From contig NZ_CP132294.1 of the NCBI RefSeq assembly GCF_030734285.1, positions 1,240,001-1,304,000 of the forward strand: a stretch of DNA of 64,000 nucleotides, in the 5' to 3' direction. This document shows, one piece after another, positions 1 to 64,000 of the stretch. Within the stretch, counting starts at the first letter, position 1; each line of letters opens with the position of its first letter. The DNA is from Natronococcus sp. AD-5. GTDB taxonomy: Archaea; Halobacteriota; Halobacteria; Halobacteriales; Natrialbaceae. The notes under the pieces were generated by a model. That model did not search any database and had not been told where the DNA came from. It worked only from the letters and a program-made list of their open reading frames with translations. Made by a program: the position numbers and the translations under genes.

Positions 1-2646
1 AGCACTGTCGATCGTCCCGCCGTGGTACTGCCCGTCGAGCACCTTGGTAGTCCGGAGGTTGGGAATCTCCAATGGTTCGTTCCCACTCACAGCAACGTCG
101 TCGAGATCGATCCCGAACAGCGCGGCAACCTTCTCGGGGGTTGCGGTGGCGTCGAGAATGAGCGTGTTCGCGGGGTCGGGAAGCTCCGACGTCAGTGGGA
201 GCGTGCGGAGGTTTAGCCCGATATTGCCGTCGGAATCGTGGTGAATCCACGCGGTGGCGCGGGCGGGCTCAGCATCACGTTGGATGAGCGCGTTGTGTTG
301 TTCGTGCCAATCGCATGTCTCACTGGAACAGCACCGCGCACCGTTATTGAAGTCGATTTCGTCGCCGCACCACGGGCAACCGTCGAGATAAGGGGAGACG
401 GCGACGGCTTGCATCGTCAGCGTTTCATCGAGCCCGGCAGCGACGGCCGCGGCTAGCACCACGTCGATCGACACGGGCGTTCCTTCCCACTCGTCGCGGG
501 TCATCCGTTCGACGACCCTCTCGCCGAACGCGACCTTGAGGCGGGCAAGTTGTTCGGCCACCTGCCACCCCTCGGTAGCGGTCTCGCGCTCGACGTAGGT
601 TCCGGCCATCGGGTCGGTCGTTTCGTAGGCGTTGACGACGGGCGACGGCAGTTTGAGGTCGGCCAGCTCGCTGGCTTCGCTGTCGGCGTCGGTGAGAACG
701 TCGACGACTGCCCGCGTGAACAACGCGAAGCGGCGGGCGTTGTGGTGGATGGGGTCGTCCTCTGGCTTGCGGTCGGCGATGGTTTCAAGCGTGTTAGCGA
801 TCCGGGTGAGTTTGTCCACCGAATACGACCGGTCGAACGCGTTAAGGTCGGGCGTTTCGTCGATGATGTTGAGTCGGCTGTCCCGAATCGTCTTCTGGGT
901 CATATACGGGTGGACGGCCACGACGTTGCCGGCAGATTCGACGGCTGAATACTGTTCCTGCCAGCGGCACTTCCCGCCGTGCCACGGGTGCTCGGTCTTG
1001 TCGGCAAGGTTCAGAATTTGATGGGCCTTGTTCGGGCCGACTTCGCGCACAAGTGCCTTGAACGGTTCTCGGATGTCCTCCCCCTGGGTGTAGACCGGAC
1101 ACATCGTGGGGCACTCAGAGGGGTGGCCGTGTTCAGGGCACCCCTCGTCGTCGCTGAAATCGACGTCCATACAGCCACCAGCGGCCTTCTGCTCGCCGCC
1201 CTTCTGGTGGCGGTACTCGGCGTCATCGGGGAGGACGTCGTCGGTGATGGCCTCTCGCGCCTTCCGATGCTTGTCGAAGTAAACGACGTGATCCATGTCG
1301 TGCTCGAGTGCTGCGCGCTGGGCGTTGGTGGTTTTACCTGCCCCGGCTTCGTCGCCCCACACGTGGAGCTTGTCGTCCTCAAGCACGGCGTCGAAGCGGT
1401 CGCTCTGGAGGTCTGTCCACCGCTGTTCGCGGTCGAACGGTTGGGCGTCTCGAATCGGCGGCTCGCACGTCTCAATGTCGTGCTCGCCGGTGGACATAGG
1501 CGTGGGTTCGGTCGGTTCGGACCCTGCGGGTAAAACGCCCCACGAAACGAGCGTTTTCCACGATGGGGGGGAGAACTCACCACAAGCCGCGCGCTTGTGG
1601 TCGTATTCGACACGGCCGGGAGTCTTCCGATCGAAGCCGGCGGACCCACCGTCGCGGTCGTCGCCACGGAGGTCCGTGACGATTTCACCGACAGTCCGGT
1701 CCTCGCGCTGTCCGAGCGCAGCGGCCGCACCCTCGAGCCGCCAGTTCAACACGCCTGCGTAGCCTTCGCAGAACGCCTCCACGATGGCATGGTATGGGAG
1801 TGACCGATCGGCGGGCTTGCCATCGCGCAGCTCGTCGAGAGACGGCCCGTCGTACTCACACGGGTCGGGTTCGGGGACTGGTGTGCTAGTTACCTCAGAT
1901 TCACTCCAACTCGCGTCGTCGGCGGGTGTCGCACCTGTCTCGGGGTCGTACGTGCGATGACCGCTGTCCAACTCGGCTTGAGCGTACTCTGAGACGATGG
2001 CGTCGATGCACTCCTGGCCCTCGACAAGGTCGCGGTCGGTTCCGGCGACGTGCTGGCCGGTCATAGCGACGTGTCGACCGCCGTCGTAGATCTCGACTTG
2101 CGGGAGGTCGTCGCCGACGAACAGCTCGTCGTCAATCGGCGCAATGAACTTGTCCCGGTGGCGGAGGCCACCGAGGACGAATTGGTGTAGGCCTTCGCCG
2201 GAGCGCGAAATCTCGACATAGCCGCCGAATCGCTGGATGTACTCCGCGGCGACGGGGTGGATCTCTTCGGTCTCGGAGTCGCGCACGTCATCCCAGTCAA
2301 TGAGAACGACCCGCTCGTCGTGTGACGGGCGGTCGACAGGGAGGATGATCCCCAGGCCAAGCGAGTCACTCAGCGCGTCGTCGGGGAACGACAGGCCGAG
2401 TTTGTCGTGGTTGAAATCGACCCACCGCGAGGCAGTATCGAACGTTGTCTCCGGGCGCTCGTCGGCGGAAAGATCGCCGCGCCACTCGACCGGGTAGGCG
2501 TGACCGGTCTGCCACGGCGCGACGGGCCGTTTCCGTTCGACGCCGTCGAGAATCCACGACACCCACCACTCTCGAGATCGAAGCCACGCCGGATAGAACG
2601 TCTCTCCCGATGGGGTCGCTATGGGTGGCGTCTCGACCGCCGTCAC
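1..2646 (-). CDS. Primase-polymerase fused to XPD/DinG-like helicase, 3' end outside window
   Basis: The frame is open for 882 codons from a GTG at 2646 to the window edge, so the C-terminus is missing. The N-terminal part looks like an archaeo-eukaryotic primase (prim-pol): acidic motif LIDWDD (residues 115-120), a SRSGEGLH motif (147-154) and a later EIYDGG motif. A P-loop GDEAGAGKT follows at 431-439 and a Walker B-like IIDETP at 594-599. Between them sit cysteines C503, C512, C516 and C560, placed like the iron-sulphur ligands of XPD/DinG helicases. LDATATP at 831-837 resembles a later XPD motif, and C757/C760/C772/C777 could bind zinc. Such proteins replicate plasmids and proviruses. The gene points away from tRNA-Met, consistent with an integrated element. 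GTG at 2655 is an alternative start. The primase part is fairly sure; XPD kinship rests on motif order. Confidence 0.75.
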   Translation of the reverse strand, partial: MTAVETPPIATPSGETFYPAWLRSREWWVSWILDGVERKRPVAPWQTGHAYPVEWRGDLSADERPETTFDTASRWVDFNHDKLGLSFPDDALSDSLGLGIILPVDRPSHDERVVLIDWDDVRDSETEEIHPVAAEYIQRFGGYVEISRSGEGLHQFVLGGLRHRDKFIAPIDDELFVGDDLPQVEIYDGGRHVAMTGQHVAGTDRDLVEGQECIDAIVSEYAQAELDSGHRTYDPETGATPADDASWSESEVTSTPVPEPDPCEYDGPSLDELRDGKPADRSLPYHAIVEAFCEGYAGVLNWRLEGAAAALGQREDRTVGEIVTDLRGDDRDGGSAGFDRKTPGRVEYDHKRAACGEFSPPSWKTLVSWGVLPAGSEPTEPTPMSTGEHDIETCEPPIRDAQPFDREQRWTDLQSDRFDAVLEDDKLHVWGDEAGAGKTTNAQRAALEHDMDHVVYFDKHRKAREAITDDVLPDDAEYRHQKGGEQKAAGGCMDVDFSDDEGCPEHGHPSECPTMCPVYTQGEDIREPFKALVREVGPNKAHQILNLADKTEHPWHGGKCRWQEQYSAVESAGNVVAVHPYMTQKTIRDSRLNIIDETPDLNAFDRSYSVDKLTRIANTLETIADRKPEDDPIHHNARRFALFTRAVVDVLTDADSEASELADLKLPSPVVNAYETTDPMAGTYVERETATEGWQVAEQLARLKVAFGERVVERMTRDEWEGTPVSIDVVLAAAVAAGLDETLTMQAVAVSPYLDGCPWCGDEIDFNNGARCCSSETCDWHEQHNALIQRDAEPARATAWIHHDSDGNIGLNLRTLPLTSELPDPANTLILDATATPEKVAALFGIDLDDVAVSGNEPLEIPNLRTTKVLDGQYHGGTIDSA

Positions 2647-2725
2647 GCCGACCACCCCGCTTCAGCCGCTCCGAGAGAGTCAACTCTTGGGCCTCTTTCT
2701 GTGGGAACCGGAACAAAAGGTATTA

Positions 2726-2877
2726 TGCCCGGGGAGGGCTCCGAACCCTCGATCTCCGCATGTCCCAGGTCCGAGGCTCGGCAGTCCTCTGTGGGACACG
2801 GAGGCTTCCAAGGCGAAACCGCACCGAATCTCTGAACCCTATGAGTGCGGCGCTATGTCCAGCTAAGCCACCCGGGC
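2726..2877 (-). tRNA. tRNA-Met (CAU), elongator, with intron
   Basis: The acceptor stem GCCCGGG/CCCGGGC pairs 2871-2877 with 2727-2733, followed by discriminator A at 2726. The T-stem GAGGG/CCCTC and the anticodon stem CCGCA/TGCGG are complete. The anticodon CAT is at 2841-2843. Two exons of 38 and 36 nt are separated by an intron at 2762-2839, between tRNA positions 37 and 38. This position and length match the intron known in haloarchaeal elongator tRNA-Met. The 3' end faces the primase gene of a probable integrated element. Confidence 0.93.
2762..2839 (-). other. Intron of tRNA-Met
   Basis: This 78-nt interval interrupts the anticodon loop between A37 and A38. Removing it restores a 7-nt loop CTCATAA closed by five Watson-Crick pairs. 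Archaeal introns at this site are cut by the tRNA splicing endonuclease at a bulge-helix-bulge. I did not fold the full precursor. Confidence 0.85.
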
Positions 2878-2979
2878 TCGTTTTTCGGTAGTGCCGTCTG
2901 TTTCTTTAACCTTCCCATTCGCGCTGGCCGTGCAACGTGGACCCACGGATTTATCACCTATCCTTACCAAACCCCGGCT

Positions 2980-4056
2980 ATGACCGTTCCCGGCATCGTT
3001 CAGTCTGCTCTCGATGGCGAGGAGATCGTCACGCGAGTCTCTCTCGGCGGCGATGACGAATTTTTCGTGACTCCCTCGAGCAGTATCCTCTATCGGGCTG
3101 AAGGACTCCTGAGCGACGAATCGATCGACGAATACGCACACGACGCGGATCGAATTACTCTCTCTGAAGGGCGGCGCAAGACCTCGATCACGCTCGAGTA
3201 CTCCCTCGACGGAGCCGCGGAGTTTACGATTCCCGCGAGCAAGACCGAGGACGTCCTGCGACCGGTGCTCGCCGGCGTGTTGAGCGCCAACGGTATCACC
3301 GACCCCGACGAGACGGTCGTCAAGGTCTACCGGTTCAGCGAACTCACGCTGATCCTCACGAGCGACCGCCTCGTCAAACACATCGGCGAGGCGGTCTGGG
3401 ACGACGATTACGAGGAGTACCACTTCGACGGCGTGACGAACCTCTCGTTCGAGGACGGGAACGTCGCGACGCAGATCGTCCTCGAGGTCGACGGCCGACC
3501 GCAGCGGATCAAGGCGCCGAACGACGCGGCGGACGACATCCGCGAGCGCCTTCAACGGGCGCTGTTCGCGTACCACGACGTCGACTCGCTCGCCGAACTC
3601 AACGCCACCCTCGGTGCGAAACGGGAAGACGACGGGGACGATACGACGGTGGACTTCGGCGACGGCGTCGACCCGCTCGACGCCAACCCGCCCGAGGTCG
3701 ACGATCGAAGCGATACCGAGACGGCGACCGCCGGCACGGCGGACCAGTCGCAACCGCCCGCGCAGGCCGCAGCCGACTCCGGCGACGCCGAACCCCGGTC
3801 GAACCGGTCCGGCGGAGAGGCAGCGACGCTCGAGTCGCAGTCCCTGATGGACGACCTGGCGGGCGAGTCGGCCTCCGACGAGACGCCGCGTGCCAGTGGA
3901 GCGGACGCGACGACCGGCGCCGGATCGGCTCCGAACCCGGAAGTCCTCGAGCGCCTCGAGACGCTCGAGGCGGCGGTCGAACGGCAGAACGACCGACTCG
4001 AGAAACAGCAGCAGACGATCGAGCAACTGATCGCCGAACTCCGACAGGGTCGGTAA
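2980..4056 (+). CDS. Haloarchaeal conserved protein (DUF7115-like) with C-terminal coiled coil
   Basis: This 358-residue protein has an N-terminal half (about 1-220) of beta-rich, PH-like character, with recurring phrases such as VSLGGDDEFFVTP and LTSDRLV. A long acidic, Ser/Thr/Pro-rich linker (about 225-315) follows. The final 40 residues form a heptad-patterned coiled coil (LERLETLEAAVERQNDRLE). I chose the ATG at 2980 because translation upstream of it loses haloarchaeal character and overlaps tRNA-Met. No signal peptide is seen, so it is probably cytoplasmic and oligomeric. The family assignment comes from memory of similar haloarchaeal proteins; the function is unknown. Confidence 0.75.
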   Translation: MTVPGIVQSALDGEEIVTRVSLGGDDEFFVTPSSSILYRAEGLLSDESIDEYAHDADRITLSEGRRKTSITLEYSLDGAAEFTIPASKTEDVLRPVLAGVLSANGITDPDETVVKVYRFSELTLILTSDRLVKHIGEAVWDDDYEEYHFDGVTNLSFEDGNVATQIVLEVDGRPQRIKAPNDAADDIRERLQRALFAYHDVDSLAELNATLGAKREDDGDDTTVDFGDGVDPLDANPPEVDDRSDTETATAGTADQSQPPAQAAADSGDAEPRSNRSGGEAATLESQSLMDDLAGESASDETPRASGADATTGAGSAPNPEVLERLETLEAAVERQNDRLEKQQQTIEQLIAELRQGR

Positions 4057-4075
4057 CTCGTTTCCTCCGCACGGA

Positions 4076-4459
4076 TTACTCTCGGCCCGTCACCTTCCGA
4101 ATACACGAGGAGCCGAACGGCCCGAGCTCGCCGCTCTCGAGGTCGATGAAGTAGCCGGTCGAGAGCCCGGAGCCGCAGCGCCGGCAGGAGAACTCTCCGT
4201 CTTTCGTGATGACGTCCTGACCGAACCGGACGTACTGTCGGCTCTTCGGCCGGACGATGCCGTCCTCGCGCTCGATGATGCCGCGAAGCTCCGCCTGGTC
4301 GAGGATCGTCCGGGTCACCGCCGGATCGCTCGTGACGGTCTCGATGCGATCGACGACTTCGGCGAGCGACAGCGACTCGTGCTCGAGTCGCTCGAGCAAC
4401 GCCAGTCCGAGTTCGACGCGGTCGTCCGTCGCGTCGACCGCGCGCTCGTCAGCGTCCAT
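4076..4459 (-). CDS. DUF5830-like protein, winged-helix plus zinc-ribbon
   Basis: This 127-residue protein is convergent with the preceding gene (19-nt gap). Residues 15-75 are helical and read like a small winged-helix module. The C-terminal 40 residues contain CRRCGSG and a later SSCIRK, which could coordinate a metal or nucleic acid. The layout resembles a widespread haloarchaeal family annotated DUF5830. It may regulate or bind nucleic acid, but this is inference from fold-like features only. Confidence 0.75.
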   Translation of the reverse strand: MDADERAVDATDDRVELGLALLERLEHESLSLAEVVDRIETVTSDPAVTRTILDQAELRGIIEREDGIVRPKSRQYVRFGQDVITKDGEFSCRRCGSGLSTGYFIDLESGELGPFGSSCIRKVTGRE

Positions 4460-4552
4460 CGATCAAAGCTGTCGTGCCGGATCGAATAAACGTTGTGCTG
4501 GCCGATCCCGCGAGACACAAAGGTTTCAACGGTCGCGAAAGAACACCGATCG

Positions 4553-5278
4553 ATGACGTCGCAGTCAGCGTCGGTGCGAGCTCTCGCGGGGGCCCTCCTC
4601 CTTGCGGCGATCGCGACCGTCGGCGTTCTCGTCCCGACTTCGACGGTGGTGGACACCGCCGAATCGGTTGCGGGCGATCCGATCCTCTTCGGACTCGTCG
4701 TGGTCGGTCTCTACCTCGTTCGACCGCTGGCTCTCGTGCCGACGACGCCGCTCGCGGTCGTCGTCGGCTACGGCTACGGCGTTCCGCTCGGAATCCCGGT
4801 CGCACTCGTCGGCGTCGTCGTAACCGTCGTTCCCGTCTTTCTCGTCGCCCGCTGGCTCGTCGAGGGCGACGACCGTCGAGCGGCGGCGCTACGTTCCGGA
4901 CGGATCGGACGGCTCTTCGAGCGGACCGAGCGTGCGGTCCGGCGCTACTACGACACCGCGGGGCAGATTCGCGGCGTCGTCGCCTCGCGGCTCGCGCCGA
5001 TCCCCTCGGACGTCGCGACGTGCGCTGCGGCGGTCAGCGGCGTCCGCCTCCGGCACCTCGTGATCGGCACGGCGCTCGGCGAACTCCCGTGGACGATCGC
5101 GGCGGTCGTCGTCGGCGCGTCGGCGGCGACTGTCACGACGGACGGGTTCGGCGATCCGGGACTCGCACTGACGGTCGCGTGCACTCTCGCCGCCGCGCTC
5201 TTGCTCGCGGGGCCGATCTACGCCCATCTGTGGGAAAAACCGCAGGCCGGGGACTCGAGCCGGCATCTGGACGGCTAA
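4553..5278 (+). CDS. TVP38/TMEM64 (VTT/DedA-like) family membrane protein
   Basis: This 241-residue polytopic membrane protein has about five or six hydrophobic segments. The central region has the family pattern of a TTPLAVVVGYGYG loop followed by a second re-entrant stretch near RLAPIPSDVATCAAAVSG, as in SNARE-associated/VTT proteins. Proteins of this superfamily act in membrane lipid homeostasis and scrambling; the substrate is unknown here. I chose the ATG at 4553 because the 20 upstream codons in frame lack family character. Confidence 0.8.
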   Translation: MTSQSASVRALAGALLLAAIATVGVLVPTSTVVDTAESVAGDPILFGLVVVGLYLVRPLALVPTTPLAVVVGYGYGVPLGIPVALVGVVVTVVPVFLVARWLVEGDDRRAAALRSGRIGRLFERTERAVRRYYDTAGQIRGVVASRLAPIPSDVATCAAAVSGVRLRHLVIGTALGELPWTIAAVVVGASAATVTTDGFGDPGLALTVACTLAAALLLAGPIYAHLWEKPQAGDSSRHLDG

Positions 5279-5284
5279 CTTCGG

Positions 5285-5467
5285 CTACCGAAACGGGTCG
5301 CTGCAGTCGATCACGACCCCGTGCTGCGGACAGACGTACTTGCAGTGGCGTTTGTACATCGGCATTCGACAGTGCGGGCAGGTCGGAGCGCCGGACGGCC
5401 GGTCGCTCCACCCCTTCGAACCGCCGTCGTCGTCCGATCCCGCGTCGCCATCGCCGTCGCCGGTCAT
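5285..5467 (-). CDS. Small zinc-finger protein (HVO_2523-like)
   Basis: This 60-residue protein has an acidic, Gly-rich N-terminus and a C-terminal zinc site formed by CPHC (30-33) and CKYVCPQH (42-49), with a final conserved DCSDPFR. The motif set matches a tiny haloarchaeal zinc-finger family that I recall as HVO_2523-like. It is convergent with the VTT gene, 6 nt away. The role is unknown; it probably binds nucleic acid or protein. Confidence 0.75.
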   Translation of the reverse strand: MTGDGDGDAGSDDDGGSKGWSDRPSGAPTCPHCRMPMYKRHCKYVCPQHGVVIDCSDPFR

Positions 5468-5529
5468 ACGATCCAGTTCGGAGGGAGTCAGCTAAGCGCT
5501 GATGGTTTCCGCCCCTCGAGGGGGTCCGC

Positions 5530-5847
5530 TCACTCGGAGTACGCGGCGATTCGACGCACCCGCTGGAACGCCGCCGGCCTGGTGATCGCTCGCACGGCCG
5601 CCGTTCCCGGCTTGTACGAGAGGTTACCCTCCGAGGATTTGATCGCAGTGATCGACCAGAACCCGGGGGAGTGAAAGGCGAGCCGGCATCGCCCCGTTTC
5701 GTCCGTCCGAACCCTCTTCTGCCGGCTGATAACCGTCGCCCCTTCGACCGGGTTGCGCATCCGATCCCGCACGCGGAAGGTGACGGAGTCGCCGACTCGT
5801 ACTTCGTCCGTTTCGGCCTCGAGGACGAGCGATCGTGTCGTTCCCAT
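5530..5847 (-). CDS. Small protein with carboxypeptidase-regulatory-like (Ig-like) fold
   Basis: This 105-residue protein begins with a beta-sandwich pattern: VRVGDSVTFRVRD, PVEGATV, and TDETGRCRLAFHSPGFWSI. That alternation is typical of CarboxypepD_reg or Big-type domains. No signal peptide is evident, so it may be cytosolic or the start may be further upstream. I chose the ATG at 5847; a GTG five codons upstream (5862) is also possible. The function is unknown. Confidence 0.65.
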   Translation of the reverse strand: MGTTRSLVLEAETDEVRVGDSVTFRVRDRMRNPVEGATVISRQKRVRTDETGRCRLAFHSPGFWSITAIKSSEGNLSYKPGTAAVRAITRPAAFQRVRRIAAYSE

Positions 5848-6004
5848 GTGGAGCTTTCCCACAAGACGAACAAAAAGCTGTCACCTGAACATGATGGCCT
5901 CGAACGGCGCGAGGCGGTTCACCGCCGCGTCGCTACTCGTTTAGGGACGTCTCCAAAACGGCTCTCGGTCAAAAGAGCGGGTGGACGCGTTCAGCGTGCG
6001 CTCG

Positions 6005-9000
6005 TTAGCACTCGCTCCAGCCGCAGGACTCGCAGGTCTTGCAGCCCTCGGAGTAGTACAGCGAGAGCGAGCCGCAGTCGGGACACTCGGGGGATTCGCC
6101 GGCGTCGATGAGGTCCTGAACGGCGTCGTCCTCGTCGTCGCTCGCGTCGGCGGCGGCAGCCCCGCCGTCGGTCTTCGGCCCGTCGACGGTCGCGTCCGCG
6201 TCGGCCGACTCCTCGAGCGTCTGCTGGGTCGGGTACGGCTTGTCGATCTCGTTCTCTAAGTACCGGCGCATCGCGGTGCCGATGGCGTCCGGGATCGACT
6301 GGATCTGCTCGCCCTTGTCCCAGGCGACCTTCGGACTCCGGGTGCCACAGAGTTCGTCGACGATCTCCTCGGGGTCGACGCCCGAGCGCAGCGAGGTCGA
6401 GATGACCTTCGCCAGCGCCTCGGTGAAGGAGTTGGTGAAGCCGCCGGAGTGGCCGATGTTCGCGAACAGTTCGAACGGCTGGCCGGTCTCGGGATCCTCG
6501 TTGATCGTCACGTAGACCTTCCCGTAGCCGGTGTCGATGCGCTGGCTGACGCCCTGCAGCGCGTCGGGCCGCTCGCGCTTCTCGGTGAAGTCGACCTCGA
6601 CGGGTTCGCGGTCGGTCTCGTCGCCGACCAGCGAACCGACGTCCTCCGCGAGGACGTCCTGGACGTCCTCGCTCTCGAGGAACGCCTCGAGGCCGCCGAA
6701 GATGTCGTCGATCTGCTCGACGAGCGCTTCCGCGGCTTCGGTCTCGTCGGCGAAGTCGGCGTTCTCGGCGCGCGTGGTGAGCACCTGCTTCGAGCGGGTG
6801 CCGTCGCGGTAGTAGGTGACGCCCTTGCCGCCGTTCTCGTAGACCCACTCGAAGACCTCCTTCGCGTCATCGAGCGTGGAGTCGTTGGGCGCGTTGACGG
6901 TCTTCGAGATGGCGGAGTCGACGCCCTTCTGGCAGGCACACTGGACGGCGGCGTGTTGCTTCGCCGAGAGGTCCGAGGTGATGACGAACAGTTCGCCGAT
7001 CGCGTCCGGCACCGTCGAGAGTCCCTCGACGCCGTCGAACTGATTCGTGGCCATCTGCTCCTGGGCCTCCTCCTTGACGGCGTCGACGTCGATGTCGTTG
7101 GCCTCTAAGACGCGCAGGAAGTAGTCGTCGAACTCGACTAACATCTCGTCGCCCTGGACGTCGTCGGTGACGTTCTTGTAGTAGGCGACGTTGTAGATCG
7201 GCTCGCAGCCGCCCGTCGTGTTGCCGACCATCGAGGTCGTGCCGGTCGGCGCGATGGTCGTCACGTTGTGGTTCCGGATCGGGAAGCCGTCGGGGAACCG
7301 GTCGGCGTCGAGGCCCGTCTGGTGCTCGAACCAGTCGCGGTACTCGGTCGGGTTCGCGTACTTCGAGTCGTCCCAGTCGTTGAACGAGCCGCGCTCCTGG
7401 GCGAGTTCGTGGCTGGTCCACTTGGCCTCGTGGTTGATGTGGGTCATCAGCTGGCGGGCGACCTCGTTGCCCTCCTCGCTGCCGTACTTGATGCCGAGCT
7501 GGATGTACAGCTGGGCCAGTCCCATCACGCCCAGCCCGATCTTGCGCATGTCCCGTACCTTCTCTTCGATCTCGGGTACCGGGAAGTCCGACATCGTGAC
7601 GACGTTCTCGAGGAAGCGGGTGCCGTACTCGATGCGCTCGTCGAACTCCTCGTAGTCGATCGCCTCCTCGAGGAAGGCGTCGACCGCCGCTTCCCGCGAG
7701 TCGTACTCGTCGGCGTGTTCGTCCGCCCAGACGCGCCAGTCGGGGACGTCACGGGCGGCCAGCGTCGAGAGGTTGATGTGGCCGAGGTTGCAGGCCTCGT
7801 ACTCCTCAAGCGGCTGTTCGCCGCACGGATTCGTCGCGAGGATCTGATGGTCGTCGTGCTCCTCGACGTCGAAGGAGTGCTGTTTGTTGACGCGCTCGAG
7901 GTAGATCACGCCGGGCTCGCCGTTCTCGTGGGCGCCCTCGACGATGCGCTCCCAGACGAGTTCGGCGGGGATCGACAGCGGCTCGCCGACCTCGACGTAC
8001 TCGCCGAGGTCGTAGCGGCTGTACATCTCCTTGGTCTCCTCGGTCGCGACGTGGGGCTCTTCCGTCCGCGGGTTCGTGAAGGTGTACTCCTCGTCGTTCT
8101 GTAAGGCCTCCATGAACTCGTCGGTGACGCCGACGGAGATGTTGAAGTTAGAGAGATGGCCCTCGACGGCGTTGCGGAGGTGCTTCGGGACGCGACCCTC
8201 GTCGTCGATGAGGTCGCGGGCCTCCTCGAGCGCCTCCGAGAAGCTCGTGTAGGTGTAGTCGTCGGGGTCGTTGAGACGGAGACAGTGAGCGAGAGAGACG
8301 TCCTTGTTCTTCGCGTGGATGAACTCGATGACGTCCGGGTGGGAAACGCGCATGATCCCCATCTGGGCGCCGCGGCGGGTGCCGCCCTGGGCGATCGTCT
8401 CGCAGAGCTGGTCGTAGGTCCGCATGAAGGTGATCGGTCCCGAGGCGATGCCGCCGGTCGAGCCGACCGCGTCGCCGTAGGGGCGGAGCTGCCAGAAGCC
8501 GTAGCCGACGCCGCCGCCGGACTGGAAGACCTCCGCGGCCTTCTTGGCCGTCTCGTGGATGTCCGAGAGGTCGTCGTCGGGCGACATGACGAAACAGGCC
8601 GAGAGCTGCTGGAGCTCGTCGCCCGCGTTCATCAGCGTCGGCGAGTTCGGCATGAACGAGAGCGACTCCATCCCCTCGGTGAAGGTCTCGGCGACGCCCT
8701 CGACGTGCTCGCGAACCTCGTCGGGGAGCTCGGGAACGACGGTGGCGTAGGCGAACTTGTTGACGTTGTGCTCGGTGAGCACCGTCTCCGCGTCGTCGTC
8801 GGCCGTGGTCCCCGCACCGAAGACTTCTGCGGCGAGCTCGTCGCGCCGCGGGTGGTCCGGCTTGAGCTGGTCGGGCGTGACGGTGACCTCGAGGTCGCGC
8901 TTTTCGGCCTCGTAGACGGCTTCGGCCAGCGCGATGTTCTTCCCGACGCGACCGAAGAGGTCCTCCTGCTCCTCGACGAGTTCGCCGTCGGCGTCCTTGC

Positions 9001-9124
9001 GCAGGTAGCGGGCGGGCAGAATGTTGTGGTAGGCGTTGGCCGTCAGGCGCTCCTCGAGCGTCTCCCCCTCGGTGCGCTTGATCGGGAGCGTCAGCTCCTC
9101 CGCGGAGAGATCGGATTCGCTCAT
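6005..9124 (-). CDS. nrdJ: Adenosylcobalamin-dependent (class II) ribonucleoside-diphosphate reductase
   Basis: This 1,039-residue enzyme reduces ribonucleotides to deoxyribonucleotides in the cytosol. Visible signatures include the finger-loop NPCGEQPL, YGFWQLRPYGD, RRGAQMG and the C-terminal core ACQKGVDSAISKTVN. The last 30 residues carry a CPDC...CKTCESCGWSEC cysteine cluster, the redox or zinc tail typical of class II enzymes. An insert of about 60 acidic residues lies before the cluster. The gene stands alone, with a TATA-like element about 110 nt upstream. It needs vitamin B12 as cofactor. I saw no cobalamin riboswitch in the leader. Confidence 0.95.
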   Translation of the reverse strand: MSESDLSAEELTLPIKRTEGETLEERLTANAYHNILPARYLRKDADGELVEEQEDLFGRVGKNIALAEAVYEAEKRDLEVTVTPDQLKPDHPRRDELAAEVFGAGTTADDDAETVLTEHNVNKFAYATVVPELPDEVREHVEGVAETFTEGMESLSFMPNSPTLMNAGDELQQLSACFVMSPDDDLSDIHETAKKAAEVFQSGGGVGYGFWQLRPYGDAVGSTGGIASGPITFMRTYDQLCETIAQGGTRRGAQMGIMRVSHPDVIEFIHAKNKDVSLAHCLRLNDPDDYTYTSFSEALEEARDLIDDEGRVPKHLRNAVEGHLSNFNISVGVTDEFMEALQNDEEYTFTNPRTEEPHVATEETKEMYSRYDLGEYVEVGEPLSIPAELVWERIVEGAHENGEPGVIYLERVNKQHSFDVEEHDDHQILATNPCGEQPLEEYEACNLGHINLSTLAARDVPDWRVWADEHADEYDSREAAVDAFLEEAIDYEEFDERIEYGTRFLENVVTMSDFPVPEIEEKVRDMRKIGLGVMGLAQLYIQLGIKYGSEEGNEVARQLMTHINHEAKWTSHELAQERGSFNDWDDSKYANPTEYRDWFEHQTGLDADRFPDGFPIRNHNVTTIAPTGTTSMVGNTTGGCEPIYNVAYYKNVTDDVQGDEMLVEFDDYFLRVLEANDIDVDAVKEEAQEQMATNQFDGVEGLSTVPDAIGELFVITSDLSAKQHAAVQCACQKGVDSAISKTVNAPNDSTLDDAKEVFEWVYENGGKGVTYYRDGTRSKQVLTTRAENADFADETEAAEALVEQIDDIFGGLEAFLESEDVQDVLAEDVGSLVGDETDREPVEVDFTEKRERPDALQGVSQRIDTGYGKVYVTINEDPETGQPFELFANIGHSGGFTNSFTEALAKVISTSLRSGVDPEEIVDELCGTRSPKVAWDKGEQIQSIPDAIGTAMRRYLENEIDKPYPTQQTLEESADADATVDGPKTDGGAAAADASDDEDDAVQDLIDAGESPECPDCGSLSLYYSEGCKTCESCGWSEC

Positions 9125-9227
9125 GCGCGGCTCACCTCGTGTCTATCCCGTCGCCCTGTATCGATTCCGGCGTGGGTTCGAGTCCTGGATCTGGTCATTC
9201 GTGACGAAGGTTCGGTATTCATGCATC

Positions 9228-9242
9228 CCTCATAAAACGTGG
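9228..9242 (-). promoter_or_regulatory. TATA-like element for nrdJ; 9125-9561 otherwise without a gene
   Basis: On the minus strand, TTTTAT at 9232-9237 lies about 110 nt upstream of the nrdJ ATG. That predicts an untranslated leader of some 85 nt, long for a haloarchaeon. The rest of 9125-9561 shows no coding sequence that I trust on either strand. Part of it (around 9172-9195) resembles a tRNA T-arm, but no complete tRNA can be drawn. Confidence 0.35.
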
Positions 9243-9561
9243 TGTTGTTCTCCCACTTTTATTGAAGTAATGCAATTCTGGTTGTATAGATGTCACTGTA
9301 CTCTGTCGCCGATCGTAGTGAAGGCTGTCGAAGCGGCGGTCTCGGAGCCTACGCGTAGGTAGGGGACCGACCGTCTTAACGATTTTCAGACCAACCTGAT
9401 AGTAAACTCGAGCGTCGTATTCGCGAGGAGGTCGCTCGAGAGTCTCTTTCACGGGAGCGTGAACGTAGTTGGCCGAACACGTTACCCAGAATGATAGTGT
9501 TGTTATCGAATCTATCACAGTATCCAGAAAGATTACGTGCCTTCGGTGCGGGGACTCGCGT

Positions 9562-9732
9562 ATGATCGAACCACTGACATCCGGATCGGCGGTCCTCCTC
9601 GCGCTGGCGGCGATCGCGCTCCTGGCGGTCGTGATCGTCGCGATTCGAATCGCGATCAAAATGGCCATCCGCGTCGGCATCGTCGCCGCGATCGTGCTCG
9701 CCGGACTCTACACGGTCGGCGTTATCGGCTGA
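9562..9732 (+). CDS. Small two-segment membrane protein
   Basis: This 56-residue peptide is almost entirely hydrophobic, with two predicted membrane segments (about 8-30 and 33-54) joined by a short basic turn. The ATG at 9562 follows a TATA-free, SD-poor stretch, so the start is chosen on hydrophobic pattern; an in-frame extension to 9469 looks non-coding. Similar orphan membrane peptides are common in haloarchaea. Function unknown. Confidence 0.55.
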   Translation: MIEPLTSGSAVLLALAAIALLAVVIVAIRIAIKMAIRVGIVAAIVLAGLYTVGVIG

Positions 9733-9881
9733 CGCAACCGTCAACGCAGGTGAATCACCCCTCGATCCGGCGAAAGCGGGGAGTCTCGCCGGGCCCGCCC
9801 GTTCGGCGCGCAGTGGTCACTCACCGTCTCACAGTACACGGCGGCGGCGAGAAACTACGATTTCTGACCGAGCGCGAGTCG

Positions 9882-10511
9882 CTACGCTCCCTCGAGAAAG
9901 TTCTCGATCACGTCGTGACCCGCGGCCGTGAGCACGCTCTCGGGATGGAACTGGACGCACTCGATCGGAAACTCGCGGTGGCGAACGCCCATGACGAGCT
10001 CCGCGCCGCCGTGGTCCGCCGTGGCCGTCACCTCGAAACAGTCCGGAACCGCCGTCGCGACGAGCGAGTGGTAGCGACCGGCGCGAAAGCCCCGCTCGAG
10101 TCCGGCGTAGACGCCCTTCCCGTCGTGTTCGACCGACGACGACTTCCCGTGGATCGGCTCCGGCGCGCGGCCGACCGAACCGCCGTAGGCGTAGACGGCC
10201 GCCTCGAGCCCCAGACAGACGCCGAGCGTCGGCACCCCGGGACTGACCTCGCGCAGGACGCTCATCGAGACGCCGACGTCCCGATCGTTCTTCGGATGGC
10301 CGGGGCCGGGACTGACGATGATGGCGTCCGGTTCGACCGCTCGCACGTCCTCGAGCGACGCCGTGTTCTTCAGGACCTCGGTTTCCGTCCCCTCCTGCTG
10401 GCTGACGTACTCGACCAGATTGTACGTGAACGAGTCGTAGTTGTCGATGAACAGGACCCGACGCGTATCGGTCCGCTCACTCCCGTCGGGTTCGGGCGCG
10501 ATCGTACTCAT
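9882..10511 (-). CDS. trpG: Anthranilate synthase glutamine amidotransferase subunit
   Basis: This 209-residue subunit hydrolyses glutamine and passes ammonia to TrpE in tryptophan biosynthesis. It opens with FIDNYDSFTYNL and contains the oxyanion region SPGPGHP, nucleophile Cys99 in GVCLG and the His/Glu pair in FHPES (about 189-191). After the nucleophile it has LEAAV instead of the usual HQ-containing stretch. The start codon overlaps the trpE stop by 4 nt, so the two are translationally coupled. It is the last gene of the trpDFEG operon. Confidence 0.95.
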   Translation of the reverse strand: MSTIAPEPDGSERTDTRRVLFIDNYDSFTYNLVEYVSQQEGTETEVLKNTASLEDVRAVEPDAIIVSPGPGHPKNDRDVGVSMSVLREVSPGVPTLGVCLGLEAAVYAYGGSVGRAPEPIHGKSSSVEHDGKGVYAGLERGFRAGRYHSLVATAVPDCFEVTATADHGGAELVMGVRHREFPIECVQFHPESVLTAAGHDVIENFLEGA

Positions 10512-12169
10512 CGACTCACCCCCGGAGCCGTCTCGACGGGGTCGTCGGTCGCTTCGCCGTCGCGTTCGATCGCCTCGAGCGCCGCGAGGACGCCGCCCAT
10601 CTTCTTCTCCGTCTCCTCGTACTCCGCAGTTGGATCGCTGTCGGCGACCAGCCCGGCACCCGCGCGGACCGTGATCCTGTCTCGCTCGTCCTCGTTTTCG
10701 ACCGTGGCCGTCCGGATCACGATCGCGAAGTCGGCGTCCCCGGTCCAGGAGTAGTAGCCGACGCCGCCGCCGTAGAGCCCGCGTGGCTTGGTCTCGAGGT
10801 CGTCGATGATCTCCATCGCGCGGATCTTGGGCGCGCCCGAGAGGGTTCCGGCGGGGAACGCCGCTCGCGTCGCGTCGAACGCGTCCGCGTCCCCCGCCAG
10901 TTCGCCCGTCACCGTTGACTCGATGTGCTGGACGTGGCTGTACTTCAGCACGTTCATGAACTCGTCGACGCGCACCGAACCCGGTTCGGCGACGCGGCGC
11001 ACGTCGTTGCGCGCGAGGTCGACTAACATCGTGTGCTCCGCGCGCTCCTTCTCGTCGGCCAGCATCTCGCCGGCCAGCCGTCGATCCTCGACGGGACTCG
11101 AGCCCCGGTCGCACGTGCCCGCGATGGGGTTCGACATGACTTCGCGCCCGCGGACGGAGACGAGCGTCTCGGGGCTGGCGCCGACGACGGTCAGGTCGTC
11201 GTGCTCGAGCAGGTACATGTACGGCGACGGGTTCACCTCGCGCATCGCCTCGTAGAAGCCGATCGGATCGATCTCGCCGGTGAGCTCTCGGGTGCGAGAA
11301 ACGACGCCCTGGTAGATGTCGCCGTCCAGGACGTGCTCTTTGGCCCGTCGAACGCTCTCCTCGTACGTCGCTTTCGACCCCGCGACCTCGTCCTCCCGGA
11401 CGAACCCGCCGGTTTCCGGCCCCTCGGCCCCTCGAAGCGTCTCCTCGACGACGGCCGCCTCCGCCAGCAGGCGGTCGTAGACGTCGTCCGGGTCGTCTCC
11501 GGCCTCGAGCACCGGCGTGAACACGAGCGAGACCGTCCCGTCGCGTTCGTCGAAGGCGACCGTCTTCGTCGTCAGGACGAACTGCGCGTCGGGAAAGCGC
11601 GAGTCGGGACGCTCGAGACCCACTTCCGCGAGCCAGAGGTCGTAGACGGCGTCGTAGGCGAGAAAGCCGACGAGCCCGCCCTCCAGGTGCTGCCGATCGT
11701 GATCCGGAAAGTTCGCGAGGTGCGCATTCGGCAGCGCGGCGCGGAGCGCGTCGACCGTATCGCCCTCCGGTTCGGTCTCGAGCGCCTCGATCGGCGGGCC
11801 CGCGGAGAGCGCCTCGACGGACGTCCCCTCCGGACCGACCGTCACGACGGCTTCGGGATCGTACCCGACGTAGGAGTAGCGGGCGTGGCGGTCCGTCCGC
11901 GCGTCGCTCGGACGGAACGCGCCGTCCGGGTCGCTCGAGGCGGTCTTCTCCGCGCTCTCGAGCAGGAAGGCGTACGGCGATCGCTCCCGGTCGCTCGAGC
12001 GGCCGGTCAGCGCCGCGTAGGCGGCGAGCGGCGACGTCTCGACCTCGAGCGCGGCGACGGCCCGGACGACGACGGGACGCTCGCCGGGATCGCCGGCGTG
12101 TTCGCGAAACGCCTCGCGGTCGACGTCGAGCGTCGTCGACGCCGTCGTCGTTCGTTCTGACTCGCTCAT
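10508..12169 (-). CDS. trpE: Anthranilate synthase component I
   Basis: This 553-residue chorismate-utilising enzyme converts chorismate to anthranilate together with TrpG. The C-terminal catalytic domain contains SPETLVSVRGREV, the DLARNDVRRV motif and GTLSGAPKIRAMEIID, all diagnostic of TrpE. The N-terminal domain contributes the regulatory site expected to bind tryptophan. It overlaps trpG downstream and trpF upstream by 4 nt each. Confidence 0.96.
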   Translation of the reverse strand: MSESERTTTASTTLDVDREAFREHAGDPGERPVVVRAVAALEVETSPLAAYAALTGRSSDRERSPYAFLLESAEKTASSDPDGAFRPSDARTDRHARYSYVGYDPEAVVTVGPEGTSVEALSAGPPIEALETEPEGDTVDALRAALPNAHLANFPDHDRQHLEGGLVGFLAYDAVYDLWLAEVGLERPDSRFPDAQFVLTTKTVAFDERDGTVSLVFTPVLEAGDDPDDVYDRLLAEAAVVEETLRGAEGPETGGFVREDEVAGSKATYEESVRRAKEHVLDGDIYQGVVSRTRELTGEIDPIGFYEAMREVNPSPYMYLLEHDDLTVVGASPETLVSVRGREVMSNPIAGTCDRGSSPVEDRRLAGEMLADEKERAEHTMLVDLARNDVRRVAEPGSVRVDEFMNVLKYSHVQHIESTVTGELAGDADAFDATRAAFPAGTLSGAPKIRAMEIIDDLETKPRGLYGGGVGYYSWTGDADFAIVIRTATVENEDERDRITVRAGAGLVADSDPTAEYEETEKKMGGVLAALEAIERDGEATDDPVETAPGVSR

Positions 12170-12825
12170 GATTGCAGGGCCGGCGTCGACGCGTTCTTCG
12201 CTCGCTCGACGAACGTTTGCACGGCGTCGGCGTCCTTGCCGCCCTCGCGCCCCTCGACGCCGCTCGCGACGTCGACGGCGGACGGATCGACCGTCCGCAC
12301 GGCGTCGACGACGTTCTCGGGCGTCAGCCCCCCGGCGAGGATCAGCGGAGACTCGAGGTCCGCCGTCGCCGTGCGAGTCCGGTTCCAGTCGTGAGTTTCG
12401 CCGGTACCGCCACCGCCCCCCTCGCCGGGCGTGTCGACGAGCAGCCCGTCGGCGACGGCGTCGTAGCGCCCGGCGGTCGCCGCGTCCGCGTCGTCCGCGT
12501 CGAGGGCGACCAGGAGCGACGCGTCGATCGCTTCCCGTACCGACGCGAGTTCGTCCGGCTCGAGCGTCCCGTGGATCTGCACCGCGTCGGGACCGACCGC
12601 GTCGACCAGTTCGATCGCTTCGGCCGGATCGGTCGGCATCGTTACGAGCACGGTCGTCACGAACGGCGGCGCGGCCGCGACGAGTTCGGCCGCCCGATCG
12701 GATGCTACCTCGCGGTGGGTGTCGACCGGAACGTCACAGATGACGCCGATCGCGTCCGCCCCGGCGTCGGCCGCCGTCTCGAGGGCGGCTTCGTCCGTTA
12801 TTCCACAGACCTTCACGCGCGTCAT
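12166..12825 (-). CDS. trpF: Phosphoribosylanthranilate isomerase
   Basis: This 219-residue TIM-barrel enzyme catalyses the Amadori rearrangement of phosphoribosylanthranilate. The N-terminal VKVCGIT holds the catalytic cysteine, and the late LAGGLTPENV and DVASGVEG motifs form the phosphate site. It overlaps trpE and trpD by 4 nt each. A Gly-rich loop (GEGGGGGTG) in the middle is somewhat longer than in bacterial enzymes. Confidence 0.95.
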   Translation of the reverse strand: MTRVKVCGITDEAALETAADAGADAIGVICDVPVDTHREVASDRAAELVAAAPPFVTTVLVTMPTDPAEAIELVDAVGPDAVQIHGTLEPDELASVREAIDASLLVALDADDADAATAGRYDAVADGLLVDTPGEGGGGGTGETHDWNRTRTATADLESPLILAGGLTPENVVDAVRTVDPSAVDVASGVEGREGGKDADAVQTFVERAKNASTPALQS

Positions 12826-13850
12826 CGTGCCTCCTGCCCGACCGCCTCCGCCCGCCGCTGGGCGCAGAGCCGCTCGAGTTTCGTCGCCGCATCGCCGGAG
12901 TCGATCGCCTCGCGCGCGGCGTCGGCGCCCGCCTCGAGCGAGTCGGCGGCACCCGCGACGTAGATCGCCGCGCCGGCGTTCGCGAGGATGACGTCGCGTT
13001 TCGCACCCGCCACGTCGCCGTCGACGATCCCGCGCATGTCGGCCGCGTTCTCCCCCGGCGAGCCGCCCGCGATGTCCGCGATGTCGTGTTCTCCGAGGCC
13101 GAGATCCGCGGGCTCGAGCTCGTATTCTTCGACGTCCGTTCCCTCGACTTCGGCGACGACCGTTTCCCCGTGGATCGCGATCTCGTCCGTACCCGCGCCG
13201 TGGACGACCAGCGCGCGCTCGACGTCCATTCGCGCGAGGGCGTCCGCGAGGACGGGGACGAGATCGGGATCGTAGACGCCGACGACCTGGGCGTTCGCGC
13301 CGGCGGGGTTCGTCAGCGGGCCGAGCACGTTGAACACCGTCCGCATCCCGAGTTCCTTGCGGGGACCGATGACGGCCTTCATCGCCGGGTGAAAGACCGG
13401 GGCGAGCATGAAGCCGATCCCGTCGCGCTCGATCGCGTTCTCGACGGCCGGCGGCTCCGCCTCGACGTGAACGCCGACCTCCTCGAGCACGTCGGCGCTC
13501 CCCGAGGAGGAGGAGACCGAGTAGTTGCCGTGCTTGGCGACCGGCACGCCGGCCCCGGCGGCGACGATCGCGCTGGTCGTCGAGACGTTGATCGTGTTGT
13601 AGTCGTCTCCGCCCGTGCCGCAGGTGTCGACCAGCGGCTCCCTGTCGGGTTCGATCGTCCGGGCCGCCCGGCGCATTCCCTGCGCGAAGCCGGCGATCTC
13701 GGCCTCCGTCTCGCCTTTCGCGCGCAACGCCGCGAGTAGCGCGCCGATCTGTGCCTCCGTCGCGCCCTCAAACACCGCCGCCGAGGCCGCTCGAGCGTCT
13801 TCCTGTGTGAGATCCTGCCCGGCCGTAACCCGTTCGACGAACTCCTGCAT
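12822..13850 (-). CDS. trpD: Anthranilate phosphoribosyltransferase
   Basis: This 342-residue enzyme transfers phosphoribose from PRPP to anthranilate. The signature DTCGTGGDDYNTINVST and the following KHGNYSVSSSSGSADVL are the PRPP and anthranilate sites. I chose the ATG at 13850, which gives the usual N-terminus (MQEFVERV); 13 upstream codons in frame are open but unlike the family. It is the first gene of the trpDFEG operon. Confidence 0.95.
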   Translation of the reverse strand: MQEFVERVTAGQDLTQEDARAASAAVFEGATEAQIGALLAALRAKGETEAEIAGFAQGMRRAARTIEPDREPLVDTCGTGGDDYNTINVSTTSAIVAAGAGVPVAKHGNYSVSSSSGSADVLEEVGVHVEAEPPAVENAIERDGIGFMLAPVFHPAMKAVIGPRKELGMRTVFNVLGPLTNPAGANAQVVGVYDPDLVPVLADALARMDVERALVVHGAGTDEIAIHGETVVAEVEGTDVEEYELEPADLGLGEHDIADIAGGSPGENAADMRGIVDGDVAGAKRDVILANAGAAIYVAGAADSLEAGADAAREAIDSGDAATKLERLCAQRRAEAVGQEAR

Positions 13851-13861
13851 AGTGAGCACCA

Positions 13862-13908
13862 ATGTACGTAGTTGTCTTACAATGTCCAAATCAGTACATC
13901 AACTTAAG
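13862..13908 (-). promoter_or_regulatory. Probable trp operon promoter/operator
   Basis: Upstream of trpD there is an inverted repeat ATGTAC (13862-13867) / GTACAT (13894-13899) with 26 nt between, and inside it a shorter palindrome TTGT-ctt-ACAA (13872-13882). A TATA-like TTAAG lies at 13903-13907. TGTACA-type boxes are the targets of the methanogen TrpY repressor. Whether a similar regulator acts here is inference. Confidence 0.35.
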
Positions 13909-14032
13909 CGTGTCGGAGGTCCGTGGGGTGGAGTTACGCACGGCGGACGATTCGAAACCTTCAATTACGGTGCCCGGCAACGATTGAGTGCAGACAACGT
14001 GGCGCCGAACGCCGCGGAACGCGAAACCAGGC

Positions 14033-14107
14033 GGGTTGGTGGTCTAGTCTGGTTATGACACCTCCTTGACATGGAGGAGGCCGGCAGTTCAAATCTGCCC
14101 CAACCCA
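14033..14107 (+). tRNA. tRNA-Val (GAC)
   Basis: A 75-nt cloverleaf without intron: acceptor GGGTTGG/CCAACCC, anticodon stem CCTCC/GGAGG with loop TTGACAT (anticodon GAC at 14068-14070), T-stem GGCAG/CTGCC and discriminator A. CCA is not encoded. Its 3' end is partly duplicated about 120 nt downstream. Confidence 0.95.
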
Positions 14108-14159
14108 CTAATTTTGCTGCGAGCGAATCCGCGAGCAGTAGATTCGTTACGGCGGGCAG

Positions 14160-14229
14160 TTTGAACCACGCCGAGACGCGCGTAACGGAGCGAGCACGTC
14201 TCGGCGTGGTTCAAATCTTCCCCGGCCCA
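14160..14229. repeat. 19-bp inverted repeat with tRNA 3'-end-like tail
   Basis: Arms at 14160-14178 and 14197-14215 are perfectly complementary over 19 bp around an 18-nt spacer. The right arm continues into 14210-14229, which matches the last 20 nt of the neighbouring tRNA-Val (14088-14107) at 17 of 20 positions. It looks like an attachment-site duplication or the scar of a lost element. The rest of 14108-14468 has no convincing gene. Confidence 0.6.
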
Positions 14230-14467
14230 CTTCTCAACGACACAATGCGATGAGAGACCCGCTTCGTTGGCAGGTTCGCCTTCGCGTAATTCAAACCGGC
14301 GACCTACTTTTCGGGTACTGTCACCGTCAGCGCCGGAATATTCCGCTGACTGTGCCGGAACTGAACGGGCTGATCGGTAGTGATAGCGTCCACCGTGGTT
14401 GAGAATCTCACCCATCTTTGTTGGGGCGAGACACCACGTTAAATCTGTGAGGGAACAGCTTGAAAAG

Positions 14468-14477
14468 ACATATATGC
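14468..14477 (+). promoter_or_regulatory. TATA element for the BASS-family gene
   Basis: ACATATATGC fits an archaeal TATA box. Transcription would begin near 14500, about 60 nt before the chosen GTG start at 14560. This argues against translation starting upstream of 14500. Confidence 0.4.
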
Positions 14478-14559
14478 CTTCTTTCGAATACTCGCGGTTA
14501 TCATCCGATACACAGGTTACATCCGAAATATCCTCCGGTCGCAGCGTTCGCTTCTCGTC

Positions 14560-15456
14560 GTGCTCACCGCTACTCTCGCCGGCGTCGCGTACCCGGAATT
14601 CGCCGCTCCGCTTCAGCCGCTACTCCCCGTCCTCGTCGCCGGCTTGATCTTCACGGCGTTCTACGGGCTCAATTTCGGCGACGTCTCGGCACGGAGCGTT
14701 TCCGTCCCGCTTATCGTCTCTCTCGTCTGTCTCTATCTGATCGTGCCGATCGCGCTGTACCCGGTCGCCGCTCTGGTACTTTCCGGGGAGATCTTACTCG
14801 GGGTCCTCGTCGTCCTCTCCGCGCCGTTGGCCGCCGGTAGCTCGATCATCTGGACGCGCTTGAGCGGCGGGAATACGCTGCTGGCGACGGTCATCGTTCT
14901 CGTTTCGATGCTCCTCGCGCCACTTGTGATGCCCGCTATCATTACGCTCTTCGCCGATTCGGCGGTCGAGATCTCCGTCTCCGAGCTGTTCGTCGAGCTC
15001 GCGGCCATCATACTGGCCGCGGGGGTGCTCGCGTTTCTCGTCCCGAACGGGGCCGTTTCCGACGGCCAACTGGACGGATTCTCCGTCGCGACGATGGGCG
15101 CCCTGATTTACGCCGGGGTCGGCGGCTCTCCCGTTTCCTTCGATGCGTTCCAGTTCGCGTTCGTCGGCGGTATCGCGGTCGCAGCGCTGTGTCTCAGCGC
15201 GGCGGTCTCGTACGTCCTCCACGTGCGCGGGATGCGAAGCGACGACTGTCTCACCGTTCTCTTCTCGAGTTCGATGAAAAACATGAGCGTGTCGGTCATG
15301 GTCGGAGCGGTGTTCGGCGGCGGAGCGATCATCGCCAGTATAACCGCGTTCCACGTCGCCCAACAGGTCGTGAGTAGTTCCCTCGTTCGTCGCCTCGAGT
15401 CCGCGACGCCCGCGCAGTCGTCGGAGACCGTCACAGCGGGACTACTCGGCGACTAA
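14560..15456 (+). CDS. Bile acid:sodium symporter (BASS/SbtA-like) family transporter
   Basis: This 298-residue polytopic membrane protein has about nine hydrophobic segments. LSAPLAAGSSIIWTRLSGGN and SSSMKNMSVSVMVG match the two conserved discontinuous-helix regions of the BASS fold. Substrates in the family include bile acids, pantoate and other organic anions; none can be assigned here. The first usable start is GTG 14560. The frame is open back to a stop at 14461 and that stretch encodes plausible transporter N-terminus (residues like IRNILRSQRSLLVVL), yet it has no ATG, GTG or TTG. The true 5' end may be altered. Confidence 0.7.
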   Translation: MLTATLAGVAYPEFAAPLQPLLPVLVAGLIFTAFYGLNFGDVSARSVSVPLIVSLVCLYLIVPIALYPVAALVLSGEILLGVLVVLSAPLAAGSSIIWTRLSGGNTLLATVIVLVSMLLAPLVMPAIITLFADSAVEISVSELFVELAAIILAAGVLAFLVPNGAVSDGQLDGFSVATMGALIYAGVGGSPVSFDAFQFAFVGGIAVAALCLSAAVSYVLHVRGMRSDDCLTVLFSSSMKNMSVSVMVGAVFGGGAIIASITAFHVAQQVVSSSLVRRLESATPAQSSETVTAGLLGD

Positions 15457-15768
15457 CCGCGCTGTTGGGTCCACCGCGATTCGTTCTTCAGCCGGTCGCT
15501 CGAGCGACGGCGACTCTCCCCTCAGTTCGATACGTCGACGGCACCGTTCACACGTTCCGCCTCTCCGATTCGCCCGTCCGGAAGAGTTGACGAAATCCAC
15601 CCGAAGACGACGCGGACGACGGACGTCTTGGGCCCCGGTATCAGCCTAGCACCCGGGTCGGAGGCGATCTAACGTCATGCCCGATTTGCACTTTCGGCAG
15701 CGGCCGTTCTAGTCGAGTGCAATGATCGAACCACAGATGCGCGCTGCTTCGACAGAGGTGACCAACTA
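15457..15768. other. Intergenic region, nothing recognised
   Basis: About 310 nt between the BASS-family gene and the next small membrane protein gene. I see no RNA gene, repeat or convincing short ORF. A purine-rich GAGGTGA just before 15769 is a likely ribosome binding site. Confidence 0.5.
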
Positions 15769-16143
15769 ATGGGGTGGCAAGACTTCGTCTTCCTCGCGGG
15801 GAGTCTCCTGTCGGTCGCGTTCCTGTTCCCGACGCTGCGTGACGCGGCCGCGTGCGTCCCGCGTGCGACGAGCATTCCGTCGATGCTGATCGGGGGGGCT
15901 TACTCGTTCACGTTCATGACGCTCGGGATGACGTTCTCCGCGTTCGGCGCGCTTGCCGCCTGCACGATGTGGGGGCTCATCGTCTGCTTCCGCGGCCCGG
16001 ACGCCGACCGCGCGGGCACGCTCACGTCGTGGAGCAGAAGAGGACGGTGGTCGCTGTTCGTCGACGACTGTTACCGGTGGGGTCGTCGGCTCTTCGTTCC
16101 GTCCCGATTCGTCGACGATCGGTATCTGGAACCGTACGAGTAA
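15769..16143 (+). CDS. Conserved haloarchaeal membrane protein, unknown function
   Basis: This 124-residue protein has three hydrophobic segments (about 6-24, 36-56, 60-75) followed by a basic then acidic cytoplasmic tail. The N-terminus MGWQDFVFLAGSLLS with a TLRD turn recalls a family seen widely in haloarchaea. A GAGGTGA ribosome binding site lies 6 nt upstream of the ATG. It is 112 nt upstream of the Bat-type regulator in the same direction and could be co-transcribed. Function unknown. Confidence 0.65.
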   Translation: MGWQDFVFLAGSLLSVAFLFPTLRDAAACVPRATSIPSMLIGGAYSFTFMTLGMTFSAFGALAACTMWGLIVCFRGPDADRAGTLTSWSRRGRWSLFVDDCYRWGRRLFVPSRFVDDRYLEPYE

Positions 16144-16255
16144 CGTCGTTTTCTCGGACGTCTATCGGCCTGCGAACCCGAAGCGATCGCTCGCGCGGTT
16201 CGAACCATGGTGGGCCGGCTAAAGACACAAGGTTGTCCCTGACCGAGAGGTCGAT

Positions 16256-18346
16256 ATGTCCTCCTCGCCACCCGCTCCCGAGCGCCACTTCGAGACGATC
16301 GCACAGTGTGCCCGGGACGGGATCGTAACGATCTCCGCCGATATGACGGTGCAGTACGCGAATCCTGCGGTCGAAGATATCGTCGGCTACCCGCCCGACG
16401 AACTCGTCGGACGGTCGCTGACCGAGGTGCTGTCCGACGAGCCGGCTCGCGACCTCGAGGAGTGGGTCGACCGGTATCTCCGCACCGGTGAGAGAACGAC
16501 CGACTGGGGAGATATTCGAATTCGGGGGCGTCACCGCGACGGACGGTCGATCCCGCTCAGCGTTTCGTTGAGCGATTTCGAACAGGACGGTCGGCGATAC
16601 TTCACCGGCATCGTTCGAGACGTGACGGAGCAGGAACGCCGGGAGGAGCGACTGACGGGGCTGAATCGCTTAGCCCAGCAACTCACCGACGCGGAATCGG
16701 CTCGCGAAATCTGCGATCGAACCGTCGACGCCGCCCGCACGATCCTCGCGCATCCGGTCGCCGCGATAGCGCTGTACGACGACGAAGACGGCCGTCTCGA
16801 GCCGTGCGCCTGGACGCCGGAAGTCGACGAAATCGCGACCGGCGACGGACAGTTGTTCGAGACCGAACGGTCGATTCCGTGGGACGTCTTCGTCACGCAG
16901 GAGCAACGCGTCGTGAACGACCTTCTCGCCGAGACGGAGCTCGAGGCGACCGACACGCAACTGCGGAGTGCGGTGGTGCACCCGATCGGCACCTACGGCG
17001 TGTTCGTCGCCGGGGCGACGGAAGCCGACGCCTTTCGCGACGAGGACGTCGATCTCACGAGGCTGTTGGTCGGCAACGCCTACTCTACGCTAGAGCGCGT
17101 CGATCGGGAGCAAGCGTTGCGCGAACGAAAGGATCAGCTGGCGGAGAAGACGGCCTCGCTCGAGCGCCTTCGTCGCATCAACGACGTCATTCGAGAGCTG
17201 ACGACGGTGTTGACGGAATCGTCGGGTCGCGAGGAAATCACGAGCGAGGTCTGTACGCGGCTCGCGGAGTCGGACCCGTATCGATTCGTCTGGTTCGGCT
17301 CGCACGATCCGGCGAACGACGAGGTCGTCCCGGAGGCGGCCGCCGGTGACGAGCGCGGCTACCTCGACGCGATCACCGTCACGACGGCGGAATCCACCCG
17401 GGAACCGGTCGGGAACGCAGTTCGAACGCGAACGGTACAGCTTCGGAACAACGTCTACCAGGATCCGCCGTTCGAGCCGTGGCAACAGGAGGCGATTCAA
17501 CGCGGCTACCGGGCGAGTATCGCCGTTCCGATCCTCTACCGGGGGACGCTCTACGGTGCCCTCGCCCTGTACGCGGCCGAGGCGGACGTCTTCGACCAGC
17601 TCGAGGTCTCCGTCCTGCAGGAACTCGGAGAGACGATCGGCTACGCGTTGAACGCGGCCGAGCGCAAGCAAGCCTTCACCAGCGATCGATCGATCGAACT
17701 CGCGTTCGAGGTCGTGGACCGCGGGGACTCGATACTCGGAATGGTCGACGAGGTCGGCGGCCGATTCGAACTCGAGAACCTCGTCGAACGGAGCGACGGG
17801 TCGACGAGCGCGTTCTTCACCGTTCGCGGATCGGATCCGGACGAGGTCATCGCGTGGGCGAAGGAACGCGCTCAGTTGCACGAGATCCAGTTCCTGGCCG
17901 ACCGAGACGAGACGTACCTGTTCGAGTGTAAGCTCGACGAGTCGGCGGTCTGGTCGCAGCTACAACAGCGCGGAGGCGTGGTTTGCGAGGCTGACGCCAC
18001 GCCCGATTCGGCCCGGATCGTCGTTCGCATTCCCCGGAGTGCGGATCCGCGGTCGTTCGACGCGCTCCTGGAGGAGGAGTTCGGGTCCGTCGAACTCGTC
18101 GCCCGCCGGGAGTTCGAGGAGCCGGTGATGACGCCGGAGGAGTTCGAAGCGAAGTTCAGGGATCGATTGACCGACCGGCAGGACGAAGTCCTCCAGACGG
18201 CGTACTACGCGGGATTTTTCGAGTGGCCGCGCGATACCCAGTCCGACGAACTGGCCGACATTCTCGGGATCGCGCAGCCGACGGTGAGCAGGCACATCCG
18301 CTCCGGCGAGGAGAAGTTCCTCTCGATGATGTACGACGACCAGTAA
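16256..18346 (+). CDS. Bat-type (bacterio-opsin activator-like) PAS/GAF/HTH regulator
   Basis: This 696-residue cytoplasmic sensor-regulator has, in order, a PAS domain (about 8-130, with YANPAVEDIVGY), a GAF domain (about 140-285), a short coiled linker, a second GAF domain (about 310-470), a Bat-associated GAF/HTH-partner domain (about 475-635) and a C-terminal HTH_10 DNA-binding domain (about 640-692, TDRQDEVLQTAYYAGFFEWPR then IAQPTVSRHIRSGE). Family members control transcription in response to redox, light or small ligands. The signal is unknown. A GAGGT ribosome binding site precedes the ATG, and a 7-bp hairpin follows the stop. Confidence 0.92.
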   Translation: MSSSPPAPERHFETIAQCARDGIVTISADMTVQYANPAVEDIVGYPPDELVGRSLTEVLSDEPARDLEEWVDRYLRTGERTTDWGDIRIRGRHRDGRSIPLSVSLSDFEQDGRRYFTGIVRDVTEQERREERLTGLNRLAQQLTDAESAREICDRTVDAARTILAHPVAAIALYDDEDGRLEPCAWTPEVDEIATGDGQLFETERSIPWDVFVTQEQRVVNDLLAETELEATDTQLRSAVVHPIGTYGVFVAGATEADAFRDEDVDLTRLLVGNAYSTLERVDREQALRERKDQLAEKTASLERLRRINDVIRELTTVLTESSGREEITSEVCTRLAESDPYRFVWFGSHDPANDEVVPEAAAGDERGYLDAITVTTAESTREPVGNAVRTRTVQLRNNVYQDPPFEPWQQEAIQRGYRASIAVPILYRGTLYGALALYAAEADVFDQLEVSVLQELGETIGYALNAAERKQAFTSDRSIELAFEVVDRGDSILGMVDEVGGRFELENLVERSDGSTSAFFTVRGSDPDEVIAWAKERAQLHEIQFLADRDETYLFECKLDESAVWSQLQQRGGVVCEADATPDSARIVVRIPRSADPRSFDALLEEEFGSVELVARREFEEPVMTPEEFEAKFRDRLTDRQDEVLQTAYYAGFFEWPRDTQSDELADILGIAQPTVSRHIRSGEEKFLSMMYDDQ

Positions 18347-18366
18347 GGGGCTATGATGCTAGCCCC
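18347..18366 (+). terminator. Hairpin directly after the Bat-type regulator
   Basis: GGGGCTA (18347-18353) and TAGCCCC (18360-18366) form a perfect 7-bp stem with a 6-nt loop, starting one base after the stop codon. There is no T-tract, so termination is only a guess. Confidence 0.35.
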
Positions 18367-18435
18367 CGCTGCGCGTCGGTGGTATCGTCATACTGGCAAC
18401 GCCTACCCGGCGAGGGCTGCAAGGAACTACTACGC

Positions 18436-18753
18436 ATGACTCGGTACACCCAAGCGGACTTCGACGGCGGCGGAGCCGAATCGATGGCGGTCAGTCAGCG
18501 CGTCGTCCGCGCGGTCGCGGCCGAACTCGACGCCGATCCGCTGGAGATGGATCGGCTCTACGAGGCAATCGACCCGGAGGGCCTGAACGCGCTGTTCGAG
18601 CCCACGAAGCGCGGTCTCGAGCGAGCGACGGGTACGGTGACCTTCCGGTACGCGAACTGTACCGTGACGGTCCGCGCCGACGGCGACGTCGAGGTAGTCG
18701 CGGAAGACGCGCGCGGATCCGCCTCGCGAACCGACCTGACTACCGCGAACTGA
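18436..18753 (+). CDS. HalOD1 output domain protein
   Basis: This 105-residue protein shows the HalOD1 pattern: a helical region with DPLEMDRLYEAIDPEGLNALF and a beta hairpin ending TVTFRYANCTVTVRADGDVEV. HalOD1 is a haloarchaeal output module often found alone or next to two-component and Bat-type genes. Here it follows the Bat-type regulator by 90 nt and precedes two small putative zinc proteins, suggesting one signalling unit. The ATG at 18436 begins the conserved part. Confidence 0.85.
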   Translation: MTRYTQADFDGGGAESMAVSQRVVRAVAAELDADPLEMDRLYEAIDPEGLNALFEPTKRGLERATGTVTFRYANCTVTVRADGDVEVVAEDARGSASRTDLTTAN

Positions 18754-18759
18754 TCCGCG

Positions 18760-18921
18760 ATGACCGCATCACGCACGACTCCCGTCACGGAGCGGTGCGA
18801 TCACTGCGGCGATCCCATCGACACGACGACGTGGCACCCCGCCGTCATCGAACGAGACGGCGACCGACGGCTGTTCACGTTCTGTGAACGGGAGTGTCAG
18901 GAACGCTGGCGGCGTCGATAA
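18760..18921 (+). CDS. Small zinc-binding protein (DUF7576-like)
   Basis: This 53-residue gene is short but convincing. It has CDHCGDPID near residue 14 and TFCERECQERW near residue 42, a four-Cys arrangement like treble-clef/MYM-type fingers. Its ATG is 6 nt after the HalOD1 stop and its stop is 10 nt before the next gene, so the three are likely co-transcribed. The family name is from memory; the function is unknown. Confidence 0.65.
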   Translation: MTASRTTPVTERCDHCGDPIDTTTWHPAVIERDGDRRLFTFCERECQERWRRR

Positions 18922-18931
18922 CACGATACCC

Positions 18932-19147
18932 ATGAGATACTGCCTTCACTGCGACTGGTACGCGAGTCGAACGGACGGCTTCGATACGCACGAACAGTCC
19001 CGGGCGGCCATCGACCACTTCCTCGACACGGGCCACGCGATCGACTCGATGCCCGAACCGTCGAGCGCCGAACCGGACCACACCCCGGAGTTCGACGCCG
19101 AGGGAGCGACGCGAATTCCGGTGAACGGCGTTCGGGACGGCGACTAG
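18932..19147 (+). CDS. Small Cys/His putative zinc protein
   Basis: This 71-residue protein starts MRYCLHCDWY and continues with DTHEQSRAAIDHFLDTGH, giving a C-x2-C ... H-x-H type site like a C2H2 finger. The last third is acidic and disordered. It ends the HalOD1-zinc protein string. I chose ATG 18932 because upstream codons overlap the previous gene. Function unknown. Confidence 0.65.
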   Translation: MRYCLHCDWYASRTDGFDTHEQSRAAIDHFLDTGHAIDSMPEPSSAEPDHTPEFDAEGATRIPVNGVRDGD

Positions 19148-19264
19148 CGGAGCGACGAAGCGACGACGCCGGTCTCGTCGGTCACGGTTGTCGCGGGCCG
19201 CCGTCGCCGCTCGCGATCCGCCTGGACCGAACGGTAAAAACGTCCGGATCGACTGCACCGAGAT

Positions 19265-20173
19265 ATGGAGGTTCTCGGCCGGTTGCTGGCGATGCTTGCG
19301 GTGTTGTTACTCGGAGCCGGACTGCGGTCGTCCGGCCTGTTGAACGCAGCCAGAACCGCACGGTTGAACGCCACCGCATACTACGTCGCCCTCCCAGCGC
19401 TCGTATTCGTCGCGACCTACGATCAGCCGGTCAGCGAACTCCTCTCGACGGAACTGCTCGCCGGATCGCTCGTCGTCGTGTTCGCGACCGGGGGGATCGC
19501 CTGGGTCGCCCACCGGAACCGTTTCTCGCAGGGTCGCCGGAGCGTCGCGATCATCCAGTCGTACCACTCCAATCTCGGTTATCTCGGCGTCCCGCTCGTC
19601 GCCGCCACGTTCGACGCGCGAGTGACCGCCATCGCGAGCGTCATCCTCGGATTCGTCACGCTGATCCAGTTACCGTTGACGATCGTCGTCCTCAGCGTGT
19701 TCAACGGAGCGAACGCCGCGATCGTCCGAGAACTGAAAAATCTCGCGACGAACCCCGTGCTGGGAGCGCTACTGGCCGGGCTGGCGATCGGCGAGGTCGG
19801 ACTCGTGATTCCAGCGACCGTGACGGCCGGGCTCGACGCCCTCGGCGCGCTCTCGCTCCCGCTCGCGTTGCTCTGCGTCGGCGCCGCGTTGCAGGTCGAT
19901 TCGCCGTCGCTCGACCTCGAGGCGACCGGCTCCGTCGTCGCGCTGAAACTCGGCTGTATGCCGCTGCTCGCGTGGGCGGTCTTCTCGCTGCTCGCCGTCG
20001 ACGCCGCGACGTTCACCGCGAGCGTCGTGATGCTCGGGATGCCGACCGCGGTGTCGACGTACGTCTACGCGAGCGAACTCGGCGGCGACGCGGAGTTCGC
20101 CTCGCTGAACGTCTTCGCCACGACGGTCGCGTCCGTCGCGACGCTGTTCGTTCTCATCACGATGATCGGGTAG
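19265..20173 (+). CDS. AEC family (auxin efflux carrier-like) transporter
   Basis: This 302-residue protein has ten predicted membrane segments in two halves of five, as in AEC carriers. Recognisable pieces are YYVALPALVFVATYD near the N-terminus, SYHSNLGYLGVPLVAATF in the first half and MPTAVSTYVYASELGGDAEFAS near the end. Substrates in prokaryotes are usually organic acids or amino acids. The ATG sits just after an AGAT; no clear ribosome binding site is visible. Confidence 0.85.
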   Translation: MEVLGRLLAMLAVLLLGAGLRSSGLLNAARTARLNATAYYVALPALVFVATYDQPVSELLSTELLAGSLVVVFATGGIAWVAHRNRFSQGRRSVAIIQSYHSNLGYLGVPLVAATFDARVTAIASVILGFVTLIQLPLTIVVLSVFNGANAAIVRELKNLATNPVLGALLAGLAIGEVGLVIPATVTAGLDALGALSLPLALLCVGAALQVDSPSLDLEATGSVVALKLGCMPLLAWAVFSLLAVDAATFTASVVMLGMPTAVSTYVYASELGGDAEFASLNVFATTVASVATLFVLITMIG

Positions 20174-20207
20174 CACGGCCACGAAACCGCGCCCGGACAA
20201 GGGCTGC

Positions 20208-20930
20208 CTATCTCGAGAAGAGTCCCACGAGACGGCCGAGCAGGCCGGGATCGTCGTCACCGGCTTCGGTCGTGTCGTCGCTCGAGTCGGCACCGTCTTC
20301 GCGATCGACCGATCCGGCGAGCGGTCCGGCGTCCGACGTGGTCTCGCCGCCGATCGTCGACTCCGGACTCTCGAGGTCGTCGACGCCCAGGTCGATCTCG
20401 TCGATCTCCGGCGTCGCGTCGCGGCCGTCGCCGGCTTCGGCCGCCCGGACGTCCGCGCCCGTGACGGTCCCCTGCTCGACGCGGGCCGCGAGCTCCTCGA
20501 GCGACTCCTCCCCGGCCTCGTCCGGAAGCGACGCCGCCGCATCGTCGACGAATGCGGCCGAATCCGCCTCGTCGGTGTGATCGCGGTCTTGATCGTCGGC
20601 AGCTGCGGTCGACTCGTTCGTCTCGTCGGCCGCCGGCGTCTCCCCCGACGAGTCGTCGACCGCTCTCGCTGCCGTCGTCGCCGGAGGCGAGTCGTCCGTC
20701 CCGTCTCCCGCCGTCGTCTCGGTCGCTTCGTCCGGCTCGGACGTGATCGTCGCGATACTGCTCGAGGACTCCGATTTCGAGTCGTTCAACGAGTCGAGGA
20801 TATCGTCGACGCTCTCGTCGGAGACGACGCGCTGCGGGCCGCCGCCGGGTTCGAAGTCGTCGGCGCCGTCCGCGTCGTCGGCCGACGCGCTCGAGTCGGC
20901 GGCCGACGGATCCGTGGATCGGTCGCTCAT
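20208..20930 (-). CDS. Acidic low-complexity protein, unknown function
   Basis: This 240-residue protein is dominated by Asp, Glu, Ser, Thr and Ala and is probably largely disordered. More ordered islands are SVDDILDSLND (about 39-50), EESLEELAARVEQGTVTGADVRAAE (about 145-170) and a C-terminal amphipathic LLGRLVGLFSR that could touch a membrane. The ATG at 20930 begins this composition; the longer frame upstream enters the YihY gene. No function can be assigned. It is convergent with the AEC gene. Confidence 0.65.
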   Translation of the reverse strand: MSDRSTDPSAADSSASADDADGADDFEPGGGPQRVVSDESVDDILDSLNDSKSESSSSIATITSEPDEATETTAGDGTDDSPPATTAARAVDDSSGETPAADETNESTAAADDQDRDHTDEADSAAFVDDAAASLPDEAGEESLEELAARVEQGTVTGADVRAAEAGDGRDATPEIDEIDLGVDDLESPESTIGGETTSDAGPLAGSVDREDGADSSDDTTEAGDDDPGLLGRLVGLFSR

Positions 20931-21016
20931 GGTGGAGGTGTGTCGCTGCCGTCGGCATAATCTTTCCCCATGAAACCGGTTCGATAAACGAACGGTTCCG
21001 AGCGATACTTCCGTCC

Positions 21017-21817
21017 TTACTCGGTCGCTTCCGCGAGGGTCGGGTGCGAGAGGACGACGTTGATGACGGCGCCCACGAGGATCAGGATACCCGCGAAGTA
21101 CAGCCAGGTGACGAACAGGATGACGGCACCGACGGCGCCGTAGGCGGCGTACCGGCCGGCGTTCGCCGCGTAAATCTGGAAGCCGACCTGGAGGATCGTC
21201 CACCCGACGGCGGCGAAGATCGCGCCCGGAAGGATCTCGCGGACGGCGACCGGAACCGGCGGCAACACGTAGTAGATCGGCAGGAAAACCAGGACCAGTC
21301 CGATCAACAGCGTCACCCAGCTGACCAGGCCGGCGAGCGGGATCGCGGCGGCGGCGATGCCGAGCATCGTCCCGACGACGATCATCAGTACGATCGCGCC
21401 GGCCCCCGCGAGAATCACGGTGAAGCCGTTCCGAATCTCGTCGAGTAGCGTCTCCTCGGCGACCTCGTCGTAGACCACGTCGAACGCGAGGCTGAGCCCG
21501 CGAAAGACCTTGAGCGCACCCCAGGACGCCACCACGAGCGCGACGGCCGTCGCCTGTGCGCGGCCGGCCTCCGTCGTGAGCGCCTCGACCACCAGCTCCT
21601 CCCCCGCGGGCGGGAGGAGGTCCCCGGCGACCAGTATCAGCCGCTCCGCGGCATCCTCGCCGTTGAACAGCGAGCCGACGACGAGCGCGAGCAAGACGAG
21701 CGGAATCAGCGAGACGAACGCGTAGTAGGCGAACCCGGCCGCGAGAAAGGAGATATGACGGTCGCTCGCCGTCCGATAGATCGACGCGATCGTCTCCGAC
21801 AGCTCCGACGTGTCCAT
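21017..21817 (-). CDS. YihY/virulence factor BrkB family membrane protein
   Basis: This 266-residue protein has six membrane segments. The N-terminal HISFLAAGFAYYAFVSLIPL and the late GRYAAYGAVGAVILFVTWLYFAGIL are the family hallmarks. The biochemical role in the family is unsettled. I chose the ATG at 21817; nine upstream codons add only basic residues. Confidence 0.88.
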   Translation of the reverse strand: MDTSELSETIASIYRTASDRHISFLAAGFAYYAFVSLIPLVLLALVVGSLFNGEDAAERLILVAGDLLPPAGEELVVEALTTEAGRAQATAVALVVASWGALKVFRGLSLAFDVVYDEVAEETLLDEIRNGFTVILAGAGAIVLMIVVGTMLGIAAAAIPLAGLVSWVTLLIGLVLVFLPIYYVLPPVPVAVREILPGAIFAAVGWTILQVGFQIYAANAGRYAAYGAVGAVILFVTWLYFAGILILVGAVINVVLSHPTLAEATE

Positions 21818-21904
21818 ACGGAGCCGTACGCGAACGGGACTCAAGAATCTACGACTTGCTTACAGTACGGAATCGCGGAGGGGCTGTCGGATGAGCGGCG
21901 ATCT

Positions 21905-22663
21905 CTACCACTCGTGACAGAAATTGTGCGTCGCGAAGACGCGGCCGTCGTCGTCGATGACGACGCCGACGCCCCCGCGGTCCCAGGTGTGAGGGATGTT
22001 CTCCTCTAAGATCGCCTCGCGGTGGTCGGTGGAGTTCATCCACTGGTCGACGAGTCCCTCGGCCAGCCCCTCCGCGGTCTGGTACTCGGCGGTTCCCCCG
22101 CCGTCGGGTTGCTCGACCGGTCTGTCGACCCAGGTCATGGCGATGTTCTCGCCGTACCCTCGACAGTAGTCGTCGACGTCGTTGAACCGGTCGTAGGGCT
22201 CCTCCCCGTCGGGGTTCGTGTGCGCGAAGTAGTCGCGCTCGGCCATGTCGTGACTGTGGGCGCGGGAGACGGAGGCGACCGTCCCGTCCCACTCGAGCGC
22301 CTCGAGCCCGTGGTCCGCCCGACGGTCGTTGACCTCGGCGTGGACGAAGTCCTCGACGTCCTCCGAGGAGATCGTCTCGACGTCGGTCTCGTGGCTCGTC
22401 TCGCCGGGATCGTCCGGATCGGTCACGTCCGGATCGCGTTCGCCGGCCGGCGGCGGCTCCGAACTCGGCGACGGCTGGCCGTCGATCTCGATCTCGTCGA
22501 TCTCCGCTATGTCGCCGACGAGCGACGGACCGATCAGGACGGCCCCGAGCGCGATCCCGCCGAGGAGGGCGGCGACGACGAGGAAGCTGATCAGTCCGCG
22601 CACCGCGGCGCGATCGGTGTGCCCGTCGTCCGCGGTCGGACGCACGGGACGGCGGTCTCCCAT
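21905..22663 (-). CDS. Membrane-anchored CAP (SCP/TAPS) domain protein
   Basis: This 252-residue protein has one N-terminal membrane anchor (about 22-50), an acidic Pro/Ser-rich stalk (about 60-95) and a C-terminal CAP domain. The domain shows VNDRRADHGLEALEWD, SRAHSHDMAERDYFAHTNPDG, YGENIA and VDQWMNSTDHREAIL, which hold the conserved His and Glu residues, and ends with THNFCHEW. The domain should face outside. Prokaryotic CAP proteins have mostly unknown roles, some in lipid or glycan binding. Confidence 0.88.
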   Translation of the reverse strand: MGDRRPVRPTADDGHTDRAAVRGLISFLVVAALLGGIALGAVLIGPSLVGDIAEIDEIEIDGQPSPSSEPPPAGERDPDVTDPDDPGETSHETDVETISSEDVEDFVHAEVNDRRADHGLEALEWDGTVASVSRAHSHDMAERDYFAHTNPDGEEPYDRFNDVDDYCRGYGENIAMTWVDRPVEQPDGGGTAEYQTAEGLAEGLVDQWMNSTDHREAILEENIPHTWDRGGVGVVIDDDGRVFATHNFCHEW

Positions 22664-22759
22664 CGTGCCGAACGTCGGGACTGCGAAACAAGAGCGTCGC
22701 GGTTGCTCGCAGTTGCTGACACGCCGATGAAACGATCGGGAAGTCGGCCGACCGGAGCG

Positions 22760-23062
22760 CTACTCCTCGCCGAAGATCGTCTCGTGAAAGCCGATCACGA
22801 GTCCGGGGACGACGGCCATGAAGAGGTGCTCCTCGAGCGGGATGCCGGCGACGTCGATCCCGGTCCGGAGTTTGATGTCGAAGACGCCGACTGCGAGGGT
22901 GTAGCGGTCCCAGGCGTACGCGATCGGGTAGAGCGCGAGGATCGTCACGCCCGCTTTGCGGAGCGCGTTCGCGCGCCGGAGCAAGAGGGCGGCGACGGCC
23001 CCCCAGAACAGTTCCGTCACGAGATACGTGTACCGACCGAAGACGCTGATATCGCGCACCAT
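22760..23062 (-). CDS. Half-size lycopene cyclase domain protein
   Basis: This 100-residue protein has three membrane segments and the signature PLEEHLFMAVVP at about 75-86, equivalent to the PxE(E/D) motif of CarR/CrtY-type lycopene cyclases. Canonical haloarchaeal CrtY is about twice this length and contains two such repeats. A single-repeat protein would need to dimerise or pair with another subunit, as in the bacterial crtYc/crtYd system. No carotenoid genes are nearby. Confidence 0.75.
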   Translation of the reverse strand: MVRDISVFGRYTYLVTELFWGAVAALLLRRANALRKAGVTILALYPIAYAWDRYTLAVGVFDIKLRTGIDVAGIPLEEHLFMAVVPGLVIGFHETIFGEE

Positions 23063-23165
23063 ACGCCGCGTACGATGGGTATTCTAAAAATCGTGACCCT
23101 GACGGCAGCCGGCAACACCGTGCAATACGTTAAATACGCCGGCGCGGGTATACGAGACCCGAACG

Positions 23166-24323
23166 ATGAATATCGCTGATATCGCCACGAAGGATTACAT
23201 CGAAGCGGACGTCGGCACGCGCATGGGGAAGGTCCGTTCAACGTTCGAGGACGGCAACCCCAAGGGGATCATCGTCACTGACGACGGGGAGTACGAGGGC
23301 GTCATCAGCGAGCGGGAGGTCCTCCAGTCTCACGTCGAGGACGACGCGAAGGTGGCGGCGCTGATCAAGCCCAGCCGCAACTCGGCCGCCCCGAAGATCG
23401 ACCGACAAGAAGACGTTCGTGAGACCGCCCGAGTGTTGATCGAGAGCAACGCGAAGGTCGCGCCGGTCTTCGAGAACGACGAGCTCTGGGGCGTCATCAC
23501 CGACGACGCGATCCTCGAGGCGGTCCTCGAGAACCTCGACACGCTCACCGTCGAGGACATCTACACCTCCGATCCGGTCACGCTCCAGGAGAACGACGGC
23601 GTCGGAAAGGCGATCAACCACCTACGGGAACACGGCATCTCGCGGCTGCCGATCCTGAACGAAAACGGCTACCTCACCGGGGTCGTGACGACTCACGACA
23701 TCGCCGACTTCGTCATCCGCAAGAGCAACTCGACGACGACGGGCGACCGGGTCGGCGACACCCAGCGGATGCTCGACGTTCCCGTCTACGATATCATGAC
23801 CGGTCCCGTCGAGACGACGACGCTCGACGCGACCGCCAAGGAAGCCGTCGAGACGATGCTCGAGAACGACTACGCGGGGCTGATGGTCACGCCCGAGGAC
23901 GACGATCGGATCGTCATCGGCGTCATCACCAAGACCGACGTCCTGCGGGCGCTGACGTTCACCGAGGAGGAACGGATGGACGTCCAGATCACGAACATCT
24001 CGATGCTCGATACGATCACTCGGGAGGGAATCGTCGAGAGCATCCAGGAAGTGTCGGACAAGTACGCCGACATGCAGGTGATGCACGCCCACGTCCGGTT
24101 CAAAGAGCACAAGGAGAAGCTCCGCGGGACGCCCCTGGTCAACTGCCAGGTCCGTCTGCGGACGAACAAGGGCCAGGTCGCCGGCACCGGCGAGGGCTAC
24201 GGCGCTGAGAACGCCTTCCGCGTCGCGCTCGAGAAACTCGAGCGCAACGTCCTCGAGGTCAAGGGCGTCACCAGCGACGAGGAGTACCGGGGTCAGCTCC
24301 TGCGCAAGCTGAACGAACTGTAG
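23166..24323 (+). CDS. Four-CBS-domain protein with HPF/RaiA-like C-terminal domain
   Basis: This 385-residue cytosolic protein starts with four CBS repeats (about 1-60, 65-125, 130-185, 205-270), including paired phrases such as EHGISRLPILNENGYLTGVVT and NDYAGLMVT. The last 115 residues (NISMLDTITREGIVES ... VRFKEHKEKLRG ... ENAFRVALEKLERNVLEVKG) read like the ribosome hibernation factor fold HPF/RaiA. CBS pairs bind adenine nucleotides, so an energy-sensing ribosome factor is plausible. Such proteins are widespread in haloarchaea, but I know of no proven role. Confidence 0.82.
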   Translation: MNIADIATKDYIEADVGTRMGKVRSTFEDGNPKGIIVTDDGEYEGVISEREVLQSHVEDDAKVAALIKPSRNSAAPKIDRQEDVRETARVLIESNAKVAPVFENDELWGVITDDAILEAVLENLDTLTVEDIYTSDPVTLQENDGVGKAINHLREHGISRLPILNENGYLTGVVTTHDIADFVIRKSNSTTTGDRVGDTQRMLDVPVYDIMTGPVETTTLDATAKEAVETMLENDYAGLMVTPEDDDRIVIGVITKTDVLRALTFTEEERMDVQITNISMLDTITREGIVESIQEVSDKYADMQVMHAHVRFKEHKEKLRGTPLVNCQVRLRTNKGQVAGTGEGYGAENAFRVALEKLERNVLEVKGVTSDEEYRGQLLRKLNEL

Positions 24324-24395
24324 CGGCACGATCGCACTGCCGTCGTCTCGCGCCTTCGACCGACTCGCTTTTCGCTGCGGACGATCCGCCCGAAA

Positions 24396-25151
24396 TCAGA
24401 ACTGTCCCGTCTCGTCGTCCCCCTCGAGTCCCGACTCCGTGATCCGGAACTGGACCGACTCGCCGACGGGCTTCGAGCGGTGTTTCTCGAGCGTCGCGCG
24501 GCGGTTCCCGCCACGGAAGCGTTCGATCCGGAGGACCGTCCCGGTCCAGTGCTCCAAGGTGTTGCCGCCGAGCGGGCGGGTCCGATCGGACTCGGGATCG
24601 GCGAACACCTGGTTCGTGAGGACGACCGCGAGGTCGTGTTTGCGCGCGAGCGAGAGCAGGTGGGTGATCTGGCGCGTGACGCTGCGCAGGGCCTCGCCGT
24701 CGCTGCCCTCGCCGGTTCGCTCGAGGCGGTAGAACCCCGTCGCGCTGTCTAAGACGATCAACGAGGCGCGCCGGGCGAACTCCTCGGCGTCGCGGACGGC
24801 CTCCTCCTGTTCGGCGAAGTCGAGCGCGTCCTCGATGACGATCCGCGAGGCGACGCTCTCGAGGTCGCCCGTCTCGTCGGTCGGCGTCGACTGCGCGTCG
24901 CGTTCGGCGACGCGCGCGTCGAGCAGTTGCTGGAACCGATCGACCGAGACGCCCTCGGTGTCGATGTAGACCGCGGTCTCGTCCCTGACGGCCGTCTCGA
25001 CGGCTGCCGAGAGCGCGAGGTTCGTCTTGCCGGCGGCCGGCGGCCCGTACAGTTGCGTGACGGTCCCGCGTTCGAACCCCCCACCGAGTAACTCGTCGAC
25101 CGGCGTACAGCCGGTCGGGATCGCCTCGTCGTTCACGGGTGCTCTTGGCAT
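24396..25151 (-). CDS. radB: DNA repair and recombination protein RadB
   Basis: This 251-residue RecA-fold ATPase has Walker A GPPAAGKTNL (about 36-45) and Walker B LIVLDSATG (about 134-142). It lacks the N-terminal helix-hairpin-helix domain of RadA and ends with EKHRSKPVGESVQFRITESGLEG, as in archaeal RadB. RadB assists RadA in homologous recombination. It is divergent from the RuvC-like gene, with about 90 nt between start codons. Confidence 0.93.
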   Translation of the reverse strand: MPRAPVNDEAIPTGCTPVDELLGGGFERGTVTQLYGPPAAGKTNLALSAAVETAVRDETAVYIDTEGVSVDRFQQLLDARVAERDAQSTPTDETGDLESVASRIVIEDALDFAEQEEAVRDAEEFARRASLIVLDSATGFYRLERTGEGSDGEALRSVTRQITHLLSLARKHDLAVVLTNQVFADPESDRTRPLGGNTLEHWTGTVLRIERFRGGNRRATLEKHRSKPVGESVQFRITESGLEGDDETGQF

Positions 25152-25241
25152 GTTACGAGCAAAAACCCCCCGAAATCGGTCGCGATCCGCTCGCCGATCG
25201 GCTCGCGTACGTTTATTCGAACCGGCGACGAAGGGACGGGC

Positions 25242-26006
25242 GTGATCGTCGTCGCTACGTCAGATTTCGAGGTGTACCACGGCGTCGTCAACGAACTCCG
25301 CGACCGCGGGTCCGCGTTCACGACCGTCGAACCCGGCGATGAACTCCCGGACGAAACCAGCGTCGTCGTCACCGGGGCCGACCACGCCGACGACTTCGCG
25401 GACGTTTCGACCATCGTCGCCGACCCCGACCAGCCGCGCCGCGCCGTCGACCAGGCCCTGACCGCGGTTCGCGGCGACGGCGGACGGACCGTCATCGGGG
25501 TCGATCCCGGACGAAAACCCGGAATCGCCGTGCTGGCGGGCGACGTGGTCGTCGCCGCCTTCCAGGTGCCCCTCGGCGACGCCGTCGACGTCATCCAGCG
25601 GGAGGTCAGCGAGGCCCCCTCGCCGGTGGTCCGGATCGGCGACGGCTCCCGCCTCCAGAGCGCGACCCTCGTCAACGATCTCGAGGACGTCCGCGTCGAA
25701 CTCGTCGACGAGACGGGAACGACGCCCTACCTGGGAACGGGCTCGCGGGGGATGGGCGACGTCCTCGCCGCCGTGAACATCGCCCGCCTCGAGGGCGAGG
25801 AAGTCGACGGCCGGGACATCGAACCGACGGCCGGCGAGCTCCAGATGATCAAAGATCGTGCGCGCGAGCAGAGCGACACGAACCGCGCGATCGACGAGAT
25901 GCTCGCCCGTCGCGTGGCCGCCGGCGAGTTGACGATCGACGAGGCGCTCGCGGAACACGGGGCGGACTCGAACGGGACCGACACCTCGAGCGGGAACGAC
26001 CGCTAA
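25242..26006 (+). CDS. RNase H-like (RuvC-fold) conserved archaeal protein
   Basis: In this 254-residue protein, the segment VIGVDPGRKPGIAVLAGD (about 84-101) has the DxGxxxG signature of RuvC/RNase H-like nucleases. Further acidic positions lie near VRIGDGSRLQ and VDETGTTPY, and MGDVLAAVNIARLEGEEV supplies the C-terminal part of the fold. The C-terminal 60 residues are helical and charged. It starts with GTG 25242, divergent from radB. A recombination or repair role is suggested by neighbour and fold but not shown. Confidence 0.7.
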   Translation: MIVVATSDFEVYHGVVNELRDRGSAFTTVEPGDELPDETSVVVTGADHADDFADVSTIVADPDQPRRAVDQALTAVRGDGGRTVIGVDPGRKPGIAVLAGDVVVAAFQVPLGDAVDVIQREVSEAPSPVVRIGDGSRLQSATLVNDLEDVRVELVDETGTTPYLGTGSRGMGDVLAAVNIARLEGEEVDGRDIEPTAGELQMIKDRAREQSDTNRAIDEMLARRVAAGELTIDEALAEHGADSNGTDTSSGNDR

Positions 26007-26167
26007 TCCTCCGGCGCCAGGGGGCTGTCGGCCCGTTCGACGTCCCATTCATGCGTATTACCGTCGACGCGCGCGGAGATAACTGCGTCAGCTCCGCGTT
26101 CGACCGCGACACCGGGACGAATCCGCGTTTCTCGTCTCGACGCTCGAGCGCAACCGCCCGGCTCCCG

Positions 26168-27964
26168 TCACTCCACCGTCACGCTCTTCGCGAGGTTGCG
26201 CGGCTTGTCGATCGATCGGCCGAGTCGGTTCGCGACCCAGTACGAAACGAGCTGGAGCTGGACGTTCGCCAGGATCGGGTAGAACCGCCAGTGGGTCTCG
26301 GGAACGCGCAGGACGTGATCGGCGTGGTGCTCGACGAGGGATTCGTCGTCCGAGACGGCGACGACCGGCGCGCCGCGGGCCTCGACCTCCTTGACGTTTC
26401 CGAGCATCTTCTCGGTGTTTGACCGGCCGTTGACCAAGGCGAACACCGGCGTCTTTTCGGTGACGAGCGCGAGCGGGCCGTGTTTGAGCTCGCCGGCGGC
26501 GAACCCTTCGGCGTGCTCGTAGCTGATCTCTTTCATCTTGAGCGCGCCCTCGAGGGCGACCGACGCGCCGTAGCCCCGACCGACGAAGAAGTACGCCTCC
26601 GAGTCGGCGAACTCTTCTGCGATCGCGTCCGCCCGGGAGTCGTCGAGAATCGACTGGATCTGGTCCGGCAACGCCCGCAGCGCCTCCACGAACTCCCGGG
26701 AGCAGTCGCCGGTGAGCGCGCTCGAGAGCATCGCCAGGGCGACCTGCTGCGATGCGAAGGTCTTGGTCGCAGCGACGCCGATCTCCGGGCCGGCGCGGAT
26801 GTACATCGTGTGGTCGGTCTCCCTCGACGCCGAACTTCCGACGACGTTGGTCACGGCGAGGGTCGTCGCCCCGACGCCGTTCGCGGCCCGGAGCGCGCAC
26901 AGGGTGTCCGCCGTTTCCCCGCTCTGGGTGACGCCGACGACCAGCGTCTCCTCGTCGATCGGCAGCGCGTCGACGTCGTACTCGCTCGCGAGGAACGCCG
27001 CCGTCCGAACGCCGCGCTCGCGGAACAGTCGCGCGGCGTACAGGGACGCGTGGTACGAGGTTCCGCAGGCCACGAAGTGGACCTCGGTCGGTCGCGGAAC
27101 GTCCTCGAGTTCCTCGATCGAGATCGACTCCTCGAACGGCCGCGGGCGTCCGCGGAGGCACTCGCGCACCGCGCGCGGCTGTTCGTAAATTTCTTTGAGC
27201 ATGTAGTGGTCGTAGCCGCTCTTGCCGGCGTCTTCCGGGTCCCAGTCGACGGTCTCCACGGAGACGTCGACGAGCGCGCCCCGTTCGTCCCGGACTTCGA
27301 TCCCGCTGGGCCTGATCGTCGCGAACTGTCCGTCCTCGAGGTAGACGACTTCGTCCGTGTACTCGAGAAACGCGGGAACGTCGCTCGCCAGCAGGGCGCC
27401 GCCGTCGTCGACGCCGAGGACGAGCGGCGACTGGTGTCGCGTGGCGTATACTTCCTCCCGGGCGCGGAACACCGCCGCGACGGCGTAGCTTCCCTCGAGT
27501 CGTTCGATCGCCTGGCGGAACGCGGAGCCTGGGTCGGCGCCCTGTTCGAGCGCCGCCTCGATCAGGTGCGGGATGACCTCGGTGTCGGTTTCGCTGTCGA
27601 ACTCGTGGCCCTTCGTCTCGAGTTCGTCGCGCAGTTCCCGGTAGTTCTCGATGATGCCGTTGTGAACGACGGCGACCGTCTCGTCGCAGCTGGTGTGGGG
27701 ATGGGCGTTCTCGTCGCTCGGCGACCCGTGAGTGCTCCAACGGGTGTGTCCGATCCCCGCCAACGCGTCGGCGGGGCTTTCCGGAAGCGTCTCCTCGAGT
27801 TCGTCCAGTTCGCCCCGCCGCTTGTAGACGGAGACCGAGGGATCCGCGACCGCGATCCCCGCGGAGTCGTATCCCCTGTACTCGAGCCGCGAGAGGCCCG
27901 TCGAGAGCACGTCGAGGACGTTCCGGTCCGCCCGGGTACCCGTGTACCCGATGATGCCGCACAT
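26168..27964 (-). CDS. glmS: Glutamine-fructose-6-phosphate aminotransferase (isomerising)
   Basis: This 598-residue enzyme makes glucosamine-6-phosphate. The N-terminus MCGIIGYTG exposes the catalytic Cys2, the Ntn amidotransferase domain spans about 1-230, and two SIS sugar-isomerase domains follow (about 275-430, 450-590). The protein ends KSVTVE, exactly as in bacterial GlmS. Its ATG overlaps the stop of the upstream nucleotidyltransferase by one base, so translation is coupled. Together they direct carbon to UDP-GlcNAc. Confidence 0.96.
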   Translation of the reverse strand: MCGIIGYTGTRADRNVLDVLSTGLSRLEYRGYDSAGIAVADPSVSVYKRRGELDELEETLPESPADALAGIGHTRWSTHGSPSDENAHPHTSCDETVAVVHNGIIENYRELRDELETKGHEFDSETDTEVIPHLIEAALEQGADPGSAFRQAIERLEGSYAVAAVFRAREEVYATRHQSPLVLGVDDGGALLASDVPAFLEYTDEVVYLEDGQFATIRPSGIEVRDERGALVDVSVETVDWDPEDAGKSGYDHYMLKEIYEQPRAVRECLRGRPRPFEESISIEELEDVPRPTEVHFVACGTSYHASLYAARLFRERGVRTAAFLASEYDVDALPIDEETLVVGVTQSGETADTLCALRAANGVGATTLAVTNVVGSSASRETDHTMYIRAGPEIGVAATKTFASQQVALAMLSSALTGDCSREFVEALRALPDQIQSILDDSRADAIAEEFADSEAYFFVGRGYGASVALEGALKMKEISYEHAEGFAAGELKHGPLALVTEKTPVFALVNGRSNTEKMLGNVKEVEARGAPVVAVSDDESLVEHHADHVLRVPETHWRFYPILANVQLQLVSYWVANRLGRSIDKPRNLAKSVTVE

Positions 27965-29148
27965 CAGGAGCGCACCTCCGTTCCGCCGGCGAGCGTTCCG
28001 CGGATCGTCGTTCCGGTCTGAATGTCCGTCTCCGAGCCGACGAGCGCGCCGGGGACGTACGCGACGCCGCCCTGATCGGTGACGCGGTCGGCGAGCAGCG
28101 CGCCGAGCGCCTCGTCTTCGTAGACGGTGTCGCCGACGCGAACGTCGCCCGGACCGCCCGGAATCGTCGATCCCGGCCCGATCCCGACGCCGGTTCCGGT
28201 GACGCACTCGACGACGGTCGCGTTGGCGCCGATCGTGGTATCGGCGTCGACGACGCTGCGCTCGACGACGGCGTTCGAGCCGACGGTCACGTTCTCGCCG
28301 AGACAGGCGTACGGTCCGACGACGGCACCCGGTCCGATCGCGGAGTCCCGACCGATCACGACGGGTTCGCGGAGTTCGGCGGAGTCGTGGACCGCCGTCG
28401 TTTCGCGACCGACGGTTCCGGAGTCGCCGTCGACGACCCCGGCGTCGAACAGTTCGAACGAGACGTCGAGAAGATCCCAGGGATACGTCGCGTCGACCCA
28501 CAGCCCTTCGGAGACGGCTCCGCGGACGATCTCCCCCGAGTCGATGAGCGTCGACAGCCCGTCGACGAGGTGGTGCTCGCCGACTCTCGGCTCCGTCTCT
28601 CGAACGGCCTCGAACGCGCCGGGCTCGAGCACGTAGACGCCGGCATTGAGGTAGTAGCCGTGCCCGTCGCGTGGGTTTTCGGTGATGCTCGTCACGGTCC
28701 CGTCGTCGATGCGGACGCCGCCGTAGAGTTCGACGTTCGGCCGCTGCAACAACGCGATCGTCGCGCCGGCGGTGCGGTCGTGCGCTTCCACGGCGTCGCC
28801 GATGATGCGGCTGTCGACGATCTGATCCCCGTTGATCGCCAGGCAGGTTCCGCTCACCTCGGACTCGGCCAGCAGCACCGCGTGGCCGGTTCCGAGCTGC
28901 TTCTCCTGCGTGACGTAGGTGATCGGGACGTTCCGGTACGTGGAACCGAAGTGCGACTGGACGCGATCGCGGCGGTAGCCGACGACGACGACGAGTTCCG
29001 AAATTTCGGCGTCGACGAGCTGGTCGAAGACGTACTCGAGGATCGGTTTCGTCGCCGCGGGAAGCATCGGTTTCGGTCGGTTCTGGGTCAGCGGTCGAAG
29101 ACGAGTCCCCTCCCCGGCAGCTAAGACGATCGCGGAGTCGACTGACAT
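27964..29148 (-). CDS. Bifunctional sugar-1-phosphate nucleotidylyltransferase/acetyltransferase (GlmU-like)
   Basis: This 394-residue cytosolic enzyme has a nucleotidyltransferase domain (about 1-230, LAAGEGTRLRPLT, NGDQIVDS) and a left-handed beta-helix acyltransferase domain (about 245-394, with hexapeptide repeats such as IGRDSAIGPGAVVGPYA and a later IPGGPG). It should acetylate glucosamine-1-phosphate and transfer UMP, giving UDP-GlcNAc. Pairing with glmS supports this. The ATG at 29148 was chosen over an in-frame upstream start because it gives the usual short N-terminus. Confidence 0.88.
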   Translation of the reverse strand: MSVDSAIVLAAGEGTRLRPLTQNRPKPMLPAATKPILEYVFDQLVDAEISELVVVVGYRRDRVQSHFGSTYRNVPITYVTQEKQLGTGHAVLLAESEVSGTCLAINGDQIVDSRIIGDAVEAHDRTAGATIALLQRPNVELYGGVRIDDGTVTSITENPRDGHGYYLNAGVYVLEPGAFEAVRETEPRVGEHHLVDGLSTLIDSGEIVRGAVSEGLWVDATYPWDLLDVSFELFDAGVVDGDSGTVGRETTAVHDSAELREPVVIGRDSAIGPGAVVGPYACLGENVTVGSNAVVERSVVDADTTIGANATVVECVTGTGVGIGPGSTIPGGPGDVRVGDTVYEDEALGALLADRVTDQGGVAYVPGALVGSETDIQTGTTIRGTLAGGTEVRS

Positions 29149-29496
29149 AGCCGTCTCCAGGAGAAGCACCGCTTTTGAGTCGTCGACAGTATCATCGGCT
29201 CAATGATCGATATACAACGAGCATTTCTCCCGCCACCAATGCGAACGTAGAAATAGTGTCTTGCGGGACAACGGATTCGCTGCGACCCTCGGTCGGAGGG
29301 ACGGTCGGGTCTGGCAGCGTCGAGACGGTACGAACGCGAGTCGTTTCAGTGGGCCTATCGTCAGTTTACCGGGGGGTGTCGACCTCGGTCGTCGTTCCGA
29401 CGTGGATCTTCTCTCACCCTGGATGCAGGCGGTCCGCGCACCTCGAGAAGGCGGTCGACGACCTCGAGCGGAATCGATCCGCGGCGACGACCGCGG
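29149..29496 (-). promoter_or_regulatory. Promoter region of the glmU-glmS operon
   Basis: On the minus strand, a TATA-like TGTATATC around 29208-29215 lies some 60 nt upstream of the ATG, predicting a leader of about 35 nt. Nothing else is recognisable in this 350-nt stretch. Confidence 0.4.
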
Positions 29497-30465
29497 CTAC
29501 GCGTCGGTTTCCTCGTCGCCGACCGTGAGGGTGACGTGCGCTTCGGCGGAGTCGGTCGACGGCTCCGCCGGCACCTCGTTCGGGTACAGCAGCCAGACGA
29601 ACCGGACGTCTCCTTCCGTCGTCGGCTCGAGTTCGTGTTCGTACGTCCCGCGTTCGCCGTCGTCGACGTCGACGTCGAACCGGTCGAGTTCGCGCTCGCC
29701 CGCGACGGTTCCATCGTCCGCGAGTTCCTGCTCGAGCGCGACGACCGTGTAGCTTCTCGGCTCGGCTTCGTGATTGTCGATGCCGACGACGACCGACCCG
29801 GCCGTTCCCGGCTCGAGCGCCGCCGCCTCCGACTCGCTCGTCGCCAGATCGCCGTCCGAATCGAGCAGCGAGATGGCCGAGAAGCCGTCGTCCTCGCCCA
29901 GGTCCGGTCCGTAGCCGGCGTAGTCGTCGGCGATCGCGAAGCCGACTATCCCGGCCGCGAGCACGACCGCGACGGCGAGCGACAGCGTCAGCGCGAGGTC
30001 GGCGACGCCGGTCGGCCGAACCGCGGACGCCCCCCGTCGCATCCACTCCCGGTACGGCACGCGGAACCTGTCCGCGGGCGGAACCGCCCGTCGGCGGCGA
30101 ACGGCGACGAGGGTCACCGTCAGGGTGACGAGCGACACCGCCGCCAAGGTCGGTCCGAGTCGGATCCCCCACGGGGTCAGGTTCATCGTCAGGCCGACCG
30201 CGGGCACCACGATCACGCTCGCGACGACCGCGAGCGAGAGGCGATCGACGCCGTCGACGACCCGATCGCGGTCCGGAAACAGCGCGGCGACGACGACGTA
30301 GCCCGGGACGAACAGCAGGAACGCGAGCCCGACGGGTACGCGAACGGGCGTTTCGCGGATCACCGGCGCGAACGCCGCGACGTCGACGAGCCCCGTCACC
30401 AGCACCGCGGCGGCGAGATCTGCCGGCACCTCTCGCATCGATCCGGACGATCCGTGCGACCCCAT
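29497..30465 (-). CDS. DUF1616 domain membrane protein
   Basis: This 322-residue protein has an N-terminal membrane domain with several hydrophobic segments (about 15-120, 160-185), typified by VPVGLAFLLFVPGYVVVAALFPDR, the DUF1616 signature. The C-terminal half (about 195-320) is extracytoplasmic, beta-rich and acidic. DUF1616 proteins are common in haloarchaeal cell-surface gene groups. A minus-strand TTTTATT at 30491-30498 is a likely TATA element. Function unknown. Confidence 0.8.
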   Translation of the reverse strand: MGSHGSSGSMREVPADLAAAVLVTGLVDVAAFAPVIRETPVRVPVGLAFLLFVPGYVVVAALFPDRDRVVDGVDRLSLAVVASVIVVPAVGLTMNLTPWGIRLGPTLAAVSLVTLTVTLVAVRRRRAVPPADRFRVPYREWMRRGASAVRPTGVADLALTLSLAVAVVLAAGIVGFAIADDYAGYGPDLGEDDGFSAISLLDSDGDLATSESEAAALEPGTAGSVVVGIDNHEAEPRSYTVVALEQELADDGTVAGERELDRFDVDVDDGERGTYEHELEPTTEGDVRFVWLLYPNEVPAEPSTDSAEAHVTLTVGDEETDA

Positions 30466-30776
30466 CGCCCCTGTCCTTCCACGTTCGACGAATAAAACCC
30501 GTTAGTCGTCGTTCCGAACGGTCGCCGTCGGGTGAACGATCGGGACTCGCGGCGCGCGGTCGACTCGAGCGAGCGCCTCCTCGAGTCGCGCCGTCGATCG
30601 TCCGACCGTCGAGAAATATCGGGTTACGCCGATCGTCGCGCAGAAATCCGGCGTTGACCCCCCACAGTTTCAAACGCCCCTCTAGTGTACTCTCGGCGGA
30701 TGTCTCGCGCGTCGCTCGCCCGATCCGTTCGCTCGCGGAGGAGGACCGTCGTCGAAACCCGCACGCCGAGGTGGCC

Positions 30777-31661
30777 ATGACGACCGATCTCGACGACGAC
30801 GCCTCGACGATTCGCACGGGATCGCCGGACGACCTCGCCTCGACCGACGACGGACTTGAGGCTCGCTTCGGTCGGGGTGCCCGCCGCGAGCGCGACGCCG
30901 CTCACGCTCGGTTGGTCCGGAACCGGAACACCGCGGTGGGATTCGCGTTACTCGGGGCGCTCGGTTTCGTCGCCGGCCTCGCCGTTCCCGACGGACGGCA
31001 GGTCTTGTTCGCGCTCGCCGGAGTCGGCGGGTTCGCCGCGATCCTCACGTACGCGATGGCCCCCGGTCGCGTCCTCGAGGCTCGGGACGGCGCTCGAGTG
31101 TACGAGACGTGTGCGGCCAACGTCGCCCGACTCGCGGACGAACTCGGCGGCACGGCCGATCGACGCTACGTCCCGGCCGACGACGACGGAGCCGACGACG
31201 ACGGAGCCGACGCCGTTCGGTTGTTCGTCCCCCGCGCTTCCGGGGACGCGGCGTCGGGCGCGCTCGAGCACGGCTCGGGTCGGCGGAGGCTGTTCCTCGA
31301 GCCGACCGGCGCGTCGTTCGTCGGGGAACTCGAACGAACCCTTCCGGACGGACTCGCGGGCCGTCCCCAGCCGCTGGCCGAGCAGCTGACCGACGCGCTC
31401 ACGGACCGCTTCGAACTCGTCGACCGCGCCGAACCGCTCGTCGATCCCGAGGGCGGACGGGTCTACGTCGCGGTCTCGGACGGCGCGTTCGGCCCCGTCG
31501 ATCGGTTCGACCACCCGGTCGCGTCGATTCTGGCGGTCGGTCTCGCGACCGGCCTCGAGCGACCGATCGACGCCGCGGTCACCGCGGAGACGGATCGCGG
31601 GGAGTGGCTCGTGCGCTGTCGATGGGAACGAGACGACGCTCGAGAGGAAGGGGCCGAGTGA
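30777..31661 (+). CDS. Conserved haloarchaeal membrane protein, unknown function
   Basis: This 294-residue protein has a charged N-terminus (about 1-45), two adjacent membrane segments (about 50-95) and a long soluble C-terminal domain (about 100-294) with an acidic DDDGADDDGAD insertion. The ATG at 30777 is 312 nt from the divergent DUF1616 start; the space between has only weak promoter signals. I do not recognise a functional domain. Confidence 0.65.
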   Translation: MTTDLDDDASTIRTGSPDDLASTDDGLEARFGRGARRERDAAHARLVRNRNTAVGFALLGALGFVAGLAVPDGRQVLFALAGVGGFAAILTYAMAPGRVLEARDGARVYETCAANVARLADELGGTADRRYVPADDDGADDDGADAVRLFVPRASGDAASGALEHGSGRRRLFLEPTGASFVGELERTLPDGLAGRPQPLAEQLTDALTDRFELVDRAEPLVDPEGGRVYVAVSDGAFGPVDRFDHPVASILAVGLATGLERPIDAAVTAETDRGEWLVRCRWERDDAREEGAE

Positions 31662-31813
31662 GTCGCGGATAGAGCGACGCGACGACCTCGGCACGCGGCG
31701 GGAGCGACGACGGTCCGCCGCTTTCGATTCTCCGGTATCGCGCTCTCGTCCGCGCGATTATCCCGTTGCTTGACTGATCCCTTTATCACCGTCCTGGGTA
31801 TAGGACACCCGGT

Positions 31814-33007
31814 ATGAGCGACGAACGGAACGATCCGTCCGCGGTGGTGCCGGCGGTGCAATCGCCGCACGCGGTTACGTGCCTCCGCTCGCTCGGCAGC
31901 CGCGGCGTTCACGCGATCGCGGCCTACGAGCGGCCGACTCCCGCGTTTCGGTCCCGGTACTGTGACGAGACGGTCGTCGTCCCGTCACCGTACGCCGCGG
32001 TGGACGAGTACAGGGACGCGCTGCTTTCGCTCGCGAACCGTCCCGGCACTCGCGCGATCTTTCCCATGCGCGAAGCCGACGTCTACGTCCTCTCGAAGTA
32101 CCGGTCCGAGTTCGCGGAGGCGATCGAGCCGCTCTGGCCGGCGTTCGAGACGCTCGAGACGGTTCACGATCGACGAGCGCTCGTCGAGGCCGCGCTGGAT
32201 GCGGGGGTGGCAGCGCCGGAGACGGCGGTCCTCGACGAGGTCGCGGACTGGAGTTCGGAACAGATCGTCAAGGCGCGGTACGCGCTGCTCGCCGACGACT
32301 ACGTCCCCGCCGCCCGTCCGGAGCAGACCGCCGTTCCGACCGCCGTCCGGTACCTCGAGCCCGGCGTCGAGCCGGACCGGGAGGCGATCCTCGAGGAGAT
32401 GAATCACGTGCCGCTCGTCCAGGCGTACGTCCCGGGCGAGGAGTACGCCTTCTGGGCGCTGTACGATCGCGGCGAACCGGTCGCCACGTGCCAGAAGCAT
32501 CAGGTGCGAGGCGAGAGCTACGCGGGAGGAACGAGCGTCTACCGCGAAACGACTCGGATTCCGGAGCTCGAGGCGGCCGGCCGGGCGCTCCTCGATCACC
32601 TGGAGTGGCACGGGTTCGCGTCCGTCCAGTTCAAGCGGGACGTCCGCACGGGGGAGTTCACCCTCCTCGAGATCAATCCGCGGGTCTGGGTGTCGGTCGC
32701 CTGTCCCGTCGCGGCGGGGATCGACTTTCCGCACTACTACTGGCAGCTCGCGACCGGCGAGTCGGTCGACGCGACGCGGGAGTACGAGACGGGGGTCGGA
32801 ACCCATCGAGTCGGCGGCGAGTTGGTGTACCTGCTGAGCGTCTTGCGAACCGACGACTCCTTCGTCGAGCCCCCCTCGCTCGGACGGGCGACGCGGGACG
32901 TCGTCTCGTCGCTTTACGACCAGCCCCACTCGGATTACTTCACGCTCGACGATCCGCTTCCGTTCCTTTCCGACGTCACCGACAAGGTCGCCGCGAGGAT
33001 CCCGTAA
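31814..33007 (+). CDS. ATP-grasp carboxylate-amine ligase-like protein
   Basis: This 397-residue protein has an ATP-grasp fold. The N-terminal third is a Rossmann-like pre-ATP domain. Nucleotide-binding features include EQIVKARYALLADDYV and PLVQAYVPGEEYAFWALYDRG. The metal-binding end FTLLEINPRVWVS is the classic ATP-grasp motif. Such enzymes form amide or peptide bonds using ATP. A TTTATCA element about 30 nt upstream suggests a nearly leaderless transcript. A paralogue is encoded at 43474-44688, and the flippase gene follows. Confidence 0.85.
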   Translation: MSDERNDPSAVVPAVQSPHAVTCLRSLGSRGVHAIAAYERPTPAFRSRYCDETVVVPSPYAAVDEYRDALLSLANRPGTRAIFPMREADVYVLSKYRSEFAEAIEPLWPAFETLETVHDRRALVEAALDAGVAAPETAVLDEVADWSSEQIVKARYALLADDYVPAARPEQTAVPTAVRYLEPGVEPDREAILEEMNHVPLVQAYVPGEEYAFWALYDRGEPVATCQKHQVRGESYAGGTSVYRETTRIPELEAAGRALLDHLEWHGFASVQFKRDVRTGEFTLLEINPRVWVSVACPVAAGIDFPHYYWQLATGESVDATREYETGVGTHRVGGELVYLLSVLRTDDSFVEPPSLGRATRDVVSSLYDQPHSDYFTLDDPLPFLSDVTDKVAARIP

Positions 33008-33189
33008 CCCGCGCGGAGGCGAGCCGCCGGTCGCTCGCCGTCTTCGACGGTCGCCGGTAGCGCTCGATCGTTCGGGTTGGTATGTGTTGCGTGTTGTCCG
33101 GTTATTCGTAGCATTATACGAATTTTGATAGAAACACTCCTGCATCGTTTATACGGGTGGCTGTGGACCCTCGAGACTGGTGTCCGAGG

Positions 33190-34719
33190 ATGGCTACGTC
33201 TCTCAAATCTGCGATATTCTCCGCCTTTCTCTCGAAGACGACCATTCTGCTCTTGAGCGTTCTCTTCACGCCGCTGCTGGTTCGCCTGCTCGGACCGACG
33301 CGGTACGGCCAGTACGCCGTCGTCGTCTCGGTCTACGCGGTCGTTAGCACGTTCACGACCGACGGAACGGCGGAAGCGCTCCGAAAGTACATCTCCGAAA
33401 ACCCCGACGAGCGCTGGCAGACGGCCGTTTTGAGCGCCGTCTTTCGTCCGGCAGTCGGGCTGTCCCTCGTCGCCGCCGTCGGATTCGTTCTCGCAGCGCG
33501 GACCGGACTCGCCGCACGCGCGTTCGGCGATCCCTTCACGTCGCTGTTCTACTTGCTCGGCGCGTACGCGGTCGCCCGGCAACTCCGAATTCACGTCATG
33601 TGGGCGCTCATGGGGCTCCAGCTCGAGTCGAAATCCGAGCCGTTACGGGTCCTTCGAAAACTGCTCTTCGTCACGCTCTCGCTGGGTCTGGTGTACCTGG
33701 GATTCGGAGTCGAAGGGGTGCTGGTCGCCGATATCGTCACCAACGCCATCGTCAGCGCCGTCGGGTTCCTGTTTCTCGCACGCGAGCTTCCGCTCCGGCC
33801 GGGTACGTCGGCGCCGCATCCGGAACTCCCGAAACGCCAGTTCGCCGAGTACTCGGTTCACTACGTCTTTTTCGGGCTGTTTCTCATGTCGCTGTACCAC
33901 GTCGACGTGCTGCTGCTCCAGACGTGGCGGGCCGAGGAGATCGTCGGCTACTACAGGGGTGCACTCGCCATCGCCGAAGTGCTCTGGCTGGCGCCGTTCG
34001 CCGTTCAGTTCGCGCTCATCCAGCGCGTCTCGCAGGACTGGCGGAAAGGAAATATCGACGCGATCCAGCAGACGGCGGCGCGCGTCACGAACTACGTGTT
34101 CCTGTTCACGACGTTACTCTCCCTCGGGATCGCGGCGCTGGCGGCCGACTTCGTCCCGCTCTATCTCGGCGATTCGTTCTCGCCGGCGATCGTCCCGCTG
34201 CTGTTGCTCCTGCCCGGCGTGCTCGGCTTCGCGGTCGCGCGGCCGGCGCTCGCGATCAACCAGGGTCGCCGCTCGTTGCGACCGCTGATCGCGGCGACGG
34301 GGGCGTGTTCGCTCGTCAACCTCGTGCTGAACCTGCTCTTGATCCCGCCGTACGGGATGGCCGGCGCGGCAGTCGCCACGTCGATCGGGTACGGGAGCCT
34401 CGTCGTCTTCCAGTCGATCGCGGCCCGTCGCCTCGGGTACGAGCCGCTCACCGGCATTCGACCGCGACCGACGCTGCTCACGATCGGCGCGACGGCGATC
34501 GTCATCTTCCCGCTCGCGCGGATCATTTCGTCGTCGGTGCTGGCGCTCGTCGTCGTCCCGCCGCTCGGCGCGATCGTTTACGCGACGGCGCTGATCAGTA
34601 CCGGGGCGGTCACGCGCGAGGAACTCGCGGCCGTGCTCGAGGGGATCGATCCGATTCCCGACCGATTCCAGCGCGGCGTCGTGTCGATGGTCGATCGGAT
34701 TCCAAAAGTCGGAGACTGA
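33190..34719 (+). CDS. Wzx-like polysaccharide flippase (MOP superfamily)
   Basis: This 509-residue protein has 12-14 membrane segments. The N-terminal LLVRLLGPTRYGQYAVVVSVYAV pattern and a mid-protein MSLYHVDVLLLQTW are typical of polysaccharide exporters of the MOP family. It should move lipid-linked oligosaccharide across the membrane. I chose ATG 33190; an upstream GTG adds 11 residues without family character. It follows an ATP-grasp gene and faces a FemAB gene convergently. Confidence 0.9.
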   Translation: MATSLKSAIFSAFLSKTTILLLSVLFTPLLVRLLGPTRYGQYAVVVSVYAVVSTFTTDGTAEALRKYISENPDERWQTAVLSAVFRPAVGLSLVAAVGFVLAARTGLAARAFGDPFTSLFYLLGAYAVARQLRIHVMWALMGLQLESKSEPLRVLRKLLFVTLSLGLVYLGFGVEGVLVADIVTNAIVSAVGFLFLARELPLRPGTSAPHPELPKRQFAEYSVHYVFFGLFLMSLYHVDVLLLQTWRAEEIVGYYRGALAIAEVLWLAPFAVQFALIQRVSQDWRKGNIDAIQQTAARVTNYVFLFTTLLSLGIAALAADFVPLYLGDSFSPAIVPLLLLLPGVLGFAVARPALAINQGRRSLRPLIAATGACSLVNLVLNLLLIPPYGMAGAAVATSIGYGSLVVFQSIAARRLGYEPLTGIRPRPTLLTIGATAIVIFPLARIISSSVLALVVVPPLGAIVYATALISTGAVTREELAAVLEGIDPIPDRFQRGVVSMVDRIPKVGD

Positions 34720-34827
34720 CGCCGCTGCGGCGGTCGGGCGGGCGAACCGGCCGCCGGTACGGAATCGATCCCGCTCGCGCTGACGAGACGTTGTGACGAT
34801 CTGCTTCGACGACGCTACCGCGTCGGC

Positions 34828-35874
34828 TCACCTGCTCACCGTCGGTTTGAATTTCGCGAGCACGTTTTGATCGCGGGTCTTCAGGTACAATTGCTCCGCG
34901 ACGTCCATTCCCGGATTGGATCGCTTCGCGGTGAAACCCGTCCGGATCTCCGGACTGAACTTCGTCTTCCAGTTGTTGAGCCGAGGCGTATTTGCGCCGA
35001 CGATTTCGTACTCCGTTCGTCCGCGGTCCATGGCGTCGCACATCATGCGCCACTCCAGGAGATCGTTGACCGGCAAGTCGACGTCGGGCGTCGAACTACC
35101 CAACCAGCTCCGGGCCGTGTCACCGCAGTCGAGGAGGATCATTCCCGTCGCCGGCTCCCCCTCGAGGGCGAGGACGTAGGGCCGGACGGATCCGTCGGGC
35201 AGCGATTCGTAGAGCTCCGACACGAACGCGGCTTCGAGGGTCGGCGCTCGTCCCTGTTCGACGTACCGCTCCTTCATCCGACGGACGATCCATCCGATCG
35301 CATCGACCCCGCCTTCTCCGACGGTGTACTCCGCGTCCAAGCAGTTTCGAATGTTACGACGTGCGCTCTGACTGAAACGCCCGAGCAGTTCCTCCTCGTC
35401 GGTGTCGACGTCGACGACGTAGGTGTAGACGGGATCGAGGTCGAACCCGTTCCACGTGAGCGGCCGCACGTCGTCGTATCGCCACCCGGTCTTGAACAGG
35501 CTGTACTGCGGATCGATTTGCCCGTCGACCCACTCGATGCAGCCGTCGACGAACCGCTTGTGCCGCTTCTCGCGCTTTCGCTGTTTCAGTTTATCCATGT
35601 TGAGCAGCGCCGGCCCGAGATACGGGACGCCGAGCTCGGGCGGGGGTGAGAACGCGAGCGGGACCGGCCCCTTCCGCATGGCGAACACCGGGAACAGGCC
35701 GACCGGTTCCTCGCCTTTGTAGCCGACGAGCGGATGAAACGTCGACCCGGAGTGGGTGGCCTGCGCTTCGAGCGCCGCGTACCGGTGAAAGGCCGTTCCC
35801 TGCGGAGACTGCATCACGTACTCGTCCCACGTGTCCCGTTCGTGCGGGCCGATCGAAGAGATTCTGATGCTCAT
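34828..35874 (-). CDS. FemAB/GNAT-fold transferase
   Basis: This 348-residue protein has the doubled GNAT fold of FemAB/FemX-type aminoacyl transferases. Visible are YVMQSPQGTAFHRYAALEA, the SQSARRNIRNCL stretch, MKERYVEQGRAPTLEAAFVSELY, and the C-terminal WRMMCDAMDRGRTEYEIVGAN. FemAB proteins add amino acids to cell-wall precursors. Archaea lack peptidoglycan, so the acceptor here is probably a surface glycan or glycolipid. A second FemAB is encoded at 37501-38520. Confidence 0.85.
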   Translation of the reverse strand: MSIRISSIGPHERDTWDEYVMQSPQGTAFHRYAALEAQATHSGSTFHPLVGYKGEEPVGLFPVFAMRKGPVPLAFSPPPELGVPYLGPALLNMDKLKQRKREKRHKRFVDGCIEWVDGQIDPQYSLFKTGWRYDDVRPLTWNGFDLDPVYTYVVDVDTDEEELLGRFSQSARRNIRNCLDAEYTVGEGGVDAIGWIVRRMKERYVEQGRAPTLEAAFVSELYESLPDGSVRPYVLALEGEPATGMILLDCGDTARSWLGSSTPDVDLPVNDLLEWRMMCDAMDRGRTEYEIVGANTPRLNNWKTKFSPEIRTGFTAKRSNPGMDVAEQLYLKTRDQNVLAKFKPTVSR

Positions 35875-36334
35875 CCTATCACCTGTCCTCCCGAGACTCG
35901 GGAGCTACCGCCATGAGTCCTCGCTATCGTTTCAGGAGGCGAATGCGTACGCGAAGGTCGGACGGTCGGTAATACGCGCGTACGGCGCCCCGACCGGCGG
36001 CGTCTCCTCTCGACAACCGACGGGCGCCGTCGCTACCGATCGCGATTCGGCCGCCCGATCGGGCCGCGTCGGGAGAGTCGACGGTTGTGGGAAGAAACGA
36101 ACGACTGCTGCGTGAAACAACGACTCGTCGTTCGCCAGTTGGCTCCGGCGCGCCTCCGCGCGATCGAACGATCCGTTTCGAAGTCGACCACGCGGGCGGT
36201 ATCGCCGTCAGAATCCGACCCGTCGCTGTCAGCTGTTCGACCCCGTGAACGTCAGTCAACCGTACGCGATCCGTACGGCCGAACGCGCCCGATTCGATGC
36301 AATCCCTAAGGGAGTCGCCCCCGTGTACTGACGT
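35875..36334. other. Divergent intergenic region
   Basis: About 460 nt separate the FemAB and proline dehydrogenase starts. Open frames crossing it have no family character. Promoters for both genes must lie here, but I see no strong TATA box. Confidence 0.5.
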
Positions 36335-37336
36335 ATGCTTCCGCCCGTTGCGAGGCGGTTCGTCGCCGGCGAGACGGAAGCCGAGGCGCTCGAGCGCGTC
36401 CGCCGGCTGAACGAGCGCGGAATTTGCGGAATGGTCAACAGGCTGGGAACGCACCACGACGACCGCCAGCGGGTGCGTGCCGACACGACGGCGTACCGTG
36501 AGTTGGTCGCGGATACCGGCGACGCGGGCCTCGACGGCGAGGTGTCCGTCAAGCCGTCGCAGCTCGGCCTCGATCTCGGCGAGGACGCGTTCCGAAACTC
36601 GCTGCGGGACGTACTCGAGACGGCGCGAGACCGCGGCGTCTTCGTCTGGCTGGACATGGAAGAGCGCGCGACGACCGACGCGACGCTCGACGCCTTCGAG
36701 ACGTTCGCGCTCGAGTACGGCGGCGGTGAGCGTTCGGAACGAACGCGATCCTCGTCGAGCCGATGGGACGACGGCGGTGAGCGTTCCAGCGGAATGCGAT
36801 CCTCGCCGGACCAACGGTCCGACGGCGGGATCGGCGTCTGCCTCCAGGCCAACCTGAAACGGACGCCCGACGACGCCGAACGGCTCGCGGACCTCCCCGG
36901 AAAAGTCCGGTTCGTCAGGGGCGGCGCCTACGACGAGCCGCGCGCGGTCGCCTACCGGGACCCGGAGCGGATGGATCGAGCCTACCGGGACGTACTCGAG
37001 TACGCCTTCGAAACCTACGACGGCGGGATCGCCGTCGCGACGCACGATCCCGCGATCATCGAGTACGCGGCCTCGTTGCGCGAGCGCTACGACACGCCGT
37101 TCGAAATCCAGATGCTGATGGGCGTCCGGCCGGCCGCGCAGGTCGAACTCGCCAGCGAGTACGAGGTCCGGCAGTACGTTCCGTACGGCACCCGGTGGAA
37201 GCGGTACGTCCTAAATCGGGTTACCGAGACCGAGCACCCGTTCCGGTTCGTCTCGCGGGCGCTGCTCGAGGGAGTGCGTATCGACGACCTATCGAGCGTT
37301 CCGTCCGAGGAGCGGGTACAGTACGATCCCGAGTAG
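36335..37336 (+). CDS. Proline dehydrogenase with repeated in-frame insertion
   Basis: This 333-residue FAD-dependent TIM-barrel enzyme oxidises proline to pyrroline-5-carboxylate. Conserved pieces are VSVKPSQLGLDL, VWLDMEERATT, VCLQANLKRTPDDAERL, VRFVRGGAYDEP and the C-terminal VPYGTRWKRYVLNR. Between about residues 129 and 163 there are two near-identical 17-residue units beginning GGERS, encoded by a 51-bp tandem duplication. The rest of the barrel aligns without gaps in my reading, so the insertion is a loop addition. Its 3' end overlaps an antisense gene remnant. Confidence 0.85.
   Translation: MLPPVARRFVAGETEAEALERVRRLNERGICGMVNRLGTHHDDRQRVRADTTAYRELVADTGDAGLDGEVSVKPSQLGLDLGEDAFRNSLRDVLETARDRGVFVWLDMEERATTDATLDAFETFALEYGGGERSERTRSSSSRWDDGGERSSGMRSSPDQRSDGGIGVCLQANLKRTPDDAERLADLPGKVRFVRGGAYDEPRAVAYRDPERMDRAYRDVLEYAFETYDGGIAVATHDPAIIEYAASLRERYDTPFEIQMLMGVRPAAQVELASEYEVRQYVPYGTRWKRYVLNRVTETEHPFRFVSRALLEGVRIDDLSSVPSEERVQYDPE
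36721..36822. repeat. Tandem 51-bp hairpin repeat inside proline dehydrogenase
   Basis: Two units start CGGCGGTGAGCGTTC at 36721 and 36772; a partial third start is at 36823. Each carries stem-loops with 3-nt loops: GCGTTCG/CGAACGC (36730-36746), GCGTTCC/GGAATGC (36781-36797, one wobble) and CGGACC/GGTCCG (36807-36821). The length is a multiple of three, so the frame stays open. Confidence 0.8.
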
Positions 37337-37430
37337 CGGTGCGAAGAAGACGACGATCGCCCAGGGGAACGCCGGGTGGGTGCCGTTTTTCCGTGCGTCC
37401 GCGTACGTCCGGACGATCTCCGAGGACGAC
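37289..37430 (-). pseudogene. Fragment of a small PLDc_N-like membrane protein gene
   Basis: Reading the minus strand from about 37430 to a TAG at 37289-37291 gives a stretch typical of tiny haloarchaeal membrane proteins: TYADARKNGTHPAFPW, then a hydrophobic segment, then YPLLGRNAR. No ATG, GTG or TTG lies in frame back to the FemAB stop at 37501, and the expected first membrane segment is missing. Its 3' end overlaps the proline dehydrogenase 3' end by 48 nt. It may be a truncated remnant or use an unusual start. Confidence 0.45.
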
Positions 37431-37500
37431 CCTCCTCGAAGCCCCTTGAGACGTCGCCGACGCGTTTCGCCGTCGCCTCGCGGCTCCCGGTTCCGCGTTC

Positions 37501-38520
37501 TTACGATCGTCCGAACCGCCGGGAGAGCGTTCGACCGAGGTTCAGCGCCGACAGCGCCGGCGCCGGCCGTCCCCGTTCCCAGAGGAGCAGCGGGATCGGC
37601 CGGGCGCCGAAGTACTCCTTAAAGCTGAACACGCCGTTTCTGAAGTCCGGCGTCGAACCGCGGAGTTCGTACGCCTTGTAGCCCCGGTCGATCGCCCACC
37701 TGATCGCGTGTTCGTGGAGCAACTCCGGCGCGCGGTACTCGAAGTGATCCGCGGTGACGGCCGTGTAGAGGTGCTGGAACGACGACTGCTCGTCGTCCGA
37801 GACGTACAGGTACATGCCGCGTCTCGCGCCGTCGGCCCGGAGCGAAAAGACGGTGATTCTGTCCTCGAGGCGCTGGAGTTCGGCCAGAAACGAGCGCGGA
37901 AGCGCGTCCATCCCGACGCGGTCCATCACCCTCGCGTAATCGTCGTGAAAGTCGGACAGTACGGCGGCGGTCAGCGGCTCCTCGACGACCTCGAACTCGC
38001 GTTCGCGGCCGCGCCTGATGCCGCGACGGCGTTCGCCGTGCATCCCCTCGAGGATCGCGTCCCAGCCGCGGGTGAGATCGAGCGTGAACCGACACGAGTG
38101 CACGACGACGTCGTAACCGCGCTCCCTGAGAAGGTTGTGGTAGCGGACGTACTCCTGGTCGTAGGTCCGGAACTGATTGAACAGGATTCGGCCGTCGCAG
38201 CGGTCGGCGACGGCGTCGAGGAGGAGTTCCAGCGCTCGCTCCTCGTCGGTCATCGCGATCGGCCCGCCGTAGCCGGGCTCGATCGACTTCAGCTGGTCGA
38301 CCGGTCCGAGTTCGGCGACGAAGTTCGGAAGGACGGCGATCGGGTTTCCTTTCTTGGAGACGAGAACGTGTCTGGGCTCGCGATCCAGTCCCGCCTCGAC
38401 CGCCCGGAGCCACTCGTAGCGGTGGAAGACGCAGCCGAGTTCGGACTGTTCGACGACGCTGTTCCACTGGTTCCGGTTCACCGCGTCGATGCTGTCTAGC
38501 TGTTCGACCTCGAGTGACAT
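37501..38520 (-). CDS. FemAB/GNAT-fold transferase, second copy
   Basis: This 339-residue protein has a FemAB-type double GNAT fold, with CVFHRYEWLRAVEAG near the N-terminus, a basic ERRRGIRRGRERE stretch, and C-terminal HEHAIRWAIDRGYKAYELRGSTPDF followed by SFKEYFGA. It is the same family as the protein at 34828-35874 but quite diverged. It probably adds an amino-acid or acyl group to a surface glycan precursor. Confidence 0.84.
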   Translation of the reverse strand: MSLEVEQLDSIDAVNRNQWNSVVEQSELGCVFHRYEWLRAVEAGLDREPRHVLVSKKGNPIAVLPNFVAELGPVDQLKSIEPGYGGPIAMTDEERALELLLDAVADRCDGRILFNQFRTYDQEYVRYHNLLRERGYDVVVHSCRFTLDLTRGWDAILEGMHGERRRGIRRGREREFEVVEEPLTAAVLSDFHDDYARVMDRVGMDALPRSFLAELQRLEDRITVFSLRADGARRGMYLYVSDDEQSSFQHLYTAVTADHFEYRAPELLHEHAIRWAIDRGYKAYELRGSTPDFRNGVFSFKEYFGARPIPLLLWERGRPAPALSALNLGRTLSRRFGRS

Positions 38521-38690
38521 CTACGAGACCTCGGCGCGTACCGTTCTCTCAGCGGCGTGCGCGAAGAAATAGCTTTGGAGCGTCCGCCGGGCACGCTCGG
38601 GTTTCTCGTCCCCGGCGGGAGCGGTAACCGCGAATTACGACCTACGACCCTTCGGTTCGATCTACCCCGGAAGCGAGCCGCGAGTCGGCG

Positions 38691-39524
38691 TCAGCGCAGC
38701 GAGCCCGCGCGGTCGAGAATGGCCGAGTGCAGTTCCGAAAGCGGCGGCTCGTCGGCGTCCGACGTGAGCACGACGACGCGATCGGCGTCCGCGTAGCCGT
38801 TGACGAGGAGCCGCGCGTTGTCCTCGCGCTCGAGCATCTCGTTGGTCGCGAACGCCGAGTCGCCGACGACGATCACCGTCCCGTCTCCGACGGCTTCGAC
38901 CGTCGCGACCGGATGGGGGGCAGGAGACTCGTCCTCCCCGAGCGTCGCGTCGGGACGCTCGACGAGGTAGCCGAACTCGCTCGTGTTCGCGAGCACCGTC
39001 GCGCCGTTCGGCTCGACCGCCGTCGCGCGGTTCAGCGCCAGCCGATCGACGTCCGCGGTCAGCGCGTGATCCGCGACGTCCGTCGCGATCGGTTGCGCCG
39101 GACCGCGGTGGTGGTGGCGGTCGTCCCGGAGCACCTGGCCGTCGAGTCTGGCCTCGGCGCCGACCGAGGAGAGGAGCTCGTTCGCCTCGCGCGAGTCGGC
39201 GACTACCACGAGGGTGCCGCCGTCCCGGACGAACGCCTCGGCGTTCGAGGCGTCCGTCTCGTCGGCGTCGTCCGGCAGGGCGGCGATCGCGACTGTTCCG
39301 TCGGGCTCGAGTCCGTCGTACCCGTTCGCGGCCGCGTACTCGAGGCCGGGCTCCGACTCGATCCCCCGTCGGAGTTCGCTGGTACCGTCGCCGCCCGGAT
39401 TGTACGGATCGTGGGCGGCGCTCGAGGTCGAGCCGACCCAGGCGAGCGCGACGAGGACGACGACCGCGAACGCGACGAGCGCGAGTCGCGGACGGTCGAC
39501 CTCGACCCCCCGGTCCGCGCTCAC
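38691..39524 (-). CDS. DUF4350 domain protein, membrane-anchored
   Basis: This 277-residue protein has one N-terminal membrane segment (about 12-35) and an extracytoplasmic domain with YNPGGDGTSELRRGIE and a flavodoxin-like core (FVRDGGTLVVVADSREANELL), matching DUF4350. It starts with GTG 39524, whose 4-nt overlap with the preceding gene indicates co-translation. The usual second C-terminal membrane segment is absent, so it is on the short side. Function unknown. Confidence 0.78.
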   Translation of the reverse strand: MSADRGVEVDRPRLALVAFAVVVLVALAWVGSTSSAAHDPYNPGGDGTSELRRGIESEPGLEYAAANGYDGLEPDGTVAIAALPDDADETDASNAEAFVRDGGTLVVVADSREANELLSSVGAEARLDGQVLRDDRHHHRGPAQPIATDVADHALTADVDRLALNRATAVEPNGATVLANTSEFGYLVERPDATLGEDESPAPHPVATVEAVGDGTVIVVGDSAFATNEMLEREDNARLLVNGYADADRVVVLTSDADEPPLSELHSAILDRAGSLR

Positions 39525-39799
39525 GGGAGCACCCCCGGCGCGAGCAACTGGATCGTGCGGACGGCGACGACGACCGCGGCGCCGGCGATGCCGGCCGCGG
39601 TGACCCAGCGGAGCCGCCCCCGCCAGCGCGGATCGACGTCGACGGGCGTCAGCAGTTCGTCCAGGACCACGAATCCGAGCGCTGCCAGCAGGAAAAACGC
39701 GCCGTAGGAGAACACTCCCAGCACGACGAGTGCGAGCAGTGCTCCGAGCAGCCAGGCGACCTGCAGGCGAACGTACCGACGGCGCCGCGACGTTGGCAT
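39521..39799 (-). CDS. Small membrane protein in DUF4350 operon
   Basis: This 92-residue protein has a basic N-terminus and three hydrophobic segments (about 12-30, 33-48, 65-85). It overlaps the DUF4350 gene by 4 nt. ATG 39799 was preferred to a TTG three codons upstream. The pair resembles haloarchaeal operons that also carry MoxR/DUF58 genes, which are not present here. Function unknown. Confidence 0.65.
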   Translation of the reverse strand: MPTSRRRRYVRLQVAWLLGALLALVVLGVFSYGAFFLLAALGFVVLDELLTPVDVDPRWRGRLRWVTAAGIAGAAVVVAVRTIQLLAPGVLP

Positions 39800-39932
39800 C
39801 GACGACAATCGTTCACGAGCACTCCCGTAAATCTAGCAGATGGTATTGGCCCGGGCGCGCGGTAATACGGTCTTACGACCTGTTCGATCCTGGGCCCGCG
39901 TCGCGGACGACTCGAGGGAGCGAATCGCGCGC

Positions 39933-41807
39933 TCACGAGTGCACCGACACCGAGCCGGAGTCGTACACCCGGTCGCGCTCTTCGAGTTCCTCCCGCGGAA
40001 GGTCCGACTCCTCGACGTACCGCGTGAACTGGAGCGGCCTGTCCTCGAGTTCGTCCTCCCGGATGAGGACGACGTCGTGGTCGTCGAACATGGCGTCGCC
40101 CTCGCCGGCGTCGATCACCGAACACAGCGAGCCGTGGAGTTCGCCCATGTACCGACAGCTGATCCGGTCGGTTCCGATCTCGCCCTGGTAACCGTCGTCG
40201 ACCGCCTCGAACGACTGCCGCTCGTCGTCGGAGAGGTAGAACGTGTAGAACGGTCGCTCGACGACCGGATTGTCGGAGGCGGTGAAGTCGTTCGAGACCG
40301 CCGTGAAGGTAAACAGCGACAGGATCACCAGGAGCGCGATCAACACCGCCAGTCCGCCGCGTCGGAGCAGTTCGTACAGGCCGTAGCCGCCGACCAGCGC
40401 GACGAACATGAAGCCGTAGTGGCCGAACCGGTCGACGTTGACGCCGGCCACCGCGTCGAGCAGGAGCACCGGGCCGGGGAAGACGAGCGGGACGAGGAGG
40501 ACCGCCGCGATGCCGACGGTCGCCGTGCGACGGCTCGGTACCCGACCGTCGTCGCGGACGGCGTCCCCGCCGCCGTCGGCGTACGTCGGGAGCCGGTCGC
40601 GCTCGAGCAGGAACAGGAATCCGAGGAGGACGAAGAAGAGGGCGAACCCGTAGGGAACGTAGTTCGCGACCTCCACCCAGGGGCTCGCGATCACGCCCTC
40701 CGGGACCGCCGACTCCGTCGATTCGAACAGCACCGCGTAGATCGTCTCCGCGAGCCGGACGACGAGGAACTCCGCGGCGTACAGCCAGTAGAGGCTCGTG
40801 AGCAGGAACGAGACGGCGAGAACGTAGGCGTCGACGATCGCCTCGGATCCGGTGAGCGCGCGCTCCGTGAGCGCCACGAGGACGAGGATCGCGAGCACGA
40901 AGGGGATCGTCACGGGGTGGACGACGACGATCGCCGCGACGAGGCCGACCGTCAGGAGCCGCACGCTCGCGGTCGGTCGACTCAGGAGGGCGAGCAACAG
41001 CGCGAGAAAGAGGATCGAGGCGGCGCTGCGCGGAATCGAGTACATCCCGTAGAAGAGGTACAGCGGGAACGCGATCGCCACCAGCGACGCCAGGAGGCCG
41101 TACTTCTCGTCGGGGTGGAGCCGACGGGCGACGCCGTACGTGAGCCCGACGCCCGCCGCGAAGAGCCCGCCGGAGAGGAGGTACATCGCGGTGTGCGGCG
41201 CGATCCAGCCGCCGAAGACCAGCGAGGCGAACGCGGCGTAGACGTGCCAGAGCTGGAACGGTTCGTAGCTCGGTAGGAGCGTCGCCGTCCGGCCGGTCTC
41301 GAGGATCGCCGTCGTCATCGGGACGTGCGACGAGAGGTCGGTGTGGCCGACGAAAAAGCCGTAGTTCAGCGTGACGCTGTAGATGACGAGCGAGAGGGTG
41401 ACCGCCAGGTGATAGAGCGCGATCGCGCGGCTCGTTCGGCCGGTCGGCGTCGTCGTTATCAGCAGGAAACAGCAGAGGTAGAGGAACGAGACGCCCGCGT
41501 AGAACGCGTACGGGCGAACCTCGGTGGCGATCAACACGAGGACCAGCGCGCCGACCGCGAGGTGAAAGAGCGTCGACCAGACCCGCCAGTCGACCCGAAT
41601 CGGCGCCGACCAGCCGCCGCCGGTAGCGGAACCGGCGCGAGCGGCTCGAGCGACGGTCGGCGCCGCGATCATCGGGACGGCGACGTACAGCCCCAGTATC
41701 GACAGGTTCGGGAGTCCGAGGAGGAGCGGAACGCCGACGCCGAGAACCGCGGTTGCGACGAGCGCGATCGAGATCACTCGGGACGGTCGGAAACCGGTTC
41801 GGGTCAC
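39933..41807 (-). CDS. Large polytopic membrane protein, GT-C glycosyltransferase-like
   Basis: This 624-residue protein has about 14 membrane segments and a soluble C-terminal tail of some 110 residues. A GGAGG ribosome binding site lies 5 nt upstream of GTG 41807, which decides the start although the frame is open for far longer. The first large loop, with HTDLSSHVPMTTAILETG and EPFQLWHVYAAF, resembles the acidic first loop of GT-C transferases. It lies in a surface-glycan region. The glycosyltransferase function is inferred from topology. Confidence 0.7.
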   Translation of the reverse strand: MTRTGFRPSRVISIALVATAVLGVGVPLLLGLPNLSILGLYVAVPMIAAPTVARAARAGSATGGGWSAPIRVDWRVWSTLFHLAVGALVLVLIATEVRPYAFYAGVSFLYLCCFLLITTTPTGRTSRAIALYHLAVTLSLVIYSVTLNYGFFVGHTDLSSHVPMTTAILETGRTATLLPSYEPFQLWHVYAAFASLVFGGWIAPHTAMYLLSGGLFAAGVGLTYGVARRLHPDEKYGLLASLVAIAFPLYLFYGMYSIPRSAASILFLALLLALLSRPTASVRLLTVGLVAAIVVVHPVTIPFVLAILVLVALTERALTGSEAIVDAYVLAVSFLLTSLYWLYAAEFLVVRLAETIYAVLFESTESAVPEGVIASPWVEVANYVPYGFALFFVLLGFLFLLERDRLPTYADGGGDAVRDDGRVPSRRTATVGIAAVLLVPLVFPGPVLLLDAVAGVNVDRFGHYGFMFVALVGGYGLYELLRRGGLAVLIALLVILSLFTFTAVSNDFTASDNPVVERPFYTFYLSDDERQSFEAVDDGYQGEIGTDRISCRYMGELHGSLCSVIDAGEGDAMFDDHDVVLIREDELEDRPLQFTRYVEESDLPREELEERDRVYDSGSVSVHS

Positions 41808-42126
41808 GGTATCCTCCGTTCGGCTCGACCGGCGCGTCCGGCTCGGGGCGATCGTTCGCGCCGGTAGCGAGGCTGCTCGGCTTCGCGAACGAGGGCTTCC
41901 GCCGGTCGACGGGGCATTCGAGGGTCCGCTATGAGAACCACCGCGAAAAACGTTACAGTACGTACAGCAGATCCGACGGGTTCGGGAAACGAGGGAGCCG
42001 AGGACGCGCCCGCGACGGTTGCGCCGCGCTCGAGCCCGCTCGCCGTACGTACCGTTTCGTCGGTAGATCGAGATTACCGTAGTCGTCCGACGACAACATC
42101 GCGATTCGTTGCGTGACGGTATGAAC

Positions 42127-42136
42127 GCTATAAAAC
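42127..42136 (+). promoter_or_regulatory. TATA box of the lipoprotein gene at 42159
   Basis: GCTATAAAAC at 42127-42136 is a strong archaeal TATA box centred 27 nt before the ATG at 42159, so the transcript should be leaderless. The rest of 41808-42126 shows no gene. Confidence 0.6.
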
Positions 42137-42158
42137 GCCTGCGTCGTATCTCGCGTCG

Positions 42159-43487
42159 ATGGATCGTCGAACCGTCCTGAAGACGAGCGGCGCCGTCGCC
42201 GCGACGGTGCTGGTAGCGGGCTGTCCGGGCGGCGACCCCGGCGAACCGGCGGAGCCGGAGGAGTCGGACGACGACGCACCCCAAGACGTGGCGCCCGAGG
42301 ACGGCGATTCGGACGGGTTCGAGGACTCGCTCGCGGACCAGGTCGACGAGGAGGAGCCGGGGACCGACGTCGTCCGGATCGACTACGACGAATTTGCCGA
42401 GCCGACTGACGTCTACCGGGTCTGGACGGGCGATCCGACCGCGTACTCGTTCGTCGATAACCACACGTTCGACGGCGAGACGGCGCTGCGCTGTGAGGTC
42501 CCTCGAGGCGAGAACGACGGGAGCAACGCCGCGTACTGGTTCCCGGAAAACGGGTACGGGCAGCCGCTCGAGGTTCGCCAGCGAGCGATGGTTCGGCTGG
42601 ACGGCGAGTGGACGATGGACGAAGGCGACGTCTGCCGGTTCTGGTGTTTCGGCCTGAACACGGAAGCGGGGATACAGGGCTCCGGCGTTCGCGGACGGCC
42701 GTCCGGAACCGACGGCTGGTCGAGCGCGCTGGCGGTCACGAACCGGGAGAGTCGGTCGAACGGCGAGTACAAGCTCGCGGCGTACACGTACCACATGGAC
42801 CAACCCTGGACGAGCGGCGAGTTCGAAGTGATCGACGCGCGGGTGCCGGTCGGCGAGTGGTTCGCCCTCGAGACCGAGGTCGCGATGAACACGATCGACG
42901 GCGGGTCGGCCAACGCCGACGGCGAGGTTCGCTGCTGGCTCGACGGCGACCTCGCCTACGAGCGAACGGACTTTCGGTGGACGACGATCGAAGAGCAGGC
43001 CGTCGAGTACGCCGGCCCCCTGGTGCGGTACGGGGGCGGCGAAACCGCACCGACGGATCTCGAGATCTACTACGACGAGCACGAACTGCTCGCCGACGGG
43101 ATCCCCGAGATTCCGCCGTACGACCAGGACCCGCACTTCGAGGATCCGGCGAACATGGACGCCTACGAGGGACGCGTGACCTACGTCAACGGCGACGAAA
43201 CCGCGACGTACCGATTCTACGTCGACGGCGAGGTCGTCCACACCGACTGGAGCAACGTCGACGGCCACCAGGCGAGGTACAACGACGCCGTCGACATCAC
43301 GCCGGCCGACGACTCCGACAGCGGCTACGCGACCGTCGAGGCGACCGCGGAGCCGAACACCGTCGACGGCTACTTCTTCGACGGCGAGTTCGTCGCCCTC
43401 GACGCCAGCCCCGATCCCATCGAGCTGTGGGTCTCCGGGGAACAGGTCGAACCCGTCGACTACCCGTCGTCCCCTACCGACGCGTGA
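42159..43487 (+). CDS. Tat-exported lipoprotein with polysaccharide-lyase-like domain
   Basis: This 442-residue protein begins with a Tat signal DRRTVLK and a lipobox ending at Cys22 (LVAGC). An acidic linker (about 28-70) leads to a beta-jelly-roll-like domain (about 72-310) similar to the secreted protein at 45065-45985. Shared phrases include DGWSSALAVTNR, YTYHMD, DGGSANADGEVRCW and YYDEHELLADG. This style resembles alginate/glucuronan lyase families such as PL14. A final 120-residue beta domain is absent from the paralogue. Catalytic residues could not be assigned, so it may bind rather than cleave glycan. Confidence 0.75.
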   Translation: MDRRTVLKTSGAVAATVLVAGCPGGDPGEPAEPEESDDDAPQDVAPEDGDSDGFEDSLADQVDEEEPGTDVVRIDYDEFAEPTDVYRVWTGDPTAYSFVDNHTFDGETALRCEVPRGENDGSNAAYWFPENGYGQPLEVRQRAMVRLDGEWTMDEGDVCRFWCFGLNTEAGIQGSGVRGRPSGTDGWSSALAVTNRESRSNGEYKLAAYTYHMDQPWTSGEFEVIDARVPVGEWFALETEVAMNTIDGGSANADGEVRCWLDGDLAYERTDFRWTTIEEQAVEYAGPLVRYGGGETAPTDLEIYYDEHELLADGIPEIPPYDQDPHFEDPANMDAYEGRVTYVNGDETATYRFYVDGEVVHTDWSNVDGHQARYNDAVDITPADDSDSGYATVEATAEPNTVDGYFFDGEFVALDASPDPIELWVSGEQVEPVDYPSSPTDA

Positions 43488-44688
43488 AGGGGACCGGCTC
43501 GCGGTCGGCGGCGTGAGGCGACTCGACGGCCAGTAGCTTGCCGACGAGTTTCGTCGGCGGCATCAGCCACGCGCCCAGATCCGACCGATCGACGTTCCAC
43601 GGTACCCTCGGCTTCGCGATCGCGCGCAGACACTCGAGCAGTCGTTCTTCGTCGCGGTGGCGGGCGTAGTAGTACAGCTCCCGGAGCGGGAACACCATTT
43701 CACCGTCGGGCTGCGGCGAGCGATCGGGCAGCCGATCCTCGAGGTCGAGGGCCGTCGCGACCATCGTCGAAGCGAACCGATAGCCGTGAGCGTTCGCCAG
43801 CGCGTAGGACGCCCAGAACTTCGGATTGATCTCCATCAGCACGAGTTCGCCGCTCGCTCGGCGTCTGAACTCGACGAGCGCGACGCCGTGCCAGCCGATC
43901 TCCCGGAGCAACCCGGTGGCCGCGGCCTCGAGTTCCGGGTCGCGACGCAGTCGAAGGTGGGTTCCGCTGCCGCCGCGACGCGGAACGGACCGCAACTCCT
44001 CGTGGCCGACGCGGAGTTCGACCTCGCCGTCGCGAACGAACAGTCCGCACGCGTACGTCGACGCCGACCCGGTGATACACTCCTGGACGAGCACGTCCCC
44101 CGCCGGCGCGACGGCCTCGAGACGATCGTAGACCGCCCAGAAGCTGTCGGGATCCGCGACGCGGGCCGTCGTCCCGTGTCCCCCACCGACCTCCCGTCGC
44201 GCCTTGAGAAACACCGGAAACGAAAGACGCTCGAGCGCATCGCCCGGCCGCCCCTGAGAGTCGAATACCCTGACGAGCCGCGTGTAATCCGTCGGTACGT
44301 CGATACCGAGGGCCGACGCCCGCTCCAGCGTCGCCACCTTGTCCGTGGCGACCTCGAACGCGTCGGGGTCGGGGAGACACACCGACGCGAACGACGGGAG
44401 GTCGTCCCGAACCGACTCGAGTACGGCCGCCGACTCGTAGCCGACGGGAAGGACGAACTGCGGGCAATGGGCGCGAATCACCGAGCGCAGCGCCTCGACG
44501 TAGCCGGGATCGTCGGTCGACGGGATCGTGACGGCGACGTCGCAGTACTTCGACCGGAGCAGCCGGCTGTACCGCGTCGTTCCCGCGCCGACGATCGTCG
44601 CATCGAGATCCGCCGACAGTTCCCGCGCGATCACCAGCGCGGTCGGGTAATCGCCGTCGAGAAGCAACACTCGCGGCCCCGGTCGCAT
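43474..44688 (-). CDS. ATP-grasp ligase-like protein, second copy
   Basis: This 404-residue cytosolic ATP-grasp protein has a Rossmann-like N-terminus (RVLLLDGDYPTALVIARELS), an ATP-binding middle (FPVFLKARREVGGGHGTT) and the metal-ligand motif LVLMEINPKFWASY. It resembles the ATP-grasp protein at 31814-33007 in length and order of motifs. It overlaps the convergent lipoprotein gene by 14 nt. Likely role: forming an amide between a glycan or carboxylate precursor and an amine. Substrate unknown. Confidence 0.85.
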   Translation of the reverse strand: MRPGPRVLLLDGDYPTALVIARELSADLDATIVGAGTTRYSRLLRSKYCDVAVTIPSTDDPGYVEALRSVIRAHCPQFVLPVGYESAAVLESVRDDLPSFASVCLPDPDAFEVATDKVATLERASALGIDVPTDYTRLVRVFDSQGRPGDALERLSFPVFLKARREVGGGHGTTARVADPDSFWAVYDRLEAVAPAGDVLVQECITGSASTYACGLFVRDGEVELRVGHEELRSVPRRGGSGTHLRLRRDPELEAAATGLLREIGWHGVALVEFRRRASGELVLMEINPKFWASYALANAHGYRFASTMVATALDLEDRLPDRSPQPDGEMVFPLRELYYYARHRDEERLLECLRAIAKPRVPWNVDRSDLGAWLMPPTKLVGKLLAVESPHAADREPVPFTRR

Positions 44689-45064
44689 GTCGCGGAACCC
44701 GTGATCCCGCGTGAAAAGCGACGCCGATCGTCTCGTCGCCCCTCGACGAGTAACGGCGGTTTGTCCGCCGAAAACGGCTCAACGGGGCGTTGATTCGTCA
44801 CGGTCCGCCGTTCGCCGCTGTCGTGCCTCGAGCCGAAACGGTCGCGGTCGACACCCGATCCGGACCGACGCCGCGACCAACGAGGAATTAGCGCCGATGA
44901 ACGACGCGTTGATCCCGGTAATACGCGTCTAGGACCGGCGTATTTGGACGCCGTGGTTCGGTCAAGCATTTTATGCGATCGCGCCACTCCGAATCACTTT
45001 CGGGATTTGTTACAGTCTTCGGAAAGAGAAAATTTATGTCGGTAGTCCCCTGTTACCCGACCGT
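44689..45064. other. Divergent intergenic region with promoter for the secreted protein
   Basis: About 375 nt without a gene. A TATA-like AAATTTATG around 45026-45035 lies about 34 nt before the ATG at 45065, so its leader is very short. A second TTTTATG at 44970-44976 could be an alternative promoter. Confidence 0.45.
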
Positions 45065-45985
45065 ATGGAACGAACGAACCCGGATCGAGAACGAACCGAC
45101 GCGGAACACGGTGACGGGTTTCGCGGGAGTAACGACCGCGTTCTCGGCCGGCGATCGTACCTGAAGCTCTCCGGCGCGACGATGGCTGCGCTCGGGATCG
45201 GCGCCGGCGCGAGCACGACGGCAGCCGCCAACGATGGCGATCGGACGGTCCTCGACGTCGACTACAGCGAGTACGAGGATCCGAGCGGCGTGTACGACGT
45301 CAACGACGTCCGCGGCTCGTACACCCCCGAGTTCGTGACCGACCGGTCGACGCGCGACGATCGCTCGCTGCGCATGGAGTTTACCGGCGACTCGAAGATC
45401 GCGAACTGCGAGTACCGACTGACGGACCACGTCGGCGACTACCAGGACGAGGTGTACACCCGATTCAACGTGTACCCGGAGAACTTCGACCTCGGCGCGG
45501 ACGACACGATCCGGATGTTCTGGGCGCCGCTGACGAACGGCGACGGGTCGTCCGGCGGCGGCTCGGCCGGCGGCACGAACGGCTGGTCGAACGCGATCGG
45601 CTTCGCCAACCGGAACGACTCGCCGGCGCCGGAGGGGTACAAGTTCTTCTCGTACTGTTACCACATGGACGGCTCCGGCGACTTCCAGATGACCGACGCC
45701 GTCGTGCGGACGGACGAGTGGAACGAGATCGAGTGTCACGTCAAGGTCAACTCCTACGACGGCGGGTCGGCCAACGCCGACGGCGTGATGCGATACTGGG
45801 TCAACGGCGACCTCGCGTTCGAGGACACGTCGATGCGGTTCACCACCAGCGACGACAACCGGATCCAGGCGGTCGGTCCGCTCGGCTACATCGTCGGCAG
45901 CGGCGGCGGCGCGCTCTACTACGACGAGCACCAGATCGCCCTCGGCGCGGACCGCGAAGAAGCGCGCAGCGCGCTCGATCGCTAG
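45065..45985 (+). CDS. Tat-exported polysaccharide-lyase-like protein
   Basis: This 306-residue protein has an unusually long n-region followed by Tat motif RRSYLKLSG and a hydrophobic stretch, without a lipobox, so it should be released outside. The mature part (about 60-295) is one beta-rich domain with NGWSNAIGFANRN, YCYHMDGSG, DGGSANADGVMRYW and YYDEHQIALGAD, paralogous to the lipoprotein at 42159-43487. Kinship to lyase families such as PL14 is by pattern only. It overlaps the convergent TauE gene by 4 nt. Confidence 0.75.
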   Translation: MERTNPDRERTDAEHGDGFRGSNDRVLGRRSYLKLSGATMAALGIGAGASTTAAANDGDRTVLDVDYSEYEDPSGVYDVNDVRGSYTPEFVTDRSTRDDRSLRMEFTGDSKIANCEYRLTDHVGDYQDEVYTRFNVYPENFDLGADDTIRMFWAPLTNGDGSSGGGSAGGTNGWSNAIGFANRNDSPAPEGYKFFSYCYHMDGSGDFQMTDAVVRTDEWNEIECHVKVNSYDGGSANADGVMRYWVNGDLAFEDTSMRFTTSDDNRIQAVGPLGYIVGSGGGALYYDEHQIALGADREEARSALDR

Positions 45986-46737
45986 ATCACCAGCGAGGCC
46001 GCCAGGCCGACGAGCGCGACGCCGAGCGCGAGTTTGAGTCGGCCCGCCTCGACCCGGTGGGCGAGCCACCAGCCGAGTCCGACGCCCCCGAGATAGGCGC
46101 CCGCGATCGGGACGAACAGCGAGGTGACGATCGCACCGAGGACCAGGTAGTTGAGCGTCGTGAACAGCGCGGTCGCCACGACGACGACCTGCGTGATCGC
46201 GATCGTCGCGAGCATCGGGACGCCGACGAGCACGAGCGCCGGCGCCGAGAGCGCCGCCCCGCCGATGCCCAGGAGCCCGCCGGAGACGCCGATGACGAGT
46301 CCGACAGCGACGAAGCCGACGGTGTCCCAGCCGCCCCGCCCGAGTTCGACGCGGGGCTCGAGGTCGTGGTACTCCCGGTAGACGATCGTCCCGCCGACGA
46401 CCGCGAGCAGCGCCGCGAGGACGAGGCCGTACAGCTCCCGCGAGAGGTAGGCGTTCAGGCGCACGCCGATCCATGTCCCGCCCGCGGCGGCGCCGCTCAC
46501 GACGCCGGCGATCCACCAGTCGATCTCGCCCGAGCGCGCGTAGACGAGACTCCCCAGCACCGCGCCGATCGTGAAGACCGCGCTCGAGGTGCCGGCGACC
46601 TGAGCGCTCGAGAGCGACGTCGTGAGATACAGTCCGGTGACGATGAGGATTCCGCCGGGGCCGATCGTGGCGACGATCACGCCGCCGAGAAAGGCGAGCA
46701 CGACGAGCACGACCAACACTTCGGTGGCGACGACCAC
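45982..46737 (-). CDS. Sulfite exporter TauE/SafE family protein
   Basis: This 251-residue protein has eight predicted membrane segments in two repeats. TIGPGGILIVTGLYL and VSGGLLGIGGAALSAPALVL are the duplicated family motifs. TauE/SafE proteins export sulfite, sulfonates or related anions; the substrate here is unknown. The start is GTG 46737. Confidence 0.88.
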   Translation of the reverse strand: MVVATEVLVVLVVLAFLGGVIVATIGPGGILIVTGLYLTTSLSSAQVAGTSSAVFTIGAVLGSLVYARSGEIDWWIAGVVSGAAAGGTWIGVRLNAYLSRELYGLVLAALLAVVGGTIVYREYHDLEPRVELGRGGWDTVGFVAVGLVIGVSGGLLGIGGAALSAPALVLVGVPMLATIAITQVVVVATALFTTLNYLVLGAIVTSLFVPIAGAYLGGVGLGWWLAHRVEAGRLKLALGVALVGLAASLVI

Positions 46738-47014
46738 GTGTCTCGGTCGACCGTATTCGACAGGCGCGGGTATGCGTTCGCCTTGCTGGCCAACGGTCGG
46801 TTCGGCTGCTGAGCGTTCGGGTGTCGACCGCAGACAAAACGGCAGTCGGCAATCCGATTCCGTTACGCAGAGCCACTCGTAAAACGGTTGTCACGTCCGG
46901 GGTAACGCAGACCGTCTCGGACCGACCGAGCCGCGTCGCGGTGGCGCACGCCGGGCGACGGCTCGCTGTCACTCGCCGTCGATCGGTCTCGTGCGAGGGA
47001 TGATCGAGCGTTAG

Positions 47015-47100
47015 CGCGGAACCGAAGGTTCCGCGAACCGTGCGAAGGGGCAGTGCGCGGCGCTACGCGCCGCGACTGTCGAGACGGTTTCACCGTCTCG
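47015..47100. repeat. Three consecutive stem-loops with 3-nt loops
   Basis: Perfect hairpins lie back to back: CGCGGAACC/GGTTCCGCG with loop GAA (47015-47035); CGCGGCGC/GCGCCGCG with loop TAC plus an outer CAGT/ACTG (47051-47078, one bulge); CGAGACGGT/ACCGTCTCG with loop TTC (47080-47100). The region 46738-47410 has no gene that I trust. Confidence 0.75.
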
Positions 47101-47321
47101 CAGCGCCCGTGGGCAGAAATTTGCTGGGGAGAACGTAGAAATCCCCCGTTGTCGGCGTACGTTGCGTACTCGAACGACCGTACACCACTACAATCGAAAT
47201 TTCCCTCCACTCGCATCCCCACGTAACGAGCTGTTGGTTCGGGTTGTGGACCGATTCGAGAAGATACCGTGTTCCATACAGGTGGACGAGGTAACGCTGG
47301 AGAACGTAATCTACCCCGTTC

Positions 47322-47354
47322 CTGTCAAGAATAGCGTGCGGAATACAGAGGATG
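47322..47354 (+). repeat. Dispersed 33-bp repeat, copy 1
   Basis: This copy matches 48289-48321 at 29 of 33 positions in the same orientation. The two copies flank the SDR gene. The core GAATACAGAGGATG is identical. Probably the remnant end of a mobile or non-autonomous element. Confidence 0.65.
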
Positions 47355-47410
47355 TAGTCAGCATGGCGTCCGGTCGGTAAAGAGCGAGACGCCGGGAGAG
47401 CCTGTGGCGT

Positions 47411-48115
47411 CTATACGGACGCTGTAAGCCCACCGTCGACGCGGATGTTCTGCCCGGTGACGTAGCTCGACGCAGGTGAGAGCAGGTACGCGACCGCGTC
47501 TGCGATCTCCGCGGTTTGTGCCGGTCGTCCCACCGGGATACGATCTCTCGTTTCCTCGTCTACGTCGTAACTATCGACGAACCCGGGCTGAACCGTGTTC
47601 ATCCGGATTCCGTTCGCCGCGTATTGGTCGGCGTAGAGTTTGGTGAAACTCCCGAGTCCAGCCCGAAGCACCGATGACACGGGGAACTCACTCGACGGTT
47701 CGAACGCCGAGAACGTGGAGATGTTCACGATCGACCCGTGGCCTTGCTCTTCCATGATGGGGGTGACGAGTCGCGCCATACGGACAGTATTCAACAGGAC
47801 GAGGTCTACCCCCTCGTGCCACTCCCCGTCAGAGATTTCGAGGAGGTCGCCAGACGCCGGGTGGCCCGTGTTGTTCACCACCGCGTCGAGACGACCGTAG
47901 CGCTCGTACGTCGTCTCGACGAGGGCTGCCAAGTCATCAGGATTGGTCACCGAGCCTTCAAACCCATCTCCGCCGAGTTCGTTCGCAACCTCGACGGCGC
48001 TCCCCGACCGCGACAACAGAACCGGCGTGTATCCCTCCTCGTTCAGTCGCCGTGCACAGGCCTCCCCGATACCGCTTCCCGCCGCTGTCACTACTGCGAC
48101 TTTCTTATCAGCCAT
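47411..48115 (-). CDS. Short-chain dehydrogenase/reductase with atypical active site
   Basis: This 234-residue protein has the SDR fold, with a cofactor loop [10 protein letters not shown] (about 10-19), NNTG near 85 and a C-terminal [14 protein letters not shown]. The YxxxK catalytic motif, expected before AGLGSFTK, reads SSVLR, so Tyr is replaced by Ser and Lys by Arg. The upstream Ser region ([14 protein letters not shown]) is kept. It may be catalytically altered. The gene is lower in GC than most neighbours and is flanked by dispersed 33-bp repeats, indicating acquisition. Confidence 0.88.
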
Positions 48116-48288
48116 ACAACTACTACCATGGCCGCGTTCATAAAAACATTCTCAGCACGACCCCACTGGGAGTTCTTCTCTCATCGTTTTTTGACTCTGT
48201 TCGTGTCGATTCACGGGGCGCAGACAGAGGTAGTGCCTGTAACCGATACGCCCTCTATCCAGCAGAGTCGGATCGAACTGCCGAACTG

Positions 48289-48321
48289 CTGTCAAGAGCG
48301 GCGTGCTGAATACAGAGGATG
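48289..48321 (+). repeat. Dispersed 33-bp repeat, copy 2
   Basis: The second copy lies upstream of the SDR start, in a 310-nt gap (48116-48428) without other features. Copy 1 is about 0.97 kb away on the other side of the gene. Confidence 0.65.
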
Positions 48322-48428
48322 GATTTAGCGAACCAACTCTGTTTGCTCTGGCCAATCTGCACTAGGTCGACCGATCAGTAGATCTCCCTACCTATCACCC
48401 GATCCTATTCTACCTGCGTTTAAATCAG

Positions 48429-48815
48429 TCAGGTGAGAACGGTGTCGTTTGGAATAGCAGCCGTTCGTATGTACCGACGGCCAACGAGTGTAGAGATAAC
48501 CACAACTAGCATAATGCCAAGCGATAGAGGGAGCGGTTGGCTCCCCACCAGCCAATTGCCGACGGGAGTTTGGTAGAGGATTGTAGCCGGGGCGGATCCA
48601 CCCAGTGCGACAGCGGCAAGCCCAGCCAGACTTTGAAGAACGTACTGATCCGGTTCAACGTACAGGTATACACCGACGAGAACTGGCAGACTGCCGAGTA
48701 CGAGACCCAGCAACTCACCGGTTCTGGGATCGATATAGAGAATCCAGTACAACGCGATAAAGGCACCAGTGGCAATAGTGAGATCGAATTTTTGTTCATC
48801 AGATCGTATTGACAT
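48429..48815 (-). CDS. Small membrane protein, unknown, accessory-like
   Basis: This 128-residue protein has four hydrophobic segments (about 12-30, 38-56, 62-80, 95-115). Codon use is less GC-biased than in most of the window, as for the SDR gene, suggesting recent acquisition. ATG 48815 was chosen because the upstream in-frame residues are not conserved in style. I do not recognise a family. Confidence 0.55.
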   Translation of the reverse strand: MSIRSDEQKFDLTIATGAFIALYWILYIDPRTGELLGLVLGSLPVLVGVYLYVEPDQYVLQSLAGLAAVALGGSAPATILYQTPVGNWLVGSQPLPLSLGIMLVVVISTLVGRRYIRTAAIPNDTVLT

Positions 48816-48971
48816 CGTACGTATCCAGACGGCACCGTGATATTTAGTCATTCTTCTAACTCAAAGAGCGATTACAGTCCATCGAAGTCACGAATACCGT
48901 ATGTGATCTTCCTGCGCTGAAAGGTCGCCACTCTCGTTGATGACCCTTCGGAGAGCGCTGCACTTGCGCCT

Positions 48972-48984
48972 TGTATTCAGCACG
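48972..48984 (-). repeat. Inverted partial copy of the dispersed repeat
   Basis: TGTATTCAGCACG here is the reverse complement of the 13-nt core CGTGCTGAATACA of copy 2. It lies in the gap 48816-49089, which holds nothing else that I recognise. Confidence 0.4.
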
Positions 48985-49089
48985 ACTCGAGGAACACAAT
49001 CTGTCCCTGACAGAAATTCCGGCGCTCATCCGCATCTGCACATAACGAATCGGCCGACCCAGAAACTGTGCTACTCCCTACTGGATCAG

Positions 49090-49986
49090 CTACCGCTGCG
49101 ACGAGGACGCCTCCCGCCGCCGCTCGAGCAACTCGTAACACTCCCCGCAGGGACCGATCCAGGCGCCCATCGCCCGCGCCTCGCGGATCAGTCGCTCGTA
49201 GAGCGTGCGGTAGCCCGGAAACTCGTCTTCGTTCATGTATCGGGGGTGCCAGAGCACGGTCATCACCGCGTCGTGCTCGTGGGCTTCCTCGAGCAGTCGC
49301 CGACACTCCCGCCAGGCCCACTCGAGCGACGGGGCCCACGGGAGCAGCGCTCGTTCCATGAGCGTCAGCGGGAAGACGACGAACTCGTCGTCGAACGGCC
49401 GAATCACGCCGTACCGGCCGTCGAACCCGTACCGCGTGCTCGAGCCGTAGCTGGCGTCGTACCGCAGCCCGATCGCGCGGTGGTGCTCCCAGGTCCGGGG
49501 CGCGACCAGGTTCAGGTAGTGCTGGCGCCCCCCGACGACGGGCCCGTCGAGGACCTCCTCGAGGGCGCGCTTCTCGTACCGGAGGCGGTCCCGATCGTCG
49601 GCCGAGTCGTAGGAGCCGTGCAGGCCGACCTCCCAGCCGCCGCGCTCGAGCGTTCGAAACGCGTCGACGAGCTCCGGGTCGGTGGGATCGTACCGACCGG
49701 CGAACAGTTTCCAGTTTTCCGGCCGGAGCCACGCTCGCGGCGACTTCTCCCGGAGGAACGACTTCTCGTTGAGCACGTAAAACGACGACCGAACGCCGAG
49801 GTCGTCCTCGAGGGCCATGAGCTCCTCGAACTGCCAGTACGGTCGTTCGCCGGTGACGAGCGACCGGAGGTGCGACGGATCCCGCTCGGTTACGGCGTAG
49901 TAGGGCGCCTGGAACGTCTTGTAGACGCGATCGACGTCGTGCGTGAGACAGAGGGCGAACTCGTGGTCCGCCAGCGACGCGCTCAT
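49090..49986 (-). CDS. Polysaccharide deacetylase family protein
   Basis: This 298-residue protein has NodB-type features: CLTHDVDR (about 13-20) gives the metal-binding Asp/His, SSFYVLNE and EVGLHGSYDS follow, and LWHPRYM (about 245-251) supplies a late catalytic His. It has no signal peptide, so it would act in the cytoplasm on a precursor. It is the last gene of the uronic-acid operon and overlaps the DUF354 gene by 4 nt. Substrate not known. Confidence 0.85.
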   Translation of the reverse strand: MSASLADHEFALCLTHDVDRVYKTFQAPYYAVTERDPSHLRSLVTGERPYWQFEELMALEDDLGVRSSFYVLNEKSFLREKSPRAWLRPENWKLFAGRYDPTDPELVDAFRTLERGGWEVGLHGSYDSADDRDRLRYEKRALEEVLDGPVVGGRQHYLNLVAPRTWEHHRAIGLRYDASYGSSTRYGFDGRYGVIRPFDDEFVVFPLTLMERALLPWAPSLEWAWRECRRLLEEAHEHDAVMTVLWHPRYMNEDEFPGYRTLYERLIREARAMGAWIGPCGECYELLERRREASSSQR

Positions 49987-51065
49987 TCGTGACCGACCTC
50001 CGGAACGGCGCGAGCGGTCGCTTCCCCGTCTGTGCCGGCGACGTTCTCGACGACGTCGACGACGAACGCGGTCGTGTCGATCTTCTCCGCGAGGACGCGC
50101 CGCCGTCGCTTCGCCCAGGTCGAGTCGCTCGTCCGCAGGAGTTCTCGAGCGTGAGCGACGATCTCGCTCGGACGCACGTCGCGCGCGAGCCACCGGAGCA
50201 GCCGGTAGCGGACCTCGAGTTCCTCGAGCACGCCCGCCCGGAGGTCCGAGACGTAGAGGGCGGGAGTCCCGAGGAGGGAGCTCTCGATCGCCATCGTGGC
50301 GCTCTCGCCGAGGAACAGGTCCGCTCGAGCCAGCAGGTCGTGCATTCGGTGGGCCGACACGTCGACCCGTCGGGCCGCGAGCGTCGGCGGTAATTTCCCC
50401 TCCGCGGTGATCCGGACGGTCGCGCCGAACCGCTCGAGGCCGGCGATCACCCGCTCGAGGCCGGCGACTCCCGTCCGCCCGATATCGTGGGCGGCGTTCC
50501 AGGCGATCAGCCGGAGCACGACGAGCGGCCCGTCCGCGGGCTCGAGCTCGGGCGGGGTCGCCGGATCGGGAGTGAACCGGTTCGGGTGGAGGTAGGCCAG
50601 TTCGTGGTAGCCGGGGTAGCGACGGTGGCGTGCGCCGTAGTCGTCCCAGAACGCGTCCGGCGTGTAGACGCGATCCGCGAACGGGAGCGAGACGGCGTTC
50701 TGGAGGGCCGCGTGCTCGGTGTCGGTAAACAGGATCCCGCGACCCTCGACGAGCGTCGACGCGTGCGCGACGGCCGGCTCGCCGATCCCGAGCACGGCCG
50801 CCGGCTGCAACCGGCGAACGCGCCGGGCGATTTCGTACTCGTACCTCGACTGCACCGCGAGCAGGTCGAGCGGCGTCTCCGCGGACCCCGCGAGTCGCCG
50901 GTGGGCGATCCCGTAGCGCTCGAGCAACTCGCGGGCGACGTCCTTCTCGCGGGCGAAGACGCGGACGTCGTAGCCGCGGTCGCGCAGTTCGGCGATCGCG
51001 TTCCTGAAGAAGTGGACGTGCGCGGGGTGCTGGACGGTACACACGATACGCCGATCCTCAGCCAT
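49983..51065 (-). CDS. DUF354 glycosyltransferase-like protein
   Basis: This 360-residue cytosolic protein has a GT-B/UDP-GlcNAc 2-epimerase-like fold. It begins IVCTVQHPAHVHFFRNAI, typical of DUF354, and contains HPNRFTPDP and ADLFLGESATMAIESSLLGTPALY, the donor-site-like region. DUF354 genes usually lie in glycan clusters, as here. It overlaps its neighbours by 4 and 8 nt. Confidence 0.85.
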   Translation of the reverse strand: MAEDRRIVCTVQHPAHVHFFRNAIAELRDRGYDVRVFAREKDVARELLERYGIAHRRLAGSAETPLDLLAVQSRYEYEIARRVRRLQPAAVLGIGEPAVAHASTLVEGRGILFTDTEHAALQNAVSLPFADRVYTPDAFWDDYGARHRRYPGYHELAYLHPNRFTPDPATPPELEPADGPLVVLRLIAWNAAHDIGRTGVAGLERVIAGLERFGATVRITAEGKLPPTLAARRVDVSAHRMHDLLARADLFLGESATMAIESSLLGTPALYVSDLRAGVLEELEVRYRLLRWLARDVRPSEIVAHARELLRTSDSTWAKRRRRVLAEKIDTTAFVVDVVENVAGTDGEATARAVPEVGHE

Positions 51066-52089
51066 GCCGTCGCACCTCCAGCCCGTCGTTCACGCGGCGT
51101 TCGAGCAGCGACGCGAGCGCGAAAAACGCGCCGCCCGCGACCAGCAGGAGGGTGCTCGCCGCCAGTTCGACGAGCCCGCGACCGTCCGACCGGCGTCGGT
51201 GCCGGTACAGCGACCGGAGCGCGCCGAGGAGGCCGCCGCCGAACGCGAGCGCGGAGGCGGCGTAGAACAGCGGCACGGGGTGGGCGTCGCCGATCGGGTA
51301 CCGCCTCGCGAGCCGCCAGGCGAAGGTTCGCACGAGCAGCGCGGAGACCTTCGGGACGTACGTGGTGTAGTCGATGGTCGACTCCTCGTCGCCGTAGACG
51401 GCCGGTATCGCGACGTCGGCAACGCGCAACTCGTTGGCGTTGAGTCGCACCAGCAGATCGTTGGGGTAGCCGTAGTCCTCGTACATCGAGGCGACGTCGA
51501 CGGCCTCGAGCGCGCGCGACGAGACCGCCGTGTAGCCGTTCTGGGGATCCATCGTCCGCCAGTAGCCCGACGCGACCTTCGTCAGGAGCGTGAGCAGCGC
51601 GTTTCCGAACAGCCGGAATCGCGGCATCCCGCCGCGATGATCGCCGTTTACCAGCCGGTTTCCCTTCGCGTAATCGGCCTCGCCGTCGACGATCGGGTCC
51701 AGCAGCGACGGCAGGTGATCGGGATCCATCTGGCCGTCGCCGGCCATCACGGCAGCGACGTCGATCCCGTCCTCGAGCGCCTGCCGGTAGCCGGTCTTGA
51801 TCGCGCCGCCCACGCCGCGGTTCTCCGCGTGCCGGATGGGGACGACCCGGCGACCGAGCGCCGAACCGCCGTTCGCGACGATCGCACCGCGTTCCGAGCC
51901 GGTCGCCCGCACCTCGCCGTTCGCGCGGGCGGCGTGACGGTTAATTTCGTCCCACGTGCCGTCGGTCGACCGGTCGTCGACGGCGTAGATCCGGTCGACG
52001 AACTCGGGCACCGTCTCGATCACCTCGCCGACGAACTCCTCCTCGTCGTACGCCGGCACGACGACGCCGATCGTCCGTCCGCTATACAT
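51058..52089 (-). CDS. Family 2 glycosyltransferase with C-terminal membrane segments
   Basis: This 343-residue protein has a GT-A domain (about 1-240) with VVVPAYDEEEFVGEVI, VDDRSTDGTWD, GDGQMDPDHLP and MDPQNGYTAVSSRAL, resembling dolichol-phosphate sugar transferases. Two C-terminal membrane segments (about 270-290, 312-332) anchor it. It likely moves the operon's uronic-acid sugar, or another sugar, to a lipid carrier. It overlaps both neighbours by 8 nt. Confidence 0.9.
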   Translation of the reverse strand: MYSGRTIGVVVPAYDEEEFVGEVIETVPEFVDRIYAVDDRSTDGTWDEINRHAARANGEVRATGSERGAIVANGGSALGRRVVPIRHAENRGVGGAIKTGYRQALEDGIDVAAVMAGDGQMDPDHLPSLLDPIVDGEADYAKGNRLVNGDHRGGMPRFRLFGNALLTLLTKVASGYWRTMDPQNGYTAVSSRALEAVDVASMYEDYGYPNDLLVRLNANELRVADVAIPAVYGDEESTIDYTTYVPKVSALLVRTFAWRLARRYPIGDAHPVPLFYAASALAFGGGLLGALRSLYRHRRRSDGRGLVELAASTLLLVAGGAFFALASLLERRVNDGLEVRRHG

Positions 52090-53545
52090 CGGTTTCGCCC
52101 CCCGTTTCGGCGCCGCCGTCTCCCGCGCCGCCGCTCCCCGTCCCGATCGTGTACACGCGGTGAGCCCCGGAAATCGCGTCGTCCTCGAGCGCGTCCCGAC
52201 CGTCGATCACGACGAGTTCGCCGTCGTCGCGGCCGAGCGCGTCCCAGTCGATCCCCTCGAACTCCTCGTGGGGCGTCACCAGTACCGCGGCGTCGAACTC
52301 CCGGTCGTCGAGCGACCCGAGCGGAAGCGGCGTCAGCCCGCGTCGCTCGAACTCTTCGAACGACTCGAGTACCGGATCGACGCCGGAGACGGCCGCGCCG
52401 TGTTCGACCAGGTCCTCGGTGATCGCGAGCGCCGGCGACGCGCGGATCTCCTCGACGCCGGGACGGTAGGTGAGCCCGAGCACCAGCACCGCGGCGTCGC
52501 TCAGCGGGGTTCCAATCCGCGAAAGGACCGCCTCGAGTCGGCCGACGGCGTACCTCGGCATCGAGTCGTTCACCGCGCGCGCGGCGCGCAACAGCGGCGC
52601 ATCGGTCTCGAACGGCTCGATCACGAAGTACGGATAGTACGGAATGCAGTGGCCGCCGACGCCGGGACCGGGCTCGTGGACGTCGCAGTAGGGCTGAGTG
52701 TTCGCGAGACCGATCGCCTCCCGCACGTCGATCCCGAACTCGTCGGTGAACGTCGCGAGTTCGTTCGCCAGCGCGATGTTGACGTCGCGGTACAGCCCCT
52801 CGAAGACCTTCACGGCCTCCGCGGTCGTCGCGTCCGAGGCGGGGATCACCCCCGTCTCGTTGAGTTCGCCGTACACCAGTTCGGCGACGCGGGTGCTCTC
52901 GGCGTCGACCCCGCCGACGACCTTCGGGTACGCGCCGCGGACGTCCTCGAGCGCCCGCCCGCTCGAGGTTCGTTCCGGACAGCACGCGATGCCGAATTCG
53001 CCGCGAGAGAGCCCCGACGCGTCCTCGAGCGCCGGCAAGATCCGATCCGTCGTCGTCCGCGGGGGGACCGTACACTCGACGAAGACGGCGTCGCCGGCCG
53101 CCAGTCCCGAACCGACCGCCTCCACCGCGGCGTCGAGCGCCGCGAGGTCGGGTTCGCGCTCGTCGGTCAGCGGCGTCGGAACGACGACGACGTGGATCGC
53201 GGCGCTGCCGGCGGCCTCGCTCGGGTTCGTCGTCGCCGTAAGCGCCCCGTCGGCGACGGTTTCGCGCACGAGTTCGGCCAGTCCGGGCTCGCGTTTCACG
53301 TGACAGTCGCCGTCCTCGAGCGAGTCGACCACCGCGGGATCGACGTCCGCGCCGACGACGCGTCCCGTCAGGTCGGCGAAGACGGCGGCGAGCGGGAGCC
53401 CCATCTTGCCGAGCCCGTAGACCGCGACCGGAAACGAGCCGTCGGTCAGCGCCGCCCGCCGGCGATCGGTCGACGCGTCCGTTCCGTACGGGGAGTCGAC
53501 GGCGCCGTCCGACGGAGGGGCGGCCCGCTGCTCCGAATCAGTCAT
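52082..53545 (-). CDS. UDP-sugar 6-dehydrogenase (WbpA/WecC-type)
   Basis: This 487-residue enzyme has an N-terminal Rossmann domain (YGLGKMGLPLAAVFADL, about 43-59), central domain with YRDVNIALANELA, and the catalytic Cys in GVGGHCIPYYPYF. The C-terminal domain VLVLGLTYRPGVEEIRASPAL is complete. It oxidises a UDP-N-acetylhexosamine to the uronic acid. A Gly-rich acidic tail is extra. With the next three upstream genes it forms a full UDP-diacetamido-uronic acid route. It overlaps both neighbours by 8 nt. Confidence 0.9.
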   Translation of the reverse strand: MTDSEQRAAPPSDGAVDSPYGTDASTDRRRAALTDGSFPVAVYGLGKMGLPLAAVFADLTGRVVGADVDPAVVDSLEDGDCHVKREPGLAELVRETVADGALTATTNPSEAAGSAAIHVVVVPTPLTDEREPDLAALDAAVEAVGSGLAAGDAVFVECTVPPRTTTDRILPALEDASGLSRGEFGIACCPERTSSGRALEDVRGAYPKVVGGVDAESTRVAELVYGELNETGVIPASDATTAEAVKVFEGLYRDVNIALANELATFTDEFGIDVREAIGLANTQPYCDVHEPGPGVGGHCIPYYPYFVIEPFETDAPLLRAARAVNDSMPRYAVGRLEAVLSRIGTPLSDAAVLVLGLTYRPGVEEIRASPALAITEDLVEHGAAVSGVDPVLESFEEFERRGLTPLPLGSLDDREFDAAVLVTPHEEFEGIDWDALGRDDGELVVIDGRDALEDDAISGAHRVYTIGTGSGGAGDGGAETGGETDV

Positions 53546-54524
53546 GCGGTACCCCCGCGCCGACCGTCGCTCGCTCGTCGCTCCCCCGCGCTTCGATCCG
53601 CCGTGCGATCTCGAGGGCGGCGAGTCCGTCGTCGATCGTCACCGCCGGCGTCTCGCCCGTCCGGACGGCCCCGAGGAACGACGCGAGTTCGTTTCGCAGC
53701 GGCTCGACGGTGGGAACGTAGGGTCGCTCGACGAGGCTCTCGTGTTTGAAGCGGACGCCGCCGCCGCTCTCGACGTATTCGGGCACCGAGCGGCGGTGGA
53801 TCTCGATCGACTGGTCGAGGTAGTCGACCTCGACGAGACACGTTTCGGCGGTGATCTCGAGCGTTCGTACCTTCCGCTGGGTCAGTCGGCTCGCCGCGAG
53901 CGACGCCATCGCGTCCGAGAACTCGAGCAGGGCGGCGGCGTGACGATCGTCCGCGACGCTACAGCTCTCGATCGCGATCGGCTCCTCCCCGAGCAGCGCC
54001 AGCACGACGTCGATGTCGTGGACCATCAGATCGAGGACGGCGCTGTCGTCGATCCGACGAGTCGGCGGGGGGCCGAGTCGACGCGCGGTCACCCCGATGA
54101 CCGAGAGGTCGTCGAGGATGGTCTCGAGGGTCTCGACCGCGGGGTTGAACCGTTCGACGTGTCCGACCTGTACCGGAACGCCCGCCGCGGCCGCTTTCGC
54201 GCGTAGCTTCCGCCCCGTCTCGAGGTCGTCGGCGACCGGCTTTTCGACCAGCGTCGGGACGCCCGCCTCCAGACAGGCCGTCGCGACCTCGTAGTGGCGG
54301 GCGGTCGGGACGGCGACGGAGACGGCGTCGACGCGCTCGAGGAGCGTCTCGAGGGCGGTCGCCGTCGTACCGTGTTGCTCGGCGATCGCGTTCGCTCGCC
54401 CGGCGTCGACGTCGAAGACGCCGATCAGGTTCGCCGCGGCGAGTTCGTCGTACACCCGGACGTGGTGCTGGCCCATCGACCCGACGCCGATCACGCCGAC
54501 GTCGAGCGGGCGGTCATCCGCCAT
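53538..54524 (-). CDS. Gfo/Idh/MocA oxidoreductase (WbpB/WlbA-type)
   Basis: This 328-residue NAD-dependent enzyme has GVIGVGSMGQHHVRVYDEL (about 9-27), the EKPVADDL catalytic motif and VQVGHVERFNPAV. It fits the UDP-GlcNAcA 3-dehydrogenase that prepares a 3-keto sugar for amination. Neighbours are the matching dehydrogenase and aminotransferase, which supports the assignment. It overlaps them by 8 and 11 nt. Confidence 0.88.
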   Translation of the reverse strand: MADDRPLDVGVIGVGSMGQHHVRVYDELAAANLIGVFDVDAGRANAIAEQHGTTATALETLLERVDAVSVAVPTARHYEVATACLEAGVPTLVEKPVADDLETGRKLRAKAAAAGVPVQVGHVERFNPAVETLETILDDLSVIGVTARRLGPPPTRRIDDSAVLDLMVHDIDVVLALLGEEPIAIESCSVADDRHAAALLEFSDAMASLAASRLTQRKVRTLEITAETCLVEVDYLDQSIEIHRRSVPEYVESGGGVRFKHESLVERPYVPTVEPLRNELASFLGAVRTGETPAVTIDDGLAALEIARRIEARGSDERATVGAGVPHD

Positions 54525-55581
54525 AGGAAGCGATCACCTCCGTCACGCGGTCGACGTCGTCGCTCGAGAGGCCCGGATGGACCGGTATCGAGAGGACTTC
54601 GGTCGCCGCCCGCTCCGCGTTCGGCGCGTCGTGACTCACCCCGTCGTAGGCGGGCTGTTTGTGGATACACCGCGGGTAGTAGATCGCCGATCCGACATCG
54701 TGGGCCTCGAGGTGCTCTCGGAACGCCGCCCTGTCCGGAGCGCGGACGGTGTACTGGTGATAGACGTGCGTGCGACGGACAGGTTCGACCGGCGGCTCGA
54801 GTCCCGTCTCCGCGAGCGCGGCGGTGAGGCGGGTCGCGTTCGCTCGCCGGCGAGCGACGAACTCGGGAAGCCGCTCGAACTGCGCGCGACCGATCGCGGC
54901 CGCGACGTTCGTCATCCGAAAGTTGTGCCCGACCGACGCGTGCGTGTAGCCGCCGACCCGGCCGTGGTCGACGAACCGCCCGACGCGCTCGGCGACGTCC
55001 TCGCGGTCGGTCAGGACGATGCCGCCCTCGCCCGTGGTCATGTTCTTCGTCGGGTAGAACGAGAAGCAGGCGGCGTCGCCGAACGAGCCGACTCGCCGGC
55101 CGCGGTAGGTCGCGCCGTGGGCCTGGGCGCAGTCCTCGACGAGGGGTACCCCGAGGTCCGCTGCGAGTTCCGCGAAGGCGTCCACCTCCGCCGGACAGCC
55201 GTAGAGGTGAACGACGAGGATCGCGTCGACGTCCGCCGCCGCGTCGCGAGCGGCGTCGGGGTCGAGGTTGTACGTGACCGGGTCGACGTCGGCGAACGCC
55301 GGTTCGGCGCCGGCGTGTCTGATCGCGTTCGCCGTCGCGACGAACGAAAACGGGGTCGTGAGGACGCGGTCTCCCTCGCCGATCCCGAGCCCGACGAGCG
55401 CGGCGTGCAGCGCCGCCGTTCCGTTCGCGGTCGCGATCGCGCGATCGGTGCCGCAGTAGTCGGCGAACTCCCGCTCGAACGCGCGGACGACCTCGCCCTC
55501 GGCGAGCGTCCCGCTCTCGAGGACGCGCGCGACGCGGTCCGCCTCCTCGTCGCCGACGACGGGGGTGGCGATCGGGATCAT
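54514..55581 (-). CDS. DegT/DnrJ/EryC1/StrS sugar aminotransferase (WbpE/WlbC-type)
   Basis: This 355-residue PLP enzyme has NGTAALHAAL, VVHLYGCPAEV, EDCAQAHGA and FSFYPTKNMTTGEGG, whose Lys forms the aldimine. C-terminal HVYHQYTVR is typical. It should aminate the 3-keto UDP-uronic acid. Its start overlaps the acyltransferase stop by 4 nt and its end overlaps the Gfo/Idh gene. Confidence 0.9.
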   Translation of the reverse strand: MIPIATPVVGDEEADRVARVLESGTLAEGEVVRAFEREFADYCGTDRAIATANGTAALHAALVGLGIGEGDRVLTTPFSFVATANAIRHAGAEPAFADVDPVTYNLDPDAARDAAADVDAILVVHLYGCPAEVDAFAELAADLGVPLVEDCAQAHGATYRGRRVGSFGDAACFSFYPTKNMTTGEGGIVLTDREDVAERVGRFVDHGRVGGYTHASVGHNFRMTNVAAAIGRAQFERLPEFVARRRANATRLTAALAETGLEPPVEPVRRTHVYHQYTVRAPDRAAFREHLEAHDVGSAIYYPRCIHKQPAYDGVSHDAPNAERAATEVLSIPVHPGLSSDDVDRVTEVIASYGG

Positions 55582-56156
55582 GGATCGTCGTTCCCCCCTC
55601 GGAGCGACTCCGGCAGCGGTTCGTGCCTCGCCGGCACGCCGACCGCGAGCGTCTCCGCCGGCACGTCGCGGGTGACGACCGCGCCGGCCGCGACGAACGA
55701 CCCGCGGCCGACGGTGACGCCCGGCAGGATCGTCGCGTTCGCCCCGACCGAGACGTGATCCTCGAGCGTCGGTCCCTCGAGTTCCGCCTCCCGTCGAAGC
55801 GGATGGGGGTCGTTCGTCAGGACGGCGCTCGGACCGAGGAACGCGTGATCGCCGATCGCGGTCCGGGGCGGGACGTACGCCCCGGTCTGCAGACTGACGT
55901 GCGAGCCGATCGTCGCCTCCCCGTCGACGGTCGCGTTCGTCCCGACCAGGACGTCGTCGCCGATCTCGGTCCGCTCGCGGATCAGCGCGAAGTGGCCGGT
56001 TCGAAACCGGTCGCCGATGATCACGTCGTCGTAGACGATCGTCCCCGGTCTAACGACCGGATCCGACCCGATCACCGGCGGATGAGACCCGTCGCGATAC
56101 TCGTATCCGACCGTCCCCGCGATCGGCGTGCGTTCGCCTGATAGCCCCTCGCTCAT
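55578..56156 (-). CDS. Left-handed beta-helix N-acetyltransferase (WbpD/WlbB-type)
   Basis: This 192-residue enzyme has the hexapeptide-repeat fold (VVRPGTIVYDDVIIGD, IGSHVSLQTGAYVPPRT, VGANATILPGVTVGRG). It fits the acetyltransferase that completes UDP-2,3-diacetamido-2,3-dideoxy-uronic acid. ATG 56156 was chosen; 24 codons upstream are open but lack the fold. It opens the operon, preceded by the palindrome GTGTTAACAC at 56213-56222. Confidence 0.86.
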   Translation of the reverse strand: MSEGLSGERTPIAGTVGYEYRDGSHPPVIGSDPVVRPGTIVYDDVIIGDRFRTGHFALIRERTEIGDDVLVGTNATVDGEATIGSHVSLQTGAYVPPRTAIGDHAFLGPSAVLTNDPHPLRREAELEGPTLEDHVSVGANATILPGVTVGRGSFVAAGAVVTRDVPAETLAVGVPARHEPLPESLRGGNDDP

Positions 56157-56667
56157 GTCTACTCCCTCGTTCCATGGGCGGAGGCTTCCAAAAGCCGAAA
56201 AGATCGTTACGAGTGTTAACACGCTCAAGATTCGCTCAAAGGGTTCATTCGACCCACCGGAAACCGACGGGCCGATCGGTCCGGGTTTCGTCGCAGATAC
56301 GATTCAAAGTCCGGGCTCGCGAGCCGACAACTTCCGGTTACACCGGCAAAACGCTCCGTCGAGAGGATCGTTCGAGTCCCGCCGGAGGGTTTTGTCAGCG
56401 GGGCCCGCGCGAAACGCGATCGGCGGTCTCGAGCGATCGCATATCCGAATTACTCCCGCGTGGCGGAACAGAAAGGTCTCCGTCGGGCCGTGGGGAGTCA
56501 CCGCGAGCAGTCTCCGTCCGTTCGGGCCCGGTATCGATCCGTCCGCTCGGCGTTCGCACGGCGACGTAGTCGAACGAGACGGCACGCTCACCGTTCGAGT
56601 TCGAGTCCGGGAAGAAACGGAAGAAACGTCCGGTACGAAAGTCGGTTATCCGACTACCGCGTTCGCG
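56157..56667. other. Upstream region of the uronic-acid operon
   Basis: About 510 nt without a trustworthy gene. It should hold the minus-strand operon promoter. A 10-bp palindrome GTGTTAACAC (56213-56222) is a possible operator. No RNA gene or long repeat is apparent. Confidence 0.45.
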
Positions 56668-58254
56668 TTACGCCGCAACCCAGACGTTCGTCGCAGCAAC
56701 CGACGTGAACTGGACGTTCTCGTTCTGCTGCATGCTCACTTGCGCGGCGTTAGCACTGCCACCGTCGTCAGCCACTGCCAGCGCCAACTGTTGCTCGTTG
56801 ATGTTCTGTTGGGTAATGAACTGGTGCTGTTCGATCTCCGCGCTCGCGTACTGTTCGACGTCGTGCGTCTGATCGTTGTTCGCGGTGTCGTAGTCGTACG
56901 CCACACCGGCAGCGCCCTCGACGTCGTTCCCGTCCACGGTCACCGACGTACTCGTCGTCTGCGTGATGTCGTCGTGAGCGTAGCTCGGCCCTGCGTAGAC
57001 GTTGAGCGCTGACGCGTAGCCGATCTGCGCGTTCACGTTCTGCTGGTAGGCCCACTGGACGGCGGTCGCGTCACTGTCGTTCGTGGCGACCGCCATCGCG
57101 GTGTTCTGCAGGTTGACGTTGAGCTGTTCGACGGCCTGTCCCTGGGTCACTTCGGAGGTCGCTTCCTGCGAGATGCCGCCCTTGTCGGCCTTGGTGTCGT
57201 CGCCGCCGGTCGTCGATCCCTGCGTCGAGACGACGTCGCCGTGGCCGCTGCTCGCGACGTTCATCCCGGGCATCTCGGCGAGGACGTTGACGGCCTCGGC
57301 GGAGCCGAGCTGCTCGTTGATGTTGGTCTGCTCGGTGATTTGGATGGCCGTCGCGGTGCTGTCTTCGCCGACCGCGATGGCGACGGCGGCACCCTGTTCG
57401 TTGACGTTCGCCTGTTCGACGTCCTGCGCCTGCTCGACGATCGCAGTCGAGCTCTGGCTACCGTCGGGACCGCTCGCTCCCTTCTTCGGCTTGTCGCTGA
57501 ACTCGCCGTCGCCGAGGTAGACGTTGGACGCGTTCGCGGCGCCTTCCTGCAGGTTGTGGTTGGACTGCTCCGTCTGCTGGAGGGCCGTCGCTTCGCTGTT
57601 GTTCGCGGCGAGCGCGAACGCGGTGCTCTGTTCGTTAACGTTCGCCTGACTGACCTCTTGGGCCTGCGTGACGGCCGCCTCAGCCTCCTGGGTCGCGGTC
57701 AGTTCGTTCTTGTCGCCCTTGGTATCGTTGACGCCCCAGCCGTTGAACTCCTGGCCGTCACCGTTACCGAAGACGAGGTAGACGTCGCCGACGTCCTCGA
57801 ACTGGGTCTCCCGCACCTGGCCCCGGTCGTTCTCGGCCGTCGCTTCGCCCTCCTGGACGTTGGAGTTCAGCTGACTGGCCTCCTGCACGGCGGTCGCCTC
57901 TCCACCGTCGATGGAGATAGAGGTCGCCATGCCCTGTTCGTTGATGTTTACCTGCTTAACGTTCTGATACTGGACGACGTCGGAGACCGCTTCCTGACCT
58001 TCGATCGAGGGCCCGGGGTTGTTGGCTACGTGCGCGTCCAGGAACTCTTCGAGCGATTGATCCTCGAGATCCGCGCCGAAGACCAGGTACAGCTCCTCGC
58101 CGTCCTCGAGTACGTGAACCGTTTCGTCGGCGTTCTCATCGGCAGCGTCTCCTGCCGTGACTGCCGGTGCACCGACGGCCAGCATCGATATGGCGACGAT
58201 ACAGGCCATCAGAATTGTCGTAATTTGTGATCGCGTCGTACGTTGGTTTGTCAT
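56668..58254 (-). CDS. Secreted protein with five curlin-like repeat blocks
   Basis: This 528-residue protein has a Sec-type signal peptide (about 1-34). Five blocks of 45-52 residues follow, centred near 94-140, 195-246, 273-325, 369-420 and 474-526. Each block has two half-units of the form Q-x3-Q-x-N-x-N-x-Q with alternating Ala (NVNEQ, NINEQ, ATAVQ, ATALQ). The regular Gln/Asn ladder and alternating small residues resemble curli subunit repeats and imply stacked beta-strands. No cysteines remain in the mature part. There is no lipobox, LPXTG or PGF-like anchor. No secretion partner is adjacent. Amyloid formation is inference. Confidence 0.85.
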   Translation of the reverse strand: MTNQRTTRSQITTILMACIVAISMLAVGAPAVTAGDAADENADETVHVLEDGEELYLVFGADLEDQSLEEFLDAHVANNPGPSIEGQEAVSDVVQYQNVKQVNINEQGMATSISIDGGEATAVQEASQLNSNVQEGEATAENDRGQVRETQFEDVGDVYLVFGNGDGQEFNGWGVNDTKGDKNELTATQEAEAAVTQAQEVSQANVNEQSTAFALAANNSEATALQQTEQSNHNLQEGAANASNVYLGDGEFSDKPKKGASGPDGSQSSTAIVEQAQDVEQANVNEQGAAVAIAVGEDSTATAIQITEQTNINEQLGSAEAVNVLAEMPGMNVASSGHGDVVSTQGSTTGGDDTKADKGGISQEATSEVTQGQAVEQLNVNLQNTAMAVATNDSDATAVQWAYQQNVNAQIGYASALNVYAGPSYAHDDITQTTSTSVTVDGNDVEGAAGVAYDYDTANNDQTHDVEQYASAEIEQHQFITQQNINEQQLALAVADDGGSANAAQVSMQQNENVQFTSVAATNVWVAA

Positions 58255-58869
58255 CGTTTGCGTGATTTCGTTTCTGAGAGTCTTGGTTTCTGAATCGATT
58301 CGACGCGAACCGTTCTAATCCGATTACAGACATAGTTATCTGTGAGTTGAAGCGTGTACAATACGATCTACCGATCGGAAGCCGGTAATTTACAGATCGA
58401 ACGTCGCGTCTAATCGCGAGTCATCACGTTCTCGCCAGGCGAACGATCGGGAACGTGCTCGATACGGTCGGGATGTGGGACAGTAATAGCACGTCGACGC
58501 GAGAGCACCGTTGAAAGGCGTCGCACCGCGAGTACCCGCACAAGGCTTGCGGTTTCCTGGCGTTCCAGCGCGTAGATGGGACCCGTTTCGATTTAGTAGG
58601 TATAGCGTGTCATAGAATAGTCCACGTACCTGCCTTCTGGCGATGGCCTATAAGTGGATTCCGGGTCTGGAGATGCTATCTGGAACGTAAACGGCCGCGT
58701 CGAGCGGCCCGGTTCCCCAGGAGATGCAATTGCGGTTCTCGGAGAGGGCGGGACAGCGCGCGCAGTCGGACTCGAGGACGTTTCTCGAGTCGGGGAATGG
58801 AGGGTCTGACTGAGACACAACCGTGTGTGGGCCGGAGGGATTTAGGGGAGTCGGTACGCCGCGGCGCCG
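58255..58869. other. Upstream region of the curlin-like gene
   Basis: About 615 nt with no gene that I trust. It contains a solitary insertion-sequence end (58603-58617). No clear TATA element could be assigned for the curlin-like gene. Confidence 0.45.
58603..58617 (+). repeat. Solo insertion-sequence end
   Basis: TAGCGTGTCATAGAA matches the terminal inverted repeat of the IS at 59833-60905 at 14 of 15 positions. The following bases share CACGTAC with the subterminal sequence of that IS. No matching second end is seen within 250 nt. Confidence 0.55.
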
Positions 58870-59610
58870 TTACGTCTCCTCCACCGGGTGGCCGATCAGT
58901 CGTTCAACCGCCGTAATCGGTTCGCGGATACGGCCGACCAGCGTCGGGTCGCCGTACCGAACGTACCGATACTCAGGAATCGACTGCAGTTCGCGAAAGA
59001 GCTCCGTGAACGCGACGAGATCGTCCGTCTCGAAGTAGGTGATGAAATCCGCGTCATCCACGCCGCTGGCGTGGTAGAGCTGGCGCCGAACGCGGTCGAG
59101 GTACTCGAGCGTCGGCTCGACGTGATCGCGCATCAGTTCGAGCCGGTCCTCGTCCGACAGCGTCCACCAGTCGGCGGTCTTCCGGGCCGGAATGACGATC
59201 GCATACTGCGGCGGTTCTGGACCGTCGTACGTCGCCGCCTCCAGTTGGGTCTCGAGGTCGGGCGCGTCCGGCGTGTACACGGGCTCTCGGACGATTCCGA
59301 CGAACCGAAACGTTCGCCGGGAGTGCGCGCCGAGCGCCGTCCGGCGGAACGTCCGCAGAAACGCCTGCGCGGTCGCCAGTTCGCGAGCGTGGACCCGCAG
59401 CAGGTAGTCGGTCCCGCTCGTCAGCCCCTCGGTCACGTAGGCGTCTACGAGAACTCGATTCTCGTAGTCGGCGAGGAGATCCGCGATCTCGTCCGAAACC
59501 TTCGTCGGTGATTCCTCCCGCTCGCTCCTCCACGTCGGGTCGAGCGCGAACGCGGCGAACACGCCGAACACGCCCGTTTCCTCAAGCATCGGTGCACCGT
59601 GACTGGACAT
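58870..59610 (-). CDS. Chlorite dismutase-like heme-binding protein
   Basis: This 246-residue cytosolic protein of the chlorite dismutase/HemQ superfamily has YLLRVHARELATAQAFL, the PARKTADWWTLSDEDRLELMRDHV segment and late DFITYFETDDLVAFTELFREL plus VGRIREP. Haloarchaeal members bind heme and have been linked to heme synthesis. It lacks the extra monooxygenase domain of PitA-type fusions. ATG 59610 was chosen; 59589 is an alternative. Confidence 0.82.
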   Translation of the reverse strand: MSSHGAPMLEETGVFGVFAAFALDPTWRSEREESPTKVSDEIADLLADYENRVLVDAYVTEGLTSGTDYLLRVHARELATAQAFLRTFRRTALGAHSRRTFRFVGIVREPVYTPDAPDLETQLEAATYDGPEPPQYAIVIPARKTADWWTLSDEDRLELMRDHVEPTLEYLDRVRRQLYHASGVDDADFITYFETDDLVAFTELFRELQSIPEYRYVRYGDPTLVGRIREPITAVERLIGHPVEET

Positions 59611-59757
59611 GATGCGTGTCACGACGGCGACGGACAAACCGTTGGTGGAGGTCCTCGGGTCGGTCCGATCGGTCCCCCTTGCGGGGAGAGATTTCCCTGT
59701 ATTGGATGGGTTACAAGACGATAATGGCTTCAGAAGTCCTCGGCGAACTGCGCTCCG

Positions 59758-60855
59758 TCAGCGACCGAAATCAGCGACGTCGGTGTCCTTCTTAAACGGC
59801 CACTCGAGGCCGATGGACTCTTTCCGTCGGTAGGAGTGTGTCATAGAATCCATCTCATAGCTTGAGTTTCTCACAGCCCGGATCGTCTCCTCGCTCGTAG
59901 TTGGTGATTGCAATGACGAGCCGTAGGCACAATGCCAGGAACACTGCTGCGTTCGTGCGTGGACGCGGCCTCGGGCGCGGACGTACCCGAGGCCGCAGTC
60001 CTTGCAGGCATCGTTGGTTCGCTCAACTCCCGCCCGGCGGTTGTACGTCTCGTCCAAGACGGATTGTTTGAGCTGAACGTCTTCTCTGTGTTCTTCGATC
60101 CGGTCTTGGACCCTGTATTCGATGTTTTTCGGCTCGTCAGTGTTTCGCGGATTGTACGGGGCGACTGGCACGATCCCTGCGGTCAGCAGGAGGTCGTGCC
60201 AGTCAAGAATATCGTAGGCGCTGTCTCCCAGCATCCAGATCGGCGTTTCGACGGCGAGCGCGTCACACGTGACGCGCATCGGCGTCTCTTGGGATGTTTG
60301 TTTGGCCTGTGTGAACTCCGCTGCAATCGGGATCTTTGATCCGGTTGAGACGATCGTACAGCCGAAGCCGTAGTAGTACTCTTCGGCTGTTGAATCGTAG
60401 TTCCACGAGGCAGCGTTGTTGTACTGAATCGCTTCGATGTGGGTCGAATCGATGGAGTATGTCGAGTTGAGCAGGCCGCGGAAGGCGGCCTGTTCGACGA
60501 GTCGGTCGAAAACATCGTCGATAACGTGTTCGAGGTCAGTGAGAAATCGCTCAATCGTATCTCTAGACGGCGGTTTGGTGAGTCCGCAGTAGTACCAGAC
60601 AAGCGCGTGCTGGAGTTCACGTGTGACCGGTCGTGTGCCGTAGATGTTCTTGTAATAACAGTGTAGAAAGCCGCGAAAGAGATCCGGTGGCTTGTGTACT
60701 CGTGTTCGCCCCCGCTTCGAGGGGACGAACACGTCGTACTCTAGCAGAAACCCGAACTCAAGATGTTCGAACAGCGACACTGTCTCGGTAGCCGCCGCAT
60801 TCAAGAACTCGTCTACCGAAGCCATGTCTTGCAGGGTTGCGGTCGTGCTGGACAC
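59758..60855 (-). pseudogene. IS5-type transposase gene, frameshifted near its 3' end
   Basis: The frame encodes most of a haloarchaeal IS5-family DDE transposase (PPDLFRGFLHCYYKNIYG, YSIDSTHIEAIQ, MLGDSAYDILDWHDLLL, LDETYNRRAGVERTND). After RVHART the reading diverges; the usual ending (VFLALCLRL ... AITNYERGDDPG) appears in another frame. This fits a 2-nt insertion near 59945. The original stop is at 59855-59857. The shifted frame reads on through the left IS end into host DNA until 59758. GTG 60855 or ATG 60825 may start it. Probably inactive. Confidence 0.8.
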
Positions 60856-60905
60856 ACTTTCCGCACCCTGCTGCCTCGTACGTGACGCTTTCTATGACAC
60901 GCTCA
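59833..60905. mobile_element. IS5-family insertion sequence, decayed
   Basis: Terminal inverted repeats of 16 bp (59833-59848 and 60890-60905) match at 14 positions, centred on GTGTCATAGAA. The 1,073-bp length is normal for an IS5-type element. One broken transposase gene fills it. A clear target duplication was not found. It inserted just beyond the PAP2 stop codon. Confidence 0.8.
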
Positions 60906-60921
60906 GGTACCGTACTACGAT

Positions 60922-61614
60922 TCACCCCTTCCAAAGTGACGGTCTGGTAACGGCCCACCAGCCTGCGGCACCTCCGAGACAACCGATCGATGCCAGCCAT
61001 CCGTCGGTAGTCCCGCCGGTTATCAGCACCGCCAGGATTCCGAACGACGCGGCGACGGCAAACGCCCTCGTCGGCCTGTACCCTGTCAGATGCGCTGCGA
61101 GCGCGAGGTACCCGATTCCGAACCAAACCGACGCGACGACGTCGACGAGGTAGTGGACGCCGAGCGCGAGACGGGAGAAACCGACGAGTCCGATCACGAG
61201 CGTCGCTGCGGCAGCCCGTTTTCGGACCGTGAACCGTTCACCCCAGAGCGCGAGCGCGCCCCAAAAGACGGTGGCGGCCATCGTGTGGCCGCTCGGGAAG
61301 CCGCCGCCCTCTCGAGAGATCGCCTGGACGGACGACGGCGGGCGGGAGAATCCGAACGCTGACTGTAGGACCAGCGTGAGAGCGAGCCCGCCGAGGACCG
61401 CGGCGACGATGAACCCCGTCCGGTCCGATACGAGTCGATCGGATCCTCGCCGAACGGACCCGTACGCCGGCACGTCCGATAACCGTTTCAACCGGCGACG
61501 CAGGGCAGGCCACGACGAGCGACGGAGAACCGCGCATCGAACGTCTTCAGCATCGAATCGCGTTCCTTCCGCTAGCTCGCTGTCGCCGTCCGAATCGATC
61601 GAGGTCGCGGCCAC
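60922..61614 (-). CDS. PAP2-family membrane phosphatase
   Basis: This 230-residue protein has about six membrane segments. Phosphatase motifs are GGGFPSGHTMAATVFW and SRLALGVHYLVDVVA, containing the two catalytic His residues. The first PAP2 motif is only partly visible. It may dephosphorylate polyprenyl or glycerolipid phosphates, which suits a region of lipid-linked glycan genes. The IS right end lies 17 nt after its stop. Confidence 0.87.
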   Translation of the reverse strand: MAATSIDSDGDSELAEGTRFDAEDVRCAVLRRSSWPALRRRLKRLSDVPAYGSVRRGSDRLVSDRTGFIVAAVLGGLALTLVLQSAFGFSRPPSSVQAISREGGGFPSGHTMAATVFWGALALWGERFTVRKRAAAATLVIGLVGFSRLALGVHYLVDVVASVWFGIGYLALAAHLTGYRPTRAFAVAASFGILAVLITGGTTDGWLASIGCLGGAAGWWAVTRPSLWKG

Positions 61615-62087
61615 GCGAATCGTCTCGAGTCCGGTGTCGGCGGTATCGACGCAAGCGCCGATGAACTATTCCAGCTCGACGCGAAGTCACCGTGACGGTA
61701 ACTTCGTCGCTCGTCCGGACCGATAGTACTCGACGGGAAGCACGGCTCCCATCAACTCAACCGAGATCAGTTTCAACCGGTACTGCCGGGTTTTGATCGG
61801 TGAATCTCGAACACGGCGGGAATCGTGGATCTGGGCGCTATGCGCGTCTCACTACCGTGCCCGGTGGATCTGTTCGTCGTCGCAGTTTCGTTCAGTAGGC
61901 TCCGACGTGCAATCGGACGGCTCTCAGAACTCGGCCGAGTCCTGCGCGTGCTTCTCTTCTGACTAGTATACTCTTCGGGATGAGTATCACGAGAAACGGA
62001 CGGAAATCCCCTCAAGAGTGTCTCTACGCTAGTATACGGCAATTACAGGGATTACCTATTTAGCGGACTTTGGAATGGTCGTAGCAC
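61615..62087. promoter_or_regulatory. Upstream region of the sugar operon
   Basis: About 470 nt with no gene. A TATA-like CCTATTTAGC at 62054-62063 lies about 30 nt before the ATG at 62088, so the transcript is probably nearly leaderless. Nothing else is recognisable. Confidence 0.45.
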
Positions 62088-62858
62088 ATGCAAGCTGTCG
62101 TCTTATCAGCAGGGATGGGTACTCGTCTCCGCCCGCTTACCGAAGACAAGCCGAAAGCGCTCGTCGAGGTCGACGGGTGCCCGATTATCGAGGACGTCTT
62201 CGATAACCTACTCGAGATCGGCGCCGACGAGCTGATCGTCGTCGTCGGGTATCTCAAAGAGCAGATCATCGATAGGTACGGAGACTCCTACAGAGGCGTT
62301 CCGATCACTTACGCCCATCAGCGAGAGCAGCTCGGACTGGCTCACGCCATCCTCCAGGTCGAATCGTTTATCGACGACGACTTCATGCTGATGCTCGGAG
62401 ACAACGTTTTCCGGGCGAATCTCGGCGACGTCGTCAATCGACAGCAGGAAGATCGTGCCGACGCAGCCTTTCTCGTCGAGCAGGTTCCCTACGAGGAGGC
62501 CTCTCGCTACGGCGTTCTCGACACGAACGAGTACGGCGAGATCGTCGAGGTGATAGAGAAACCGGCCGAGCCGCCGTCGAATCTCGCGATGACCGGCTTC
62601 TATACGTTCACACCGGCGATCTTCCACGCCTGCCATCTCGTCCAACGGAGCGATCGCGGCGAGTACGAACTGCCCGACGCGATCGATCTCCTGATCCAGT
62701 CCGGACGGACCATCGACGCGATCCGTATGGAAGGGTGGCGCGTCGACGTCGGCTACCCCGAGGATCGGGATCGTGCGGAAGAACAGTTACGAGACCAGTC
62801 GAGCCACGCCGCTGCGACGGCGGAGACCGAACGACCGACGGGGGCCGAGGTGGACTGA
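62088..62858 (+). CDS. Sugar-1-phosphate nucleotidylyltransferase
   Basis: This 256-residue cytosolic enzyme has the nucleotidyltransferase signature SAGMGTRLRPLTEDKPKAL (about 7-25), MLGDNVF for metal binding and EVIEKPAEPPSNLAMTGFY. It makes an NDP-sugar from a hexose-1-phosphate; UDP- or dTDP-glucose is most likely but not decidable. It lacks a hexapeptide-repeat tail. Six bases separate it from the epimerase gene, so the two form an operon. Confidence 0.9.
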   Translation: MQAVVLSAGMGTRLRPLTEDKPKALVEVDGCPIIEDVFDNLLEIGADELIVVVGYLKEQIIDRYGDSYRGVPITYAHQREQLGLAHAILQVESFIDDDFMLMLGDNVFRANLGDVVNRQQEDRADAAFLVEQVPYEEASRYGVLDTNEYGEIVEVIEKPAEPPSNLAMTGFYTFTPAIFHACHLVQRSDRGEYELPDAIDLLIQSGRTIDAIRMEGWRVDVGYPEDRDRAEEQLRDQSSHAAATAETERPTGAEVD

Positions 62859-62864
62859 GCGGCG

Positions 62865-63851
62865 ATGGTACGCGCACTCGTCACCGGCGGTGCGGGCTTC
62901 ATCGGCTCGCACATCGCCGCCGAACTGCTCGAACGGGGCCACGCCGTCACCGTGCTCGACAGCATGGAGCCGTACTACGACCTGCGGATCAAAGAGCGCA
63001 ACATCGATCGCTGTCGCGAGATCGGTGGCGGACGATTTCAGTTCGTCGAGGGGTCGATCACCGAAGGGGCGCTCGTCGACGACCTGTTTTCGAGCCGCGA
63101 CGTCGAGGTCGTCTACCATCAGGCCGCGCAAGCGGGCGTCCGAACGAGCATCGAGAACCCGAAAAAGCCCCACGATATCAACACGACGGGGCTGCTCACG
63201 CTCTTGCGCGCGGCCGACGACTACGGCGTTCGCCGATTCGTAAACGCTTCGTCGTCCTCGGTCTACGGCGAAGTGGAGTACCTGCCTTACGACGAAGAGC
63301 ATCAAACCGTCCCGCAGAGTCCCTACGGCGTAACCAAACTCACGGCCGAACACTACTGTCGCGTCTGGAACGACATCTACGACGTTCCGACCGTCAGTCT
63401 CCGGTACTTCACCGTCTACGGACCGCGGATGCGCCCGAACATGGCGATCACGAACTTCACCTCGCGATGTCTCGACGGGAAGCCGCCGATCGTCTACGGC
63501 GACGGCCAGCAGACCCGCGATTTCACGTACGTCGACGACATCGTCGAGGCGAACCTCGCGCTACTCGACGCACCCGCCGCTGACGGGGAGACGATCAACG
63601 TCGGCTCGACGCGGACCATCACGATCGAGGAGTTGGCCGAGCACGTGATCGCCGAAACTGGCGCCGACGCCGATCCCGTGTACACCGAACCCAAGGACGG
63701 TGACGCGCGCCACACGCACGCCGACGTCACGAAAGCCCGCGAACTGCTCGACTACGAGCCGAGCACTGAGATTCGCGACGGCGTCTCGCAGTTCGTCGAT
63801 TGGTACCGCGAGAATCGCAAGTGGTACGAACCGCTGGTGGTCGAATCCTGA
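62865..63851 (+). CDS. NAD-dependent nucleotide-sugar epimerase/dehydratase
   Basis: This 328-residue extended SDR enzyme has VTGGAGFIGSHIAAEL (about 6-21), catalytic Ser and YxxxK in ASSSSVYGE and SPYGVTKLTAEHY, and late GDGQQTRDFTYVDDIV. It is similar to UDP-glucose or UDP-glucuronate 4-epimerases. Together with the preceding nucleotidyltransferase it would supply an epimerised sugar for glycan assembly. Confidence 0.9.
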   Translation: MVRALVTGGAGFIGSHIAAELLERGHAVTVLDSMEPYYDLRIKERNIDRCREIGGGRFQFVEGSITEGALVDDLFSSRDVEVVYHQAAQAGVRTSIENPKKPHDINTTGLLTLLRAADDYGVRRFVNASSSSVYGEVEYLPYDEEHQTVPQSPYGVTKLTAEHYCRVWNDIYDVPTVSLRYFTVYGPRMRPNMAITNFTSRCLDGKPPIVYGDGQQTRDFTYVDDIVEANLALLDAPAADGETINVGSTRTITIEELAEHVIAETGADADPVYTEPKDGDARHTHADVTKARELLDYEPSTEIRDGVSQFVDWYRENRKWYEPLVVES

Positions 63852-63874
63852 CCGATTCGTCCCTCGCGGCCGAC

Positions 63875-64000
63875 GTGACCCCGTTCACTCGTTCGAAGAG
63901 CGAACGTGCACGGCCTTCACGGAGCGACCCCTCCTCGGCGAACCGTGAGACGGACACGCGCAATCTCGTGTACGTTATCACGGCCCTCCACACGGGCGGG
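63875..64000 (+). CDS. Start of a family 4-like glycosyltransferase, 3' end outside window
   Basis: The frame opens with GTG 63875 and runs to the window end (42 codons). After a polar N-terminus it reads NLVYVITALHTGG, the first strand and loop of GT4 glycosyltransferases. It lies 23 nt after the epimerase stop. The start codon is uncertain and the identity rests on this short motif. Confidence 0.5.
   Translation, partial: MTPFTRSKSERARPSRSDPSSANRETDTRNLVYVITALHTGG

Follow-up and report, generated by a model that had tools for sequence, protein, structure and literature searches.

Proteins with conserved Gln/Asn ladders as a candidate two-component extracellular system centred on Natrialbaceae

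What is the 528-residue protein encoded near the end of the window, i.e., the whole stretch of 64,000 nucleotides of Natronococcus sp. AD-5 DNA analysed here, and does its striking ladder of Gln and Asn residues make it an archaeal relative of the curli subunits, as an earlier note on this DNA had suggested? The gene (c0 below, a label that we also use for its family) starts with an ATG and occupies 56668-58254 on the minus strand, with its stop codon at 56668-56670. The earlier description of five blocks, each with two half-units of the form Q-x3-Q-x-N-x-N-x-Q behind a Sec signal, was borne out: beyond a Sec-type N-terminal signal with an AxA-type cleavage site (recognised by eye), we counted 10 exact units at residues 97/124, 199/226, 277/305, 373/400 and 478/505, which fall into five pairs with a spacing of 27-28 residues inside each pair. 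Shuffles retaining the composition of the mature chain have a mean of 0.0075 such units and a maximum of 1. The mature chain is also as acidic as had been claimed, with 81 Asp and Glu versus 10 Lys and Arg and a pI of 4.05. The gene is made up of the following parts:

58153..58254, minus strand: Sec-type signal peptide, residues 1-34; cleavage by eye at APAVTA|GD
58003..58152, minus strand: N-terminal non-repeat segment, residues 35-84, with the conserved EELYLVFGAD
57817..58002, minus strand: block 1, residues 85-146; ladder units at 97 and 124
57697..57816, minus strand: inter-block segment, residues 147-186, with a second YLVFG-type motif (FEDVGDVYLVFGNGDGQEFNGWG)
57511..57696, minus strand: block 2, residues 187-248; ladder units at 199 and 226
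57463..57510, minus strand: variable linker, residues 249-264
57274..57462, minus strand: block 3, residues 265-327; ladder units at 277 and 305; the input of structure prediction
57175..57273, minus strand: variable linker, residues 328-360
56989..57174, minus strand: block 4, residues 361-422; ladder units at 373 and 400
56860..56988, minus strand: variable linker, residues 423-465
56671..56859, minus strand: block 5, residues 466-528; ladder units at 478 and 505; the C-terminus, with no PGF-CTERM here

Sequence searches of Pfam, NCBIfam and the PDB with c0 returned no match, and sequence-profile searches of the PDB gave nothing below an E-value of 0.08. Relatives are nonetheless widespread: a protein search recovered them from 99 of 125 Natrialbaceae genomes, spanning 26 of the 29 genera and mostly in single copy, with the full-length proteins being 42-88% identical. 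A profile search of 242 Halobacteria genomes placed c0 in 48 of the 61 sampled Natrialbaceae and in 3 genomes from two further families, while most of the non-Natrialbaceae families sampled had no c0. Among relatives with a name, that of Natronococcus pandeyae is the closest (84% identical), and its locus was the only one to come from the scan of genome contigs. Relatives also occur on plasmid records of Natronorubrum, Natrononativus, Haloterrigena, Haladaptatus and Halomicrococcus; none was found in the viral contigs and phages searched. Databases annotate the family solely as ‘hypothetical protein’ or ‘PGF-CTERM sorting domain-containing protein’, and no paper on it was found among the open-licence PMC literature.

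These relatives furnish a direct view of what selection has retained. The ladder is the best-conserved part of these proteins: across 58 sequences the 50 ladder positions have a mean identity of 97.7% to the window protein as against 48.2% for the interleaved positions; homologues without the ladder, which had been set beforehand as the observation that would speak against the proposal, were not found, and each of the 30 best homologues retains about ten ladder units (9 in one). In an alignment of 36 sequences the invariant columns are mostly ladder Gln/Asn or an alternating small residue; outside the blocks they include Y56, F59, G60 and A61 of the EELYLVFGAD motif, and in the inter-block segment F152, V155, F170, G172 and W173 are invariant or nearly so. 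These patterns support very strong selection on the Gln/Asn ladder. Inside the two half-units conservation has a period of two residues, with an autocorrelation of -0.33/-0.47 at lag 1 and +0.37/+0.42 at lag 2, a rhythm that was not found in the linkers of c0. Such periodicity points to beta-strands with one buried or packed, and hence constrained, face. In the first half-unit the alternation extends from about -10 to +17, apart from one slip behind the final Gln, and in the second from -6 to +18; the intervening turn, rich in Asp, Asn, Gly and Ser, spans only about four residues. Given an unbroken two-residue rhythm and so short a turn, the most natural reading of a block is a pair of long beta-strands connected by a tight turn. 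Moreover, as Q-x-N-x-N-x-Q is palindromic, the two ladders of an antiparallel pair could face each other. A two-coil beta-solenoid within each block is disfavoured, since the alternation continues unbroken for more than 20 residues per half-unit and leaves only about 4-5 residues for the return; solenoid-like packing between blocks, as distinct from within one block, is not excluded.

Structure prediction is consistent with this reading. An AlphaFold model of the 63-residue block 3, made with ten block sequences, has strands at 5-29 and 38-61 (pLDDT 65, pTM 0.25), i.e., a long hairpin in agreement with the conservation argument, though weak by itself. The earlier note had proposed structure prediction as a check for a beta-solenoid; at low confidence, the fold of the model leans towards the hairpin and against a solenoid of stacked beta-arches. 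The full-length protein, modelled from a two-sequence alignment only, reached a pLDDT of 28. Foldseek with the block model gave no match at E<=0.001 and returned generic long hairpins only. Mean-field couplings from 229 blocks (effective number 96) have their strongest pair at +13/+25, which is compatible with the hairpin turn; in the same set neither an antiparallel nor a parallel register was prominent.

We then asked how this organization compares with that of curlins, whose unit combines N-x-Psi-x-Psi-x-Q with an XGXX arc in 22-23 residues and forms a beta-arch (PMC10192328). Read as two long strands, a block differs from two such arches. The PF07012 curlin profile has no match to the window protein at E<=1, nor to 36 orthologues at E<=0.1, nor in the organism's own genome. 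The curlin kernel X6QX10Q is depleted, with 1 occurrence observed versus 5.2 expected from shuffles, and the full a-arc-b motif occurs 0 times; the same motif scan counted 4 in CsgA, 3 in CsgB and 10 in an archaeal curlin as positive controls. The proposed profile comparison of the repeat block with curlin repeats likewise came out negative, with hhalign aligning a single column, as against a probability of 97.7% for block versus half-unit. The earlier observation that no CsgE/F/G-like partner accompanies the gene extends well beyond the locus: CsgG, CsgE and CsgF (PF03783, PF10614, PF10627) were each found in 0 of 41 genomes, with a positive E. coli control. A true CsgA/CsgB homologue that diverged in archaea, for which the Gln/Asn/Ala ladders and an [S/G]-x-A-x-A-x-Q stretch resembling half a curlin motif before each second ladder might be cited, is on these grounds very improbable and already largely refuted, and with it the ‘curlin-like’ relationship of the earlier note. 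By the analysis above c0 is not a curlin by sequence; it may still work like one.

Separately, two haloarchaeal genomes of one Natrialbaceae genus encode a different secreted protein with genuine curlin-type repeats (L072 1303-2037, minus strand; L073 994-1614, plus strand). These proteins have about eight to ten 19-residue repeats of the form QxGxxNDADVDQ and score above the Pfam cut-off. One archaeal protein with curli-like repeats is already mentioned in an early curli survey (PMC3521004).

The conserved neighbourhood, which the earlier note had suggested examining across haloarchaea, yielded a partner. In other genomes one to three genes for small secreted proteins (c1) are divergently transcribed from c0, and this adjacent, divergent arrangement is seen in 23 of 30 loci with the Sec-type c0. 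The c1 proteins are roughly 95-265 residues long (mostly 115-180), carry the signal sequence MKRxLxITLTVALIGSLMFMGFAGTAAA and comprise about one block with the half-unit typical of c0. A half-unit profile built from c0 proteins, run against all genes called in the retrieved loci, matches essentially c0 and c1 only. The RefSeq annotation of Natronorubrum bangense independently displays the divergent pair, with both genes labelled ‘hypothetical protein’. The two families also co-occur: all 13 sampled Natrialbaceae genomes without c0 are also without c1, and about 45 of the 48 with c0 have a separate small ladder protein among the matches listed, these counts being drawn from related genomes and hence not representing independent events.

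In the window genome the pair is split. The syntenic c1 (C1:1326068-1326451) lies outside the window, at a distance of 28 kb, where it keeps LarC and CDC48-type genes as its customary neighbours; the DNA separating it from c0 holds a transposase-like gene as well as a cluster for polysaccharide. Three further copies bring the c1 complement to four. Directly upstream of c0, where other genomes have c1, the window has a chlorite-dismutase/HemQ-like gene (58870-59637) followed by a gene that is transposase-like by sequence (59758-60855). In genome L032, of the same genus, c0 and c1 are unsplit; the same polysaccharide genes flank the pair at one end and LarC/CDC48 at the opposite end. In most genomes the flanks of the pair are housekeeping genes, LarC/CDC48 and a RadB type. 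We assigned LarC and CDC48 by sequence, and for RadB the RefSeq annotation of Natronorubrum bangense agrees. An additional protein of 206-212 residues, with an N-terminal hydrophobic segment, two WGxV...DTGxTxVxV repeats and a weak GYD-domain match, adjoins c1 in several genomes including that of the window (L093 11232-11849; L039 6417-7046; L058 12779-13399; L061 8167-8802) and is a candidate third component of the ladder system.

Flat regular ladders serve as ligand-binding faces in, e.g., some antifreeze proteins, and in the window c0 abuts sugar-nucleotide and acyltransferase genes. Hence, one could envisage the flat Gln/Asn ladder as an exposed face that binds a polysaccharide, a mineral or an ice-like surface and is coupled to the neighbouring exopolysaccharide genes. 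This polysaccharide neighbourhood is, however, not conserved, the usual flanks being the housekeeping genes named above; it is therefore a local feature that offers no clue to the function of c0, and we rejected a function read from it. As the ladder shared with c1 also suits mutual packing better, we regard ligand binding as an unlikely role.

Six of 58 c0 orthologues end in a PGF-CTERM tail preceded by a D/K-rich stalk, and a further orthologue has PGL instead; the Pfam PGF-CTERM model (PF18204) matches 5 of the 36 orthologues scanned, with a best E-value of 2.1e-7. The C-terminus of the window protein has no PGF motif, transmembrane segment or basic tail. The adjacent c1 is missing in 5 of the 6 PGF-CTERM orthologues (anchored orthologues, mostly without an adjacent c1, are found at loci L037, L038, L047, L059 and L065). 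In a paralogue group that is 43% identical and keeps the ladder, a twin-arginine-type signal, KRRGYLxG, replaces the Sec signal, and these proteins are probably exported folded, which argues against a curli-like route of unfolded secretion for that group; large genes with this signal occur at loci L052, L053, L054, L055, L063 and L068. Together, the signals and the PGF-CTERM tails point to an extracellular or surface-bound c0.

The same features could fit a folded surface protein that does not polymerise, with the five blocks forming a stiff rod or stalk rich in beta-structure, which might resemble an adhesin or be associated with the S-layer, and the c1 proteins acting as its small secreted binding partners. 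PGF-CTERM behind a charged stalk, PGF-CTERM proteins named as such in RefSeq and the Tat-type signal of one paralogue group all agree with such a rod, as does the constant number of blocks, since many fibre proteins vary freely in repeat number. The anchor is, however, missing from most orthologues, and the half-unit common to c0 and c1 suggests pairing of like with like; we therefore consider the rod a possible but rather doubtful interpretation.

Our favoured explanation is that c0 and c1 are the two components of an extracellular beta-ladder system that probably has a structural role or assembles by itself, although our confidence in it is only about evenly balanced. Under this proposal c0 would be the large subunit, with each block folding as a pair of long antiparallel strands and the Gln/Asn ladder sitting on the packed face. 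Through the ladders, blocks would pack along their edges or their faces, in a single chain as well as across c0 and c1 chains, with c1 acting as a minor subunit, cap or nucleator, and the stacked ladders would yield a cell-surface layer or a matrix fibre. In some species c0 would be tethered to the membrane via the charged stalk and the PGF-CTERM anchor. As an archaeon has one membrane, export of c0 would not need outer-membrane secretion machinery. Going by its sequence, a matrix, surface or fibre role for c0 is plausible, and we infer that it may form fibres or amyloid. Several findings count against this explanation: the acidic excess would oppose stacking of c0 at low salt, most PGF-CTERM orthologues have no adjacent c1, and the Tat-type paralogues, the low-confidence models and the couplings without a register weigh in the same direction.

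A more specific and more tentative version is that Natrialbaceae and a few other haloarchaea have their own two-subunit functional amyloid, unrelated to curli, with five hairpins in c0 and one in c1; c1 would then nucleate or cap a fibre that serves as matrix or outer coat without a dedicated secretion channel. One hallmark used for functional amyloids, repeats with conserved Asn/Gln ladders, is present in c0. If c0 does form fibres, it would represent a separate origin of Gln/Asn-ladder assembly, one that operates at high salt in an archaeon lacking an outer membrane. Staining of Haloferax volcanii biofilms with amyloid dyes has been reported without a demonstrated gene (PMC4180959); the widely conserved, usually single-copy c0 and the conserved c1 supply concrete genes for direct testing.

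Among known systems, the archaeosortase substrates with PGF-CTERM (PF18204) share their tail and charged stalk with the anchored minority of c0 orthologues, but not with the window protein or most others. The sheath protein SH of Methanospirillum hungatei is an extracellular beta-strand protein that forms an amyloid-like layer around the cell (PMC10593813). It resembles c0 as an archaeal extracellular beta-strand protein, the strands of c0 being predicted, and differs in its beta-arches, helical cap and place in a methanogen sheath, a distinction drawn from its description alone. FapC of Pseudomonas has a few long, imperfect repeats of about 35-40 residues with variable linkers and a conserved Asn/Gln core, and the major and nucleator proteins FapC and FapB are related to each other (PMC12392863). 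Fap thus parallels c0/c1 in long repeats split by variable linkers and in two proteins sharing a repeat, whereas its three repeats, Greek-key layer and operon set it apart; its published motif, compared by eye only, also differs. The curli subunits CsgA (major) and CsgB (minor) are likewise secreted repeat proteins in which small residues accompany inward-facing Gln/Asn ladders, and here too the repeat is common to a larger and a smaller protein; a matrix role for c0/c1 is presumed. In c0, unlike in curli, the Q-x3-Q-x-N-x-N-x-Q unit lies on predicted strands about 25 residues long, within 60-residue blocks separated by linkers; CsgE/F/G are lacking, and the comparisons above revealed no relationship in sequence. 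Set beside these systems, the c0 family looks like a separate, unnamed family of self-assembling or surface-coat proteins.
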